From Planctopirus ephydatiae (GTDB lineage Bacteria; Planctomycetota; Planctomycetia; Planctomycetales; Planctomycetaceae): a stretch of 64,000 bases of DNA. Both the position numbers and the translations under genes were made by a program. This document shows, in pieces, positions 1 through 64,000 of the stretch. Where the stretch lies: assembly GCF_007752345.1 (NCBI RefSeq), contig NZ_CP036299.1, positions 620,001 to 684,000 on the forward strand, in the 5' to 3' direction. Each line of letters begins with the position of its first letter. Position 1 is the first letter of the stretch. A model generated the notes under the pieces. That model saw only the letters and a program-made list of their open reading frames with translations, searched no databases and was not told the origin of the DNA.

Positions 1-1228
1 TCAACGAGGCTGGGCAACTCAGTTGCTCCAGGTGGCTTCTCACCCCGGCGAGTTCGCACAGCACTCCACAGTGGCTGGTGTCGAACACCTGACCTGGCCT
101 GTCAACTCGACAGTCTTCTATCAGCTTGTCTCGGGTGCTGCCCAGCGTGGCCGCCTCAGTTCAGAAAACCGCCGGCTGAAGCGTCAGATTTCCAATCGAA
201 ATCTGCGCGATATGGTGGGCCACAGCCCTGCCATGCAGACCTTCCGCCAGCAGATTCAGCATGCCGCCGAGCAGGCCGGTTCAGTACTGATTGTGGCTGA
301 ACCTGGTGCCGGTGCAACGATTGCTGCTCAATCGATTCACGAAGCCAGTCGACGTGGCTCCCGCCCATTCATCCGCGTCGATTGCCATGTCCTTTCAGTC
401 GAAGCTCTCGAAGTGGAACTCTTTGGTGCACCCTGCCCACCACAAGAAGATGGTCGCCAGCACCTGCCGGGCCGTATCCATCAGGCCGAAGGCGGAACAA
501 TTTACCTTGACGGGATTGATAACCTCGCCATTCCTGCTCAGCGGCGATTGCTGAACCTCGTACGCCAGCAAAGACGCGAGCACCCGATCACTGGCGAACC
601 CATTCGGGCCGATGTGCGGATCATGGCCTCGACTTCCATCCGGTTGACACAACTCGTCAGCCGCAATCTCTTCCGGGCTGATCTGGCGGAAGCTCTGCAG
701 GATTATGTTGTCGAAGTTCCCGCCCTTCGTGAACGACCCGAAGACATCGCCACACTGGCTGAACACTTCCTGCACCGTGTTTCCGTTCGCGAAGGCCGTC
801 CCCCACGCATGCTGACTGTCGAAGCTATCGATCGATTGCGTCAGTGGAAATGGCCCGGCAACATCCGTGAACTCGAAAACGTGATTGACCGAGCCTGTTC
901 AATCGACTGCAGCCACAAACTCACAGCCGATATGATCGAGCCCTGGATTCAAAAGCCACTGGCCCAGGAAGAAGAAGATATCGTGCCCGGCCTGACTCTG
1001 GCCGAAATGGAACGCAAGCTCATCGAATCGACCTTCACCCGCTTTGAAGGAAATCGCGAAAAGACAGCTCGTGCCCTCCAGATCGGCATTCGCACACTCT
1101 CAGGCAAGCTCCGTGAATACGGCTACCCACCACGAGGGGGGCCCGGCTCAAACCGCATTGCAGCACCGGCCGAGACAGTCGAAACTGTCGAGCCGATGAT
1201 CAGCACGTTCGAAACCCGTGCTGCCTGA
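1..1228 (+). CDS. Sigma-54 activator-like (bEBP) transcription factor with degenerate ATPase core, 5' end missing
   Basis: The reading frame is open to the left window edge, so the N-terminus is cut off; residues here are counted from a TTG at 23. The first ~60 residues look like the end of a receiver domain plus linker. An AAA+ sigma-54-interaction domain follows (about 65-300) and a Fis-type helix-turn-helix ends the protein (about 325-370). The sensor II stretch WPGNIRELENVI is intact. The Walker A region reads AEPGAGAT (92-99), lacking the usual Lys. Walker B reads GGTIYLDGI, with Gly where Glu is expected, and no GAFTGA loop can be found. ATP-driven remodelling of sigma-54 polymerase is therefore doubtful. 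Lying just upstream of flgB, it may be a flagellar regulator acting by DNA binding alone; that role is inferred from position. Confidence 0.85.
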   Translation, partial: QRGWATQLLQVASHPGEFAQHSTVAGVEHLTWPVNSTVFYQLVSGAAQRGRLSSENRRLKRQISNRNLRDMVGHSPAMQTFRQQIQHAAEQAGSVLIVAEPGAGATIAAQSIHEASRRGSRPFIRVDCHVLSVEALEVELFGAPCPPQEDGRQHLPGRIHQAEGGTIYLDGIDNLAIPAQRRLLNLVRQQRREHPITGEPIRADVRIMASTSIRLTQLVSRNLFRADLAEALQDYVVEVPALRERPEDIATLAEHFLHRVSVREGRPPRMLTVEAIDRLRQWKWPGNIRELENVIDRACSIDCSHKLTADMIEPWIQKPLAQEEEDIVPGLTLAEMERKLIESTFTRFEGNREKTARALQIGIRTLSGKLREYGYPPRGGPGSNRIAAPAETVETVEPMISTFETRAA

Positions 1229-1241
1229 TACAGACTGCACC

Positions 1242-1285
1242 ATACGCCATACTCGTTCACCGGGTATGGCGTATTGGTGTTTTGA
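1242..1285 (+). terminator. Intrinsic terminator-like hairpin after the activator gene
   Basis: Perfect 11-bp inverted repeat, ATACGCCATAC (1242-1252) and GTATGGCGTAT (1264-1274), with an 11-nt loop, followed by a T-rich stretch. It begins 13 bases after the stop codon and separates the regulator from flgB. Confidence 0.7.
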
Positions 1286-1385
1286 TGGTGGTTGAATTCC
1301 CTCTCCGGCTTCTCCCCTTCTCCCCCTTTTTCCCTTCCCCCCTTTTTGAACTCTCCCTTCTCAGCTTCACCCTGAGGCACGTTCC

Positions 1386-1862
1386 ATGTTCAATCACCTG
1401 CTCACATCACAAACGTCAAACCTGCTCAAACAAACAGCCAAGTTTGCAGAACTCAGGCAGGATGTCCTCGCAGGAAACGTAGCCAATATCGATACTCCCG
1501 GCTATCGCATGCGCGATCTGCCTGTAGCCGACTTTCAGAATGCACTCAAAAAAGCTTATGAATCACAGACAGCACAGCCAGCCAGTCTGCATCCGCCTTT
1601 AGCAAATCCGGAAAATCCTTTAACAGAACTCATCTCACCTTCAGCCACATCAGTTCACACCACGAATTTCTTTCCCGAGTCTCTCTTCCAGGCCAGTGAA
1701 AAGAAAACCCAGCCGGGTATTACCTTTCAGGATGCAAACAATCGCAGCATCGAACAGCAGATGACACAGATCTCCAAAAACTCGATGTTGCAAAGTTTTG
1801 CGACCGAATTATTGAATCTGCAATATAACCAGCTTCAATCAGTCATCAGCGAACAGGTCTAA
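1386..1862 (+). CDS. flgB: Flagellar basal-body rod protein FlgB
   Basis: FlgB forms part of the proximal rod of the flagellar basal body in the periplasm. At 158 aa it is slightly longer than the family norm (about 130-140). The N-terminus contains the conserved rod-protein pattern LRQDVLAGNVANIDTPGYR (residues about 23-41), where ANxxTPGY is the signature of flagellar rod and hook proteins. The C-terminus is helical, as needed for coiled-coil packing in the rod. flgC starts six bases after the stop codon and fliE follows, the standard flgB-flgC-fliE order. The ATG at 1386 is preceded by a GAGGCACGTTCC stretch. Confidence 0.95.
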   Translation: MFNHLLTSQTSNLLKQTAKFAELRQDVLAGNVANIDTPGYRMRDLPVADFQNALKKAYESQTAQPASLHPPLANPENPLTELISPSATSVHTTNFFPESLFQASEKKTQPGITFQDANNRSIEQQMTQISKNSMLQSFATELLNLQYNQLQSVISEQV

Positions 1863-1868
1863 TCTATC

Positions 1869-2282
1869 ATGTTCCATACTCTTGATATCAGTACCAGCGG
1901 TTTGATTGCCCAGCGAACACGAATGGATACGATAGCTGGCAATATCGCTAACGTGAATACGACACAGAATGAAGAGGGGAAGATTGCTCCTTTTCAAAGA
2001 CGGCTCGTCATGATGCAGCCAACTTCTGTCGGCACGACCAGTCCCACTGGTAGCCAGGGGGTAGCATCAACGGTCGAGATTGATACCGTCTCGCCGCCGC
2101 GGATGGCGTATGAACCAGGGCATCCCCATGCCAATGCGGAGGGAAAAGTCCTTTATCCGAACATCAACGTCGTGACAGAATTCGTAAACGCCATGGAAGC
2201 CAGCCGCGCTTATGAAGCGAACGTCACGACGATGGAAGTTACCAAAGATATGATCCAGAACACTTTTCGGTTATTAGGTTAA
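1869..2282 (+). CDS. flgC: Flagellar basal-body rod protein FlgC
   Basis: Second rod protein of the cluster, 137 aa, the normal size for FlgC. The N-terminal half carries the rod/hook pattern with RMDTIAGNIANVNT (about residues 18-31). The C-terminal half has the conserved FVNAMEASRAYEANVTTMEVTKDMI-type helix (only partly quoted elsewhere in this table), which packs in the rod core. It follows flgB by six bases and is almost certainly co-transcribed with it. The rod assembles in the periplasm after export by the flagellar type III apparatus, so no cleavable signal peptide is expected and none is seen. Confidence 0.95.
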   Translation: MFHTLDISTSGLIAQRTRMDTIAGNIANVNTTQNEEGKIAPFQRRLVMMQPTSVGTTSPTGSQGVASTVEIDTVSPPRMAYEPGHPHANAEGKVLYPNINVVTEFVNAMEASRAYEANVTTMEVTKDMIQNTFRLLG

Positions 2283-2301
2283 TAGTTAGATCCGCATTTT
2301 G

Positions 2302-2371
2302 TAGGGTGCATGCTAATGCACCAATTTGCATGAGTTTAAACTGGTGCATTCCGTAAGAACTCCATGCACCC
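2302..2371. repeat. Nested palindrome between flgC and fliE
   Basis: Two nested 9-bp perfect inverted repeats: GGGTGCATG (2304-2312) with CATGCACCC (2363-2371), and AATGCACCA (2315-2323) with TGGTGCATT (2342-2350). It starts with TAGGGTGC, a motif also found at 15011 and 28165 in other intergenic spaces. It interrupts an otherwise tight flagellar gene run. Confidence 0.6.
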
Positions 2372-2418
2372 GACAGACCGTTTTGGATATTCGTGAAATG
2401 GATTGTGGGTAGATTTCC

Positions 2419-2754
2419 ATGACAAACATGATCTCACAACCGGCGTTTTTACCTGCCCCCGCTCAGGCCGTCCCATTTACGGCCTGGTCGCAGCCACTGG
2501 CACTGCCAGAATCGGTTCCAAACACTCAACCCACAGTCTCTTTCGCGGATTTATTGAGCCAGTCGCTGGATGCCACCAACGGCCAGCAACAACAGATGCA
2601 TTCCCAGATTGCCGGAAGTTTGACAGGCTCTGACTTGTCGATGGTCGAAACCTTTTCAGCTGCTCGGGAAGCTGATCTGGCATTGAAACTGACTTTGCAG
2701 ATTCGCAATAAGCTGATCGAGGCCTATCGCGAAATCCAAAACTTGCAGCTTTAA
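2419..2754 (+). CDS. fliE: Flagellar hook-basal body complex protein FliE
   Basis: FliE links the MS ring to the proximal rod and is an early substrate of flagellar export. The 111-aa protein has the usual FliE layout: a poorly conserved N-terminus of about 50 residues rich in Ala, Pro and Gln, then a conserved helical C-terminus. Near the end, a stretch with DLSMVETFSAAREADLAL and a terminal IRNKLIEAYREI matches the family's helical rod-contacting segment. It sits 136 bases after flgC, separated by a nested palindrome, so it may be partly uncoupled from flgBC in expression. No further flagellar genes follow in this window. Confidence 0.92.
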   Translation: MTNMISQPAFLPAPAQAVPFTAWSQPLALPESVPNTQPTVSFADLLSQSLDATNGQQQQMHSQIAGSLTGSDLSMVETFSAAREADLALKLTLQIRNKLIEAYREIQNLQL

Positions 2755-2844
2755 TGCGGCATTGATGATTGGTTGCTTTCAGCATTCTTAAGCGATATCG
2801 GTTTCGTAGAGGTTTCCGGTACCTCGCATCAGGAGCATCGCCTT

Positions 2845-3261
2845 GTGAAGCGCTTGGTCACGACAATTTCGACAATTACGCTGATCCTGCTGCTTCTTTA
2901 TTGGCCGCTGATGTTCTTCCTCACACACCGGCCCGTCGTACCGAAAATTGTACCGCGACTTCCCGATTATGTACTGCACTTCACCGGCTACGCCTGTCTG
3001 GGGTTTCTCTTTGGCGTCAGGCATCAGATTCTCAGACGCGTGACATGGCAGCGTTTTGCCATTGCCATGCTCATCATCGCGACCTACGCCGCTCTCGATG
3101 AACTGACACAGCCCTACTTCCGCCGCCAGGCAGATTTCTGGGATTGGGTCGCGGATCTTGCAGGTGCTGTGGTGGGGTGGTTGATAGGTGTTCTACTTCT
3201 ATCATGCTTCCGCCGCATTCGAGGATATCTGCGCAAGCATCCACGACATAGTGATCAATAA
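2845..3261 (+). CDS. VanZ-like family membrane protein
   Basis: Small integral membrane protein of 138 aa with about four hydrophobic helices. The VanZ-like pattern is visible: a first helix, then a loop with PDYVLHFTGYACLGFLFG (DKxxHxxxY-like), then a segment with LDELTQPYFRRQADFWDW containing the family's DExxQ and D-W residues, and a final helix. VanZ homologues affect glycopeptide sensitivity in Gram-positives, but the role in planctomycetes is unknown. The GTG at 2845 is preferred over the TTG at 2773 because AGGAG lies nine bases upstream and because it removes a non-membrane N-terminal tail. It follows fliE in the same direction but has no obvious link to motility. Confidence 0.82.
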   Translation: MKRLVTTISTITLILLLLYWPLMFFLTHRPVVPKIVPRLPDYVLHFTGYACLGFLFGVRHQILRRVTWQRFAIAMLIIATYAALDELTQPYFRRQADFWDWVADLAGAVVGWLIGVLLLSCFRRIRGYLRKHPRHSDQ

Positions 3262-3697
3262 ATTCTGACCTCAAACGATGCTTCAATAGATCTTTACGCT
3301 GATGAGATGTCGCCACCAGCGCGATAACTGAAAAAATCTGCCAATGGCAAATTCTGCCGCAATCTATGCTGTTCAAACACTATAGAACGCGTTGTTTCAC
3401 ACAGAAAAATGACATGTCGTGAATTTTCGCTCAAGTTTATAGATGAATATCGGAAAAAACTCAAAACAAGTGATTTTTGTATGATGTATCGGCAAGTATC
3501 GTCCGATGCAAAATGATGAACGAATTTACCAACTCCATTGCGGGCGCATGGACTGAGCCACGATTCGCAGAATCAGCTCAGAGGAAACCAGATGACGGGT
3601 TTCGATTCGTTCTTGTTGATCGTGGGGAATGACTGTCCACTCTTTGGGGCAGGAGTTTCGCCCGCGTTGGAAACTCCTAGCAAAGGGACTTGTCAAA
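3262..3697 (+). promoter_or_regulatory. 436-base leader without a gene; hairpin next to the ribosome-binding site
   Basis: No convincing reading frame is seen. The first half is AT-rich and may hold the promoter. The last 50 bases contain a 9-bp perfect hairpin, AGGAGTTTC (3651-3659) with GAAACTCCT (3670-3678), ending five bases before the ribosome-binding site of the next gene. Further upstream CTGAGCC (about 3553) and GCTCAG (about 3576) can also pair. A post-transcriptional regulatory role is possible but unproven. Confidence 0.45.
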
Positions 3698-4228
3698 ATG
3701 AAGAGTTTCGAATTGGTAAAGAGCCTGGCTGTGGTCGCTGTCTGTGCCGGCGTGTTGTCGCCAGCAGGTATCGTTTCAGCCGGTGAAGTAGCTCCAGCTG
3801 TTAAGCCAGTGGCTCCAGTCAGTGACATCACTCTGGTGAGTGGTCAGCTGAACGGTCGCGTGGTCGATGCCCAGGGTGTTTCCCTGAACGGCGCTCAGGT
3901 TGTTATTAAGCAGAATGGCCAGGAAGTTGCTCGCACAAACAGCGACAAGAACGGTCAGTTCAGCGTTAATGGCCTCAAGGGTGGCGTCTATCAGGTCTCT
4001 GCTGGCAACAGCGAAGGCACCTACCGCGTCTGGACCGAGCGGACAGCTCCTCCTTCATCCAAGAACGGCATTGTCATGGTTTCTTCCCCCAGCACTGTCC
4101 GTGCTCAAGGAGGTTCCATGTTCAACCCCGTCAATACCACCGCCATCGTTCTTGGTGCCACTGGTACAGTTCTGGGTGCCGTGGCTTTGAACGAAGCCAA
4201 CAACAACGACGCTCCCAAGACACCATAA
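3698..4228 (+). CDS. Secreted carboxypeptidase-regulatory-like domain protein
   Basis: 176-aa exported protein. The ATG at 3698, preceded by AAGGGA nine bases upstream, gives a clean signal peptide (about residues 1-27, ending SAGE). A carboxypeptidase-regulatory-like / transthyretin-like beta-sandwich follows (about 50-120): LNGRVVDAQGVSLNGAQVVI, then a turn with NSDKNGQFSVNGLKGGVYQV, a repeat pattern characteristic of this fold. The C-terminus (about 145-170) has a hydrophobic stretch, AIVLGATGTVLGAVAL, that could be a membrane anchor. Such single-domain secreted proteins are common in planctomycetes; no enzymatic residues are present and the ligand is unknown. The gene stands alone, between a long leader and a strong terminator. 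Confidence 0.85.
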   Translation: MKSFELVKSLAVVAVCAGVLSPAGIVSAGEVAPAVKPVAPVSDITLVSGQLNGRVVDAQGVSLNGAQVVIKQNGQEVARTNSDKNGQFSVNGLKGGVYQVSAGNSEGTYRVWTERTAPPSSKNGIVMVSSPSTVRAQGGSMFNPVNTTAIVLGATGTVLGAVALNEANNNDAPKTP

Positions 4229-4257
4229 CGTCCTGGTAATGACTGCTGGAAACAGCT

Positions 4258-4300
4258 AAGCCATGCCCACTCGTCACTGACAGTAGGCATGGCTTTTGTC
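4258..4300 (+). terminator. Intrinsic terminator between convergent genes
   Basis: Perfect 10-bp stem, AAGCCATGCC (4258-4267) and GGCATGGCTT (4286-4295), followed by TTTGTCTTTT. It lies 30 bases after the secreted-protein gene and could also serve the convergent PilZ gene. Confidence 0.85.
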
Positions 4301-4332
4301 TTTTAAGAATTCTTTCGCAATCACCTTCAGGG

Positions 4333-5178
4333 CTAAACTTCGCACGAGACCGGCAACTGATCGTGCCGCATCAGCTCATCAAAGGTCGATGCCCAGACAT
4401 TCTGGATTTCATGAGCATCGCAGGTCTGCCAGGCCGATTCTTCGGCAGTAGGTAGCGACCACGGATCTTGTGCCGACCACGAGAGTCGCTCGAGCTGAGA
4501 GGCCGTCATCGGTGCCTGAAACCGGCAGACCAGCTTGAACCTTCCGCGCCCCAGATCGGTGGCTCTCACCACAATCGCGACAGCATCAATCGCTCCCATG
4601 GCTGTTTGTGCAGCCATTAACCGAATGACGAGTCGTTCTCCAGGGAGCCAGCGGATCGGAACAGCGACCGCGCAGCCACTAAAACTCACATCGAGTGCCT
4701 CACCTGGCGAACCATGATGCGTCAGCATATCATCCAGAATCTGTGGTAAAGGCAGCCTCTCTTTACTCACTCGAAGCACCGAAACCTTGATCGAAAGATC
4801 AATCCGCCAATCCTGTCGTCGTTCGCTCTCGTCATCCTGTCTGGGAGCAAAATGTGAAGTTCCAAAAGGATCGTTATGAGATGGAAATGGGTTGTATTCC
4901 ACAGGCGCAGCAACTCGTTCCGGTTCAATCCCATGCAATTGTTCGAGTTTCTCGGCATCAGCCGGAGGCATATTCTCATGTGCCCCTGTCATCTCTGGAA
5001 CACCTTCTTGCCGGCCCTTTTGAAGCGCAACAGAATGAGAACTGGCAGCCTGCAATCGCGATTCAATCCCCTTGTTCAACTGGTCAACAGCAGGCAGCCT
5101 TTCTGTTAGTGATTTCAGCCTGAAGAGTGATTTGGTCACTCGGGAGACTTCCAGATTCCCACGGAGATTCTTCGTCAT
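4333..5178 (-). CDS. PilZ domain protein (cyclic di-GMP binding)
   Basis: 281-aa cytoplasmic protein. The first ~110 residues are polar and look disordered. A PilZ domain follows (about 115-230). Both cyclic di-GMP-binding motifs are visible: RQDWR (RxxxR) at the domain start and DVSFSG (DxSxxG) about 40 residues later, so ligand binding is expected. PilZ proteins translate cyclic di-GMP levels into changes in motility, adhesion or polysaccharide export. The partner is not evident, although the divergent neighbour is a membrane glycosyltransferase and flagellar genes lie 2 kb away. The ~50-residue tail after the domain is not recognised. Confidence 0.85.
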   Translation of the reverse strand: MTKNLRGNLEVSRVTKSLFRLKSLTERLPAVDQLNKGIESRLQAASSHSVALQKGRQEGVPEMTGAHENMPPADAEKLEQLHGIEPERVAAPVEYNPFPSHNDPFGTSHFAPRQDDESERRQDWRIDLSIKVSVLRVSKERLPLPQILDDMLTHHGSPGEALDVSFSGCAVAVPIRWLPGERLVIRLMAAQTAMGAIDAVAIVVRATDLGRGRFKLVCRFQAPMTASQLERLSWSAQDPWSLPTAEESAWQTCDAHEIQNVWASTFDELMRHDQLPVSCEV

Positions 5179-5670
5179 GGTGAGTACCGCTAAAACTTTG
5201 TAGCCGGTGGGCTTCTACCAGCATTTGGGGAAATAACTGACACCTCGAGCACTTGATTAATCCTCCAGCGAACACGCTCTACGTGTCACTGTTTCTACGG
5301 CATGAGGCAGAGAACTCTGCCCCCATTCTGGACGTGCTCGCTGTTGCTAAAAGACTACGTCGAGATCGACAACCAGCAAACGACTCTTATCGATCTCTCT
5401 CGATTTGTGGCAATTGACCGACCTGGCCACCGGTTCACGAGAGAAACTTTTGCCTCAAATTCGGTAAATTCGCTACAATGCGTGTTTAGGGAGATCGTGG
5501 CGTTCTGTGGATTATCTGCAGTGCCATGCTTGCAGCTCTGGGCAAGCATGGCTGCGCCCCCGCACCTTAATGTGATTTCCAGGTGAGGGATCAGCCCCAA
5601 ACAAAAAAACTTTCACAGGCCACCCCCTGTGCTTTCCTCGAAAAAGAATTGATTCGCAAGGATGCGTACC
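5179..5670. other. Divergent intergenic region of about 490 bases
   Basis: No gene is supported. It should hold the promoters of the PilZ gene (minus) and the glycosyltransferase gene (plus). It contains one copy of a dispersed palindrome at 5521-5552, listed separately. Confidence 0.5.
5521..5552. repeat. Dispersed palindrome, copy 1
   Basis: An 11-bp perfect stem, GCCATGCTTGC (5523-5533) and GCAAGCATGGC (5542-5552), with an 8-base loop. A near-identical 32-base copy lies at 61972-62003 with only three differences, so this is a REP-like interspersed element rather than a chance hairpin. Confidence 0.75.
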
Positions 5671-7431
5671 ATGGCCATAGGTCAACTTCCCCTCGAACTC
5701 GAAGTTCCTCCGTGGGCATTTCTCTCAGCCCGCAAAACTCCCTGGTGGCTCGAAGTGGAATGCTGGTCTTTAGGGATTCTTTCACTGGCCATGTTGTGTC
5801 TGGCTCCCTTGGTCACACCGTTATCAATGGCCGAAGCGACAGTAGGCCGTGCTGCCCTCGAAATGCTGCTCTCCCAGGAATGGGTCGTTCCGCGCTGTCA
5901 GGATGTTCCCGTTCCCCAACTGGCGCCGCTGCAAGTCTGGCTGGTCGCCCTGATTTCCACCGTTCAGGGCCATGTCGATGCCTGGTCGATCAGACTTCCT
6001 TCACTGATCGCCTTCTGGCTGACTGGCCAGTTACTTTACGCCTATTGCCGCCAGTTCATGGGAACAGTCGGCAGTCTGGGTGCCGGCCTGATGTTCCTCA
6101 CCACCGTCGGCGTTCAAATGCAACTCGGCAGTGGCACCGCATTGCCCATCGCTGCGTTTTTCCTCGCGCTGGCACTCTTCAGTTGGCACATTGGCTTGCT
6201 GCACGATTGGCCCGATCTGATTCAATGGGTCGTTCCCTACTTCGCCCTCACACTGGCGATTCTTTCCAGCGGATTGTTCCCCGCTCTCGTCTTTGCCAGC
6301 AGCCTGACCTGCTACCTGATTCTCCGCCGCAAAGAAGAGTACGCCCTCACATTCGGACATCTGGCTGGTCTACTGGGCTGCATCGGGCTGACAGCTTCCT
6401 GGGTGCTGACCTACCTTTCAATCACAGGCATTAATCCCTGGTGGGCAGGAGCTTCTCCCTTAGGTACTGCCAACCCATTATGGTCACTGGTCGAGCATCT
6501 CGTGACCTTCCCGCTCCTGGTGGCCTGCACCATCTTGTTGCCATGGGGTCTGTTACTCGTGGTCTATCTCTTCGCTGACTTCCGCCGCCATCTGGGTGAC
6601 GCTCGGCCCGCTGTCCAGTTCATCAGTGTCTGCCTGCTGATCCCCGGGGCACTCATGTGGGTTGATCCCCGCTGCACACCCTCCGCTGCACTCCTCCTTC
6701 TGCCCGGAATCACTGTATTGACCGCCATCGTTGTGCAGCGATCGGTCGAATCCTTTCCCACAAGCGACTGGCAGTTCATCTGGCCCACATTCCTGCAGGG
6801 AACAGTCATCGTCAGCTTCGTCGGCATGGGACTCACCATGGCACTTCGAGGGGTCCTCCCCGAAAAAACGGCCCATATCCCCTGGGAAACGCTCGTCTGG
6901 TCAACCATCGCCATGGTGTGTCTCTCGATCGTCATCATGCGGTCACTCGGTCGGCATCCTCATCAGGGGTTATGGGCCATGGGAGCCACCGCACTCCTGA
7001 TGACTCTTTCGATAGCACCACCCATCCGCGCCAGTCTGGTGCCAGCACCGTTAGCCACAACCCCACCACTTGCCATTCCCAGGCCGCTGGCGGGACAGAT
7101 GCCGGAGATCAGCCTGGGATCCATCCGGGCCGACGTCCTGCTCAAATTCAACCAGCTTCTGCCCAGGCAGCCCTGGCCCGAAGACCACGAGACACTCGAT
7201 CTCCGGCATCACGTCTTCTGCTTCATGGAAAGCGAACACCAAAGCCGGCGACTCCCCTTTTCATGGAAGCTCATCTCACGCCAACCGGTCGCTCCGACTC
7301 CCGAATTTCCGCAGAGACAATGGCTGGTGTTAGGCCGCCGGGCCGATTTTGTCACCCCTGCCAGTTTTCTGGCAGAACCAGGTGCAGTTATGCCGCAAAC
7401 CTCACGCCCATCAGAATTTGGCACTCGGTAA
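5671..7431 (+). CDS. GT39-like membrane glycosyltransferase (ArnT/PMT family)
   Basis: Integral membrane protein of 586 aa with roughly eleven to twelve hydrophobic helices and a polar C-terminal ~120 residues. The overall plan resembles family 39/83 glycosyltransferases that move sugars from polyprenyl phosphates to lipid or protein acceptors. The first periplasmic loop (LVTPLSMAEATVGRAALEML, then QEWVVP) matches the family's catalytic loop, where an Asp-Glu pair is usual; here the position reads Ala-Glu. The ATG at 5671 has AAGG nine bases upstream and is preferred over the ATG at 5662. Donor and acceptor cannot be told from sequence. It is transcribed divergently from the PilZ gene. Confidence 0.75.
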   Translation: MAIGQLPLELEVPPWAFLSARKTPWWLEVECWSLGILSLAMLCLAPLVTPLSMAEATVGRAALEMLLSQEWVVPRCQDVPVPQLAPLQVWLVALISTVQGHVDAWSIRLPSLIAFWLTGQLLYAYCRQFMGTVGSLGAGLMFLTTVGVQMQLGSGTALPIAAFFLALALFSWHIGLLHDWPDLIQWVVPYFALTLAILSSGLFPALVFASSLTCYLILRRKEEYALTFGHLAGLLGCIGLTASWVLTYLSITGINPWWAGASPLGTANPLWSLVEHLVTFPLLVACTILLPWGLLLVVYLFADFRRHLGDARPAVQFISVCLLIPGALMWVDPRCTPSAALLLLPGITVLTAIVVQRSVESFPTSDWQFIWPTFLQGTVIVSFVGMGLTMALRGVLPEKTAHIPWETLVWSTIAMVCLSIVIMRSLGRHPHQGLWAMGATALLMTLSIAPPIRASLVPAPLATTPPLAIPRPLAGQMPEISLGSIRADVLLKFNQLLPRQPWPEDHETLDLRHHVFCFMESEHQSRRLPFSWKLISRQPVAPTPEFPQRQWLVLGRRADFVTPASFLAEPGAVMPQTSRPSEFGTR

Positions 7432-7580
7432 AAGGTTCGGGAAGGCAGTGGTCAAGCCTGGCAGGCTGGCAATCCTCCGCCGGACTTGCAAAATTCCCCC
7501 CCGGCTGCGATAACCCATGAGTCTCCAAAGCCCGCAGGCATCATGAAAATGATGTTCTGTGAGGCTTTGCCAAAGACAAT

Positions 7581-7655
<75 letters not shown>

Positions 7656-7678
7656 CTGAGGCTCTAAGCCTCAGTAGA

Positions 7679-7776
7679 GAGTGGAGGAGAGAAAGTAGAG
7701 CAGTAGAGCGTTTAGAACCATGAGATTTTCCACGGTTTGAAACGTTTCGGGTCGCTCGATTTTCTCTCCTCCACTC
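7679..7776. repeat. 16-bp inverted repeat next to the tRNA
   Basis: GAGTGGAGGAGAGAAA (7679-7694) is repeated as its exact reverse complement at 7761-7776. Flanking purine-rich words (AGTAGAGCAGT on the left, ACTGCTCGACT on the right) are also partly mirrored. It is a possible border structure or transcription signal; no protein-coding content is seen between the arms. Confidence 0.6.
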
Positions 7777-7997
7777 GGTCTACTTTCGACTGCTCGACTC
7801 TCTGCTTCCGGGGCAGCCAAGTGCCCTTTTCAATTCGAAAAGCTGGTCGTCTACTAGAAGACAGTCGATTTCGCCGACGCAATCTGCCAGCGGACTGAGA
7901 GCTTTCCACGAAGCAGAAAACTGATGCCAGGGGTCGAGCCGCATTTCTAATGGGGTGGGCCTACTCTGAATCGCCCCTTTGATACTCATCGACAAGA

Positions 7998-8534
7998 TTG
8001 GACAATTGGCAGACCGGTTTTCGGGACGCTGGGGAAGCCCTGGCCACCCTCAATGATCGAACCCTGTACATTGGCACCTGGGAGGATTACGTACTGTCTC
8101 GGTTCGACCTCACCTACTCTAAGGCGAACCGTTTGATTGTGGCTTCAAGGATCACCGCTGAGTTGGAGGAAGCTGGTTTCAAGGTACTTCCAGCAAACGA
8201 AGGGCAAGCCAACGAACTCGCCCCCATGAAACCAGAAGAACGTCTGGCCGTGTGGAAGAAGGTGCTGGCTGAGGGTGGACGCCCAACCATGGGGAAGATC
8301 AAGGAAGCGAAGCGGTTGGGTTTACCACAAGCGAAGGTGAAGAGTCCCCTGAGACCTTGCATCAACAAACTTGAAACAGCGAAGCGAAAGTTGAAGAAGG
8401 TTGTGGATGAACTTCCGAAAGTGGTGACAGAGTCCGAAAAGGAACCGTTTCGTCGGCGGATTGCAGAGATGAGAGGTATTCTCGACAAGCTGACGGAACG
8501 TTTGGATGCGGGGGCAGAAGCGAAGGCGGCGTAA
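7998..8534 (+). CDS. Phage/plasmid-type DNA-binding protein, probably N-terminally truncated
   Basis: 178 aa from a TTG; a stop codon lies six codons upstream and no ribosome-binding site is visible, so the N-terminus looks clipped. Residues about 10-95 resemble a helix-turn-helix family common on phages, plasmids and integrative elements: TLYIGTWEDYVLSRFDLTYS (usual form: a 'TFEDYCRERWGMSR'-like stretch), then KANRLI, LPANEGQANELAPM and RLAVWKKVL. The second half is Lys-rich and helical and may form a coiled coil. It sits between the tRNA and a strong terminator, facing the unknown operon convergently. A specific role, such as partition or regulation, cannot be assigned. Confidence 0.55.
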   Translation: MDNWQTGFRDAGEALATLNDRTLYIGTWEDYVLSRFDLTYSKANRLIVASRITAELEEAGFKVLPANEGQANELAPMKPEERLAVWKKVLAEGGRPTMGKIKEAKRLGLPQAKVKSPLRPCINKLETAKRKLKKVVDELPKVVTESEKEPFRRRIAEMRGILDKLTERLDAGAEAKAA

Positions 8535-8550
8535 GATTGCAAATTTTGTA

Positions 8551-8585
8551 AACCCCACGACTGGCTTGGTGCTAGTCGTGGGGTT
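8551..8585. terminator. Strong bidirectional terminator
   Basis: Perfect 12-bp stem, AACCCCACGACT (8551-8562) and AGTCGTGGGGTT (8574-8585), with an 11-base loop. It is flanked by TTGTAAACC on one side and GGTTCTCGC on the other. It separates the convergent 7998 gene from the minus-strand operon ending at 8662. Confidence 0.85.
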
Positions 8586-8661
8586 CTCGCTTGTTGAGGA
8601 ACGTGTTGAGGAACGATAGATGGATTGTCTCCGAATCCTTGCAACAGCAACCACATAAGAA

Positions 8662-9792
8662 TCACAAGGGTTGAACAGGTTTTACATGTGAGAAACAATC
8701 ATCGCTGCCGCATCGAACCTGAGGAAATCCACCAAGATGAAAAAACCTTAAAATATCAGGATGCGAATGCAGAAATCCATTAGCGGGATGTTCTTCTGTT
8801 CCAATACTGCGAAGCAACTCCCCAACATCATAGGGAACCGACTTATTGAAATATGATAAATACTCCGGAGTCTTGCACCAACCCGGACGCAAGTAAGTCT
8901 TTGCGACGGAAAACCCATCGTGAAGTGCTACAGGAAGGTAGCCTATAAGAATGTACCGTCCGGACCCGTCGTCATCACAAAATGCAGCAACTAAAGACTG
9001 CGTTGAAATCGCTCTCACTGAGGCAGAAGGAAGGTATCTCTGAAACATAGCCACAGCAGGCTGGCTTCGACCAGACTCCCCTAGGATTTCGCATCCAACG
9101 AAATGAGTCGTATCGTGGAGCAAGGCGAACACATCACCATGCCCAGCATAGCCTTGCCAAGTAGGGTGAACTCTGTTAGCAATCTGTTCAATTGCATGGT
9201 TAGAAAAGCAAACTGTGTAACTGACACCGTTGATTATCGAAACAGGCCGATAGGGGCTAGTAAAAACAGATTTTCCTGCCATGCTCACTTCATCAAGTTT
9301 GCAAAAACGGGCGACAAAGTCACGATCAGTCGGTTGAAAGCACACGTCATTCTTCAATAAGAACGGTACTAACTCGCAACCGCATCGTTCAAACACCTTG
9401 GAACCATAGCTAGACATGAATTCGTGATCAACCGGTAAAGCCCCAGCTTTAGCTGCGTCCTTGTCCAAATCACGAAGCTTACCACATGCTCTCGGAAAAC
9501 CACGTGCTTTCATGACTCTATAGACATCTCTTTCCCATTCTGGGAAGCAGGATGAGTGGAAGGGAAGGCCTGCCACAGTACTGCGAATAAGTTCTTCAAA
9601 CTTCGGGTCTGCCTCACCAGCAAATGAAATCCCAGGATAAAGAGAATTCATACGTTGTCGAGACAACATCTCCTGATGTCGAGACAACCTTTCCTGATGT
9701 CGAGACAACCTTTCCTGATACGACCTCGACGCATCTTCCTTCTTCTTTTCCCTCTTAATTGCCTTTTGATGCTTCTTCTGGTCTTTACTCAT
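8662..9792 (-). CDS. Unknown protein with basic repeat-containing N-terminus (second gene of an unknown operon)
   Basis: 376 aa, not recognised. The first ~50 residues are strongly basic and helical (KKHQKAIKREKKK), then carry three copies of a seven-residue unit (ERLSRHQ-like) encoded by 21-bp tandem repeats. The rest is a globular domain with many Cys and His residues: SNHAIEQIANRV in the middle and HSHPDILRFFH with two Cys in the last 40 residues. The ATG at 9792 is chosen over the one at 9804 because GAGAG lies just upstream. It lies 90 bases after the membrane-protein gene at 9883, in the same direction, and ends at a strong terminator. Base composition is more AT-rich than the flanking genome, suggesting horizontal origin. 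Confidence 0.65.
   Translation of the reverse strand: MSKDQKKHQKAIKREKKKEDASRSYQERLSRHQERLSRHQEMLSRQRMNSLYPGISFAGEADPKFEELIRSTVAGLPFHSSCFPEWERDVYRVMKARGFPRACGKLRDLDKDAAKAGALPVDHEFMSSYGSKVFERCGCELVPFLLKNDVCFQPTDRDFVARFCKLDEVSMAGKSVFTSPYRPVSIINGVSYTVCFSNHAIEQIANRVHPTWQGYAGHGDVFALLHDTTHFVGCEILGESGRSQPAVAMFQRYLPSASVRAISTQSLVAAFCDDDGSGRYILIGYLPVALHDGFSVAKTYLRPGWCKTPEYLSYFNKSVPYDVGELLRSIGTEEHPANGFLHSHPDILRFFHLGGFPQVRCGSDDCFSHVKPVQPL
9657..9719 (-). repeat. Three tandem 21-bp repeats inside the unknown gene
   Basis: Unit GTCGAGACAACCTTTCCTGAT on the plus strand: copies at 9657-9677 (two or three changes), 9678-9698 and 9699-9719 (identical). The unit length is a multiple of three, so copy-number change would add or remove seven residues without breaking the frame. 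Confidence 0.9.
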
Positions 9793-9882
9793 GCACACTC
9801 TCATCTAGGGGTAGGCGGGCCCAATTTCACGCACCGTAGAAACTCAAATACGCAGCCCTATGTTCACAAGTTTTGTGCCGAA

Positions 9883-11013
9883 TTAAGGGGTGGGAGCCTC
9901 TTGCTTTGGTACAACTGGTGCCGACTGAGCCTCTTCGGGTGGGGCCGGAGCCAAAAGGGGATATTTTCTGGTGGTGATAAGTACGGAGGTTTCTTCAGGC
10001 ACTTCCATGGAAGAGGTCAATAGTGAAAGCTTAAGGGTCTCGTCTTTATCTTCTCCATCGGTGACGATTTCGTGCTGCTCTCTTGAGGGAATGGCCGCAA
10101 TTGTAATTGGATCATTGGTCACTTCAATTGTCTGAGGACGCCGTTCGTCAGAAAAGAACTTTAGTCTACACCGAAGCGTGTAGTATCCCTGCTTTTCACA
10201 CTGAACTACCGTGGTGATTTCGCTCCAAAAGTCGTCTCTAAGTGCAATACGTTTTGCCTTCCAACGTTGTACGTTATAAGTACCATCATTTAAGCTGAAA
10301 CTATGAGGTGTATACACACCGACCTTTGAATCTATCTTTACAAAAAGATAATATGCATTCTGAATGGGAGACGGCTGAGGTGGGACATAGCCCAAAGTGT
10401 CAGATGGAAGTTCGTCATATGCAATCACTTCTACTGAGCAGTCTTCCAATAAAACCTCCCCAACAGCCGATTCTTTCTTGACTTGCAGCGAAAATTGTGG
10501 GCTGTGTGGAGAAAAGTCTACTCTGTAGTCAGTTTGACCTGAGAGGGACGTTTTCAAAGGTGGAAAAAACTCAGGGGGCTTTACACTTGACGCAAAGTTC
10601 AACCGGGAAGGCACCGGGGGTGTATTGTAATAACGCAAAGCACGTGACTTTGGATCATCCAACAGCACATAGCCATTGCACTTACGGCGGTCTATAATAT
10701 CCGATACAATTGCCTTAGGAAGTAGTACGTCGAAAGGCTTGTATGAGAACCTACTATCTAAAGTGCGTACTGCTGGAAGTGACATCACCATAAAAATGTC
10801 GCCAGCCAGCATTGATATGAATAGAACAATCAGGAACTGCAACAGAGGGAGGGTGAGGGTTCCTTCCGAGAATACAATCCGGTCTGTTCCATCTGCGTTA
10901 AGTGATAATGGTTTTGGGGGCGGTTTGTGATGCTTTATTGCAACAAGAATAACTGTTGCTGCAACGCAGTAAAGTGACCATCGAAGCCAATAGTTGGACA
11001 ATACGGTTACCAA
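9883..11013 (-). CDS. Unknown membrane protein, main reading frame (frameshifted N-terminus upstream)
   Basis: 376 aa as read from the GTG at 11013. Two hydrophobic helices lie at about residues 10-27 and 57-78, followed by a ~300-residue soluble region with beta-strand-like composition and a Pro-rich end. No family is recognised. The frame stays open upstream of 11013 to about 11050, and the missing start appears to lie in another frame at 11122 (see the separate entry). Restoring one base in a six-A run would give a protein of about 412 aa with three hydrophobic segments. It is the first gene of a minus-strand pair with 8662-9792. Either the frameshift is real decay, or it is a sequence error, or expression depends on frameshifting. 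Confidence 0.6.
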   Translation of the reverse strand: MVTVLSNYWLRWSLYCVAATVILVAIKHHKPPPKPLSLNADGTDRIVFSEGTLTLPLLQFLIVLFISMLAGDIFMVMSLPAVRTLDSRFSYKPFDVLLPKAIVSDIIDRRKCNGYVLLDDPKSRALRYYNTPPVPSRLNFASSVKPPEFFPPLKTSLSGQTDYRVDFSPHSPQFSLQVKKESAVGEVLLEDCSVEVIAYDELPSDTLGYVPPQPSPIQNAYYLFVKIDSKVGVYTPHSFSLNDGTYNVQRWKAKRIALRDDFWSEITTVVQCEKQGYYTLRCRLKFFSDERRPQTIEVTNDPITIAAIPSREQHEIVTDGEDKDETLKLSLLTSSMEVPEETSVLITTRKYPLLAPAPPEEAQSAPVVPKQEAPTP

Positions 11014-11046
11014 CTGTATTGCAGAGACAAATGACGCAATTAGCCC

Positions 11047-11122
11047 AAAAAAGCATTATTACTAGATTGGCGTATGTACTTGATTGTAGTTTCTTAATCG
11101 CTGTGACAAGAAGTTCAATCAT
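11047..11122 (-). pseudogene. Displaced N-terminal segment of the 9883-11013 membrane protein
   Basis: A frame from ATG 11122 encodes about 25 residues (MIELLVTAIKKLQSS...) ending in a hydrophobic run, then meets six A's at 11047-11052 on the plus strand. Reading five instead of six joins it without a stop to GLIASFVSAIQLVTVLSNYW, which runs into the frame starting at 11013. In the present sequence the upstream frame continues with 49 unrelated-looking residues and stops. Confidence 0.55.
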
Positions 11123-11173
11123 TACTTCTCCATGATCATATTATTTTAATGTGGTATGAGTATCTACTCATGT

Positions 11174-11581
11174 ATGGCTCGTGGACGTATCCCCAAACCC
11201 AAAACTCTGAACGATCTCAAAGGTGACACGCATAAACGGCGTCGGCATCTGGCTGAACCTGTACCTCCCAAAGATCATCCCACCTGCCCGGAACATCTGG
11301 ACGATGTGGCACGAGACAAGTGGACAGAGCTTACCACACTGCTTGATGAAATGGGACTGCTTTCCAGTGCGGATTCTGACGCCCTGGAACTGTACTGTGC
11401 GGCGTACTCCCGATACCGCAAAGCCGAAGAAATGGTTAAGAAGTTCGGCGAAGTGATCATCAGCCCCGTGAACAAGTACCCGATGATTTCTCCATACTCC
11501 ACGGTGATGAACAAAAACCTCGAAACCTGTCGAAGGTTACTGATTGAATTCAGCCTGATCCTACCTGCACACTCTCGCTGA
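11174..11581 (+). CDS. Phage terminase small subunit, P27 family
   Basis: 135 aa, close to the usual size of P27-family small terminase subunits, which recognise phage DNA and hand it to the large subunit for packaging. The start MARGRIPKPKTLNDLKGDTHKR matches the family's characteristic basic N-terminus, so ATG 11174 is chosen over ATG 11156. The middle has CPEHLDDVARDKWTEL and a helix around LLSSADSDALELYCAAYSRY, followed by SPYSTVMNKNLETCRRLL, all in family order. No large terminase, portal, capsid or integrase gene is nearby, so this is an orphan, probably a prophage relic or part of a small element. No ribosome-binding site is obvious. Confidence 0.85.
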   Translation: MARGRIPKPKTLNDLKGDTHKRRRHLAEPVPPKDHPTCPEHLDDVARDKWTELTTLLDEMGLLSSADSDALELYCAAYSRYRKAEEMVKKFGEVIISPVNKYPMISPYSTVMNKNLETCRRLLIEFSLILPAHSR

Positions 11582-12162
11582 GCGATCATGCCATCCGGCA
11601 AAAACACCAGCGACTGGGGCGAATTCTTCATAGTCGCGGCAACTTCTGTGGGAAGCTTTTCTCATCTGCATGGCATGCCATCAGCTTCATTGAATGCGCG
11701 CCTCTTTGATCGCTTTCGCCAAGCGAACGGAGTCCGCCGTATTCCCATTGAGAGCATAAACGTCGGCGCCAGCAATCTGCCAGATCGGACGCATCAATGG
11801 TTCTCATGGTACTTTGAACATCCCGTACCCAGAGAGTCGCTCACGCCAATCGCTCTCGACATTCAAAAGGTGCAGGAGACAGAAGAAAAGAGATCTTCCC
11901 CCAACCCTTTAATTGCGGTAGCAACGGCTGTCCGCATTGTCCGAATGCCTTCCTCGAAGATTCCTGATCGAGTCCAGTCACTCCGACGATCAACTTGGAT
12001 TGAAATCCGATCCTCTATTCCCGCACAACCATCCCCATCGATTCCGTTTTCGCGAAGAAACTGCCTTTTTTTGCAGCGACTGTCACAGGGCTTTCCCTTG
12101 TGTGTCCAAGGAGTGGATCACATGCTCAATTGACTCCTAGATCCTGAGCGAGGAATTTCGCG
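11582..12162. other. Gene-poor stretch at the right end of the accessory island
   Basis: An open frame of 181 codons exists on the plus strand (11588-12133), but its composition is unlike a protein. On the minus strand, 11687-11794 encodes a 35-residue peptide with natural-looking composition (IWQIAGADVYALNGNTADSV), preceded in frame by a stop. It may be the tail of a decayed gene. No repeat of the tRNA 3' end was found here. Confidence 0.4.
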
Positions 12163-13044
12163 ATGCAAAATCCCTTCACCGAAGTCCCCGATGAATCGAC
12201 CGATGCCGACCTCATCGAAGAGGCCCGGCAAGGGAGTCGTGAGGCGCTGGAGAAACTGGTGCTCAGGCATCAGGCGTGGATCTACAACATCGCCATCCGC
12301 ATGGTCTTTCACCCTCAGGATGCCGAGGAAGTCACCCAGGAAGTGCTGATCAAGGTCATCACTCGCCTCAGCACGTTCCAGGGGCAAAGCCAGTTTCGCA
12401 CCTGGCTCTACCGCATCACAGCCAACCATGTCTTGAACATGAGACGTCGCGGTGCCGAGCAGGAAGTTCATACGTTCTCCAGCTACGCCAGCGCGATCAA
12501 TGCTACGCCGGATCTCGATCTGCCCGACCCGAAGTCGGTTCCCGTCGAAGTGCCGCTCCTCGTTGAAGAGGCGAAAATCTCCTGCACGATGGGGATGTTG
12601 CTCTGTCTTGACCGCCAGCAGCGGCTGATCTTCACGCTCGGCGAAATCCTGGGAGTCACTGACAAGGTCGGCAGTGACATCCTCGAAATCTCCGCAGACA
12701 ACTTCCGCCAGAGCCTTTCACGCGCCCGCCGTGATCTTCACCAGTTCATGCACGGCCAGTGTGGTCTGGTCAATCCCGACAACCCCTGCCGCTGTGCCAA
12801 AAAGACGAGAGGTTTCATCGAAGCGGGGCATGTCGATCCCAACCATCTGCAGTTTGTCCCCCGGCACGTGCGGCGTATCTCGGCAGCAGCCGAAGCTCTG
12901 GTGCGGACCATCGAGAAGACCGTGAATGAGCATGACCAGACGATCTTCCGCGAGCATCCCTTTCTCGAACCCAGGCACCAGCTCGACTGGCTCCGGCGAC
13001 TGCTCGACAAGGGGGATTTCGGAACAGCCCTCGATCTCAATTAA
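12163..13044 (+). CDS. ECF-type RNA polymerase sigma factor with Cys-containing C-terminal extension
   Basis: 293 aa. Region 2 (about 20-95) is clear: LVLRHQAWIYNIAIRMV, PQDAEEVTQEVLIKV and FRTWLYRITANHVLNMRRR. Region 4 (about 145-195) is more divergent, with LDRQQRLIFTLGEILGV and SADNFRQSLSRARRDL. Beyond it lies a ~95-residue extension with a Cys cluster, CGLVNPDNPCRC, that could bind metal or sense redox state. ECF factors direct RNA polymerase to stress or envelope genes. ATG 12163 has GAGGA nine bases upstream. An SDR gene follows after 66 bases and a DUF1330 gene after another 34, suggesting one transcript; no anti-sigma gene is adjacent. Confidence 0.88.
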   Translation: MQNPFTEVPDESTDADLIEEARQGSREALEKLVLRHQAWIYNIAIRMVFHPQDAEEVTQEVLIKVITRLSTFQGQSQFRTWLYRITANHVLNMRRRGAEQEVHTFSSYASAINATPDLDLPDPKSVPVEVPLLVEEAKISCTMGMLLCLDRQQRLIFTLGEILGVTDKVGSDILEISADNFRQSLSRARRDLHQFMHGQCGLVNPDNPCRCAKKTRGFIEAGHVDPNHLQFVPRHVRRISAAAEALVRTIEKTVNEHDQTIFREHPFLEPRHQLDWLRRLLDKGDFGTALDLN

Positions 13045-13110
13045 ATGATTCTGGAATCGCTTGTCACAGTCCTCTTCCTCTCGTGTCTATGGGAGTAAGG
13101 AGGACAATTC

Positions 13111-13866
13111 ATGTCGAAATTGCAGAACAAAGTGGCTCTCGTCACGGGAGCGTCTAAAGGGATCGGAGCGGGAATTGCCAGGGAACTTGCCGCTGCAGGA
13201 GCGGCTGTGGTGGTGAACTACGCGAGCGACCGAGCCGGTGCAGAATCTGTTGTGGCTGCGATCAATGCAGCAGGTGGCCAGGCCATGGCGCTGCAGGGGG
13301 ATGTTGCGAAAGCCGCCGATGTCGCAGCGCTGTTCGAGCGCACCAAGGCCGCCTTCGGCTCTCTCGATATTCTCGTCAACAATGCCGGTGTCTATCAGAT
13401 GATGCCAGTCGCGGAACTGACAGAGGCCGAGTTCCACCGCGAGATCAATATCAACCTGCTCGGGCCACTGTTGGTCATTCGCGAATCGCTCCTGCACTTC
13501 GGGCCGGAAGGCGGAAGCATCATCAATATCGGCTCAGGAGCTTCGAAATCGCATCCGCCCGGCTACGCCATCTATTCTGCGAGCAAAGCGGGTCTGGATG
13601 CGGTGACAGGTGTGCTGGCCAAAGAACTCGCTCCGCGAAAGATTCGCGTCAACTCGGTCAATCCCGGCGCGACGCTGAGCGAGGGGACGAAGGAGGCCGG
13701 ATTGTATGGCGTCGAGAGTGAACTCGAAAAGCACCTCGTGGCCATGACTCCTCTGGGCCGCATGGGGACACCACAGGACATCGCCAGAGTGGTGGCGTTT
13801 CTCGCCTCGGATGATTCGGGTTGGTTGACGGGCGAAGTCATCCTCGCCTCAGGCGGATTGCGCTAG
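13111..13866 (+). CDS. Short-chain dehydrogenase/reductase (FabG-like)
   Basis: 251-aa classical SDR. The cofactor-binding [10 protein letters not shown] motif lies at about residues 13-22, NNAG at about 90-93, the catalytic Ser in INIGSGAS, and YxxxK as YSASK at about 154-158. The C-terminus has the family's [13 protein letters not shown]. Substrate cannot be predicted; such enzymes reduce ketones or oxidise alcohols with NAD(P)H. An AGGAGG ribosome-binding site precedes the ATG at 13111. It is probably in an operon with the upstream sigma factor and the downstream DUF1330 gene, which suggests a stress- or xenobiotic-related function, an inference from context only. Confidence 0.92.
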
Positions 13867-13900
13867 GCCTGATCTTTTCAAACGTCTGCAGGAGAACCTC

Positions 13901-14188
13901 ATGCCCGCTTATATTGTCTTCATGCGTGAAAAAACGCTCGATCAGTCTGAGTTGGAAATCTATTGGGAAAAGGTGAAAGGGACGCTGGATGGCCACCAGT
14001 TGAAAGTGCTGGCCGCCTATGGGAAGCATCTGACGTTGGAGGGCCCGGCTGTGGAAGGAATCGTCATCGCCGAGTTCCCAACGTTTATTGAAGCCCGTGA
14101 CTGGTACGAAAGCCCCGCCTACCAGCAAGCCGCCCAGCACCGACACCAAGGCGCCATCTACCGCGGCTTAATCGTCGAAGGACTGTGA
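13901..14188 (+). CDS. DUF1330 family protein
   Basis: 95-aa protein, the usual DUF1330 size. This is a ferredoxin-like dimeric alpha-beta barrel family of unknown catalytic role. The sequence shows the typical start AYIVFMREKTLDQSELEIYW, a middle EGPAVEGIVIAEFPTFIEAR and the AxxWYxSPAYQ motif (ARDWYESPAYQQA). It is preceded by AGGAG and lies 34 bases downstream of the SDR gene, so it is likely the last gene of the sigma-SDR-DUF1330 transcript, ending at the GC-rich hairpin at 14231. Confidence 0.88.
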   Translation: MPAYIVFMREKTLDQSELEIYWEKVKGTLDGHQLKVLAAYGKHLTLEGPAVEGIVIAEFPTFIEARDWYESPAYQQAAQHRHQGAIYRGLIVEGL

Positions 14189-14230
14189 GAGCTATAAGGC
14201 TGAAAGTGTTGAGACCGCTGGGCAGACCGT

Positions 14231-14262
14231 AGGGCAGGCCCCCGCCTGCCTTGCCCTTTCTG
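14231..14262 (+). terminator. GC-rich hairpin, probable terminator
   Basis: GGCAGGC (14233-14239) pairs with GCCTGCC (14244-14250). Alternatively AGGGCA (14231-14236) pairs with TGCCCT (14252-14257), which is followed by TTC. It lies 43 bases after the DUF1330 stop codon. Confidence 0.5.
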
Positions 14263-14460
14263 CCGTCTAGCTTTGTGTCCTGGTACGGCCTAGCATGCAA
14301 ATCCACACTGGCAATCTATCGCAACTCGCTGATTGAAACGGGGCATTAGAATTAACGAGACCTTATGACATTGCGGAAGTGTGGTGCTTTCGCTGCACTT
14401 CCGCGGTCGAGTATCCGTTTGTCGGCGAAGATTTTTCTCACTATCACCTTGGAGGCTACT

Positions 14461-14892
14461 ATGAAATCGGGCTTGTTGATGGTTCTGGTCGTCGGGCTGT
14501 TGAGCAGCGCCGGTGCCGCAGAGCAAGCAGCCGGGGGCGATGCTGAGAAGCTCCAAGGAACCTGGAAAGTGGTTTCGTCCGAGGACAGCGGGCAAAAAGC
14601 CCCCGACGAAGCCATCAAGAATCTCAAAATGGTCATCACCAAGGAAAAGATCACCTACAAGTTTGACAATAAGACAATGGAATGGTCCTACAAGCTGGAC
14701 CCGACCAAGGAGCCCAGGTGGATCGACATCAAGATGGGGGGCGACCGCACCACACTCGGGATTTATGTTCTGGACGAGGACAACCTGAAGATCTGTTTCC
14801 CCGAACAGAGCACGGAGCGATCGACGGCGTTTGAGTCCAAACCCAATTCGGTGAACGACGTTCTGATCATCCTGAAGCGTGAAAAACCGTGA
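14461..14892 (+). CDS. Exported TIGR03067-domain protein
   Basis: 143 aa with a signal peptide (residues 1-20, ending GAAEQ). The remainder is a TIGR03067 domain, a planctomycete- and Verrucomicrobia-enriched family with a lipocalin-like pattern: LQGTWKVVSSEDSGQ near the start, MVITKEKITYKF, DPTKEPRWIDI in the middle and GIYVLDEDNLKICF near the end. The function is unknown. GGAGG sits upstream of ATG 14461, chosen over an ORF start at 14365 that would bury the signal peptide. It stands as a single gene, with 270 bases of empty sequence before it and about 250 after. Confidence 0.85.
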   Translation: MKSGLLMVLVVGLLSSAGAAEQAAGGDAEKLQGTWKVVSSEDSGQKAPDEAIKNLKMVITKEKITYKFDNKTMEWSYKLDPTKEPRWIDIKMGGDRTTLGIYVLDEDNLKICFPEQSTERSTAFESKPNSVNDVLIILKREKP

Positions 14893-15010
14893 GCGGAAAG
14901 GGCGGATGACTCCAAACCAGTAACCATAGCAGACCGGCGGGGCATGACGGTTTTCCAGAGTTCATGGCTCGCCAGCCCCGCCATCAGCTGAGCTTGATCG
15001 TTAAGTCCTG

Positions 15011-15045
15011 TAGGGTGCGGTTAAGGCTTTGCGCAACCCACCAGA
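15011..15045. repeat. TAGGGTGC-type intergenic element
   Basis: TAGGGTGCGG followed by GCGCAACCCA gives a short imperfect palindrome. The same opening word occurs at 2302 and 28165 in other intergenic spaces. Confidence 0.4.
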
Positions 15046-15138
15046 TCTTCCTAACTCATTCCCTGTCCCTTTGCCTTACCGATCGCCCCCTAGTGAAAGC
15101 CCCGTCATCCTCAGCCGATATTCCCGAGGAACCCATGC

Positions 15139-15393
15139 ATGGCGACGTCCGATCTTTTGCAGATTCCGGGGATTGGTAAGACTTTTGTGCAGGATTTTGC
15201 GCGGATTGGGATTCATTCCATCGATCAACTAGTGCAGAAAGATCCCGAGCTGCTTTTTCATCAGTTGACGCTTGCCAATCAGGCGGCTGATCATAAAACC
15301 AGCAAGAACTATCTCTATGTCATTCGCATGGCTGTCTACTACGCCAATGGCGGGCGGGATCCTGAGCAGTTGAAATGGCATGCCTGGAAGTGA
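15139..15393 (+). CDS. Cdd1-like helix-hairpin-helix protein
   Basis: 84-aa protein resembling the Cdd1 ('pathogenicity locus', PF11731) family. It starts with a helix-hairpin-helix-like segment, LLQIPGIGKTFVQDFARIGI (about 6-25), where IPGIGK is the DNA-contacting hairpin type. It ends with the family's YVIRMAVYYANGG and DPEQLKWHAWK. The role is unknown; a nucleic-acid contact is likely from the motif. GAGGAA precedes ATG 15139. It is convergent with the GNAT gene, 34 bases away. Confidence 0.8.
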   Translation: MATSDLLQIPGIGKTFVQDFARIGIHSIDQLVQKDPELLFHQLTLANQAADHKTSKNYLYVIRMAVYYANGGRDPEQLKWHAWK

Positions 15394-15427
15394 TGGTGGC
15401 CCGGAAGTTCCTGGAGGGGCGAGTTTT

Positions 15428-15889
15428 TCACGCTGTGGGCTGGATTTGCAGATCGACGCGATACCCGAGAGCCCATTGGTGGAAGCCGAGCTTTTCGTAA
15501 AAGGGGGCCACATCGGGCGCACAATCGAGAATCACTTTATAGCAACCCGCCTGCTGGCAGACTTCAAAGAGGTGCTTCATGAGTGCCAGCCCAATCCCGT
15601 GATGCTGCTCACTCTGGCGGACTGCAACATCTTCAATATGCCCCACCGCACTGCCACCATGCAGAAACTTGGGCTCAATCATGAGTGATGCCGTCCCGAT
15701 CACCTGATCATCGAGCAAAGCGACATACGTGTGGACTTTGCTTCGCAGGCGGCGTTGAAAGACCGAGACGGCGGCTTCATGGGAAAGTTCCGTTGGCTTG
15801 AGTGCCGAGAGGGTTACGAGAAAGCCGCGCTGGAGATCGCGGGCATCCATCAGCCGAACGACAAGGCCGGGTGGGGGTGTGACAGTCAT
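15428..15889 (-). CDS. GNAT family N-acetyltransferase (GNA1-like)
   Basis: 153 aa from ATG 15889, which has AAGGA five bases upstream; longer starts at 15949 or 16057 are possible but would add a polar tail without family support. The acetyl-CoA site is recognisable as VRQSEQHHGIGLALMKHL (about 90-107; usual form R/Q-x-x-G-x-G/A). Preceding strands read VGHIEDVAV and the end has APFYEKLGFHQ, the typical GNAT closing motif. The layout is closest to glucosamine-phosphate N-acetyltransferase-type GNATs, but the substrate cannot be fixed. It is divergent from the DUF1549 gene. Confidence 0.85.
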   Translation of the reverse strand: MTVTPPPGLVVRLMDARDLQRGFLVTLSALKPTELSHEAAVSVFQRRLRSKVHTYVALLDDQVIGTASLMIEPKFLHGGSAVGHIEDVAVRQSEQHHGIGLALMKHLFEVCQQAGCYKVILDCAPDVAPFYEKLGFHQWALGYRVDLQIQPTA

Positions 15890-16252
15890 ACAATCCTTTT
15901 CGTTCGTAGAGAGCCCGCAACTCGAAGTCTGGTCAGGCTTCAGTGGCATAACCCCTTCCATGTTCTCCAACGGGATGATGTTCTTCAAGAAACAAGGGGT
16001 TTGACAGATCTGCGGATGATGCCAGGCTGCAGATCTCCAACTGGGCTTAGCGCTCAAATTGGTCGCAGCATACTGGCATACACATGGTCGGCAAGTTTGA
16101 CGAATGGGCGGGATTCAGCGGGAGCGAGCTGATGATTCCCGCGTCCTGGCGCCAAAACGGAAATTGGGGCGGCAAAACCTTGGTTCTGGTCGTCGAGGAT
16201 GATATGGTATTTATTAACGCACATTGATGCGTTCTTGCCGGAGTTCCACGCC
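15890..16252. other. Divergent intergenic region, about 360 bases
   Basis: Promoter space for the GNAT gene (minus) and the DUF1549/DUF1553 gene (plus). Nothing else is recognised here. Confidence 0.4.
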
Positions 16253-18532
16253 ATGCCCGCCCCCGCCTCAAGTTTGAAGATTGGCATTGCCTCCTGCTGC
16301 CGGAACCATGGGCTCCGAGTGGTCGTGCTCGGTTTGTTTCTGATGGTTTGTGAAGCTGTGCGGGCTGAATCTGCCCCCAGCTTTCGCAACGAAGTGATGG
16401 CCGTCCTTTCGAAGGCAGGGTGCAATCAGGGAGCTTGTCACGGGAACGCACGCGGCAAGGGTGGCTTTCAGCTTTCCCTGCGAGGGCAGGAACCTCAGGC
16501 CGACTATCAGGCGATTGTGCACGAGTGGCAGGGCCGCCGGATTGATACCTTCGAGGCTGCGAAAAGTCTGCTGTTGGAAAAGCCCTTGATGCTCGTGCCG
16601 CACGAAGGGGGGCGAAGATTAACGGCAGGGACCATCGAGCATGAGATTCTTTCCCGCTGGATTGCCGCCGGTGCTCCAGAAGATCCACCTTCGACACCGC
16701 AACTGGTAAGCATAGAAGTCTCACCACGCCAGCGGGATCTGATTGTGCCAAGCGCCGCCGAAGCGACCTTTCGTCTCGAAGTGCTGGCCAGGTTTTCTGA
16801 TGGTACAACAAAAAACGTCACCCGGCTCACCGTCTTTGAACCTTCACAGCCAGTCGTCGAGATCGATCCCGAAGGAATGGTGCGTGTGCAGGAGTTTGGA
16901 GCCTATGCGATTGTGGCCAGGTATCTGGATCAGCAGGTCACCGTTCGGCTGGCCGTCTTTCCACCCCATGCCCATGCCGCTGCCGTCGAGCGACAACCAC
17001 TCTCACCCATCGATGAGATTGTCTTCCGCCGGTTAAGAGAATTGCAGATTGAACCCTCGACTTTGTGCGACGACCAGACGTTTATCCGCCGCACAACGCT
17101 CGACATCATTGGCCTGTTGCCCAGCGCTCAAGAAGCTCGCGACTTCGTCAACAATGGAGATCCTCAGAAGCGGCAGAAGTGGATTGAAAGCCTGTTGGCT
17201 CGTGGCGAGTTCGCCGATTGGTGGGCACTCAAGTGGTGCGACCTCTTGCGTGTCGAGGAGAAAACACTCGATGCCAAAGGGGTGGCGGCTTTTCATGGTT
17301 GGATTCGAGACGCGATTGCCAAAAATCAGCCCGTCGATGAGTTCGTACAAGAATTGATTTCGGCCCGCGGAAGTTCTTATAACGTCCCCGCAACCAACTA
17401 TTATCGAGCCTTGAGAGACCCTGCGACTCGCGCCGAAGCGACTGCTCAAATTTTCCTCGGTGCCCGGCTGCAATGCGCGAAATGCCATAATCATCCCTTC
17501 GACCAGTGGAGCCAGAACGATTACTACGCCTGGTCGAATGTTTTCTCGCAGATCGATTACCAGATCGTCGAGAATCAGCGGGGTGATACGAATGACACGC
17601 ACGAGTTCAAAGGCGAACAGATTATTCTGTTGAAAATGAAAGAGCAGTTTCCTGATCCTCGCACAGGGCAGCCCAGGCAGCCAAGTCTGCTTGATCATAA
17701 GTTACCGCCCTTGAATGCCGAGGACGATCGATTGCTCCCCATGGCCCAGTGGCTGGCGAGCAGGAATAATCGCCGGTTTGTCGAAGTCTTCGTCAATCGT
17801 GTCTGGCAGCAGATGCTGGGGCGGGGAATTGTTGAGCCGGTGGATGATTTTCGCGCCACCAACCCCGCCACTCACCCGGAACTCCTCACCTGGCTGAGTG
17901 ACGAGTTCGTCCATCACAATTGCGATTTGAAGTGGCTGGTCAACACGATTGCGAATTCAGCCGTCTATCAATCGAGTTCGACAACAAATCCCAGCAACTC
18001 GCGTGATGAAGTATTCTTTTCGCATAGCTACGTCAAACGATTAAGTGCTGAGCAATTACTCGACGCCATCAGCCAGGCGACGGACGTAAAGCCAAACTTT
18101 GCCGATCATCCACAGATCCAGCGGGCTCAAGCCTTGCCAGGGGTCCAGGCCATGGCTTTCCGGCGAGGAAAGACCACTTTGGCAGATCGATTTCTGCGAG
18201 AATTTGGTCGGCCGCAACGATTGCAATCGTGCGATTGCGAGCGAACCACCGAAACGACACTGACCCAGACATTTCAATTGATTGGCGGCAAACTCATTCA
18301 GGAATGGGTGACCCATCCAGATAACATTCTGAAAACACTCGCTACAAATCATCGCGAGGCTGACCCCTCGGCCATTGAAGAACTTTACTGGCGAATAATC
18401 AGTCGAGCACCGACTTCCCTTGAAGCGGAAACGCATAGGAAATACATCGAGAAGTCACCCACGCCTCGGGAGGGCTTTGAAGATATTCTATGGGCCTTGC
18501 TCAATAGTGATGAATTTTTATTGAGGCATTAG
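16253..18532 (+). CDS. DUF1549/DUF1553 planctomycete cytochrome-like protein
   Basis: 759 aa from ATG 16253, which has GGAG nine bases upstream. A signal peptide (about 20-37) ends near VRAES. The PSCyt-like domain has CNQGACHG (C57, C62, H63), a spaced haem-like motif typical of this family. A cadherin/Ig-like strand region follows, then DUF1549 (about 260-460) starting IDEIVFRRL and containing the canonical haem motif CAKCH, then DUF1553 (about 480-735) with FVEVFVNRVWQQMLGRG and STTNP. These large exported proteins are a planctomycete hallmark and are nearly always followed by a DUF1501 gene, as here. Their function is unproven; polymer binding or degradation at the surface has been suggested. 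Confidence 0.9.
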   Translation: MPAPASSLKIGIASCCRNHGLRVVVLGLFLMVCEAVRAESAPSFRNEVMAVLSKAGCNQGACHGNARGKGGFQLSLRGQEPQADYQAIVHEWQGRRIDTFEAAKSLLLEKPLMLVPHEGGRRLTAGTIEHEILSRWIAAGAPEDPPSTPQLVSIEVSPRQRDLIVPSAAEATFRLEVLARFSDGTTKNVTRLTVFEPSQPVVEIDPEGMVRVQEFGAYAIVARYLDQQVTVRLAVFPPHAHAAAVERQPLSPIDEIVFRRLRELQIEPSTLCDDQTFIRRTTLDIIGLLPSAQEARDFVNNGDPQKRQKWIESLLARGEFADWWALKWCDLLRVEEKTLDAKGVAAFHGWIRDAIAKNQPVDEFVQELISARGSSYNVPATNYYRALRDPATRAEATAQIFLGARLQCAKCHNHPFDQWSQNDYYAWSNVFSQIDYQIVENQRGDTNDTHEFKGEQIILLKMKEQFPDPRTGQPRQPSLLDHKLPPLNAEDDRLLPMAQWLASRNNRRFVEVFVNRVWQQMLGRGIVEPVDDFRATNPATHPELLTWLSDEFVHHNCDLKWLVNTIANSAVYQSSSTTNPSNSRDEVFFSHSYVKRLSAEQLLDAISQATDVKPNFADHPQIQRAQALPGVQAMAFRRGKTTLADRFLREFGRPQRLQSCDCERTTETTLTQTFQLIGGKLIQEWVTHPDNILKTLATNHREADPSAIEELYWRIISRAPTSLEAETHRKYIEKSPTPREGFEDILWALLNSDEFLLRH

Positions 18533-18617
18533 TGCCTGTTGCCTGAGAGTTGGCCTGACGATTCATCTTATGTTTCTGTAGTGATGATTTTTGCAAGCGA
18601 TAGTGAGTGGCAGCAAT

Positions 18618-20015
18618 ATGGATCACCCTCTACAGAACTTATTCAGTCAAAAACTTCCTCGCCGTCAGTTATTAACCGCCGGTGGCATGGCTGGTTTTGG
18701 ACTGACATTACCTCGCTGGCTGGCGGCTCAAGATCAAGCGGCCGCTGAGTTACCGGCTGCCATGTCAACAGCGAAATCCGTCATCTTTCTTTACCAGTTT
18801 GGCGGGCCAAGCCATGTCGATACCTTCGACATGAAGCCACTGGCACCGGATGGCACGCGCAGCCAGTTCGAGACGATCTCCACATCTGTCCCGGGACTGT
18901 CAATCTGCGAGCACCTGCCCCGAATGGCCGAGGTCATGAATCGTGTCACATTGCTCCGGACAGTGTGGCACACGATGAAAAACCACAACAGTGCCTCCTA
19001 CTATGCACTCACCGGCCATCCACCCGCTGTCGATGATATCCGCCTGCGCGATACTCTCGATCTGTTCCCGGCTTATGGTTCTGTGGTTGATCGATATGCA
19101 CCCAATACCAATGGCATGCCGACTTTTGTGGCCTACCCACACGTCATTCGCGATGGTGAAGTGACCCCCGGCCAACATGCGAGCTTTCTGGGAAAGGTGC
19201 ACGATCCTCTCCTCGTCACCGCCGATCCCAATGCCCCGGGCTTCGGCTTGCCGGAACTGAGCCTGCCAGTTGGTGTCTCGACAGCACGGCTCGAAAATCG
19301 TCGGCAACTGCAGCAGATGATCAATGCCCAGGCCAAACTCGGCGATGCGGCAGTTGCTGCTCGCGGCCTCGAAGATTATTACTCCCGTGCTGTATCAATG
19401 CTCAACTCGCCCAAAATCCGCCAGGCTTTTGCTATTGATGAAGAATCGGCAAGTGTCCGAGACCGCTATGGTCGCACGGAGTACGGCCAAGGCTGTCTGC
19501 TGGCACGCCGACTTGTCGAGCGCGGCGTCAAGTTTGTCAGTGTCTACTACTCGAAGAGTATCGGTGGCCGACGTAAAGAAGAGGGCTGGGATACCCACGG
19601 ATTTGACAACACCCGCATGTATCCCATTCTCAAAGGTTACCACCTCCCCTTACTGGACCAGACGTTACCGACATTGATTCTTGATCTGGAAGAACGCGGC
19701 CTGCTCGACCAGACGCTCATTGTCTGGATGGGCGAATTTGGTCGCACGCCCCGGCTCAATGCCAACATCAGCCGGGATCACTGGCCGCAATGCTACAGTG
19801 TGCTGCTGGCGGGCGGAGGGACGAAAAAGGGCTACGTCCACGGCACATCCGATAAGACAGGTGCCTTTCCTGAGAATGATCCTGTGGCTTTGGACGATCT
19901 CGCAGCGACCATGTTTTCTGCGATCGGAGTTCCGCCTGAGACAGAACTTCGTGATCGCGGCAATCGACCACTCGCTGCAGCGCTGGGTCGCGTTGTCACC
20001 GATGTCTTTGCTTAG
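18618..20015 (+). CDS. DUF1501 family protein with Tat-type signal
   Basis: 465 aa from ATG 18618; a TTG at 18591 is possible. The N-terminus has a twin-arginine motif and hydrophobic run, PRRQLLTAGGMAGFGLTLP. The body is DUF1501, a sulfatase/alkaline-phosphatase-like fold: SVIFLYQFGGPSHVDTFD near the start, GWDTHGFDN in the middle and LIVWMGEFGRTPRLN with RDHWPQCYSVLLAGGG toward the end, the positions where the superfamily places metal ligands. It is exported folded. The pairing with the upstream DUF1549/DUF1553 gene is conserved across planctomycetes; the joint substrate is unknown. Confidence 0.92.
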   Translation: MDHPLQNLFSQKLPRRQLLTAGGMAGFGLTLPRWLAAQDQAAAELPAAMSTAKSVIFLYQFGGPSHVDTFDMKPLAPDGTRSQFETISTSVPGLSICEHLPRMAEVMNRVTLLRTVWHTMKNHNSASYYALTGHPPAVDDIRLRDTLDLFPAYGSVVDRYAPNTNGMPTFVAYPHVIRDGEVTPGQHASFLGKVHDPLLVTADPNAPGFGLPELSLPVGVSTARLENRRQLQQMINAQAKLGDAAVAARGLEDYYSRAVSMLNSPKIRQAFAIDEESASVRDRYGRTEYGQGCLLARRLVERGVKFVSVYYSKSIGGRRKEEGWDTHGFDNTRMYPILKGYHLPLLDQTLPTLILDLEERGLLDQTLIVWMGEFGRTPRLNANISRDHWPQCYSVLLAGGGTKKGYVHGTSDKTGAFPENDPVALDDLAATMFSAIGVPPETELRDRGNRPLAAALGRVVTDVFA

Positions 20016-20189
20016 GAAGGGATCTTTGCCTGAAACAGGATCTCCGACTGGAGAAGATCAAATTTTAATGAGCTTTGGTCCCCCAATGAGGATTTGAAAT
20101 CTCTCGCAGGTTAAAGTCTCGATTCATGAGTGGCACATACCAAAGGGTACTCTCTTCAACGACAGAACCTGCTTCAGGAATCGACTCAG

Positions 20190-21260
20190 ATGTCGGAAAT
20201 CAGCCGTCGCACCATTCTTCAACTCGCGGCCTCGGGAATGATTCTCCCCGCCATTCAGCAACTGGCTGATGCCGTCGAAAACGATCCTTACAAGGATGCT
20301 AAGCTCGTGGATGGGCCACCGGCAGCGATACAGGCTGGCAGCTTTACCATTGCGGTCCTTCCCGATACACAAAACTACAGCGAGAAGTTTCCCGAGATCT
20401 TTCTGGCCCAGACTCGCTGGATTGTCGAGCAAAAAACCTCTCGAAACATTGTGGCCGTCATGCATCTGGGAGATATCACGAACACCAGTTCAAAAATCGA
20501 ATGGGAACGTGCTCGGGCGGCTATGCAACAACTGGATGGGCAGGTCCCCTACTTTATGGTTCCTGGGAATCACGATTACAGTGCCGGTGGAAGCGCCACT
20601 GATCGCAAGACGCTTTTTTCAGAATACTTTCCACTGGCCAGTTTTCAGAATCTCCCCACATTCGGTGGCATCTACGACAAAGAACCCGAGCGAATGGAGA
20701 ACAGCTATCATCACTTTGAAGCCGGTGGACGTAAAATTCTCGTACTATGCCTCGAATTCGGCCCACGGAAGGATGTAGTCCGCTGGGCGAACGAAGTAAC
20801 GAAAGCCCATCCTGCTCATGAAGTGATTCTTATCACACATGCCTATATGTACTATGATGATACTCGCTACGACTGGAAAAACCTGGGGACTAAGCAGAAC
20901 TGGAATCCGCATGCTTACGCCGTCGCCAAGAATACTGGAGACGACGTGACCGATGGGGCCGAGTTGTGGGAGCAACTGGTCAGTCAGCATGAGAACTTTA
21001 TTCTCACACTCAATGGCCATGTTCTGAACGATGGGCTCGGGCGGCTCACCAGCCAGACACCAGCCGGCAGAGATGTGCATCAAATGCTGGTGAATTACCA
21101 GGTGAGGCCCCATGGCGGTGATGGCTGGCTAAGATTGCTCGAATTCCAGACGGATGGCACGATTGCCGTTACGGATTACTCACCCGTGCTGAACAAATCC
21201 AATCATTCAACTCAAAGCCATTTCCAAGTCAAGGGTTCACCCGTATCTAAACAGAACTAA
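20190..21260 (+). CDS. Exported calcineurin-like metallophosphoesterase
   Basis: 356 aa from ATG 20190, preceded by AGGA; a frame start at 20130 would hide the signal. The N-terminus has SRRTILQLAASGMILPAIQQL, a twin-arginine-like leader. The metallophosphoesterase motifs appear in order: AVLPDTQN (metal ligand Asp), MHLGDITN (GDxxN-like), VPGNHDYS (GNHD), LITHAYMY and LNGHV. A two-metal phosphoesterase acting in the periplasm is expected; the substrate is unknown. It lies 174 bases after the DUF1501 gene on the same strand. Confidence 0.88.
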   Translation: MSEISRRTILQLAASGMILPAIQQLADAVENDPYKDAKLVDGPPAAIQAGSFTIAVLPDTQNYSEKFPEIFLAQTRWIVEQKTSRNIVAVMHLGDITNTSSKIEWERARAAMQQLDGQVPYFMVPGNHDYSAGGSATDRKTLFSEYFPLASFQNLPTFGGIYDKEPERMENSYHHFEAGGRKILVLCLEFGPRKDVVRWANEVTKAHPAHEVILITHAYMYYDDTRYDWKNLGTKQNWNPHAYAVAKNTGDDVTDGAELWEQLVSQHENFILTLNGHVLNDGLGRLTSQTPAGRDVHQMLVNYQVRPHGGDGWLRLLEFQTDGTIAVTDYSPVLNKSNHSTQSHFQVKGSPVSKQN

Positions 21261-21602
21261 ATACGCTCTATAATCTTGTAGTCTGTCCTTTCGTAAGGAA
21301 TGGTCACGAGGCGGTGTAGAGCCTGCCGCTTCTTGTCAATCAAAAACGTGCCACAAGCAAACTACGAAAGACGGGAGTGAGGGATATTCTGCGGAGTGAG
21401 ATCACAGGGCGAGTTGGCAGTTGTTCGCCAAAAACGCTTGCCCCCCTCTCCTGATCCGCTGCTCTTCAGTAGGAAAGTTCCCCCAATGCTGGTTCAATAG
21501 ACATCGAATCACCTGCTTCAGAACCTGGGTGTCATATGCTCTGGTGCTGCTCGCTCGTGGATCAATTCGATCGACCCGCGTCTGTTTTACCAGTGAGATA
21601 AT
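21261..21602. other. Intergenic stretch of 342 bases
   Basis: No gene, RNA or clear hairpin is recognised; a 96-codon minus-strand frame overlapping prmC is not credible. It presumably holds the prmC promoter. Confidence 0.4.
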
Positions 21603-22526
21603 GTGACTGCAGATTCTCAGGCTTCCGCAAACTCCGGCCAATGGACCATCCGCAAGGTTCTGGAATGGACGACGGCTCATCTGAAAAAGCATGGCTCAGC
21701 CACTCCACGCCTGGATGCCGAAGTTCTTCTGGCGCATGCCCGTAAGTGTCATCGCATTCAGCTTTACACTCACTACGATGAAGAACTCACGGAAGAAGTT
21801 CGCGCCAGCATGCGTGACCTCGTCCAAAGGAGAGCCAGGCAAGAGCCTGTCGCTTATCTGGTGGGTGAACGCGAATTCTTCAGTCTCCCTTTTTCTGTGA
21901 ATGCCGATGTCCTCATTCCACGACCTGATTCAGAAACACTGATTGTCGAAGCGATTTCCTGCCTCAAACCCACACCCGCCGATGACACCGCTTCTGTAGC
22001 ATCTCGCGCCTGGCGGATTGTCGATCTGTGTACAGGTTCAGGATGCCTGGCCATTACTCTGGCTCGGCAGCTTCCCACAGCCCAACTGATTGCGACGGAT
22101 CTATCCGATAAAGCTCTGGCGGTGGCGAGGCAAAATCTCGAACGTCATTCACTGGCCGACCGGGTAGAATTGCGGCAAGGCTCGCTACTGAAACCACTGG
22201 AGAACGAACCACTCTTTGATCTGATTGTTTCGAATCCCCCGTACATTCCCACTGCGGATATCGAAACACTTGAGGAAGATGTCCGCCGACATGAGCCAAG
22301 GCTGGCACTGGACGGAGGGGCCGATGGCATGGATCTGTTGCGACCTCTCATTACTGAAGGAGCGAAACATTTACTTCCCGGGGGATGGATGCTGCTCGAA
22401 TTCACTTCCGAGCAGGCACCAGCCCTGATGAATTACGCACATGCCCAGCCTGACTGGTCGCTGGTGCAGGTTGTCAAAGATCTTTCACAACTGCCGCGAG
22501 TGCTGAAACTGCAGAAAAGATCCTGA
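21603..22526 (+). CDS. prmC: Peptide chain release factor N5-glutamine methyltransferase PrmC
   Basis: 307 aa from a GTG. PrmC methylates the Gln of the GGQ motif in release factors RF1 and RF2 using S-adenosylmethionine, increasing termination efficiency. The N-terminal helical domain (1-90) contains TPRLDAEVLLAHA and the family's RRxxxEPxAYLxGxxEF as RRARQEPVAYLVGEREF. The methyltransferase domain has VNADVLIPRPDSE, VDLCTGSGCLAI (SAM binding) and the catalytic NPPYIP (about 210-215). The release factor gene prfA is not adjacent here; instead rsmE follows 57 bases later, giving a translation-related pair. Confidence 0.95.
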   Translation: MTADSQASANSGQWTIRKVLEWTTAHLKKHGSATPRLDAEVLLAHARKCHRIQLYTHYDEELTEEVRASMRDLVQRRARQEPVAYLVGEREFFSLPFSVNADVLIPRPDSETLIVEAISCLKPTPADDTASVASRAWRIVDLCTGSGCLAITLARQLPTAQLIATDLSDKALAVARQNLERHSLADRVELRQGSLLKPLENEPLFDLIVSNPPYIPTADIETLEEDVRRHEPRLALDGGADGMDLLRPLITEGAKHLLPGGWMLLEFTSEQAPALMNYAHAQPDWSLVQVVKDLSQLPRVLKLQKRS

Positions 22527-22583
22527 ATGGCTGATTTCTGAACTTACTTTGGCAGTTTGAACTGTCGATTGCTGGCGGCTGTC

Positions 22584-23339
22584 ATGTCTCGATTTTTTCA
22601 TCCCGAACTGCTCAGGCATCTCGATTCTGGAGAACTCCTCCTGGAAGGATCGGAAGCTCATCACGCACTCCATGTGCTGCGCGTCAAAACAGGTCAACAG
22701 ATCGTGCTCTTTGATGGGCAGGGAAACTCGGCTACAGCCGAAGTCATCCGTCCCGGTCGCAAAGATGTCGGTCTCAGAATCGTCGGTGAAATCCAGCAAT
22801 TATCACCACCCGCTCTGCAATTGACACTGCTGGTCGCGACTCCCAAAGGGGATCGGCTCGATTGGATGGTTGAAAAGCTGACAGAACTCGGGGTGTCGAG
22901 ATTTGTTCCGCTGATCACTCAAAGATCTGTCGTCGATCCGCGAGAAAGCAAACTGGAAAAACTCCGGCAAACCGTGATCAGTGCCTGTAAACAATCACAT
23001 CGCGACTGGCTGATGGAGATCGAAGAACCAGCGCGCTTGACCGACTGGTTGAACAGGAAAGACCATCCGACCCAGTGGTTCGGCAGCTTGCAAGAACCGC
23101 TTGTCGCTCCCAAAGCCTCCAACGATTCTCAGCCGATCGTCTCTGCAAATTCCCGCATGCCAGTAGAAAATACATCGTTAGCGATTCTGATTGGCCCGGA
23201 AGGGGGCTGGACTTCTGAAGAAGAATCGCAATTGATGACCTCTGGGGCACGACCTGTGCGACTGGGTCAATTTGTGCTGAGGACAGAGACAGCCGCGATG
23301 GCACTCACATCTCTCGCCCTGAATGAATTCTCACTTTAA
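22584..23339 (+). CDS. rsmE: 16S rRNA m3U1498 methyltransferase RsmE
   Basis: 251 aa from ATG 22584, the expected size; a TTG at 22557 is less likely. RsmE methylates N3 of U1498 in 16S rRNA. The N-terminal PUA-like domain contains SEAHHALHVLRVKTGQQI. The SPOUT domain has TPKGDRLDWMVEKLTELGV in the middle, then LIGPEGGWTSEEE and the knot segment VRLGQFVLRTETAAM near the end, which bind SAM. It is probably co-transcribed with prmC. Confidence 0.95.
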   Translation: MSRFFHPELLRHLDSGELLLEGSEAHHALHVLRVKTGQQIVLFDGQGNSATAEVIRPGRKDVGLRIVGEIQQLSPPALQLTLLVATPKGDRLDWMVEKLTELGVSRFVPLITQRSVVDPRESKLEKLRQTVISACKQSHRDWLMEIEEPARLTDWLNRKDHPTQWFGSLQEPLVAPKASNDSQPIVSANSRMPVENTSLAILIGPEGGWTSEEESQLMTSGARPVRLGQFVLRTETAAMALTSLALNEFSL

Positions 23340-23573
23340 GACTGCTGGTGCCTTCGCGAAAACTTTCAATGAACCTCGTCAAAACGTCGCTGCACATCGC
23401 CACGGTGTCGCTCAAGGGACGGTTTATCGGCCAAGATTGCCGATCATTGGCACGGATTGAGATCATCCCGTATTCCGGCGAAGTCTCCCGCCTCTCTTTG
23501 TCGATAATCTCGATATCGAAACGGGCTCTTGAACGGCCGCTGGATCTGATCACTCAAGGAATGTGAACCTGCC

Positions 23574-24083
23574 ATGCTTGCACATGATCAGCAAAGCTGG
23601 CTGCTGGTAAAATTCACGCCCAGGCGTGCCATTGCAGGAATGCTGTGGATATCGTTGAGTGCGAGCAGTTCTTCCTGCTTCATGATGCCCGATTACCATC
23701 AGCCGGGCGGGTTCAGCAGTACCTATTACAAAGCGCTGCAATTTCACCAGCATACCGCCATGGGGACACCCGGCCACGCGACTGTGGTTCCGGGAACTCC
23801 ACCGCCGGGCATGCATCTCCCGGTCGATTCCCCACCGGGTAGTCAGTCTCAATCAGGGACTCTGCCACAGGATGGCATGGTCGATCCCTCCATTGCTCAG
23901 TCGCCACACTATGGGGCGACTCCCCATAGTGGCTACAACTTTGGTTTCTCATGGCCAGATTTTACTCCACCCCAGCCGCCAGTTGGGCACGATGCCGCCG
24001 CTCGACAGAAATCCTACCTCCAGTTTAACCAGCCTTCCCAAAACTCCGACTCTTCAGCTTCCAGTAAGCGGAAGAAGTCCTGA
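23574..24083 (+). CDS. Small Pro/Gly/His-rich exported protein
   Basis: 169 aa, no family recognised. Residues 16-36 have basic residues followed by a short hydrophobic run, RRAIAGMLWISLSASSSSCF; the Cys after a small-residue stretch could be a lipidation site, though the lipobox is poor. The rest is low complexity: Pro, Gly, His and Ser (for example PGTPPPGMHLP), ending in a basic tail SSKRKKS. It is likely surface-exposed and disordered. AAGGAA lies upstream of ATG 23574. It precedes a TPR lipoprotein with similar low-complexity composition, 278 bases away. Confidence 0.6.
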   Translation: MLAHDQQSWLLVKFTPRRAIAGMLWISLSASSSSCFMMPDYHQPGGFSSTYYKALQFHQHTAMGTPGHATVVPGTPPPGMHLPVDSPPGSQSQSGTLPQDGMVDPSIAQSPHYGATPHSGYNFGFSWPDFTPPQPPVGHDAAARQKSYLQFNQPSQNSDSSASSKRKKS

Positions 24084-24361
24084 ATTACATGGCTCACCTG
24101 GATACGACACTGGAATCAGCGTTCTTGAGCTGAGCCATTATTTTCTGTGCACTCACTCCCGGACTTCCTCTCGACAAGATTTGTCGAAACGAATACGTTC
24201 CGCCTGAAACGAAAAAAATCGGCAAGGATCGCCTGTTTTTTCGTTCGTCAAATCGTGGAGTTTGTCGACACGGAAGATCTCTCCTGGCATTACAAATCCG
24301 GGAAGAATTTCCAGCAGGCTCAAGGATGAGCCTTCAATGTAGCACACCAAGGATGGTGGGT

Positions 24362-26545
24362 ATGCGACCACAAATCATCGGCATGGCCCTGGCGGTTCTG
24401 ATCGCCTTCTCCGGGTGCGCATCCTCGAAGGGCAGTCTCTTCGGCTCGAAATCCAAATCCACTGATACCACAAACTCGAAAATTGCCAGTTCCAAATCCG
24501 ATGGGAAGAAATCTCCCAAGCAGGAAGAACTGGAAAATTCGCTGGGCTCTCGCAAAGAGACCCCCGTCGCTTTTCGTGGTGGCTCAGGAACTTCTCCTTC
24601 AAAGAAAAAAGATTCTCGCCTCGAAAACCCGGATCAACCGTTTGGAGATAACACACGCCTGACCTCGAATCGATCGATTCGTGATCTCATGAGAGATGGG
24701 GCCAAGTACGAATCGCAACAGAAGTGGGATCAGGCCGTCGACTCTTACGAAAGTGTCCTATTAAGTGAGCCTCAACACGCAGAAGCTCATCATCGTCTGG
24801 CTGTGATTGCCGACCGTCGAGAAGATTACCGTCTGGCTGATCAGCACTATCGCGTGGCGATGCAACGAAAGCCCACAGATGCCAATCTCCTCAGCGATGT
24901 CGGTTATTCTCACTTTCTCCGTGGCGAACTCGACCGGGCCGAAGGCTATCTGAAGCAGGCGATCGAATCTGATAATAAACACCGAGTGGCCCATTTGAAT
25001 CTCGGTCTCGTTTACGGAAAACAGAACCGTTATAACGAATCGCTGGCGATGTTTCAGGCTGTCGCTTCGGAAGAAGAAGTCCAGCGGAATATGGCCACAC
25101 TCTTTCCGGATGGCCCACCTGCAGGGCAGGGTACTCAACTGGCCAGCCATCGAAATGCGGCTGCAGATCCCGCAGGTCGAACGTCTCGAAATGACTTGAT
25201 GCCCGAATGGGCCAACACTCCCGCTGGCTCTCAACCTGCAGGTTCAGCATCCACAAACTCAATGATTCCACCCGCAGGCAACCCCGCTTCCAGCGATGCC
25301 TGGGCACTGTCATCTCCCGGGATGACATCTTCAGGAATGACATCGAATGGGACGAACAGTTCTCCTGCCAACGCGAGAGTTGCTAACGCCAATTCTTCGA
25401 ATTCTCAGCCTTCTAGCAATGATTTCTGGCAAGGCAACGCTGCCACAAACACAGCCAGCCCTGATTTCCCGCCGCGCTCTTCAAGTGTCCCCTCCACAGG
25501 TCTGGCGCCTCGAATACAAATGGCCAACAATTCGCCACCTGCTCACGGCATGCCGGCTGCCAATGGATCGTTCAATGCACCTGAGGTCTCAGGGATGAAC
25601 TCTTCGAATTCGCCCGAGTCGATGGCGGCTCGCACTTTGGGAACACCCATTCAAACGAACTCAGCCGCACTGGCTGCTGAACTTGCAATGAACTCGGGCT
25701 GGGGCAATCTTTTCCCCACCAACTCCAATTACGGCACTACGGCAGCATCGTCAACACCGCAAGGAAGTCCATCGGTACCACAACTTCCCGTAATGACACA
25801 GCAAACGGCCTGGCCACAGGCTCCGGGGGAATATCGTGACCCTGCTGCAGGTAATAATCTCTCGGACAATAATTTCTCAGGCAATAACCTCTCTAGGGGG
25901 GGGAATCCTCCAGCGACAGTCAATCCCGCGCCTCCTTCCGGGGTGCCTGGCGATACGAGAAACATGAACCCGCCTGGCACGAGTGCCGCAGCAGGAGTCT
26001 GGCCTACCACCAGTGTTCCGTGGAACTCCCCCACCAGCAATCAACCATCGGCTTCCAGTTGGGGAGAGTCATCTCAACTCGCCAATAGGCCTCAAGCAAA
26101 TGGCTCCATGAATCAGGCACCGTCATCGATGCCTCAGATCCAGGCCGGCCCTTCGAGCAGTTCAACTTTTGACCAGCAGGGTGTGGCTGACACAGAAAAA
26201 CAACCTCTGTTCCCGTCGGTCCAATGGGCATCTCCTCACTCAACTCCCTGGAATTCATCGACTCCAGCTTCAGCCACTCAGTCCAGACATGAACCCCAGT
26301 CGCAAATCCAACCGGCCGGGTTCCAACAGGAGGTTGATCCACGCAGTTCAACTTCTGGCCAGGGCCCGGCGACCGGAAACATGTCCCGTTCCAATGGAAA
26401 TTCACCTGAGCCATGGCCCTATGGCACTGCGTCAGGGACCAATCGACCCAATGTTCGGCCTACGGCTTCCTTAAATGTAGATGGTCGTTCGGGCACTTCC
26501 AACAATTCCACCAGCGGGCCGCCCCCCTGGCCTTACGGGCAATAA
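24362..26545 (+). CDS. TPR-containing lipoprotein with long low-complexity tail
   Basis: 727 aa from ATG 24362 (AAGG nine bases upstream). It has a lipoprotein signal peptide with lipobox FSGC (Cys at about residue 19). Residues about 95-220 form tetratricopeptide repeats: YESQQKWDQAVDSYESVL, HHRLAVIADRREDYRLADQHY, SDVGYSHFLRGELDRAEGYL and LNLGLVYGKQNRYNESL. The remaining ~480 residues are Ser-, Asn-, Pro- and Gly-rich with no recognisable fold. It is probably an outer-envelope scaffolding protein; the partner is unknown. Confidence 0.8.
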   Translation: MRPQIIGMALAVLIAFSGCASSKGSLFGSKSKSTDTTNSKIASSKSDGKKSPKQEELENSLGSRKETPVAFRGGSGTSPSKKKDSRLENPDQPFGDNTRLTSNRSIRDLMRDGAKYESQQKWDQAVDSYESVLLSEPQHAEAHHRLAVIADRREDYRLADQHYRVAMQRKPTDANLLSDVGYSHFLRGELDRAEGYLKQAIESDNKHRVAHLNLGLVYGKQNRYNESLAMFQAVASEEEVQRNMATLFPDGPPAGQGTQLASHRNAAADPAGRTSRNDLMPEWANTPAGSQPAGSASTNSMIPPAGNPASSDAWALSSPGMTSSGMTSNGTNSSPANARVANANSSNSQPSSNDFWQGNAATNTASPDFPPRSSSVPSTGLAPRIQMANNSPPAHGMPAANGSFNAPEVSGMNSSNSPESMAARTLGTPIQTNSAALAAELAMNSGWGNLFPTNSNYGTTAASSTPQGSPSVPQLPVMTQQTAWPQAPGEYRDPAAGNNLSDNNFSGNNLSRGGNPPATVNPAPPSGVPGDTRNMNPPGTSAAAGVWPTTSVPWNSPTSNQPSASSWGESSQLANRPQANGSMNQAPSSMPQIQAGPSSSSTFDQQGVADTEKQPLFPSVQWASPHSTPWNSSTPASATQSRHEPQSQIQPAGFQQEVDPRSSTSGQGPATGNMSRSNGNSPEPWPYGTASGTNRPNVRPTASLNVDGRSGTSNNSTSGPPPWPYGQ

Positions 26546-26604
26546 CAAATCTCTCAGATGCCGATCATCGTCGTTCCATTCGAGATTTCTGTAAGCTCTC
26601 AGCC

Positions 26605-27366
26605 ATGAAGATCCAAAGCCCATTTTTGATTCGCTGTGGTGCATGGTTCGCCATCAGCACGATGCGACTGATCATCTCCACCTGCCGGCTTGAGTATTGC
26701 TCGCCAGATCCCAAGACTCGACTCGACTGCCCGTTTGGTCCTGATGTTCCCGAGAGGTATGTCGTCCCCGTCTGGCACGACTTGTTGTTGTTCCCGACCT
26801 TCACAGCCCGTCGGAGCGACCTCTGCTGCGGTCTCGTCAGTCGGCATGATGGCGCTTCATTCCTTTCCACCGCCATTGAAATGCTCGGCGGCAAGGCCAT
26901 TCGTGGATCGAGCCGCAAGGGAGCGACCACGGCTCTCAAGCAGATGCTCACTCAGACGGATGGCTATCACATTCTGATTACACCTGATGGCCCGATGGGA
27001 CCGCGTCGTCAGATGAAACAGGGAGCCATTCTCATGGCTTCCAACCTGCAAAGGCGGATTGTCCCCACAGCTTACTGGGCTTCCAGAGTCTGGCGGATTA
27101 AAGGCTCCTGGACAGATATCGTGATCCCCAAGCCTTTCTCGAAAATCATGATTGTCTCAGGCGAAGCGATCTCCATCCCCCCTGAACTTAATCGAGAAGA
27201 TATCATCTATTGGACCAATCATCTGCAACAGGCCATGGATCAACTCCATGCGGAACTCGAAGCTTCTACGACGACAGCGAAGTCTTCGAAATTAGAACCT
27301 GATCAAACAGAATGTTCAGCCTCTTCACAGCTTCAGATATCAGGTTCCGAGCGTCACGCCGCCTGA
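26605..27366 (+). CDS. DUF374 lysophospholipid acyltransferase-like protein
   Basis: 253 aa from ATG 26605. The match to DUF374 runs through the whole protein: VPVWHDLLLFP (WH-x4 catalytic-type motif, about 53-63), LVSRHDGASFL, IRGSSRKGATTALKQML, ITPDGPMGPRRQMKQGAI (about 131-148) and IVPTAYWASRVWRIKGSW, then IPKPFSK. The family belongs to the LPLAT superfamily and is thought to acylate lysophospholipids or lipid A precursors at the inner membrane. It begins 60 bases after the TPR lipoprotein gene, so they may share a transcript. Confidence 0.85.
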   Translation: MKIQSPFLIRCGAWFAISTMRLIISTCRLEYCSPDPKTRLDCPFGPDVPERYVVPVWHDLLLFPTFTARRSDLCCGLVSRHDGASFLSTAIEMLGGKAIRGSSRKGATTALKQMLTQTDGYHILITPDGPMGPRRQMKQGAILMASNLQRRIVPTAYWASRVWRIKGSWTDIVIPKPFSKIMIVSGEAISIPPELNREDIIYWTNHLQQAMDQLHAELEASTTTAKSSKLEPDQTECSASSQLQISGSERHAA

Positions 27367-27435
27367 TAGCATTAATCGCATGATTCAAGACTCTGGCAGA
27401 TCGATTAACAGTCCACACTCCGCAAGACCCCTGCC

Positions 27436-28104
27436 ATGAGACGCGAATCCACGCTCCACCAGCAACTCAAACTACTCTACGCCAAATCTGCAGAGCGTCG
27501 CGAAGTGCGTGTTGGCGATTACCGTGTCGATGCCATTTCTCGCGGCACTCTCATCGAAATCCAGCAGTCCGGCCTCTCCGCAATTCGCCACAAAATTCAA
27601 ACCCTTCTCCAGGATCACCGCGTTCTGGTCGTTAAACCCATCGTGGCAACACGCATGCTGCGAACTCGCCAGAACGCTCAGAGTGAATACGCCGCCCCTC
27701 GCAAAAGTCCTTATCGCGGCTCATGGCTCGATGCCTTTGACGAACTGATGCATCTCTTTCGCGTCTTTCCGCATCCTCAATTGAAGATTGAACTGCTTCT
27801 GGTAGATATTGAAGAGGATCGCACACGCAAGGCCCGACATCGATTCCGGCGAGTCGATCATGTGGTTGATGACCGCCGCCTGCTACAGATTCGCGAGCGC
27901 TGCCTCCTGCGGACGCCAGCCGATCTGGAACAACTCGTGCCTCCCTTCCCTGCGGCTCCATTTACAACCGCAGAACTCGCCCTGGCATGGGATGTTCCCC
28001 GCTGGACAGCTCAAAAGATTGCCTGGTGTTTCCGCACTGTAGGAGCCTGGGCTCCCGTCGGCTTCTCAAAACGCAGCGTCCTCTACCTGCCCCACGCCGC
28101 TTAA
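27436..28104 (+). CDS. CoiA-like PD-(D/E)XK nuclease-fold protein with winged-helix C-terminus (predicted)
   Basis: 222 aa. I do not recognise a named family with certainty. Residues 22-57 have a pattern like the nuclease domain of competence protein CoiA: VGDYRVDAI (D32), then TLIEIQQSGLS (E41-x-Q43, S45) and a following helix IRHKIQTLL. This matches the D...E-x-Q...S signature of a PD-(D/E)XK subgroup. The last ~45 residues, FTTAELALAWDVPRWTAQKI and onward, look like a winged helix. A nucleic-acid-related role is inferred. It follows the acyltransferase gene by 69 bases; a three-gene transcript is possible. Confidence 0.55.
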   Translation: MRRESTLHQQLKLLYAKSAERREVRVGDYRVDAISRGTLIEIQQSGLSAIRHKIQTLLQDHRVLVVKPIVATRMLRTRQNAQSEYAAPRKSPYRGSWLDAFDELMHLFRVFPHPQLKIELLLVDIEEDRTRKARHRFRRVDHVVDDRRLLQIRERCLLRTPADLEQLVPPFPAAPFTTAELALAWDVPRWTAQKIAWCFRTVGAWAPVGFSKRSVLYLPHAA

Positions 28105-28163
28105 TAATCAAGTCGCCTGCAACTTCAAGCCAATTATTATTTAGTTGGCATCTATGCATTAGG

Positions 28164-28194
28164 TAGGGTGCAAGAAGTTCCTACGGATTGCACC
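28164..28194. repeat. TAGGGTGC-type palindrome between convergent genes
   Basis: GGTGCAA (28167-28173) pairs perfectly with TTGCACC (28188-28194). It opens with TAGGGTGC like the elements at 2302 and 15011, and could terminate either neighbouring gene. Confidence 0.5.
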
Positions 28195-28262
28195 ATCTTC
28201 TATCTACATTCTCCAGTGCCATAGGGAAGAGAGCCGCGTTTCTATATCTTGCGATCGTCCTG

Positions 28263-30401
28263 CTACGAAATCTCTGGCGTGGCGGGTTTCCAGCGGAACA
28301 GGGCCAGCGATCGATCTTCCAGCGGATAAGGATGGACTGCATCAAAAGCGACATGGACTGCATGCGGGCGGGCTGTATCAATCATCAGATCCATACTCGG
28401 CCCCGCTGGCCCTGCGACAGGATACTGGAAGGAAACAGGCGTTGTCCCGGCATTGAATAGCACCAGCAGATTATCGCCTCGAATAGCATTTCCCACTTCG
28501 TCGAACTCTTCCACATCTCCCGCCATCAGCATGCCAAAACATCTCACAGAGTCGTGGTTCCAGTAGTCTCCCGAGATTTCGTGGCCTTCGCTCGAGAGCC
28601 AGTAAACATCCTTCACATTCTCGCCACGAATCCCTTGCCCCGAGAAGAATCGCCGGCGTCTGAGTGCGGGTTGGGATTTTCGGATCTTGATGAGTTTGCG
28701 AACAAACTCGAACCAGTCTTTCTCCTTCTCCAGCAAACTCCAATCAACCCACGAAAGCGAATTGTCGTGGCAGTAAGCATTGTTATTTCCTCTCTGAGTC
28801 TGACCGATTTCGTCGCCGGAGTAGATCATGGGAACGCCTTGCGATAACAACAGCGTCCCCATCAAATTTCTCATTTGCCGCATGCGAACGCGATTGATGG
28901 CAGGATCGGTTGTCTCGCCTTCCGCACCATAGCCAGAGCTGTGATTATCGTTTGCGCCGTCACGGTTATCTTCGCCATTGGCCTCATTATGTTTGTGTTC
29001 ATACGAAACAAGATCGTGCAGCGTGAAGCCATCGTGACAGGTAATAAAATTCACACTGGCATATGGCCTGCGACCACTGTGAGCATATAGATCGCTGGAC
29101 CCGGTGAGCCGGGTGGCTGTCTCACCAATCGTACCACCATCGCCACGCCAGAAACGTCTCATGCAGTCCCGGTACTTGCCGTTCCACTCGGTCCAGCCTG
29201 TCGGGAAATTGCCGACCTGATATCCTCCCGGGCCAACATCCCACGGCTCGGCAATCAATTTCACCCGGGAAAGCACGGGATCCTGATGAATGATATCAAA
29301 GAAGGCCCCCAGCTTATCGACGTCATAGAGTTCACGGGCTAAAGCACTCGCCAGGTCAAAGCGAAAACCATCGACATGCATTTCTGTCACCCAGTATCGC
29401 AGACTGTCCATGACGAGTTGCAGCACGCGGGGATGTCGCATATTTAAAGTATTGCCACAACCGGAGAAATCCATATAGTAGCGGCCGTTATCTCCCATTA
29501 ATCGATAGTAAGCGGTATTATCAATCCCTCGTAAAGAGAGTGTCGGCCCCAGCTGATTGCCCTCAGCCGTATGGTTGTAGACGACGTCGAGAATCACTTC
29601 GATCCCGGAGGCATGGAGCGTCCGCACCATCGACTTGAATTCATGGGCAGCAAACAGCGGGTGCCTGACAGAACTGAATCGAACACTGGGTGCGAAATAA
29701 GCAAGTGTATTATATCCCCAGTAGTTACTCTTGCCCCGCAAATGCAATCCATGCTCATCGACATGGTGATGGATCGGCATTAGTTCAACAGCAGTGACTC
29801 CCAGCTTCTTTAAGTGATCAATCGCGGCAGCAGAAGCCAGCCCTGCATACGTTCCCCGCAACTTATCTGGAACTCCCGGCATCAGTTGAGTAAAACCCTT
29901 AACGTGCAGTTCGTAGATAATCGTATTATGCCAAGGCGTACGAGGCGAACGGTCATCACCCCAGGTATAAGCCTCTTCCACCACCAGAGCTAAAGGGGCA
30001 TAAGGTGCGCTGTCGCGAGAATCAAAGCTGAGATCTTCATTTCTACTGCCGACTTCATAACCAAAGACGGAGTCATGCCAGTAAAGATCACGTCCAATCG
30101 CCTTCGCATAAGGATCAAGTAGTAGTTTATTCGAATTAAACCGCATGCCATGTGCAGGGTCGTAGGGGCCGTATACACGGTAGCCATAAAGCTGACCCGG
30201 GCGAAGCTCCGGGAAGTAGCCATGCCAGACCTGATCTGTCTGTTCAGGAAGTTCAATACGAATAGATTCACTCAGAGAATCTCCCGAATCGAACAGGCAG
30301 AGTTCCACCTTGGTGGCATTCTCAGAGAAGAGCGCAAAGTTAACTCCCGCACCATCCCAGGTAGCTCCCAGAGGATAAGGTCGACCTGCCCAGACTCGCA
30401 T
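28263..30401 (-). CDS. glgX: Glycogen debranching enzyme GlgX
   Basis: 712 aa from ATG 30401 (AAGG nine bases upstream). GlgX hydrolyses alpha-1,6 branches of phosphorylase-limited glycogen. An N-terminal CBM48-like domain starts GRPYPLGATWDGAGVNFALF. The GH13 barrel contains YELHVKGFTQ, DVVYNHTAEGNQLGP, DGFRFDLASALAR (nucleophile Asp), LIAEPWDVGPGGYQVG (acid/base Glu) and FITCHDGFTLHDLVSY, all typical of isoamylase/GlgX. The length fits the family (650-720). It lies downstream of a GH71/99-like gene on the same strand, 124 bases apart. Confidence 0.95.
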   Translation of the reverse strand: MRVWAGRPYPLGATWDGAGVNFALFSENATKVELCLFDSGDSLSESIRIELPEQTDQVWHGYFPELRPGQLYGYRVYGPYDPAHGMRFNSNKLLLDPYAKAIGRDLYWHDSVFGYEVGSRNEDLSFDSRDSAPYAPLALVVEEAYTWGDDRSPRTPWHNTIIYELHVKGFTQLMPGVPDKLRGTYAGLASAAAIDHLKKLGVTAVELMPIHHHVDEHGLHLRGKSNYWGYNTLAYFAPSVRFSSVRHPLFAAHEFKSMVRTLHASGIEVILDVVYNHTAEGNQLGPTLSLRGIDNTAYYRLMGDNGRYYMDFSGCGNTLNMRHPRVLQLVMDSLRYWVTEMHVDGFRFDLASALARELYDVDKLGAFFDIIHQDPVLSRVKLIAEPWDVGPGGYQVGNFPTGWTEWNGKYRDCMRRFWRGDGGTIGETATRLTGSSDLYAHSGRRPYASVNFITCHDGFTLHDLVSYEHKHNEANGEDNRDGANDNHSSGYGAEGETTDPAINRVRMRQMRNLMGTLLLSQGVPMIYSGDEIGQTQRGNNNAYCHDNSLSWVDWSLLEKEKDWFEFVRKLIKIRKSQPALRRRRFFSGQGIRGENVKDVYWLSSEGHEISGDYWNHDSVRCFGMLMAGDVEEFDEVGNAIRGDNLLVLFNAGTTPVSFQYPVAGPAGPSMDLMIDTARPHAVHVAFDAVHPYPLEDRSLALFRWKPATPEIS

Positions 30402-30525
30402 CGTTCGTGGCCTTACAAAATGATCTTGAGAACAGGGAAATGAGCACAAACTTATACAGAAAAATGTTTGTCAAAAGTCAGCGGATCTCTCAGCGTCGCC
30501 AGGATTTTGAAAAGCGAGTTCATCC

Positions 30526-32472
30526 TCATGGAATTCTCTCTTCCCGGTACAGATAACCTAGTCGTCCATTAGGTGCAGAATCTCCTGCAATGAACGGGTG
30601 ATCGCCAGGAATTGAAGATTCTGCTTTTTGATCAAGTGAGCTGTGGTCCGGCGGGGAGTACCACTTCCAGCGGAACTGCACCAAACCTGCTGAATTTCGG
30701 TGGATTTGTTCAGTATGAAGTTGAATAGCGGCAAAATCTCTGGACACGATCATCTTTGTCGCTTCCGACGACTTCTCGATCGTTGAATGCTCAGCATGTG
30801 GGGTGGCATTTTCCACCTGGTGAAAAGCGGTTTGCCCGGAATTTCGGTTCCCTGTATCAATGCGTGCCATCGTCTCAAATCCGCACGGCCCGGTTTCAAA
30901 CTTGCCATCCAGATCCAGCCAGAGTTCCAGGACAAAAGACTTTTCATCCTGTTGCCTGAAATGTGACTGAATCCAATAGTTCGTTCCATCAAACCCGACA
31001 GCGGAGCTTTCCAGATCACACGCTGCAGCAGGTTGCTCGATCCGTGGTGCCCCATAGACCCACGAGGCAGAGCTGCGGGCCGGACTGTCATTGAGATCAT
31101 CGAGATAACAGACTTTCGACTTCTGCCAGCCTTCCCGACTCGCTGGATCAATGATTTGATGCGGGATTCGGGCGGCAAACGGAACTCCCGTCCCTTTGAA
31201 TCGCCGGATCTCGGCCATGGTCTGGTAATAGTAATGATCTGCCAGTGGGCCGGCTGCCGGTTCGATATCTCGACTGAATTCTGCTGAGAACTGATCGACG
31301 AAGAACGTTTCTCCCTGCTGTGTGGGACGCCCCAGGAACGGCTGCCCACCCTGGCTGATGAATCGCTGGGCGATCCACTCATTCCAGCCCGTCAGCAGAA
31401 TGAATTCCGGATCAACTTCATGGGCCCGTTGCCATTGTTCGTGGAAGTGAAGCCCTTCGACTGTTTTCAACTCCTGTTCAGCTGGTTGACGCCCTTTCGA
31501 AAAACTTCGGCCGATGTTCGAAACGGGATGTTCTGCAACAGAAACGCTGATCTGCTCGGGTTTTTGGGGGTCGGTACTCCAGCCATAACCCTGTGGAGTA
31601 TGGTCCAGCCAGGGCCAGCGATATTGTCCATTACCAAACCACTTTTGCCCCTTGGTCCATGCCCATGAATGGCGAATTTCAAAACGCTGCCGCATTTCGG
31701 GGGTCGCCTCTTCCAACGGCATCAGCAGCAGTGGTTTTTCATGCCAGCGAAACCAGAGTTCCGGGAACTTTTGAGGTAAGTACCACTTCTCCAGCAGGTG
31801 CTGCACGGTCTTTTGCGCGTGCGAATTTGCCAGAAATGCGATTTGTGGTGTCTTCTGCCCTGCTTGTCGCAGTTCACTCCACGTTTCAAAAAGTGCCTGA
31901 ACCTGCTCGTCGTATGTCAGTGCATTGGTCACATCAATCAGAATGACATCCACCCCCAGATCATTCAGCAGGAATGCATGCTGACGCATCACCCAGCGGT
32001 CATCACTGCGGTAGAAACCGAACCGAGGTTTGCCCCACCAGTGAAAAGCATGCACCGGCCCCCACTCTCGCTGATGGGGCGGCTTCTGCACAATCTCTTC
32101 AATCAAAAAAGGCTCAGCTCTGCTCTGCGGGGTCAGCCATACAAAGTAGAACATTCCGACAAATCGGCCTGGTCGAGATGGCGGCACCGGATGTTCCGCT
32201 GTGCCGGGAGCGGGGACAACTTGCCGTCCCAATCCATCGATGCCGACCCAGAGATCGGGATGGGTCTGGCGAAATGACTTCGTTGACGGATGTGTGACGA
32301 TCGGTTGATCGCTGGCAACGGTAGAAGACAAACGGCATGCTGCGAACGCGATGAAAGCAGGCATGATCACAAACATGCCCAGTATTCGCAGGATTCTTTT
32401 GGGAACGATGTCTTCGGGAGTGGCACGGGCTGTTACCGCGTGGCTGAACTGCTGGAGGGATGTGATTGGCAA
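30526..32472 (-). CDS. GH71/GH99-like exported protein
   Basis: 648 aa from a TTG; the start is uncertain (ATG at 32376 would shorten the leader). A hydrophobic signal or anchor lies at about residues 27-46 and ends near FAACR. The middle resembles planctomycete proteins annotated as glycoside hydrolase 71/99-like: GRFVGMFYFVWL, AFHWWGKPRFGFYRSDD, LNDLGVDVILIDVTNA and LLTGWNEWIAQRF. In such barrels the acidic residues of the ID-x-T and WNEW stretches are at the likely active site. The last ~200 residues form a separate beta-rich region. The substrate is unknown; an alpha-glycan is possible given the glgX neighbour. Confidence 0.65.
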   Translation of the reverse strand: MPITSLQQFSHAVTARATPEDIVPKRILRILGMFVIMPAFIAFAACRLSSTVASDQPIVTHPSTKSFRQTHPDLWVGIDGLGRQVVPAPGTAEHPVPPSRPGRFVGMFYFVWLTPQSRAEPFLIEEIVQKPPHQREWGPVHAFHWWGKPRFGFYRSDDRWVMRQHAFLLNDLGVDVILIDVTNALTYDEQVQALFETWSELRQAGQKTPQIAFLANSHAQKTVQHLLEKWYLPQKFPELWFRWHEKPLLLMPLEEATPEMRQRFEIRHSWAWTKGQKWFGNGQYRWPWLDHTPQGYGWSTDPQKPEQISVSVAEHPVSNIGRSFSKGRQPAEQELKTVEGLHFHEQWQRAHEVDPEFILLTGWNEWIAQRFISQGGQPFLGRPTQQGETFFVDQFSAEFSRDIEPAAGPLADHYYYQTMAEIRRFKGTGVPFAARIPHQIIDPASREGWQKSKVCYLDDLNDSPARSSASWVYGAPRIEQPAAACDLESSAVGFDGTNYWIQSHFRQQDEKSFVLELWLDLDGKFETGPCGFETMARIDTGNRNSGQTAFHQVENATPHAEHSTIEKSSEATKMIVSRDFAAIQLHTEQIHRNSAGLVQFRWKWYSPPDHSSLDQKAESSIPGDHPFIAGDSAPNGRLGYLYREERIP

Positions 32473-33033
32473 GATAAAGTCCGGTCCAAGACGAGGTCGT
32501 CAAAGAGAAAGATCCCACAGATTAACGGAATGCTGAGTTGGCTCAATGATCTTGCACTCGCAGGTCTGGCAGACGATCGGTGTGATCAGACGAAGTCGCC
32601 AAAGGAACACAACCCCAATTTCGTTCTCACAATTGAGAAAGTCGTGAAGACGTCGTCAAGCACCGTCGGGACAAAGATTCTCAAGACCTCAAGTTGATGC
32701 CACGAGAGGCGTCTGTAACTTATTCCCATTTCGTAAGTTAGAACGTGTGTCAAAGTTTGCTGGTGTTTGACTTTTCGCTCAAGTTGATGCGAGAAATCGA
32801 ACACGTTTTCGAGTTCGGGAAATCGCAGTGAATGTCCCCTCTCGTGATTGCTCTTACGAGTGCAGACTTCTAACATCCCTAGCGTGCCGAAGTGCTCCAT
32901 AGTCATGGATATTGTCAGATTTCGCACTTCTCGACGATTGTGCGAGTCGATGTGTCTGACAACGCCCATGTCAACTTCGAGACTTTCGGCCGCGCGAGTT
33001 GATCCAAACGAACCTATTGGCCGGTGCGAAGTA
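32473..33033. other. Intergenic region before the respiratory cluster
   Basis: About 560 bases between the GH71/99-like gene (minus) and actA (plus), presumably holding the promoter of the large respiratory operon. A minus-strand frame at 32586-32969 has no protein-like features. I see no riboswitch or clear hairpin. Confidence 0.4.
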
Positions 33034-33723
33034 ATGCAGAAGTTTCGCTTTCCTACATGGCTGGATCGTCTTCTTCCCGTCGTTGGGGGGCTCCTGGCAT
33101 TCGGTGCGTTGTATGTGGGTGGAATGCTGTTTGTCGGGGCGAGTCCCTGGACAATCGATGTTGGCTATCAGCCGACGCAGCCCGTTCCCTTCAGCCATGC
33201 ATTACATGCGGGCAAATTGAAGATGGATTGCCGATACTGCCATAACACGGTCGATCGCGCTGCCTTTGCTGCAGTGCCATCAACCGCCACCTGCATCAAA
33301 TGCCACCGCGGTGCTGATGAAAATGGTGTGATCACTACCACAGCCGTGCGTTCCAAGAGCCCCAAGCTGCTCCCCGTCCGTGAGAGCTACGCCTCTGGTA
33401 ATTCGGTCTTGTGGGTGAAGATCCACGATCTGCCCGACTATGCCTACTTCAACCACAGTGCTCACGTTCGTCGAGGTGTGGCTTGTGTTTCTTGCCACGG
33501 CCGCATCGACAAAATGGAAGAAGTTCAGCAGAAGAAGCCTCTCTCGATGGCGTGGTGTCTGGAATGTCACCGCAATCCAGAGCCAAACTTGAGACCACCC
33601 GAACTGGTCACACAAATGGACTGGGCTCCACCTGAAGGTCAGTCAGCCGAGGTTATCGGAGCCGAGATTAAAAAGAATCTCCACATCCAGACCAAGGAAA
33701 ACTGCTCGACCTGTCACCGATAG
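33034..33723 (+). CDS. actA: Alternative complex III subunit ActA, pentahaem cytochrome c
   Basis: 229 aa from ATG 33034. One N-terminal membrane anchor (about 14-36) is followed by a periplasmic domain with five CXXCH haem motifs: CRYCH (66-70), CIKCH (87-91), CVSCH (151-155), CLECH (175-179) and CSTCH (224-228). ActA passes electrons from the quinol-oxidising core of ACIII towards cytochrome c or directly to an oxidase. The family usually has five haems, as here. The longer frame from 32848 has no anchor-like start and is not used. It is the first of at least twelve co-directional respiratory genes. Confidence 0.93.
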
Positions 33724-33925
33724 TTCTGACAATGCTGAACTTTTGATTCTGAAGGTTTGTTGATTTGTCTGTTGAAATGATCCGTTTGCGAAGAACTGCT
33801 GATTTGGATGAGTTGTGTTGAGACCTGCTGGCTGAAATCAGTCTGCAGTCCAGAAAAGTGATTCGGCAGTGATTTTCAAACGCCCGGTTGCCAGCCAATT
33901 GCCCGCTGAAGAGATCCATACGACC

Positions 33926-37240
<3,315 letters not shown>

Positions 37241-37368
37241 CAGCTGAAATTGAGCTGGCAGCTTCAGGACGACTGAATGCTGATGGATTGATATATCCGC
37301 TGATTTTGCACTGATTCGAACTGATACCAACACACTGACTTATTTCCCCGCACTGAGCGTGAGATACT

Positions 37369-38805
37369 ATGGCAGCAATTTCTCCCACGATGCTCGATGT
37401 TGTTGATATCGACAACACAATCGAGACACCGGGTCGGCGTTCTGAGCTGGTGACTCGGAACAGCAGTTATGCCGAGATTACCGATTCGGTCTGCTACGCT
37501 GCCGAGTCACCCCACCCACCGCTGGCGTGGTATGTGGCCTTTGCCATCTCAACTTCGCTGACGATGATGCTGGGGCTGATGGTGACTTACCTTCTATTCA
37601 CCGGTATTGGTGTGTGGGGTAATAACTCGCCTGTCTTCTGGGCGTGGGACATTGTCAACTTCGTGTTCTGGGTCGGTATTGGACACGCTGGAACGCTGAT
37701 TTCGGCTATTTTGTTCCTCTTCCGTCAGAACTGGCGCACGAGTATTAACCGTGCTGCCGAAGCGATGACGATCTTTGCTGTGGTGTGTGCGGGGATGTTC
37801 CCGACAATTCACGTCGGACGTATCTGGGTGATTTACTATCTCATCCCTTATGGCCCGAACCAGCATGCGATCTGGCCGCAATTCCGCAGTCCACTTTTGT
37901 GGGACGTCTTTGCGGTTTCGACTTATGCGACCGTCTCGCTGCTCTTCTGGTACATGGGGATGATCCCCGATCTCGCCACCTTCCGGGATCGAGCCACGAC
38001 CCGCTGGAAGTACAATCTCTACGGCCTGTTGTCACTCGGCTGGACAGGCTCAGCCCGCCACTGGCATCGATATGAGCGGGCCTATCTGCTCCTGGCAGCA
38101 CTCGCCACGCCGCTGGTGCTCTCTGTGCATACGGTGGTGTCGTTCGATTTCGCAACTTCGCAAATTCCCGGCTGGCACACCACGATCTTCCCCCCCTACT
38201 TCGTCGCGGGTGCGATTTTCGGTGGCTTCGGAATGGTGGTCACACTTCTGGTGCCGGCTCGAGCACTCTTCGGATTGGAACATCTGATTACTCTCCGCCA
38301 CATGGAGAACATGAACAAGGTGATCCTCGCCACGGGTACCATCGTGGGTTATGCCTATGCGATGGAATTCTTCATTGCCTGGTACGGTGGTAACCCTTAC
38401 GAACAGTTTGCCTTCACCAACCGTATGTTCGGCCCCTATGCCTGGGCCTACTGGACGATGATTGCCTGTAACGTCATCAGTCCGCAGGTCTTCTGGTTTA
38501 AGAAGTGTCGGACTTCACCGCTGGTCATGTGGATCGTGTCGATTTTCGTCAACATCGGGATGTGGTTCGAACGCTTCGTGATTGTGGTGATCTCGTTGAG
38601 CCGCGATTACCTCCCTTCCAGTTGGGGTTATTACAGCCCGACCTGGGTCGATATTCTCACGTTAATTGGCAGCTTCGGGCTGTTTACCACACTGTTCTTA
38701 CTCTTCTGCCGCTTCCTGCCCATCGTGGCCATGGCCGAAGTGAAGGGTGTGGTACATCAGCACAATCATGCCGTCGGTCATCACGAGCACGATGCAGCTC
38801 ACTGA
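37369..38805 (+). CDS. actC: Alternative complex III quinone-binding subunit ActC (NrfD/PsrC family)
   Basis: 478 aa, about ten transmembrane helices, NrfD/PsrC-like. ActC forms one of the two membrane-embedded quinol-binding subunits of ACIII. Recognisable stretches include [26 protein letters not shown] (about 85-110), [17 protein letters not shown] (about 124-140), [15 protein letters not shown] and the family's [31 protein letters not shown] (about 254-284, here split to stay short). The C-terminus ends with a His-rich tail ([16 protein letters not shown]). ATG 37369 follows actB by 128 bases. Confidence 0.93.
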
Positions 38806-38928
38806 TGAACGTGTCTCAGTCGATTTGAGTTTTATGGTTTCTTCCAGTGCTGGTTGTGAGCGAAGTTGGAACGATCCTTCCGGATCCGACCAAACGGAAT
38901 CTCCTCGAAATTTGAAGTAAAGCAGGCT

Positions 38929-40365
38929 ATGGCCGACCATTCACACTCTGAAACAAACCCAGTGACATCCACTCCTCATGACGAAGCTTCTCCCGGAACG
39001 GCTGAAGCAGCGGTTCGGGGTGTGGCTCCGGCGGCTGATCCCAAACAACCCGTCGCCTATGTCCTGGCCGAATATTCGACACCAGAAGCACTGGTGAAAG
39101 CTGCTCGTCAGGTCTACCAGCAGGGCTATACGAAGTTCGATGCCCACTCGCCCTTCCCGATTCACGGGATCGACGACGCCATGGGGATCAAGTTCACACA
39201 CCTGCCCTGGTTCACCTTCTTCGCAGGTGGTCTGGGAATCATCACTGCAACACTGCTGATCTATTACACAAATAAGGAGTGGTACCCTTACCTGATCAGT
39301 GGTAAGCCGCTCTTTTCGATTCCGTCTGCTGCACCTGTAATGTTCGAACTGATGGTGCTCTTTGCAGCCATCACGACACTGCTCGGCATGCTGGCACTCA
39401 ATCGCCTCCCGCTTTTCACTCATCCGTTGTTTCAAAGCACTCGCTTCCAGCGCGTCACCAACGACAAATTCTTCCTCAGCATTGACGCTCGCGATCCGAA
39501 GTACAAAAGCGAAAAGACGATTCAACTGCTGACTGGCCTGGGTGCTGAATACGTCGAGACTTGCCATAAAGAAGCTTCCGCCCCACTGCCGTGGGCATTC
39601 CGGACAGCCGTCTTTCTGGGCCTGCTTCTCGCCATGGTTCCCGTTTCCATGGTCGCCTGGAAGCGCTCGACCTATTCGCGTGAACCACGCATTCGTGTCA
39701 TCTTTGATATGGTTTCGCAACCTAAAAAGAAGACACAGACCACCTCAACATTATGGCAGGATGGCAGGGCCATGCGTCCGTGGGTGGAAGGGACCATCGC
39801 TAAAGGTGAGCTGAAGGCTGATGACGCTTTCTACCGCGGCTTGAAACCTGGCGGGCTCAATGCAGTGGCGGCCACGACCGTCTCGATGACCAATCTGGTT
39901 GCGAATCAGGACGGTGCAGCAGCAGCAGCAGCCACACCAGGCGCTCCCGCGACACCTCCTGATCCTCTCGACAAGCTCCCCTGGATAGAGGACTTCCCTC
40001 TGGAAGTCACACCCGAGCTGATGAAACGTGGTCAAGAGCGCTACAACATTTACTGCGCGACATGTCACGGCCTGGGTGGCGTAGGCAATGGACTGGTCAC
40101 GATCCGTGCGATTGAACTGGCCGAAGGAACCTGGGTTCCTCCCGTCACCTTCCATTCGGAAGGTTTACGTAAACAACCGATCGGCCGGATGTTCCATTCG
40201 ATTAGCAACGGTGTCCGCAAGATGCCTGGCTATGGCGACCAAATTCCCGAACGTGACCGCTGGGCGATCCTGCTGTATGTCCGGGCGCTGCAGAAAAGTA
40301 AATTTGCTCCTCTGTCCGATGTTCCACCAGAAAAGGTGAATCAACTGACAGATGTCGCTCCCTGA
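38929..40365 (+). CDS. actDE: Fused alternative complex III subunits ActD and ActE
   Basis: 478 aa from ATG 38929. The N-terminal ~200 residues are DUF3341 (ActD): AYVLAEYSTPEALVKAARQV, GYTKFDAHSPFPIHGIDDAMG and two transmembrane helices around LPWFTFFAGGLGIITATLLIYY and FELMVLFAAITTLLGML. After a linker with an Ala-rich run (about 320-345) comes a mono-haem cytochrome c domain (ActE) with CATCHGLGGVGNG (haem motif near residue 375) and a Met-containing end. In many bacteria ActD and ActE are separate; here they are one polypeptide, which would fix the cytochrome domain next to the membrane complex. A third membrane helix (about 226-244) precedes the linker. Confidence 0.9.
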   Translation: MADHSHSETNPVTSTPHDEASPGTAEAAVRGVAPAADPKQPVAYVLAEYSTPEALVKAARQVYQQGYTKFDAHSPFPIHGIDDAMGIKFTHLPWFTFFAGGLGIITATLLIYYTNKEWYPYLISGKPLFSIPSAAPVMFELMVLFAAITTLLGMLALNRLPLFTHPLFQSTRFQRVTNDKFFLSIDARDPKYKSEKTIQLLTGLGAEYVETCHKEASAPLPWAFRTAVFLGLLLAMVPVSMVAWKRSTYSREPRIRVIFDMVSQPKKKTQTTSTLWQDGRAMRPWVEGTIAKGELKADDAFYRGLKPGGLNAVAATTVSMTNLVANQDGAAAAAATPGAPATPPDPLDKLPWIEDFPLEVTPELMKRGQERYNIYCATCHGLGGVGNGLVTIRAIELAEGTWVPPVTFHSEGLRKQPIGRMFHSISNGVRKMPGYGDQIPERDRWAILLYVRALQKSKFAPLSDVPPEKVNQLTDVAP

Positions 40366-40489
40366 TCTACAGGGGTCTCTTAAGAATTTTGCTCCATCAA
40401 CGATTGAATCGCTGACAAACGCCAAATCCGAACACATTGGCCAAGTCGAATAAACAGTCCATCGATCTCGAACGCGTACGGTGAATGGC

Positions 40490-41743
40490 ATGTCTCACGC
40501 CTTGACTCCTGAACACTCAACGACTGGCAGCCACGCTCAGGCAGGTTCCTGGAAGGAGCATCAGACGCTGGGAGCTCTTGCCGGCAAGATCTGGCTCCCT
40601 GCTCTCGTGACAGGAGTGGCGGGCCTGGTGGTGGCTGCTGGCGCTGCCGCCTTCACTGGCGGTTTGAGGCAGTTTCTGTTCGCCTATCTGACGGCTTTCA
40701 TGTATGTCCTCAGTTTCACGCTGGGCTCGATGCTCTTCGTCCTCGTCCAGCATCTGACGAGAGCCGGCTGGGGTGTGGTGATTCGCCGGATGCAGGAACT
40801 AATTGCTTCAGCAGTCTTGCCCCTTTCGATCCTTTTTCTGCCGATCCTGGTGGCTGTCCTGATGGGGAATGGCGAAGTTTACCAGTGGAACAATCCTGCC
40901 TTTGTGGCTGATCATCCCCTGGTCCAGGCCAAAGCCAGCTATCTGAATTCCGGCTGGTTCACAGTCAGAGCTGTGGCCTATTTTGCGATCTGGATTTTCA
41001 TCACCCGGTTCCTCCTGAGGAACTCTCTCAAGCAGGATCAGACTCCCGATCCTTCGATCACCATTAAGCTGGAAGAACGCAGCGGTCCGCTGATTTTCCT
41101 CTTTGCTCTCTCCTGCACCTTCGCTGCCATCGACTGGATGATGTCTCTCGCACCGGAGTGGTACAGCACGATTTTTGGTGTCTACTACTTCGCGGGTTCC
41201 ATGGTCGGTTCTTTTGCACTGTTGAATCTGCTGATTATTCTGCTGCAGAAGCCTGCCGGCCTGCTCTCACCCATCTCGGTGGAGCATCGGCATGATACCG
41301 GCAAGCTCATGTTCGGCTTCACCTGCTTCTGGGCCTATATCGGTTTCTCGCAGTACATGCTGATCTGGTATGCGAACATTCCGGAAGAAACTCTCTGGTT
41401 CCAGGCCCGCCAGAATGGTGGCTGGGAATATGTCTCTCTGGCGCTGATCTTCGGCCACTTTTTCATCCCCGCGCTCCTGCTGCTCCGCAGACAATTCAAA
41501 CGCAGCAAAAGCCAATTGGCTTTCGTCTCGGTTTGGCTGCTGGTCATGCACTACGTCGATCTGTACTGGCTGATTTATCCACAGTTTGCTCCATCGCCCG
41601 TTTTTGGTCTGGTTGAGATCGGAGCACTGGTCGGACTGGTGGGATTGTTTGTGGCAGCTTTGGTTAAGGCTGCAGGACAGCACAGCCTGCTGCCACTGAA
41701 TGATCCGCGACTGGATGAGTCACTCAAGTTCCACAATATCTAA
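40490..41743 (+). CDS. actF: Alternative complex III quinone-binding subunit ActF
   Basis: 417 aa from ATG 40490 (a GTG three codons earlier is possible), about ten transmembrane helices. ActF is the second NrfD-like membrane subunit of ACIII. Family stretches are visible: LGALAGKIWLPALVTGVAGL, FLFAYLTAFMYVLSFTLGSMLFVLVQHLTRAGWGVVIRR (given here only in part), WNNPAFVADHPLVQAKASYLN, FTVRAVAYFAIWI, AAIDWMMSLAPEWYSTIFGVYYFAG and FWAYIGFSQYMLIWYANIPEE. It lies 124 bases after actDE and completes the ACIII core (A, B, C, DE, F). Confidence 0.93.
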   Translation: MSHALTPEHSTTGSHAQAGSWKEHQTLGALAGKIWLPALVTGVAGLVVAAGAAAFTGGLRQFLFAYLTAFMYVLSFTLGSMLFVLVQHLTRAGWGVVIRRMQELIASAVLPLSILFLPILVAVLMGNGEVYQWNNPAFVADHPLVQAKASYLNSGWFTVRAVAYFAIWIFITRFLLRNSLKQDQTPDPSITIKLEERSGPLIFLFALSCTFAAIDWMMSLAPEWYSTIFGVYYFAGSMVGSFALLNLLIILLQKPAGLLSPISVEHRHDTGKLMFGFTCFWAYIGFSQYMLIWYANIPEETLWFQARQNGGWEYVSLALIFGHFFIPALLLLRRQFKRSKSQLAFVSVWLLVMHYVDLYWLIYPQFAPSPVFGLVEIGALVGLVGLFVAALVKAAGQHSLLPLNDPRLDESLKFHNI

Positions 41744-41925
41744 GAGGTGACCCATCAGAGTTGGGGATGGCGTGACAGTTACGAGGCGATAGGTTTGTTC
41801 AGTGGGTTTCTAAAGTTCTGGAATTTGCTCGGGAAATGAGAGTCTCGCCAGTCGGGCGAAAGCAAATCGATACAATTCAATGACAACCTGAGTCGATCAG
41901 GTCGTTTCAAGGAATCGCAGGCACC

Positions 41926-42246
41926 ATGGCCAAGTACGACGATTTGAATGTAAAGGACATTGCCGTCGCGGGTGTCGCCTCGGTAATCATCGTCTTTGTC
42001 TGCATTGTGGGTGCTCAGGCCCTCTTCTTCGATTACCGCAATCGCGAAGATGTGAAAAAGATTATCGACTCGCGCAATGCCACTTACGACTCCATCATTG
42101 TGGAGCAGAAGACCAGACTCAATGAGTATGGCTGGATTGATAAAGAGAAGCAGATTGTCGCGATTCCCATTGAAGAAGCGATGCGGATTGTCGTGAAGGA
42201 AGAAGCAGCCAAGAACGTAAAGGCGGAAACAGCGGATGTTCGGTAA
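41926..42246 (+). CDS. Small single-helix membrane protein of the ACIII cluster
   Basis: 106 aa. One transmembrane helix (about residues 12-34; VAGVASVIIVFVCIVGAQALFF) follows a short acidic N-terminus. The rest is a charged, helical soluble region, including EYGWIDKEKQIVAIPIEEAMRIVV, which resembles the small proteins found between ActF and Sco in planctomycete respiratory clusters. No catalytic residues are seen. It may be an assembly or accessory subunit of ACIII or of the ACIII-oxidase supercomplex, judged by position only. Its stop codon overlaps the start of the sco gene by 11 bases, so translation may be coupled. Confidence 0.75.
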   Translation: MAKYDDLNVKDIAVAGVASVIIVFVCIVGAQALFFDYRNREDVKKIIDSRNATYDSIIVEQKTRLNEYGWIDKEKQIVAIPIEEAMRIVVKEEAAKNVKAETADVR

Positions 42247-43270
42247 CTGTCACAAGTCAGCACAGCGATCTCGATCAACTGGAAGGCCACTGGCTTTTCC
42301 CGTTGCTCGTCGCTTTGTGTCTGCCTTGGCGACATGTGGGTCTGTCATCTCCCGCAACGATTGTTCAGTCATCTGTTTTACATTTGTTTTCGTGACAATG
42401 TCGTTGATCAATTCCCAGAGCGTCTCAGCCAGAGATGTCGTTTCTGGCGGTCTGGCAACTGGCGGCGAAGTGCGTTCGGTTCTGAATGATCGTCAGCCGA
42501 AAGCCCTGGATGATGTCGGTGTGGATGAACATCTGGGTGACCAGATTCCCCTCGACCTCAATTTTCTGGCCTCCAATGGCGACATGTTGAAGCTGAAGGA
42601 AATCTTTCGTGGCGATCGCCCGGTGATTCTTTCGCTCAATTACAGTGGTTGCCCCATGCTCTGCAACCTGCAACTGACTGGGCTGATGAAAGGTCTGTCC
42701 AAGGTTGACTGGGATATCGGCAATCAGTTTCGCGTGGTTTCTATCAGTATCGATCCTCGAGAATCTCCCGAAAAAGCGGCCGAAACCCGACAAAAGTATC
42801 TGCAGGAATACGGCCGTCCCGCAGGCGTTGATGGTCTCTTCTTTCTCACAGGAAATCAGAACGCGATCGATCGCATCACGCGCTCGATCGGTTTCAAGTA
42901 CCATTATGTTCCCGACCGCAAGGAGTATGCACATACGGCTGTCGCTGTCCTGTGCAGTCCCGAAGGTCGAATTGTTCGCTATTTGTATGGGATCGAACAG
43001 GATCCCCGAACCCTTAAGCTCTCACTGGTCGAAGCCTCTGAAGGCAAGGTGGGGGCACCTTTCGAGCGGATTCTCCTGTACTGTTTTCACTACGATGCCA
43101 AAGCTGGGCGATATGGGCCTGCAGCCATGAATCTGATGAAGTTGGGTGGGTTGTTCATGACCGCTGTGCTGGCCATCTGGTTGACATGGCATTGGCGACA
43201 TTCCAAACCAAGTTCAGCAACAGGCAGTGCCATTCCTGCTGCTGCGTCAGCACCAACAGGTCTGTCGTGA
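42236..43270 (+). CDS. SCO1/SenC-family copper chaperone
   Basis: 344 aa from ATG 42236, which has AAGGCGG about nine bases upstream and overlaps the previous gene; a shorter start at 42398 is possible. A hydrophobic leader lies at about 45-66. The thioredoxin-like SCO domain (about 85-265) has the copper-binding NYSGCPMLC (C139, C143) and the third ligand His in KEYAHTAV (H233). A C-terminal helix (about 300-320) would anchor it to the membrane, an extra feature not found in all Sco proteins. It would deliver copper to the CuA centre of the CoxB encoded next. Confidence 0.9.
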   Translation: MFGNCHKSAQRSRSTGRPLAFPVARRFVSALATCGSVISRNDCSVICFTFVFVTMSLINSQSVSARDVVSGGLATGGEVRSVLNDRQPKALDDVGVDEHLGDQIPLDLNFLASNGDMLKLKEIFRGDRPVILSLNYSGCPMLCNLQLTGLMKGLSKVDWDIGNQFRVVSISIDPRESPEKAAETRQKYLQEYGRPAGVDGLFFLTGNQNAIDRITRSIGFKYHYVPDRKEYAHTAVAVLCSPEGRIVRYLYGIEQDPRTLKLSLVEASEGKVGAPFERILLYCFHYDAKAGRYGPAAMNLMKLGGLFMTAVLAIWLTWHWRHSKPSSATGSAIPAAASAPTGLS

Positions 43271-43429
43271 TACCCGCAAAGTATTCACTCAAATTTTGTG
43301 ATTTTTCGATTCGTGCGAAATGAGTTTTCAAGTCAAGTACATGGTTGTCGGCTGCAGTTGATTGAGAAGCAATTCACCTTGAGTCAGTCATCGATTTGAG
43401 GTGTCATTGGATGCTGTGGAGTGTGGGTT

Positions 43430-44422
43430 ATGTGGTTGTCGAAGTTCGCTGTTTCTTTCGTGCCGGCACAACTGACCAGCAGCTATTGGCTGCCTGAGCC
43501 GAATTCGACCTTTGCACCAGAGGTTGACGGCCTCTTCATGTTCATCTTCTGGCTCAGCGTCTTCTTCTTCGTGCTGATCGTCGGTCTTGGTGTTTACTTC
43601 GCACTCAAGTACCGCCGCGTCGGCACCACGGAAGTGGTCGTCCCATCCTCCAGTCATAACACGGCCCTGGAAGCGACCTGGTCACTCATTCCCACCGCTC
43701 TCATTTTCGTCATTTTCGGGTGGGGCTTTGTGGGCTTCGTTGATATGCGTACCCCGCCGGAAAACGCTTACGAAGTGCAGGTCAATGCGAAAAAGTGGGC
43801 GTGGAACTTCACCTACCCTGGTGGATTGCAGGATTCAGATCTGCATCTTCCCGTCGATCAGCCGACAGTTCTGACGATGACCTCAGATGATGTGATTCAC
43901 AGCCTCTTTATTCCCGCTTTCCGCGCCAAGATGGACGTGGTTCCAGGTCGATACAACAAGCTCTGGTTCCATCCGACCAAGACTGGTGAAAATGTCCTCT
44001 TTTGCACTGAGTATTGCGGCAGAGAACATTCGGGCATGAATCGCAAAGTCTTTGTTTACGAAGAAGGTGGTGTCGAAAAGAAGCTGGCCGAAATTCAGGA
44101 AACCATGGATAAAATGGACCCGGCCGAATTGGGCAAAATCACCTTTACCAAATCTGGTTGTATGCAGTGTCACTCGATTGACGGCAGCAAAAAGGTTGGC
44201 CCCAGTTTCCTGGGTTTGTTTGGCACCACACACGACATTACGACGGGTGAAAAGATCACCGTCGATGAGAATTACATTCGAGAATCGATTCTCGAACCCA
44301 TGGCCAAGATTGCTGCTGGCTACAATCCCCAGATGCCTTCTTACAAAGGCCAGTTGCGTGAGAAGCAGATCGAGGGTTTGATTGCCTATATCAAGTCGCT
44401 CAAGAACAGCAGTTCCAAATAA
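43430..44422 (+). CDS. coxB: Cytochrome c oxidase subunit II with fused cytochrome c (caa3 type)
   Basis: 330 aa from ATG 43430 (GGAG eight bases upstream; GTG 43421 is alternative). Two transmembrane helices (about 35-58 and 84-104) precede the CuA domain, with ligands H157, C192, C196, H200 and M203 in CTEYCGREHSGM, all intact. A C-terminal cytochrome c domain carries CMQCH (244-248), making this a caa3-type oxidase that takes electrons from its own haem c. The aromatic KKWAWNF motif (about 121-127), the electron entry point, is present. It is encoded directly after the sco gene. Confidence 0.95.
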   Translation: MWLSKFAVSFVPAQLTSSYWLPEPNSTFAPEVDGLFMFIFWLSVFFFVLIVGLGVYFALKYRRVGTTEVVVPSSSHNTALEATWSLIPTALIFVIFGWGFVGFVDMRTPPENAYEVQVNAKKWAWNFTYPGGLQDSDLHLPVDQPTVLTMTSDDVIHSLFIPAFRAKMDVVPGRYNKLWFHPTKTGENVLFCTEYCGREHSGMNRKVFVYEEGGVEKKLAEIQETMDKMDPAELGKITFTKSGCMQCHSIDGSKKVGPSFLGLFGTTHDITTGEKITVDENYIRESILEPMAKIAAGYNPQMPSYKGQLREKQIEGLIAYIKSLKNSSSK

Positions 44423-44494
44423 TCGTTCGTCGTTTTTATTGCAGATCACACAGCAAATACATAATCAAAGTCTGAGTCAGTCAGGAGGGCATTC

Positions 44495-46189
<1,695 letters not shown>

Positions 46190-46285
46190 TCGTTTGATCT
46201 GCGAGTAGCGATGTTACTCGGAGATTGGCGTTGACTCTGCAATGAATCTGAAGTTTGCCTTTGTGTGTCCGGGAGAGATGAATTC

Positions 46286-47203
46286 ATGTCGACAGCAGAC
46301 GTTGTGTCCCCTGTAACAACACCGGGAGAGCATCACGCTCACTCTGGTGAAGGGCATGATCATGGACATGGTCATCAACCACATCTGGCTCACCACTTCG
46401 AGTCCTACGAGCAGCAGTTCGATGCTGGTAAACTCGGAATCTGGTTATTCCTGGTGACCGAAGTCTTGTTTTTCAGCGGTCTCTTCTGTGCCTACGTGGT
46501 TTTCCGGGTGCTCTATCCTGAGCTCTTCGCGTTTGGTCACCTGTTCCTGAATAAGGAACTGGGAGCCATCAACACTGTTGTGCTCCTGGTGAGCAGTCTG
46601 ACCATGGCTCTGGCAGTACGGGCTGCTCAGTTAGGACAGCGTCAGGTTCTGATTTCGATGCTCGTGGTGACGATTGCCTGTGCTTTTGTCTTCATGGGGA
46701 TCAAGTATGTGGAGTACACCACCAAGTTCCGTGAAGGTCTTTTCCCTGCCCGGTACTTTGCTCCAACCCCGGAAGCACTCCTCCATGCGGCTCACATGAT
46801 TCATGATGCTCAGTCCCACGGTGCTGCGGGACATGCGGCCGGACATGGTGCTCATGATGAACATGCTGCTGACGCATCACATGGTCACGAGGGAAAAGCT
46901 GGTGACCACTCGCACGAAGAGGTCAACAAAAATGGTTTGACAGCTGCTGAACAGGCGATGGTCGATTCTGTCAAGGTGCCAGCCAATGCAGGCCTCTTTT
47001 TCAGCATTTACTATTGCCTCACGGGTCTGCACGGGATTCACATTATCGCCGGGATTGCAGCCATTTCCTGGATTCTCGTGCGTTCGATCAAAGGACATTT
47101 CACACCGTTATATTTCGGGCCTGTGGAATATGTGGGTCTTTACTGGCATCTGGTCGACTTGATCTGGATCTACCTGTTCCCACTCCTTTACCTGATTCAC
47201 TAA
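46286..47203 (+). CDS. coxC: Cytochrome c oxidase subunit III with His-rich insertions
   Basis: 305 aa from ATG 46286 (GTG 46265 possible). Subunit III helices are recognisable: KLGIWLFLVTEVLFFSGLFCAYVVFRV, VVLLVSSLTMALAVRAAQ and, after the insertion, GLFFSIYYCLTGLHGIHIIAGIAAI and GLYWHLVDLIWIYLFPLLYL (partly quoted), where HxxxGLHxxHVIxG and YWHFVDVVW are the usual forms. Two His-rich segments are unusual: one at the N-terminus (HAHSGEGHDHGHGHQ) and one of about 60 residues in the middle (HGAAGHAAGHGAHDEH). Subunit III stabilises the proton uptake of subunit I. Confidence 0.93.
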   Translation: MSTADVVSPVTTPGEHHAHSGEGHDHGHGHQPHLAHHFESYEQQFDAGKLGIWLFLVTEVLFFSGLFCAYVVFRVLYPELFAFGHLFLNKELGAINTVVLLVSSLTMALAVRAAQLGQRQVLISMLVVTIACAFVFMGIKYVEYTTKFREGLFPARYFAPTPEALLHAAHMIHDAQSHGAAGHAAGHGAHDEHAADASHGHEGKAGDHSHEEVNKNGLTAAEQAMVDSVKVPANAGLFFSIYYCLTGLHGIHIIAGIAAISWILVRSIKGHFTPLYFGPVEYVGLYWHLVDLIWIYLFPLLYLIH

Positions 47204-47296
47204 TCACAATATTGCTTCCGTGATGTGCGGTTGAACAACAGTTGATCGCGCGATGGTATTGAAGTTTCTACGTCGGTTCTCCTGGAAGGGTTTGTT

Positions 47297-47737
47297 ATGA
47301 CGGCTGCGACGATCGACCATACAGGACACGGACATGACGGGCACTCGGATGGTGGACACGGTCATGATAGTCACGGGCATCATGGGCACGGGCACTACCC
47401 AGGTGTGCCCAGTTACTCGCACATCATGCCGCTGTGGATTCTGTTTGCCGTCTTCGCCTCGCTGATTGCACTGACTGCCCTCACTGTGGCGCTCTCGGGA
47501 GTTGCCCTGGGGACAGCGGAAATCTTCGTCTCGATGGGGATTGCCACCATCAAGGCGCTTCTCGTGGCGGTTTACTTCATGCACATGCGGCACGATAAAC
47601 CCCTGAACGTGTTGATCTGCACCTTCTCACTGGTCTTCGTGGCCCTCTTTATCGGCCTGCTCCTCTTTGACTCGATGGAGTATTACCCCAACATCGCCGC
47701 CCGCACTTATGTGGAAATGCTGGATAAGGCCAAATAG
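47297..47737 (+). CDS. coxD: Cytochrome c oxidase subunit IV family protein, His-rich N-terminus
   Basis: 146 aa. A His/Gly/Asp-rich N-terminus (about 8-34; HGHDGHSDGGHGHDSHGHHG) is followed by three transmembrane helices: MPLWILFAVFASLIALTALTVAL, TAEIFVSMGIATIKALLVAVYFMHM and LICTFSLVFVALFIGLLLF. IKALLVAVYFMHMRH is the standard signature of bacterial subunit IV (CoxD/CyoD). It follows coxC by 93 bases. The His-rich start parallels those of ActB and CoxC and may bind copper or zinc. Confidence 0.9.
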   Translation: MTAATIDHTGHGHDGHSDGGHGHDSHGHHGHGHYPGVPSYSHIMPLWILFAVFASLIALTALTVALSGVALGTAEIFVSMGIATIKALLVAVYFMHMRHDKPLNVLICTFSLVFVALFIGLLLFDSMEYYPNIAARTYVEMLDKAK

Positions 47738-47764
47738 GTCAATTGGAAATTTTCCTTATGCTGT

Positions 47765-47806
47765 CAAGAGCCTATGGCTGGTTACGGTCATGGGCTCTTG
47801 AATTTT
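47765..47806 (+). terminator. Terminator-like hairpin after coxD
   Basis: CAAGAGCCTATG (47765-47776) pairs with CATGGGCTCTTG (47789-47800) with one wobble, and is followed by AATTTTA. It may end or attenuate the respiratory transcript before the last subunit-III-like gene. Confidence 0.7.
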
Positions 47807-47943
47807 ATGGCCAGTGCTGCGAATAGATCGCAGGACGACGGTGGCTTCAAGTTGTAGAATCTGTAGTGATGGAAATTATCAGTTCATTGTCCAAGCGGTG
47901 ATGATCTTCTTCTATGATCAGCCGAAAGGGTTGAGAGCCTGCC

Positions 47944-48507
47944 ATGCCTGCCCGACGTGTCATAGTGCAGGTAGAGATTGGTGTCTACCTGATGATTGCC
48001 TCTCTGGCGATCTTCTTTATCAGTGGGATTGCGGCATTTGTGATCGTTCGCAATCGCCTGCCTGAGACTGCCACTGATTCCGGCGAATTTCCCATCGGAC
48101 TGTGGATCTCGACGGCGTTTCTGCTGGCAGGAAGTGTTTCGATTCAGAAAGCACTTTCAGCCGTCAAACGCGAGAGACAGAAGCCCTTTCGGCAGTGGCT
48201 CATCCTCGCTGGGGTTATGGGCACTCTCTTCCTCGTCTCACAAACTATAAGCCTCTGGCAATTGCTTGAAATCCACTGGCAGGTACTGAAGGAAACCCGC
48301 ATCTGGGGGTTTCTATTCCTGCTCATCCTGCTGCATGCCGTCCATTTTGTGGCGGGTCTGGGTGTGCTGTACGCCGTGATTTACTACAGCCTCAAAGGGC
48401 GATTTGATCATGAGTACTACAGCAGTGTGAAAATGACTGCTGTTTATTGGCATTTTCTCGATGTGGTGTGGATTGCCATGCTGATCATGTTTCTCATGAC
48501 CACCTGA
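47944..48507 (+). CDS. Second subunit III-like heme-copper oxidase protein
   Basis: 187 aa, five transmembrane helices, resembling heme-copper oxidase subunit III without the first two helices: EIGVYLMIASLAIFFISGIAAFVIVR, FPIGLWISTAFLLAGSVSIQKA, FLFLLILLHAVHFVAGLGVLYAVI and VYWHFLDVVWIAMLIMFLMT (partly quoted). HAVHFVAG and YWHFLDVVW are the subunit III signatures. No His-rich insertion is present, unlike coxC. It is separated from coxD by a hairpin and 206 bases. It could be a paralogous subunit of the same oxidase or belong to another. Confidence 0.85.
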   Translation: MPARRVIVQVEIGVYLMIASLAIFFISGIAAFVIVRNRLPETATDSGEFPIGLWISTAFLLAGSVSIQKALSAVKRERQKPFRQWLILAGVMGTLFLVSQTISLWQLLEIHWQVLKETRIWGFLFLLILLHAVHFVAGLGVLYAVIYYSLKGRFDHEYYSSVKMTAVYWHFLDVVWIAMLIMFLMTT

Positions 48508-48685
48508 TCGCCTCATCATGCTTCCATGCGGGAGAGCGAGTTTTTCAGAAACGTGCGCTCTACTGATTTCCGTTTCTGCCTGTTAGCATTTTCAATGCGA
48601 GTGGCACACCGGTTCGAATCTTCCAGCTGCTGTCGTGCCCATCAGTTTGATGTTCTTGGTACAGGTTCACATGCAGGGACAGGCG

Positions 48686-50287
48686 ATGTCAGCAGAATTG
48701 TCGATCACACCTCAGGCGGAATTGTGGGCCAGGTACAGTACTGGACTATATCGCAACGAAGAGTTGGGATTCTCGCTCGATCTCAGTCGAGTCAGGATGA
48801 GTCCTTCCGAGCAGTCGGCGATTGCCGAAATGTTCCCCATGGCATTCAGCGCCATGGCGCAGCTTGAAGCAGGGTCAATTGCCAATAAAGACGAAGGCCG
48901 CATGGTGGGCCACTACTGGTTGCGTGCCCCGCAACTGGCTCCAACCCCCGAATTGGAAGCGGATATTCTCCAGGCCATTTTCGATGTGAAAGCCTTCTGC
49001 CAGGCTGTGCATGCGGGCGAAATTCTCGGCCATGGTGGCAAATTTACCGATGTGCTGCTGATAGGCATTGGTGGCTCAGCTCTAGGTCCGCAATTCATTG
49101 CGACAGCCCTTGCCAGCAGCCACGACAAACTCCACATGTCCTTCTTTGATAACACGGATCCTGATGGCATTGATCTCGTGCTGTCATCACTGGCCAGCCG
49201 CCTGTCGACCACACTGGTTGTGGTTGTTTCTAAATCCGGGGGAACACCTGAAACTCGCAACGGGATGCTCGAAGCCCAGGCGGCTTTCCAATCGGCTGGA
49301 ATTCCCTTTGCCCCTCAGGCTGTGGCGATTACTCAGGCCGGAAGCAAACTCGATCAGACGGCACAAAGCGAAGGCTGGTTGAAGACCTTCCCCATGTGGG
49401 ACTGGGTGGGCGGACGAACCTCGGTCATGTCCACTGTGGGGCTGGTTCCTGCTGCACTCCAGGGGCTCGACATCGACAGCCTGCTGGAAGGTGCCGGGCA
49501 GATGGATTCGCTCACACGGGTTCCTCAAGTCAAAGAAAATCCCGCCGCACTTCTGGCGATGGCATGGTATCACTGCGGGCAGGGCCGAGGGAGCAAAGAC
49601 ATGGTGCTTCTCCCCTATAAAGACCGGCTGGCACTCTTCAGCAAATATCTGCAGCAGCTCGTCATGGAGTCTCTGGGCAAAGAACTCGATCGAAAAGGCC
49701 AGAAGGTTAATCAAGGGATTGCCGTTTACGGCAACAAAGGCTCAACCGATCAGCACGCTTACGTGCAGCAGTTGCGAGATGGCCTGAATAACTTCTTCGC
49801 AACGTTTATTGAGGTTCTCAAAGATCGCCAGAGAGATTCGATCGAAGTCGATGCGGGTGTTACCTCGGGAGATTACCTTTATGGGTTCTATGCCGGAACC
49901 CGCAAAGCTTTGTATGAAAGTGGACGTGATTCGATCACGATTACTGTCAACGAGGTCAATGCGCACTCGGTCGGAGCGTTGATCGCCTTGTATGAGCGGG
50001 CTGTAGGCCTGTATGCCGAACTGGTGAATATCAACGCCTATCATCAGCCAGGTGTCGAAGCTGGAAAGAAAGCTGCTGCCCAGATTCTAGCCCTGCAGAG
50101 TCAGGCGGTCGAAGTGGTTGTCAGCAATAAAGCTTCGCTCACCGCCGATGAGGTGGCCAAGCTGGCCAATGCCTCGGATGTCGAATCGATTTATGGCATC
50201 CTGCGACATCTTGCGGCCAATCCTTCACGAGGAATCGTCCGGCAGCCAGGCAAAACCCCTGCTGAGGATCGATTCGGTAAACTATAA
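48686..50287 (+). CDS. pgi: Glucose-6-phosphate isomerase
   Basis: 533 aa from ATG 48686 (AGGGA six bases upstream). It interconverts glucose 6-phosphate and fructose 6-phosphate. Family stretches: [18 protein letters not shown] (sugar-phosphate site), [26 protein letters not shown] (loop), [43 protein letters not shown] (catalytic Glu/His region) and [21 protein letters not shown] (partly quoted). The order and length fit the bacterial subgroup of 500-550 residues. The unrelated longer frame from 48635 is not used. dapL and metF follow on the same strand. Confidence 0.93.
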
Positions 50288-50510
50288 GCCATTTTCAAGA
50301 ATCTCATGCGAGGCAGATGAGTCATTTCCATCTGATGATCTCCCGCCAGCCTTGCAAGATGTTCCATGAATCATGCCTGTGACAAAGTCAAAGTGATGTG
50401 CATGTTGGGCATCACTCTTCTAAAATCTGACAAATGCCGTTCTCATCGTGACAGTTCGTTTGAGAACCAGCGATTGAAAACCTCATTGAGTGATTGAGAA
50501 TTACGGGATT

Positions 50511-51746
50511 ATGGCTTACGTCAACGACAATTATCTGAAGCTCAAGGCTGGTTACCTGTTCCCGGAGATTGGCCGTCGTGTCTCCAAGTTCGCCAAGGAA
50601 AATCCACAGGCAAAAGTCATTCGCATGGGGATCGGCGATGTCACCGAGCCACTGCCCGCAGCCTGTATCTCCGCCATGCACGCCGCTGTTGATGAAATGG
50701 CTCGCCGGGAATCCTTTCGAGGGTACGGCCCCGAACAAGGCTTTGATTTCCTGCGAGAAGCGATTGCCAGGCATGACTTTCAATCGCGTGGTGCCCAGAT
50801 TCAGGCCGACGAAATTTTTGTTTCTGATGGTTCGAAGTGTGATACGGGCAACATTCTCGACATTCTTGGCAAGTCGAATGTGATCGCTGTGACCGATCCT
50901 GTTTATCCGGTCTATGTCGATACCAACGTCATGGCCGGCCATACAGGCGAAGCAGATGCTGGTGGTCGTTATGCCGGTCTGGTTTATCTACCGATGACTG
51001 AGGCCAATCAGTTCGTACCGGCCCTTCCTGAGCAGAAGGTCGATATTGTCTACCTGTGCTCGCCGAATAATCCGACGGGTATGGCTGCTTCGCGATCAGC
51101 ACTGGAGAAGTGGGTCGATTACGCCCGCAAGAACGAAGCCATTATTTTCTTTGATGCCGCTTATGAAGCATTTATCACCGAAGCCGATGTGCCTCACTCG
51201 ATCTACGAGATCGAAGGGGCTCGCGAATGTGCCATCGAGTTTCGCAGCTTTAGCAAAACAGCCGGTTTCACCGGAACCCGTTGTGCCTTTACCGTCGTTC
51301 CCAAAGGTTTAACGGCCCGCACATCGACTGGTGAAAATGTAGAACTCCACGGCCTCTGGAATCGCCGCCACACCACGAAATTCAATGGTGTCTCGTACAT
51401 CGTTCAGCGAGGTGCCGAAGCTGTCTATACTCCTGAAGGACAATCGCAGGTGCGGCAGCTTGTCGAGTTCTATCTCGAAAATGCCCGTCTCATGTGCGCT
51501 GGTCTTAAGCAGGCCGGGCTCACAGTCTATGGCGGTGTGAATGCCCCTTACGTCTGGTTGAAAACACCGAATGGACTCAGCAGTTGGGACTTCTTCGATC
51601 AATTGTTGTCGAAGGCACATCTGGTTGGTACGCCGGGCTCTGGCTTTGGCGCCTCCGGCGAAGGTTACTTCCGTTTGAGTGCTTTTAACAGCCGGGCCAA
51701 TGTGCTGGAAGCGATTGAACGCGTCAACAAGTTCGTGCAAGGATAG
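50511..51746 (+). CDS. dapL: LL-diaminopimelate aminotransferase
   Basis: 411 aa from ATG 50511, the normal DapL size (about 410); a TTG at 50490 is rejected. DapL converts tetrahydrodipicolinate to LL-diaminopimelate in one step, bypassing the acylated DapD-C-E route. The start [22 protein letters not shown] is diagnostic for the family. GDVTEPLP, a PLP site with [10 protein letters not shown], and the lysine of [16 protein letters not shown] (about 243) follow in order. Its use fits planctomycetes, which commonly have DapL. metF starts five bases after the stop codon. Confidence 0.95.
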
Positions 51747-51751
51747 CCAGA

Positions 51752-52684
51752 ATGACCGTTTTTACGACTCCAAACGCTCTGCCGTCGACCAATCTAAGTT
51801 CTTTGTACACCAGCGGACAGTTTGCCCTGTCGATCGAGATCTTTCCGCCGAAAACGGCTGAAGGTGATGCTGCTCTCAGGCAGGCACTGCAGGAGTTCTC
51901 CACTTACAACCCGGCTTTTGTGTCGTGCACTTACGGCGCGGGTGGTTCGACTCGAAGCCGGACACTCGACTGGTGCCGTGAGATTATCGATCGTGTGGGT
52001 GTAGCACCGACTGCACACTTTACCTGTGTGGGAAGCAACAGCGACGAACTGATTGAATGGCTCGGTCAGGCGTGGCAACTGGGCGTGCGGAACATCATGG
52101 CTTTGCGTGGAGATGTTCCTCAAGGCGAGACGGAATTCAAGGCTGTGGAAGGAGGATTCAGCCACGCCCGCCAGCTTGTGGAACTCATTCGAAAAGAGTT
52201 TCCCGAGATGGGAATTGGCGTAGCCGGCTATCCCGAAAAACATCCTGAAGCCGCCTCGCTGGAAACAGATATCGCCTTCCTGAAAGAAAAGATTACCGCC
52301 GGTGGTCATGCCGTTTTTACGCAGCTGTTTTACGACAATGAAACTTTCTATCGCTACTGGGAGATGTGCCTCAAGCAGGGTATCGATGCGCCAATCATTC
52401 CCGGGGTCATGCCGATCACTGAGTATTCCCGGGTGAAGCGTATTGTCGAAATCAGCGGCACCAAAGTTCCTGCTGAACTGCTTGAACAACTGGAAGCCGC
52501 ACATCTCCGCGACGACAAAGCCGCCCAACTGGAAATCGGGATCGAGTATTCCGTGCAGCAATGTCAGGATCTGATCGATCATGGAGTCCCGGGCCTGCAC
52601 TTTTATGTGCTCAATAAAGCCCATGCCACCAGCCAGATTCTCCAGTCCCTGGGTCTCAAAAATTCGGAGATCACCACGGGCTGA
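51752..52684 (+). CDS. metF: 5,10-methylenetetrahydrofolate reductase MetF
   Basis: 310 aa. MetF reduces 5,10-methylene-THF to 5-methyl-THF with FAD and NADH for methionine synthesis. Family motifs are all present: LSIEIFPPKTAEGDAALRQAL (with catalytic E30), VSCTYGAGGSTRSRTLDWC, AHFTCVGS, GVRNIMALRGDVPQGE, IGVAGYPEKHPEA, GGHAVFTQLFYDNETFYRYWE (partly quoted), PGVMPITEYSRVKRIV and HGVPGLHFYVLNKAHAT near the end. A ribosome-binding AAGGATAG overlaps the end of dapL, so translation of dapL and metF is likely coupled. Confidence 0.95.
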   Translation: MTVFTTPNALPSTNLSSLYTSGQFALSIEIFPPKTAEGDAALRQALQEFSTYNPAFVSCTYGAGGSTRSRTLDWCREIIDRVGVAPTAHFTCVGSNSDELIEWLGQAWQLGVRNIMALRGDVPQGETEFKAVEGGFSHARQLVELIRKEFPEMGIGVAGYPEKHPEAASLETDIAFLKEKITAGGHAVFTQLFYDNETFYRYWEMCLKQGIDAPIIPGVMPITEYSRVKRIVEISGTKVPAELLEQLEAAHLRDDKAAQLEIGIEYSVQQCQDLIDHGVPGLHFYVLNKAHATSQILQSLGLKNSEITTG

Positions 52685-52893
52685 TCATGGCTTGAAACCC
52701 GCATTCATTCGAGACGCAGTTGAATTCATTAACAGCGAGTTTATCGAGTTCTATCGCCGGTTATTGGGCTGGAGTTGGAAGCAGATTAAGAGCCTCGCTT
52801 CCAAGAAGAAGTTGAGGCTTCTACGCCCCAATTCAGAGTTGGCTCTGTTCTCGGGGATCGATTGCTGATTGCCACAAAAATCCGTGGGTCAGA

Positions 52894-54822
52894 CTATATA
52901 CGATGTAACAGCTCATCGAGACAGGCGATCGTCTGCGAAGAGTCGATCCATGGCTTGGCATGAGCCAATTTGCTCGCTTGCCCCAGTCTCTCGTTGAGCT
53001 GGCCCAGTTCAGTTTTCGCCAGTGCCTCTTCATACCAGCGAATTCGTCGTTCGACAAATTTTTGATCGACCTGCAGCAGCCATCGTTGAAGCTGTTCGAT
53101 CGACTGACCAGAGACAAATCGGGCCGCGACATCCGCTCCACCCGCTACCCCCGCCGTGGCCGCAGCATCAACTGTCAGATGCATCACTCCCTGTGTGGCT
53201 GCATCCACCAATCCGGGAACAAACATGATCGAAGCGAAGGTCACTCCCACGCGGCCAAAAGCGGCTACCTGATCTAACACCTGCAAAGTCAGCTTCAAGC
53301 CGGGTTGTGCTGCTAAAAAGGCATGAAAGTCTCTCTCAACCAGCTCTTGAATCTCCTGATGCAGGTCACATTGCTGATGAGCTTCCTGCAAATCTTTGAG
53401 CACTTTCTCGCGGCCTGTACTCGAAAGGACGGCTTTGAGTCGATGCTGGAATTCTTTGAGTTCTGCCCGTTCGGAAACCAGCATGGTCGCTCGATCCATT
53501 TCTTCAAACAACCTGGCTGTCGCCAACGACATTACCTGCCATTCATCTCGTCGATACTGTTCCACCGGCGAGGCAGGTTTAGCCGAGGATGACGTGAGCC
53601 ATTTCGCGGGTGCGAGCAGTACTTCGCCCACTTTACCGTAACCCCAATGAATCCTTTGAATCAGAGGAGTCCGCTCCTGAGACCAGATCTTCCAGAGCGT
53701 CTCGATGACGATCGGCCTGGGAGCTGCCGGCCAATTCAACCGCTGTCCATTCAAAGAGTTTTCCAGAATTGACGCCAGATCCCGCAGTGACTCGGCTTTA
53801 TTGCGAAACCCCGCCAGCCACTGGCTGCTCCCCAGCACCACACTCTCCAGAGCCCCGCGAGTCGCTCGCAGCTTCAGTTCACTGAAATGCAATTCGCTTA
53901 GAAGACGAACCAGCTGATTGCTCTCACTCCGACCGGCCTCAATCTCACGCCCGTGGCTCATCTCCTGCTCAGAAAGTTCGCCGGCAAGTGGGATAAATTC
54001 CAGCTTCAGCTCGCGCAACTGCCGCTTCTCTTTCGAACCATCGCGCGGCACGGCAAAGACAGCCAAAGGATTCACTTCTGTCTCTGCGATAAACGTTTTC
54101 AGCCATTGCTCCCAGGTCTTCTCAGGGTCAGGCCAGTCGAGCTTACTGAAGACCACAATCACGCTTTTCTTCTGGCGAGCTGCTTCTCGAAAAAACATTT
54201 TGACGGCTGCGTCGTTGTACTTCTGATCGGTCAGAACACCAATCAAGACATCGCTGGCCTGACAGATCATCGAAGCTCGAAGCAGATTCTCCGTCACCAC
54301 GCTGTCGATATCGGGCGTATCGAGCAGCAGAAGATTAGCGGGAAGATGATTGCCAATCGTGGTGAACAGCAGATTGTCCGCATCGCCGAACCGTTCTGGG
54401 TTGGACTGGAAGGTACTGCCTGTCAGCCGCTCTTGTTGCACCATCCGATTCTCGGGAAGTGCTGCTACCTGAAAGCCGGGGAAGATGGCGTGCAGTGAAG
54501 CCGACTTCGCAAAATCAGTCGGCACCAGACAGACCGGATACCGCGTAAATCCCGCATGAGGATTTGCCTCGCCAATCGCTTCACCCGCCAGATGATTGAA
54601 AATGGTGGTTTTGCCGGTATTCGTCCCTCCCACAATCGACACTACGAGAAATGGTTCGCCGGTCAATTGTGGCAACAGCTTGTTGCTCAGTAATCCATAC
54701 CATTCCGATTGCTGATACTGGTCGTCCGTTTCCAGCCGTTCGCGAGCGGCCTCTGCCACTGTTTCCAGTTGAATCGCAAAGACTCTCAGCTTCTCGCTCA
54801 GCGGTTGAAGTTCCAAACCCAT
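52894..54822 (-). CDS. Dynamin-superfamily-like membrane GTPase
   Basis: 642 aa. GTPase motifs are in order: VVSIVGGTNTGKTT (P-loop, K71), T92 in GFTRYP as a switch I candidate, LLDTPDID (G3, 168-173) and VVFSKLDW (G4-type SKLD, about 226-229). A long helical middle (about 280-520) follows. Near the C-terminus, VAAFGRVGVTFASIMFVPGL and a second hydrophobic segment with TVDAAATAGVAGGADVA look like a membrane-inserting hairpin (about 530-580). The overall shape resembles bacterial dynamin-like or YeeP/YcjX-type GTPases that act on membranes. It is convergent with metF. Confidence 0.8.
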   Translation of the reverse strand: MGLELQPLSEKLRVFAIQLETVAEAARERLETDDQYQQSEWYGLLSNKLLPQLTGEPFLVVSIVGGTNTGKTTIFNHLAGEAIGEANPHAGFTRYPVCLVPTDFAKSASLHAIFPGFQVAALPENRMVQQERLTGSTFQSNPERFGDADNLLFTTIGNHLPANLLLLDTPDIDSVVTENLLRASMICQASDVLIGVLTDQKYNDAAVKMFFREAARQKKSVIVVFSKLDWPDPEKTWEQWLKTFIAETEVNPLAVFAVPRDGSKEKRQLRELKLEFIPLAGELSEQEMSHGREIEAGRSESNQLVRLLSELHFSELKLRATRGALESVVLGSSQWLAGFRNKAESLRDLASILENSLNGQRLNWPAAPRPIVIETLWKIWSQERTPLIQRIHWGYGKVGEVLLAPAKWLTSSSAKPASPVEQYRRDEWQVMSLATARLFEEMDRATMLVSERAELKEFQHRLKAVLSSTGREKVLKDLQEAHQQCDLHQEIQELVERDFHAFLAAQPGLKLTLQVLDQVAAFGRVGVTFASIMFVPGLVDAATQGVMHLTVDAAATAGVAGGADVAARFVSGQSIEQLQRWLLQVDQKFVERRIRWYEEALAKTELGQLNERLGQASKLAHAKPWIDSSQTIACLDELLHRI

Positions 54823-55276
54823 GTCGATCCCGGAAATCGATGTCTGTTAATCGTTTCTGATGGGAGGCAGCTTCCCCCCATGCATTAGATTTTCTCCAGA
54901 GACTGGATTCTGAACCATTCGCCGCTCAATTCCAAGTTGCCATCTTGTCACACTCCTGTCGAACATGTTGCCCGCAGACTCCAACGATGAAGTATCGTGC
55001 AACCTTCAGGAAAGTCTTCCCAGCCCGCAAGCTTTGCCTGTCAGGCCAAACTTGCCTTGTTCGCGTGTTGGTCAGTCAATGAAAAGTCTCTTCGAGAATT
55101 CATCAGGTTGTTTCAAGTCTTTCTCATGACGAGTCACTTCTGAGGTTAAATTTTTGAATGTGACCAGGCACGCAGATGCTCTCTTCAGCTCTGGGTCACA
55201 ATGAGCAGTGAGTGGTTCTGTCTCGTTCCTGTTCATGAGAATCGGATGATCAATCGATTGAGGAATCGGTGAGGCT
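54823..55276. other. Intergenic stretch of about 450 bases
   Basis: Promoter space for the GTPase gene (minus) and the exported-protein gene (plus). A 78-codon minus-strand frame at 55072-55308 is not credible. No other feature is recognised. Confidence 0.4.
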
Positions 55277-57127
55277 ATGCCATACGACGAGTTTCTGACA
55301 TCACTCATTCAGCAGGCGATGATGGAACTCCAGTCCCTTGTCCATCGGCGATTCCTGCACAGGCAGACTCTCTGGGGGCTTGTCACGCCGCTGGTTTGTC
55401 TCGGTCTGTCGAACACCAGTCTGGCTCAGTATGAAATGGGTTCTCCTGCCACAGGTGCTCGTCCACATCACGCAGCTCAATACGGAACTGGCCCGTCGAG
55501 GGGTAACCCTTCTGCTCGACCTCCAGCGGCGGGGTATTCTTATCAGGCGTGGCCTTATCGACAGTCTGCCCCTGCGATGCCTCCGCAGGGAAATCCCACA
55601 GCACCTCAACGGGGTCTGTATCAGATCCAACCCCCTCCGGTGGATAGATCATCAAACCAGCCACCCTTCAATCAGCACTCCTCAGGAGCGAATTCACGTC
55701 AACCAGGTGGCTATCAAATGGGTGGCTACCCACAGAACTCCTATGGGCCGGTCAACACTCCACCGGGGGCTTACGTTCATCCGCCTGCTGATCGAAGAAA
55801 TACGCCGGGCTCTGCTGGATTACTGGGGCCTGGCCAATCTTCCAATCGTGATCTGCCCAGTCAACCGGCCGCAGCCGGAGCGACTTTGGCACCGAAGTCG
55901 ATGCAGGAACTTGATCCCAGGACTCATTCCCGACCTGCTGGATCACTGTCACCTTTTGGCAAGCCTTCGTCTGAGCCGCAAGAACCAGCGAATCCTGAGT
56001 TAGCCTTTCCCCAGGCAGCGCTGCAAGTGCAGCCCGTCATCAGTCAACTGGGGAGTCAGGGAACTTTACTCGTGCAGGTGCGGAATACAGGCGTGGCTGC
56101 AGCCACAGGCCTGACACTGGAATTGGAATCAACATCGGCCTTACCCCTTGGCCATCAGGAAGGGACCGATAATCATCTGGCAGCACATCGGCTGACTTCT
56201 CAAAACAGTCGCAGTTTTCATATCCCTGTGAATCAATTGGCATTTGGGGAATCGAGAGAGATCGCCATTCCAATGACGGCGAAAACTCTAGGAGATCATG
56301 TTGTTCGTTGCCGGGTGATGGCTGGTCAACAGGCACTTGATGAAGTCTCCAGTACCGTGCGGATTATTCCCCGTCATCTCGAATTTGAGCTGGTGGCCAG
56401 CCATCATCGCCAGATCAATTCTCCATTGGGAAGTACCATTCGCGTCAAGAATGTGACTTCGCAGCCCATCTCGAAAGTGGCCGTCCGACTCGCTTTTGAC
56501 GATGCCCTCGAAGCCACTCGTCTCGGGGCGGCCACAGTCGTCGAACCTGGCCTGATCGAATGGCAGATTGAAGCTCTCCAACCGGGTGAAGTGGCCTGGT
56601 TGCCTATGGAATTCACAGGCCGTCGTCCATCTCAGGAAAGCTGCTTGCGGGCAACTCTCAGTCGTAATGAAATCCCGCTGGATCAGCTTGATCATCCGGT
56701 TTCGCTCGCGGATGACCGATTACCTGTCACACTCGATATTCTGGATCGTCAGGAACCCTCATCGGTCGAAAGCAAGCGTTCGGTGATCGTTGTGGTTCGC
56801 AATCACGGGTTTGATCCCTGTCAGCCCGTCGTCGGGATGCAACTTCCGGCAGGTTGGAAGCTGGCCAGTGTGACCGATCCTAAAGCCGGCAGGAACTGGC
56901 AGGTGCGATCAAAAGCTGGTGAATTGCTGCTCTCCCCTTCTGCCACTGTCGATGCAGGAGAAGCTGCCGTGATTGGATTGGAACTCATCCCGCAATCGGC
57001 AGGAAATGGCACGCTGATCGGCCGGCTCTACTCCAATGCTCGTGCAGTGCTTAATCAACCTGCAGGATCGGTCCTGCCCGATCTGGAAGTGGAAGAACAA
57101 CTCGCGATTCACGCAGGCTCTCAGTGA
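55277..57127 (+). CDS. Secreted Pro/Gln-rich protein with CARDB/DUF11-like domains
   Basis: 616 aa from ATG 55277 (ATG 55319 is an alternative with a better-spaced AGG). A signal peptide lies at about residues 24-51 and ends SLAQY. Residues about 55-240 are low complexity, rich in Pro, Gln, Gly and Ser. The second half has Ig-like beta-strand repeats: QLGSQGTLLVQVRNTGVAAATGLTLELES (partly quoted), NSPLGSTIRVKNVTSQPISKVAVRL and SVESKRSVIVVVRNHGFDPCQPV, a pattern of CARDB/DUF11 domains that mediate adhesion or surface packing. It is probably an envelope or extracellular structural protein; the partner is unknown. Confidence 0.75.
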   Translation: MPYDEFLTSLIQQAMMELQSLVHRRFLHRQTLWGLVTPLVCLGLSNTSLAQYEMGSPATGARPHHAAQYGTGPSRGNPSARPPAAGYSYQAWPYRQSAPAMPPQGNPTAPQRGLYQIQPPPVDRSSNQPPFNQHSSGANSRQPGGYQMGGYPQNSYGPVNTPPGAYVHPPADRRNTPGSAGLLGPGQSSNRDLPSQPAAAGATLAPKSMQELDPRTHSRPAGSLSPFGKPSSEPQEPANPELAFPQAALQVQPVISQLGSQGTLLVQVRNTGVAAATGLTLELESTSALPLGHQEGTDNHLAAHRLTSQNSRSFHIPVNQLAFGESREIAIPMTAKTLGDHVVRCRVMAGQQALDEVSSTVRIIPRHLEFELVASHHRQINSPLGSTIRVKNVTSQPISKVAVRLAFDDALEATRLGAATVVEPGLIEWQIEALQPGEVAWLPMEFTGRRPSQESCLRATLSRNEIPLDQLDHPVSLADDRLPVTLDILDRQEPSSVESKRSVIVVVRNHGFDPCQPVVGMQLPAGWKLASVTDPKAGRNWQVRSKAGELLLSPSATVDAGEAAVIGLELIPQSAGNGTLIGRLYSNARAVLNQPAGSVLPDLEVEEQLAIHAGSQ

Positions 57128-57158
57128 GAAAAGCCGTCTGTTCAAGAGACTCTGCGGT

Positions 57159-58562
57159 TCAAGGATTATCTGAAGAACGATCGTCCGTACTATTACCGCT
57201 TTTCTTGCCTGATGATGAGCCCCAGCGGGGTTTTTCGAGAGTGGATTCCCATTGGTGATACAGAGTTTCAAGCTGGTGAAGTTGCTGGGAGTGTGTCGCA
57301 GACAGGTCTTGCTGCTCGTAAGGATCGCTGAAGAGATCAAACAACCCGGCATGATCACCCTGATCTTCGTTACCCGAGACCGCTTTCAAGTTTCCGTGTC
57401 GAATTGCCCATCGTTTTCCAGACTTCCAATACAGCGGTCGATCGACCAGTCGCTGGGTTTTGCCAGTCATTCTGGGAATCAGGCTGATGCCATCCAGCTT
57501 CTGACGATCAAACGGGAGCTTCTTCAGTTCAGCATCGCCAACACCAGCAACTTCGAGGATGGTCGGAAACAGATCGAGAGCAATCACAGGTTCATCGATC
57601 ACTTGACCGGGAGGAATCTTCGCAGGGTATTGAACGAGAAAAGGAATTCTTGTTCCTCCTTCCCAGGTTGAGCCTTTTTTCCCATGCAACGCACCATTGT
57701 CGTGCCCGCCTGCTCCGCCATTATCGTTGATAAAGATCACCAGTGTATCTTTCGACAGGTTGCACTCCTTCAGGGCATCGAGAACTTTGCCAACAGCGCG
57801 ATCGAGAGCGATGGTCATCGCATAAATCTTGTTGCCGTCAGCCGCCTGCAAATCGGCTGCGGTGGCATCGTTGGGGCTATGAGTCGCATTGAATGCCAGA
57901 TAGATCATCCACGGTTGAGACTGCCACTGTTTGATATAGGCAATGGCCTCTTCGGCCAGATGATCTGTCATGTAATCGAATTTTTCCTCAGGGATCGCAG
58001 TCCGGTCGCGCAGCATCTGATTCAAGCGAGTTGGTTTCTTGAGTGGGAAATAGCTTCGCGAGCCCTGAAGAAATCCGTAGTAATCGGTAAAGCCCCGTTC
58101 CAGGGGATGAAACTGTGGTGCATAGCCCAGGTGCCATTTCCCGAGTGCAATCGTTCGATAGCCATCTTCCTTAAGAAGCTGAGGGAGCAAAGTTTCTGAT
58201 CGTGGGAGCCCGTTCGTCTCGCTATAGGCTGGCGGGATATTGAACTCATGCCCAAATCGCTGTTGGTACCGTCCGGTCAACAACCCTGCTCGCGATGGAC
58301 TGCAGACACATCCCGAGACATATCCCTGTCGAAAATGGACACCGTTCTTACCAATCGAATCAATGTGCGGGGTCTTGTAACGGGGATGACCTTGAATCGA
58401 AAACTCGGCATGTCCGCAGTCATCGGAGAGTATCAATAAGATATTGGGGCGACGTTCCCTGGATGTTTCTGTTGAAGCCCTTTGAGCCAAAGCCAGCTGA
58501 CTCGTGAATTGAAACACCAGAATCAGCACCAACCACAGTCTCATAATGGCAGATCTTCTCAT
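57159..58562 (-). CDS. Exported type I sulfatase
   Basis: 467 aa with a signal peptide (about residues 7-27, ending ALAQ). The arylsulfatase signature CSPSRAGLLTGRYQQRFG (about 87-104) is intact: the Cys would be converted to formylglycine by a sulfatase-modifying enzyme not seen in this window. The metal ligands are also visible: NILLILSDDCG at the start and VIFINDNGGAGGHDNGALHGKKG-type Asp-Asn residues in the middle (partly quoted), and ALGKWHLGYAPQFHP. Planctomycetes use many sulfatases on sulfated polysaccharides; the substrate here is unknown. It is convergent with the secreted-protein gene. Confidence 0.92.
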   Translation of the reverse strand: MRRSAIMRLWLVLILVFQFTSQLALAQRASTETSRERRPNILLILSDDCGHAEFSIQGHPRYKTPHIDSIGKNGVHFRQGYVSGCVCSPSRAGLLTGRYQQRFGHEFNIPPAYSETNGLPRSETLLPQLLKEDGYRTIALGKWHLGYAPQFHPLERGFTDYYGFLQGSRSYFPLKKPTRLNQMLRDRTAIPEEKFDYMTDHLAEEAIAYIKQWQSQPWMIYLAFNATHSPNDATAADLQAADGNKIYAMTIALDRAVGKVLDALKECNLSKDTLVIFINDNGGAGGHDNGALHGKKGSTWEGGTRIPFLVQYPAKIPPGQVIDEPVIALDLFPTILEVAGVGDAELKKLPFDRQKLDGISLIPRMTGKTQRLVDRPLYWKSGKRWAIRHGNLKAVSGNEDQGDHAGLFDLFSDPYEQQDLSATHSQQLHQLETLYHQWESTLEKPRWGSSSGKKSGNSTDDRSSDNP

Positions 58563-58744
58563 CAGTTCTCTGCAGTCTTTTTCAGCGGCCTTGGTATGTT
58601 CTATGAAACATGGCGGTTGAGAATCAACGCCCGATCACAGGAAAAACTACAGCTAATGTGGTTATATATCAATGGGGCAGATAAAACACACGGCGATTCG
58701 CGTTAATGATCGATCGGCACAAAAGCAGGTCCGTCGTCAAGCAA

Positions 58745-60508
58745 CTAAACGGCATGCCGCTGCCGGTAATACTTCAGGCCTGGGGCGAAGAAGCTCCAGG
58801 CGACGACGATGCCGTAAATCGTTAAGTCAAGATCCCAGTCTGTCCAGGCCTTCATACCCGCCATCACAAAGGCGGTGGCGTAAAGCACCAGTGCCTGCAC
58901 ATAGAACTTGCCCGAAAGCACCCCGGCTTTAATCAGAAAGACCGCACCTGCCAAAAGCGCCAGCACCGGCGAAAGGGTCAGCACTGGGAGGTTCATCATC
59001 CATTCGATGAAGAACAAGAGCGTACTGCAGATAGTGCTCGCCGCCCAGACATGGGCAATCTGCCGCTCGACAAACGTGATGGGCCCGGAGCGTCGGCGCA
59101 ATTCCCAGAAGATGAAGGCCCAGATGCCCACACCCACGGACCACAAAGCGACATAAGGCAATCGCGAAACCACGCCTTGCCAGTGCATCAAGTTCGTGAT
59201 CAGGCACAATTGCAACACTACAAAGCTGTGCCACATCCAGAGCAGACCCCAGTTCTCCAGCACCTGGGCATGATGCGTTTCGCGGAACGCGCGGGTAATG
59301 ACCTGCGTAAAATGCGAAGACCTCGCTGCAATCGGTTCATTATGCAGGTAGGCTTCGAGATCATCTGCCATCGCATCGGCGGTGGCATACCGCAGATCGG
59401 CTGGCTTCTGGAGGCATTTAAGGGCAATCATCTCCAGATCGTAATCCGCCTTCGGGTTCAGCATCCGCGGCGGTACCGGGTCTTGTTCCAGCACCAGCAG
59501 AATCGTATCCACAGGCGAAGAAGCCTGAAATGGCGGCCTGCCCGTGAGGAGCGCATAGAGGACAGCTCCCAGACTGTACACATCGGTCAATGTACTCACT
59601 TCACCACGCTGGCCAGCAGCCTGCTCGGGAGCCATATACCCGGGAGTCCCCAGAATGGCACCACTTTGAGTCAACGTTGCGGACGCTTTGGGATCATCAC
59701 TTTCCATGGAGAATCGTTTGGCCAGCCCGAAATCACTCACATAAGGTGTCCCATCAACTTCAATAAGGATGTTCGAAGGCTTCAAGTCGCGGTGCAGCAC
59801 GCCCCGCCGATGAGCATCACCAATCGCGCGGCAAATCGGCAGCATGATCTCGGCTGCTTCCCGATTCGGGATCGGGCCATCAATAATCCGTCTGGCCAGC
59901 GTTGTGCCTTCAATCAACTTCATACTGAAGTAAGGGCGGTTCTCGAACGTACCCACTTCATAGACCGGGACGATATGCGGATGATCGAGCCGGGCTGCCG
60001 ATTCGGCCTCTGAGCGAAAGCGGGCGATATCGACGCTCGAGGCCAACCGCCCCTGCAGAATCATCTTGAGGGCCACAATCCGGTCGAGTGATTTTTGCCT
60101 CGCGCGGTAGACCACACCCATGCCACCCCGGCCCAATTCGTCGAGAAGCACATAATCATCGACTTCACGCGAACGGAGAGGGGCATCACCTCGCTCGACA
60201 TCAGGAGTATCCTTCCAGAGATGTCGCCATGTGGAGTCAGTCCTGACTTTCTCGACGGTACGAGAATTCCCTTCGCAGCTTTCAACGCCAGGTTCACCAG
60301 CAAAGCTCGCATGAGAACTGGCCGCCAGGCCCTCCGTCATCAGGATTGTTCCCCAGAGCATTCTCAATTCGCCGGCTAAGCGCGGATACTGGCGACAAAC
60401 AACCTCTAGATCGACCGATCCCCCTTCCTGCAACCGCCGGACAAGTTGATCGGCCAGTTCCGCCAGTTGAGCTTCTTCATCGGATGAAAGCGAAGGAATT
60501 GTGGACAT
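58745..60508 (-). CDS. Membrane-anchored Hanks-type Ser/Thr protein kinase
   Basis: 587 aa. The kinase domain (about 119-390) has GRGGMGVVYRAR (126-137), catalytic Lys in IVALKMI (K148), HRDLKPSNIL (HRD 239-241), SDFGLAKR (DFG 259-261) and GTPGYMAPEQ, all intact. The ~115-residue N-terminus is helical, with VVCRQYPRLAGELRMLW resembling regulatory segments of planctomycete kinases. After the kinase domain come about six hydrophobic helices (about 425-580) rather than the usual single anchor plus sensor. It could signal from the membrane. It is encoded next to a small four-helix membrane protein on the same strand. Confidence 0.93.
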   Translation of the reverse strand: MSTIPSLSSDEEAQLAELADQLVRRLQEGGSVDLEVVCRQYPRLAGELRMLWGTILMTEGLAASSHASFAGEPGVESCEGNSRTVEKVRTDSTWRHLWKDTPDVERGDAPLRSREVDDYVLLDELGRGGMGVVYRARQKSLDRIVALKMILQGRLASSVDIARFRSEAESAARLDHPHIVPVYEVGTFENRPYFSMKLIEGTTLARRIIDGPIPNREAAEIMLPICRAIGDAHRRGVLHRDLKPSNILIEVDGTPYVSDFGLAKRFSMESDDPKASATLTQSGAILGTPGYMAPEQAAGQRGEVSTLTDVYSLGAVLYALLTGRPPFQASSPVDTILLVLEQDPVPPRMLNPKADYDLEMIALKCLQKPADLRYATADAMADDLEAYLHNEPIAARSSHFTQVITRAFRETHHAQVLENWGLLWMWHSFVVLQLCLITNLMHWQGVVSRLPYVALWSVGVGIWAFIFWELRRRSGPITFVERQIAHVWAASTICSTLLFFIEWMMNLPVLTLSPVLALLAGAVFLIKAGVLSGKFYVQALVLYATAFVMAGMKAWTDWDLDLTIYGIVVAWSFFAPGLKYYRQRHAV

Positions 60509-60559
60509 GCCAAGACTCGCTACGAAGTTTCACAACTACTGCCACTTCAGCTCAGTTTG

Positions 60560-61003
60560 CTATACGAACCGTTGTTTTGCTTTCCGATAACGAACAGTGA
60601 ATCCGAAAACAGTTCCACTGATGGCTGGCAAAAACAGTGGCAAGAGCATCCACCAGGCAAATCCTTGTACTCCCATCGGATGGCGACGGAGTTCCCAAAT
60701 CATATATGATTCCGCCATCCCACCCGTAAGAGTGGTGATCACTAAGCCCAACATCAACGTTCGCCACAAGAGAGACCACGAGGCCAGGATCGTGCTGACT
60801 AATCCTCCAGCAGCTGATGGAATGAATCCTAGTGTCGTGACGTTAACAATCCAGCGATACCAGACGGGTGCTTGCCAATTCACATGCACGAGAGGGAGGA
60901 CATAATTCCTTGTGAAACACCACGCCTGATAGGTCACGATGACACCCAGAACAATTGCGAAAGCAAACAGCACCAGCGTTCTCAGCCACCACCAGAAGTT
61001 CAT
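60560..61003 (-). CDS. Small four-helix membrane protein
   Basis: 147 aa, no family recognised. Four hydrophobic segments: WLRTLVLFAFAIVLGVIVTY, IVNVTTLGFIPSAAGGLVSTIL, LLWRTLMLGLVITTLTGGMA and WWMLLPLFLPAISGTVFGFTV. The N-terminus, NFWWWLR, is aromatic-rich. It ends 51 bases before the kinase start, in the same direction, so the two may be co-transcribed and the protein could be a partner of the kinase. That is inferred only from position. Confidence 0.6.
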   Translation of the reverse strand: MNFWWWLRTLVLFAFAIVLGVIVTYQAWCFTRNYVLPLVHVNWQAPVWYRWIVNVTTLGFIPSAAGGLVSTILASWSLLWRTLMLGLVITTLTGGMAESYMIWELRRHPMGVQGFAWWMLLPLFLPAISGTVFGFTVRYRKAKQRFV

Positions 61004-61062
61004 TGTCCTGATCCCCGGCAGAATGACTGATCGTGTTGCCTTTACTGATCAGGAACACACCC

Positions 61063-61875
61063 TTAGACCACCGGCTTACGACCAACATAGACATAATGCG
61101 GTGCTCTCACAAACGGCATGTAAGGCACTTTGCCACGCCGCTCGCTGAGGACGACTGTCTCCAGATGGCTTTGCAGGTAGGGCAGATGATCGCCCGAAAG
61201 AAAGACGTTGTCTGTCGCAAACCAGATCTGCCAGAAGTGACGTGTCGACCACACATGACGCACATTCCCTTCGGGGGGATATTTGCGGCTGACATAGAAA
61301 TCGACAATTCCCAGCACCCCCCCCGGCTTCAGCATTCGAATGGCCTGATCGACCGCCTTATGCCAATCCGGGATCATCGTCAGCGAATACGAAAACGTCA
61401 CCACATCGGCCATGCCTTCTGGTGGCAAAAAGGTCGTGGCGTCGTGATGAATCGCCTTGACGTTCTGCCAGCCGCGCTGCTCAATCCGTGCCTGAGCGAC
61501 TTTAAGCAACGAACTGGAGAGATCGACCAGGTAGACATTCGAAAACTCGTTAAGCCGCTCGCCCCAGTTCTCGGCGTTTTCTCCAGTTCCTGCACCCAGA
61601 TCCACCCACACACCACCGGGAGGTGCAGGTAACTGGTCGAACAGATCCTTTTTGCCATGCAGCAATCTTTTGCGGAAAGAATCGTAGCCAGAGGCCTGAC
61701 CTTTATAGAAATCTTCGAGCCGCTCTTCGTGTGTCTGCCCGCGACCTTGCCGCACAATCATGTGCCAGAGGATTTTCATATCGCTCCAGAAGCTGCCGGA
61801 ACTCGCGGCAGAGACAGGCGATGTGGAATGGGATGAGGCGGTATTCACAGGTGAATTGGCAGGGGAAGTGGTCAT
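61063..61875 (-). CDS. BtaB-like SAM-dependent methyltransferase (betaine lipid type)
   Basis: 270 aa from ATG 61875 (GAG eight bases upstream). SAM-binding motif [14 protein letters not shown] (about 95-108) and [14 protein letters not shown] follow the class I fold. The second half matches the methyltransferase (BtaB/BTA1 N-methylation) domain: [55 protein letters not shown] and PHYVYVGRK. BtaB adds three methyl groups to diacylglyceryl-homoserine to make the phosphorus-free betaine lipid DGTS. The gene for the partner BtaA, which supplies the homoserine head group, is not adjacent. Confidence 0.75.
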
Positions 61876-61932
61876 AAATTTCTCAGGCTTTGTTATCAAG
61901 CAGCATGGCTCGATGGCATCTGGCATGTGGTG

Positions 61933-61966
61933 ACTGTTGGCAAGTGGTAACTGTTGGCAAGTGGTA
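61933..61966. repeat. Two tandem 17-bp repeats
   Basis: ACTGTTGGCAAGTGGTA occurs twice in exact tandem (61933-61949 and 61950-61966), and its start recurs once more just after. It lies just beyond the alternative start of the methyltransferase gene and beside the dispersed palindrome at 61972. Confidence 0.8.
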
Positions 61967-61971
61967 ACTGT

Positions 61972-62003
61972 GTGCCATGCTTGCGGCTCTGAGCAAGCAT
62001 GTC
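61972..62003. repeat. Dispersed palindrome, copy 2
   Basis: CATGCTTGC (61976-61984) and GCAAGCATG (61993-62001) form a 9-bp perfect stem with an 8-base loop. The 32 bases differ from the copy at 5521-5552 at three positions, one of which breaks the end of the stem. Confidence 0.75.
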
Positions 62004-62190
62004 TTCAGTGTTGTTATTGCTTCATTTCCTATTGTGATCAAAGGAGTGGCTTCAGACGATCAACCACCTGGCAAATGATCTCATCCGCCTAGTGTCAACT
62101 GCAGACATCATCCCTGCAACTGGACGGAAAGATTTCACACGGGTTGAGGAAACTCCCTTGATGGAACAGTTTTGCGGGGAAGGATTCATC

Positions 62191-64000
62191 TTACGCGGGT
62201 GGTTCGTCTTTCTTCTGCTGTTGTCGCTTGATCTCGAGCAGTTTTTCATAGGTCGATTTGGCAGCACCTGGTGATGGCTTTTCGGTCTGCGTTTTATCTG
62301 AAGTGGGGGGAGTCTTTGCAGATGGTGATGGCGGTGGAGTCACCGGTGGCTTGCGAATGACGGGTGGCCGCTGGGGTGGTGTTTTCCGCGATGACAATAC
62401 CTCAGCGGCAGGTTTTCCGGTCTCAGTGGTTGTCTGCTGCGAACCGGACTTTTTCTGATCGAGCAAGGTTGACATGGTCGAGGTGACTTCCCGGCGGGGT
62501 CTGAACCAGCCTTCCACGACAGACCAATCCCACTGAATGCGCCTCAAACCGACATCGAGGGGGACAAGACAGGCCAGCGCCACAAGAAACCAGTCAAAAA
62601 TTGGACGTGAACTCTGGCGGGGTTCGCGCTCTTTCGGGAAGAGTTCGTCACTTTCTGGATCACCCGTCAAGACGCGCCCACCTGTCCTTTGGGCAATCTC
62701 TTCGAGTAACTGGCGATTCGATCCAAACCGCAGATATTCCGGCGAGTAGGCCAGCACGAATCCGCCAAACGTCGATTCCTTCCGCTCAGCCGGTTGACCG
62801 TCCACGCCGATTTTTGTTCCCGCACCTGCCACCGAAACGTAGTAGCGGCCTTGCCCCCAGAGCGGAACCAGCGCCTGATAGCGACGCGGCCCCACCTGCC
62901 GGAAAGTGAGGCTTTCCGAACGATCATTCGGGCCACCGACGCGTCCGGAGATTTCCAGAAAGCCCTCTTCCGGGGCAAAATCTTCGACAATAACGACTCC
63001 CTGCGCTCCTTCGACATACGTGCTCAAGCGGAGTTGTGTGTCTTTGCGGATGCGGGCGATATCCGTGGTGAGCTGATTGAGGAAATCCTCATACTTGCCC
63101 CATGCCACCCAGTCCTTTCCCCAATTCTTGCCAAGTTCCGAAGTGAAAGCCGCCGTCTTCCCTAACCCGTGCTGGCGAATCGCCAGAAGTGGATCCAGCT
63201 GCGACTCTTCCTCTTTCGAACCGGGCGGAACTTTGAGCACAACCTGAGCATCGGGCTTGGCGGTCGTGAGTACATACCCTTTCAACTCCGGTAATGAACT
63301 GATGCCTTTCAAAACTGGCGAACTCGAAGCAACTTCCGGGAAGAAATCGCGGTTTTGAAGCATCGACCGGCGGAGTGTCTTCGATTCTTTGATGAAGATC
63401 GCTGGTAGCTGATTCGGATTGGTCGGCTTGTAATAACGCCCGCCAGTAATTTGTGCGATCGATGTCATCGTCGGCGTATCGACATCTCCGTGTGGAAACA
63501 CAGCGACGGTACTGATGGTCACTTTGGCGTCAATGAATCGCTTCAGTAGATCGGGCGAGGCTGGTGAAGGATCTCCATCGGAGATGATGATCATGTGTTT
63601 CGACGAAGCATCGCTCGCTTCGAGTCCATCGATTCCCAGTTGCATCGTCTGCTGAAAACTGGGCATATCACCAATCTCGGCCGAGTTAATCAGCAACGAC
63701 AGCTCTTCGTACTTTCCTGCGGGTGTGAGTTCAAAAATCCATTTCTCACCATCGTTGTAGTCATAGGCCAGAACGCCCACTTCATCCTGTTCGCCCAGAA
63801 CCTTAATGGCCTGCTTGGTGATTCGCTTGCCCCAGGTATTTCCTTCCGGGAATTCACAGGTATGCAGAATGATGGCCAGTGCTCCCTTAGGAAGCACCTT
63901 CTTTTGTGTGATATCCATCGTGACGGGAAGTATCTCTTCGACAGCCGTCCGGTGATATCCCCCGGGGCCAAAGCTCCCTGGCCCACCGACCATCAGAAAG
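62191..64000 (-). CDS. VWA-domain protein, 5' end beyond window
   Basis: The frame is open to the right edge, so the N-terminus is missing; about 600 residues are seen. A von Willebrand factor A-like domain spans about 30-200, although the metal site is degenerate: KGALAIILHTCEF in place of DxSxS, then SKHMIIISDGDPSPASPDL (T/D-type loop) and ISTVAVFPHGDV. This is followed by a beta-rich region and one transmembrane helix (about 475-495; DWFLVALACLVPLDVGL). The last ~90 residues are Pro/Thr/Lys-rich and disordered. The family is common in planctomycetes near MoxR ATPases and glutamine-amidotransferase-like genes, and may act in envelope stress or assembly; that is inference. Confidence 0.8.
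   Translation of the reverse strand, partial: FLMVGGPGSFGPGGYHRTAVEEILPVTMDITQKKVLPKGALAIILHTCEFPEGNTWGKRITKQAIKVLGEQDEVGVLAYDYNDGEKWIFELTPAGKYEELSLLINSAEIGDMPSFQQTMQLGIDGLEASDASSKHMIIISDGDPSPASPDLLKRFIDAKVTISTVAVFPHGDVDTPTMTSIAQITGGRYYKPTNPNQLPAIFIKESKTLRRSMLQNRDFFPEVASSSPVLKGISSLPELKGYVLTTAKPDAQVVLKVPPGSKEEESQLDPLLAIRQHGLGKTAAFTSELGKNWGKDWVAWGKYEDFLNQLTTDIARIRKDTQLRLSTYVEGAQGVVIVEDFAPEEGFLEISGRVGGPNDRSESLTFRQVGPRRYQALVPLWGQGRYYVSVAGAGTKIGVDGQPAERKESTFGGFVLAYSPEYLRFGSNRQLLEEIAQRTGGRVLTGDPESDELFPKEREPRQSSRPIFDWFLVALACLVPLDVGLRRIQWDWSVVEGWFRPRREVTSTMSTLLDQKKSGSQQTTTETGKPAAEVLSSRKTPPQRPPVIRKPPVTPPPSPSAKTPPTSDKTQTEKPSPGAAKSTYEKLLEIKRQQQKKDEPPA

Follow-up and report, generated by a model that had tools for sequence, protein, structure and literature searches.

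The window, by which we mean the whole 64,000-nucleotide stretch of Planctopirus ephydatiae DNA analysed here, opens within a gene for a degenerate regulator derived from bEBPs, and flgB, flgC and fliE come next on the same strand, as the initial annotation had noted (Table 1). The open frame in the window covers the final 408 codons of the regulator gene, whose start lies 257 bp upstream of the window. The full 494-residue product is laid out as a receiver-like domain (residues ~20-130), a long helix, an AAA+ domain (157-320), a lid (329-409) and a Fis-type helix-turn-helix (HTH, 418-459). Pfam matches to Sigma54_activat (109 bits, cut-off 20.2), AAA_lid_14 and HTH_8 (36.7 bits, cut-off 22) provide both the AAA+ homology and the Fis-type HTH of a bEBP, and a weak VpsR match, below the cut-off (E = 0.012), was found at the N-terminus. 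A receiver-AAA+-HTH layout next to flagellar genes is also that of FlbD-type regulators, with the receiver degenerate in this case. Upstream of the regulator is a FlgN-like gene (21.1 bits, under the Pfam cut-off of 30.5), and in the window's genome a DUF3467 protein (L009:6383-6760, + strand) is encoded immediately before the FlgN-like gene and the regulator.

Table 1. Features of the regulator gene and the adjoining flagellar genes; positions are those of the window unless a contig is named.
Feature	Position	Strand	Basis or remark
Full regulator gene	G000:C1:619744-621228		494 aa
Degenerate bEBP-derived regulator, codons 87-494	2..1228	+	open frame, Pfam
End of receiver-like domain, without phosphorylation residues	2..136	+	acidic pair and phospho-Asp positions precede the window
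Walker A position AEPGAGAT, Ala replaces Lys	296..319	+	alignment with ZraR
Place of the GAFTGA loop, reads APCPPQEDGRQH	428..463	+	alignment with ZraR
Walker B position YLDGI, Gly replaces catalytic Glu	503..517	+	alignment with ZraR
Arginine-finger stretch NLFRADLAEAL, Ala for second Arg	665..697	+	alignment
Sensor II WPGNIREL, retained	851..874	+	alignment
Fis-type HTH with IGIRTLSGKLREYG	995..1123	+	Pfam, alignment
C-terminal PPRGGPGSN	1127..1153	+	motif comparison
Terminator-like hairpin in the regulator-flgB gap	1242..1274	+	weak: 1 found versus 0.8 expected
flgB	1386..1862	+	sequence match; name also by position beside flgC and fliE
flgC	1869..2282	+	sequence match
fliE	2419..2754	+	sequence match

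The motifs of the protein were compared with those of ZraR (PDB 1ojl). At the Walker A place AEPGAGAT stands against GDSGTGKE in ZraR, so that the lysine is missing, and at the Walker B place YLDGI stands against FLDEI, with glycine for the glutamate. Opposite the GAFTGA loop of ZraR the protein reads APCPPQEDGRQH. This alignment confirms that the Walker A lysine, the Walker B glutamate and GAFTGA are absent and that sensor II and the Fis-type HTH are retained, all of which had been proposed from the sequence of the window. Beyond what had been proposed, the second arginine finger is gone as well (FRADLAEAL versus FRQDLYYRL), and the receiver-like N-terminus lacks the acidic pair, the phospho-Asp, the Thr and the Lys. 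From what is established for bEBPs, a protein missing the lysine, the glutamate, the second finger and GAFTGA would be expected to have neither ATPase activity nor contact with sigma-54.

The AAA+ fold itself is predicted to be intact. In an AlphaFold model of the regulator made with 35 family sequences (mean pLDDT 80.5, pTM 0.58), the AAA+ part matches the structures of PspF, NtrC1, FleQ and FlrC with an rmsd of 2.2-3.9 over 227-249 columns. The NtrX and VpsR structures match the model over most of the chain, with a poor overall superposition, and FleQ and VpsR are among the AAA+ and regulator matches in both sequence and structure. The protein thus resembles the GAFTGA-less regulators in having lost GAFTGA while retaining the HTH and, in the model, the fold.

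We searched for orthologues of the regulator in the window's family, the Planctomycetaceae, and in its class, the Planctomycetia. Matches at E ≤ 1e-60 were present in 36 of 61 family genomes, and a scan of named genomes confirmed 118 loci, of which 80 were kept. The HTH profile, made from the last 60 residues of the protein, matches 110 of 248 class genomes, 64 of them in the window's family and 46 outside it; nine family genomes are listed without a match. Three of the 46 outside matches are other bEBPs (L198, L205 and L210, HTH about 50 bits) and were set aside, as was L219, a fragment without the AAA+ part. GAFTxA is found in all 42 class orthologues outside the family that have an AAA+ part and in 5 of the 80 named loci; it was seen in none of 15 family genomes checked individually and in none of 30 family loci in a further motif table. 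All 47 of these intact proteins (42 from the class and 5 named) also carry the lysine, the glutamate, the second finger and five receiver residues. Directly downstream of them lies flgB in 45 cases (41 of the 42 outside the family), the exceptions where it was not found being L192 and L117. The five intact named loci were counted without a family assignment, one being titled Planctomycetales, and all five group with the intact proteins in the tree described below.

The degenerate set comprises 90 loci, 75 named and 15 from family genomes, with some genomes in both collections judging by like sequences (L237/L056, L230/L096 and L240/L086); 39 are non-redundant below 80% identity. The GAFTGA loop is present in 0 of the 90 versus 47 of 47 intact loci, a contrast that holds partly by definition for the named loci because the 75 are the 80 minus the five with GAFTxA. 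Of the degenerate loci, 13 keep the lysine, 3 the glutamate and 3 the second finger; in 72 the lysine, glutamate, second finger and GAFTxA are all missing, and not one of the 90 has all four together. The C-terminal motif PPRGGP[GD]S shows the opposite distribution, occurring in 90 of 90 degenerate versus 0 of 47 intact loci. A tree built without the motif columns groups the degenerate proteins into a single clade (SH-aLRT 98; quick search, no bootstrap) and implies five or more changes at the lysine position. We infer that GAFTGA, the glutamate and the finger were lost early and the lysine later and repeatedly. In six lineages (L227, L228, L229, L238, L239 and L256) the AAA+ part is far more eroded, the P-loop being unrecognisable or stretches missing; the HTH and PPRGGPGSN stay.

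Selection was measured within the genus between L041, which is 100% identical to the window's protein, and L042, which is 95% identical. The overall dN/dS is 0.021 (dS 1.1), with values of 0.007 for the AAA+ part, 0.007 for the HTH, 0.043 for the receiver and 0.16 for the tail, and by this measure the regulator is under maintenance. Between genera, HTH conservation rises from 0.79 in intact to 0.89 in degenerate proteins, whereas it falls from 0.81 to 0.49 for the AAA+ part, from 0.63 to 0.56 for the lid and from 0.72 to 0.35 for the receiver. An AAA+ part that is kept within a genus and drifts between genera would suit a scaffold or a lineage-specific ligand, and because its dN/dS in the genus is so low and the lysine persists in some loci, nucleotide or another ligand may still matter for it.

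The motif losses go beyond chance or sequencing error, since the same losses recur across the family and the dN/dS is low. The initial annotation had suggested comparing the altered residues among orthologues, and had reasoned that intact orthologues at the same locus would make this a recent decay. Such orthologues do exist. However, they occur in other lineages, and the family genomes that we examined showed no intact copy; on these grounds, and with a dN/dS of this size, we rejected a recent decay.

The promoter of the flagellar operon differs between the two groups as well. We scored sigma-54 -24/-12 sites as at least 9 of 11 positions with GG and GC required, and found one between the regulator and flgB in 40 of 46 intact versus 0 of 21 degenerate loci (Fisher p = 2e-12, ignoring relatedness). 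In 28 of the 40 the site lies no more than 56 bp from the FlgB match. A fixed 300 bp before flgB gave the same counts, with shuffles at 3% and 1%. The sigma-54 promoter that a bEBP would have at its target is therefore missing from flgB in the degenerate loci. Further, no sigma-54 site of score 10 or more was found in the window or in the fliG cluster, the operon heads gave a sigma-54 match of at most 9 of 11, and no sigma-70-like promoter was found before flgB in the window. Sigma-54 itself has not been lost, since all 20 genomes tested, among them that of the window, carry rpoN, and a scan of eight other bEBP loci of the window's genome showed GAFT[GS]A in five.

A palindrome recurs between the regulator and flgB in the intact loci. 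The dyad CGGC-N7-GCCG occurs in 33 of 41 non-redundant intact regions, whereas in five shuffles no dyad reached more than 11, and CGGCA-N5-TGCCG within two mismatches occurs in 45 of 46. At least two such palindromes are present in 39 of the 46, often 22-23 bp apart, with the consensus ATCGGCAAANTTTGCCGAT, and we read this element as the putative enhancer of the intact lineage. At a score of 13 the palindrome precedes flgB in 37 of 46 intact versus 0 of 21 degenerate loci. A dyad search of the degenerate regions yielded mainly what appears to be the coding end of the regulator and was dropped.

In the degenerate lineage the palindrome reappears elsewhere. At the head of an operon that has become larger, before a TPR gene (Pfam TPR_16), it is found in 6 of 13 loci with the regulator, leaving 7 without it, versus 0 of 12 loci lacking the regulator (p = 0.015); this comparison was posed after five of its six positives had been seen, and it excludes six loci with and two without the regulator that had too little upstream sequence. 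Upstream of the regulator gene itself the palindrome occurs in 31 of 68 loci away from flgB and in 2 of 21 adjoining flgB. Many of those away from flgB sit at about -345 with diverged flanks, although the loci inspected had been picked for score. In the window's genome the matches near the regulator are imperfect and lie inside the FlgN-like gene. Sixteen loci, of which 14 are not next to flgB, encode a small YHS-domain protein (e.g. L084:249-533, + strand) upstream of the regulator.

Genome-wide, the window's genome has 22 palindromes versus 1 control match. Across the family, more palindromes than control matches were counted in 50 of 55 regulator-plus versus 10 of 22 regulator-minus genomes (two-sided p = 3e-5, uncorrected for relatedness, like the two values that follow). 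The 22 were reached after dropping G016 and G020, in which the contig ends at flgB or flgC; when G019, G055 and G057 are also dropped (n = 19) p is 1e-4, and with only the genomes that have no HTH-profile match (n = 9) it is 2e-4. Regulator-minus status comes from sequence searches, for some genomes also from the HTH profile or the surroundings of flgB, and G022 illustrates that an eroded regulator copy can escape the whole-protein search. Four genomes of the intact lineage gave palindrome versus control counts of 11 vs 4, 6 vs 5, 7 vs 4 and 10 vs 14. The excess could belong to another regulator. We rejected a role of the palindrome as a transcription terminator, as a T-run follows 0 of 22 R/Y-form sites in the window's genome, judged by eye. 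G016 has 64 palindrome versus 6 control matches and no regulator was found in it; because its contig ends at flgC, the regulator may be absent from the assembly only.

Candidate targets were examined in the window's genome, where the exact form of the palindrome occurs at 35 sites (control 8), 19 of them outside open frames of more than 150 codons, as are 15 of the 22 R/Y-form palindromes. One lies 104 bp before fliN, one 217 bp before a second FliMN_C gene and another upstream of flgE (FlgE_D2), and weaker matches (15.1 and 15.5) fall in the first bases of a frame that holds FliK. Others precede genes for an MFS transporter, an ECF sigma factor and OprB porin, an efflux protein, a DtxR-type repressor, Gln/Glu-tRNA synthetase and a trypsin/PDZ protease, and there are more. 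The fliN palindrome is shared in the genus only, being present in 2 of 13 regulator-plus versus 1 of 12 regulator-minus genomes (not significant; 18 of 66 stretches, nearly all of the third gene group, were dropped for having no FliMN match with two seeds), and fliN was rejected as a conserved target beyond the genus. For the second FliMN_C gene the counts are 4 of 12 versus 1 of 9 (not significant), the sister genus G045 included. If these palindromes are targets, the target set would be fluid.

The regulator also persists apart from the flagellum. By NCBIfam cut-offs, FliG is present in 30 and FlgC in 45 of 61 family genomes, FlgC being of two kinds. The 36 family genomes that carry the regulator divide into 15 with FliG over the cut-off, 14 in which the second kind is the sole FlgC and is encoded megabases from the regulator or on a different contig, and 7 without an above-cut-off FlgC. 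Two of those seven, G034 and G010, have FliG matches of 187 and 191 bits, under the cut-off of 226.7, and G027, which is 99% complete, keeps the regulator with no FlgC or FliG match. No flgB was seen downstream in 69 of the 90 degenerate loci, 61 of which hold at least 1.5 kb of sequence there. In the reverse case, several genomes with a canonical flagellum have the TPR gene, the FlgN-like gene and flgB without an intervening regulator. Some members of the family may have an additional flagellar system, to judge by the second kind of FlgC; G004, G042, G048 and others have it (E about 1e-41 or better) together with weak FliG matches, apart from the regulator. A palindrome of score 17.5 lies about 150 bp upstream of one second-kind flgB (G048, L259) and was not found at two others inspected (L258, L260). 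One 759-residue frame (L112:4743-7022, - strand) joins FliF and FliG domains (YscJ_FliF, FliG_M and FliG_C), and FliG matches also fall within frames of 581-775 aa in G056, G055, G009, G006 and G030.

Taken together, the motif losses, the single clade, the selection, the loss of the promoter and the loss and reappearance of the palindrome, as established by sequence comparison, lead us to favor, with reasonable though far from full confidence, a single old conversion of an FlbD-like sigma-54 activator into a DNA-binding regulator independent of sigma-54. The ancestor would have been a phosphorylatable, ATP-driven, FlbD-like activator of flgB-flgC-fliE. Near the base of the family it would once have lost its receiver chemistry, its ATPase residues and its sigma-54 contact, and the flgB operon its sigma-54 promoter. 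In the folded protein that remained, the Fis-type HTH has most probably kept its recognition of the former enhancer palindrome, and the regulator would act without sigma-54 on sigma-70-type promoters. In some lineages these would be the promoters of the regulator gene or of the operon head, and in the window's genus those of flgE, fliN and other genes. Binding of the palindrome and the lack of ATP hydrolysis are both what the sequences lead us to infer. As to its mode of action, we lean slightly toward a protein that acts mainly as a repressor or autoregulator, rather than as a sigma-70 co-activator, which seems possible but doubtful. FlbD both activates and represses through its sites, so losing the activating half could leave a repressor. 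Tentatively, and on somewhat less than even chances, we extend this to a pseudo-enzyme regulator throughout the family that is free of phosphorylation and ATP, reads the ancestral palindrome, has been rewired from one operon to scattered and fast-changing sites, and is kept where the ancestral flagellum has been lost.

The initial annotation had called the protein a possibly repurposed, non-ATPase flagellar regulator. The first part stands as a reading of the clade-wide motif loss, the strong purifying selection and the missing sigma-54 promoter before flgB, tempered by the 13 loci that keep the lysine. The flagellar part holds by descent and for the exact palindromes before flgE, fliN and another C-ring-type gene, and is weakened by the 69 of 90 degenerate loci showing no flgB downstream and by G027, which has the regulator but no FlgC or FliG match.

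The main rival to such a conversion, which we think unlikely, is a sigma-70 co-activator of the VpsR or Rhodobacter NtrC kind, in which the pseudo-AAA+ part would bind nucleotide or c-di-GMP, oligomerise and contact sigma-70 polymerase at the palindromes. An AAA+ fold that is predicted intact and strongly selected within the genus would fit this, as would the VpsR matches in structure and sequence and the regulation of sigma-70 promoters by the GAFTGA-less NtrC and VpsR described in excerpts of PMC10274813. However, 77 of 90 loci have lost the Walker A lysine, the AAA+ part is poorly conserved in the family and lacks stretches in some members, and the window has no sigma-70-like match before flgB. 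We consider it very unlikely that the protein is a hetero-oligomer partner that occupies the former enhancer and influences another, intact bEBP in the cell: the genome does have at least five bEBP loci with GAFT[GS]A, plus rpoN, but the sigma-54 site before flgB is absent in all 21 degenerate loci, none of score 10 or more was found in the window or the fliG cluster, and the operon heads gave at most 9 of 11. It is highly improbable that the regulator is a functionless relic carried with the flagellar operon. Although several family members have no copy of it between flgB and the FlgN-like gene and its AAA+ part is eroded in some, the low dN/dS, the near-invariant HTH across genera, the breadth of the HTH-profile matches in the family (64 genomes with, 9 listed without) and the retention of the gene at unlinked loci, many with an upstream palindrome at a steady distance, all argue otherwise. 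An unusual working ATPase that still activates sigma-54 through other residues has the 13 retained lysines in its favor but is just as improbable, given that no degenerate locus keeps the four elements together, most keep none, and no sigma-54 site is left before flgB.

Known regulators offer partial parallels. FlbD of Caulobacter crescentus, which according to the excerpted texts uses one kind of site both to activate late flagellar genes and to repress early ones (PMC3930126, PMC3096577), shares the receiver, the AAA+ part, the Fis-type HTH and the association with flagellar genes. However, FlbD reportedly keeps GAFTGA (PMC10274813) and works with sigma-54, whereas the window's regulator has lost the contact and ATPase residues. 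FlbD is better matched by the intact orthologues of planctomycetes, a likeness drawn from its description rather than its sequence. The NtrC proteins of Rhodobacter capsulatus and Caulobacter are GAFTGA-less bEBPs acting on sigma-70 promoters, the former needing ATP binding and the latter its Walker residues, as excerpted from PMC10274813. In contrast, the window's regulator has lost the lysine, the glutamate, the finger and the receiver residues besides GAFTGA. VpsR of Vibrio cholerae is likewise a GAFTGA-less, bEBP-like regulator, with a structure that matches our predicted model; it reportedly does not need ATP (PMC10274813, PMC3162934) and is described as binding c-di-GMP (PMC10714721). 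FleQ of Pseudomonas aeruginosa is a flagellar bEBP and among the best AAA+ matches in sequence and fold, but its structures are listed with an ATP analogue whereas the window's regulator is without the nucleotide residues.

A 2025 survey of sigma-54 regulons that included Planctomycetia kept only GAFTGA-bearing proteins as activators, according to the portion available of PMC12316311, so the degenerate regulators would be missing from it. A 2011 survey, in its excerpted part, flags GAFTGA-less proteins mistaken for activators, VpsR included (PMC3162934), and among the papers listed by our literature search none was recognised as describing the degenerate clade. GAFTGA-less bEBPs that act without sigma-54 are known singly. 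Here the states before and after share a gene position in sister lineages, and the protein, the promoter and the enhancer have all changed, which makes it testable how an operon leaves sigma-54 control and what role a regulator takes on when left with a DNA-binding end and an inert AAA+ scaffold. The loss of one type of gene control could be tested in a genus tractable in the laboratory, gene deletion having been published for Planctopirus limnophila (PMC5394234, in excerpt).

Finally, we also identified a second degenerate bEBP in the window's genome (L010:1529-2917, - strand; G000:C1:223528-224916). It has a PAS domain, keeps a Walker A motif (GENGTGKE), is without GAFTGA, reads TILLKSID at the Walker B place and has a Fis-type HTH.
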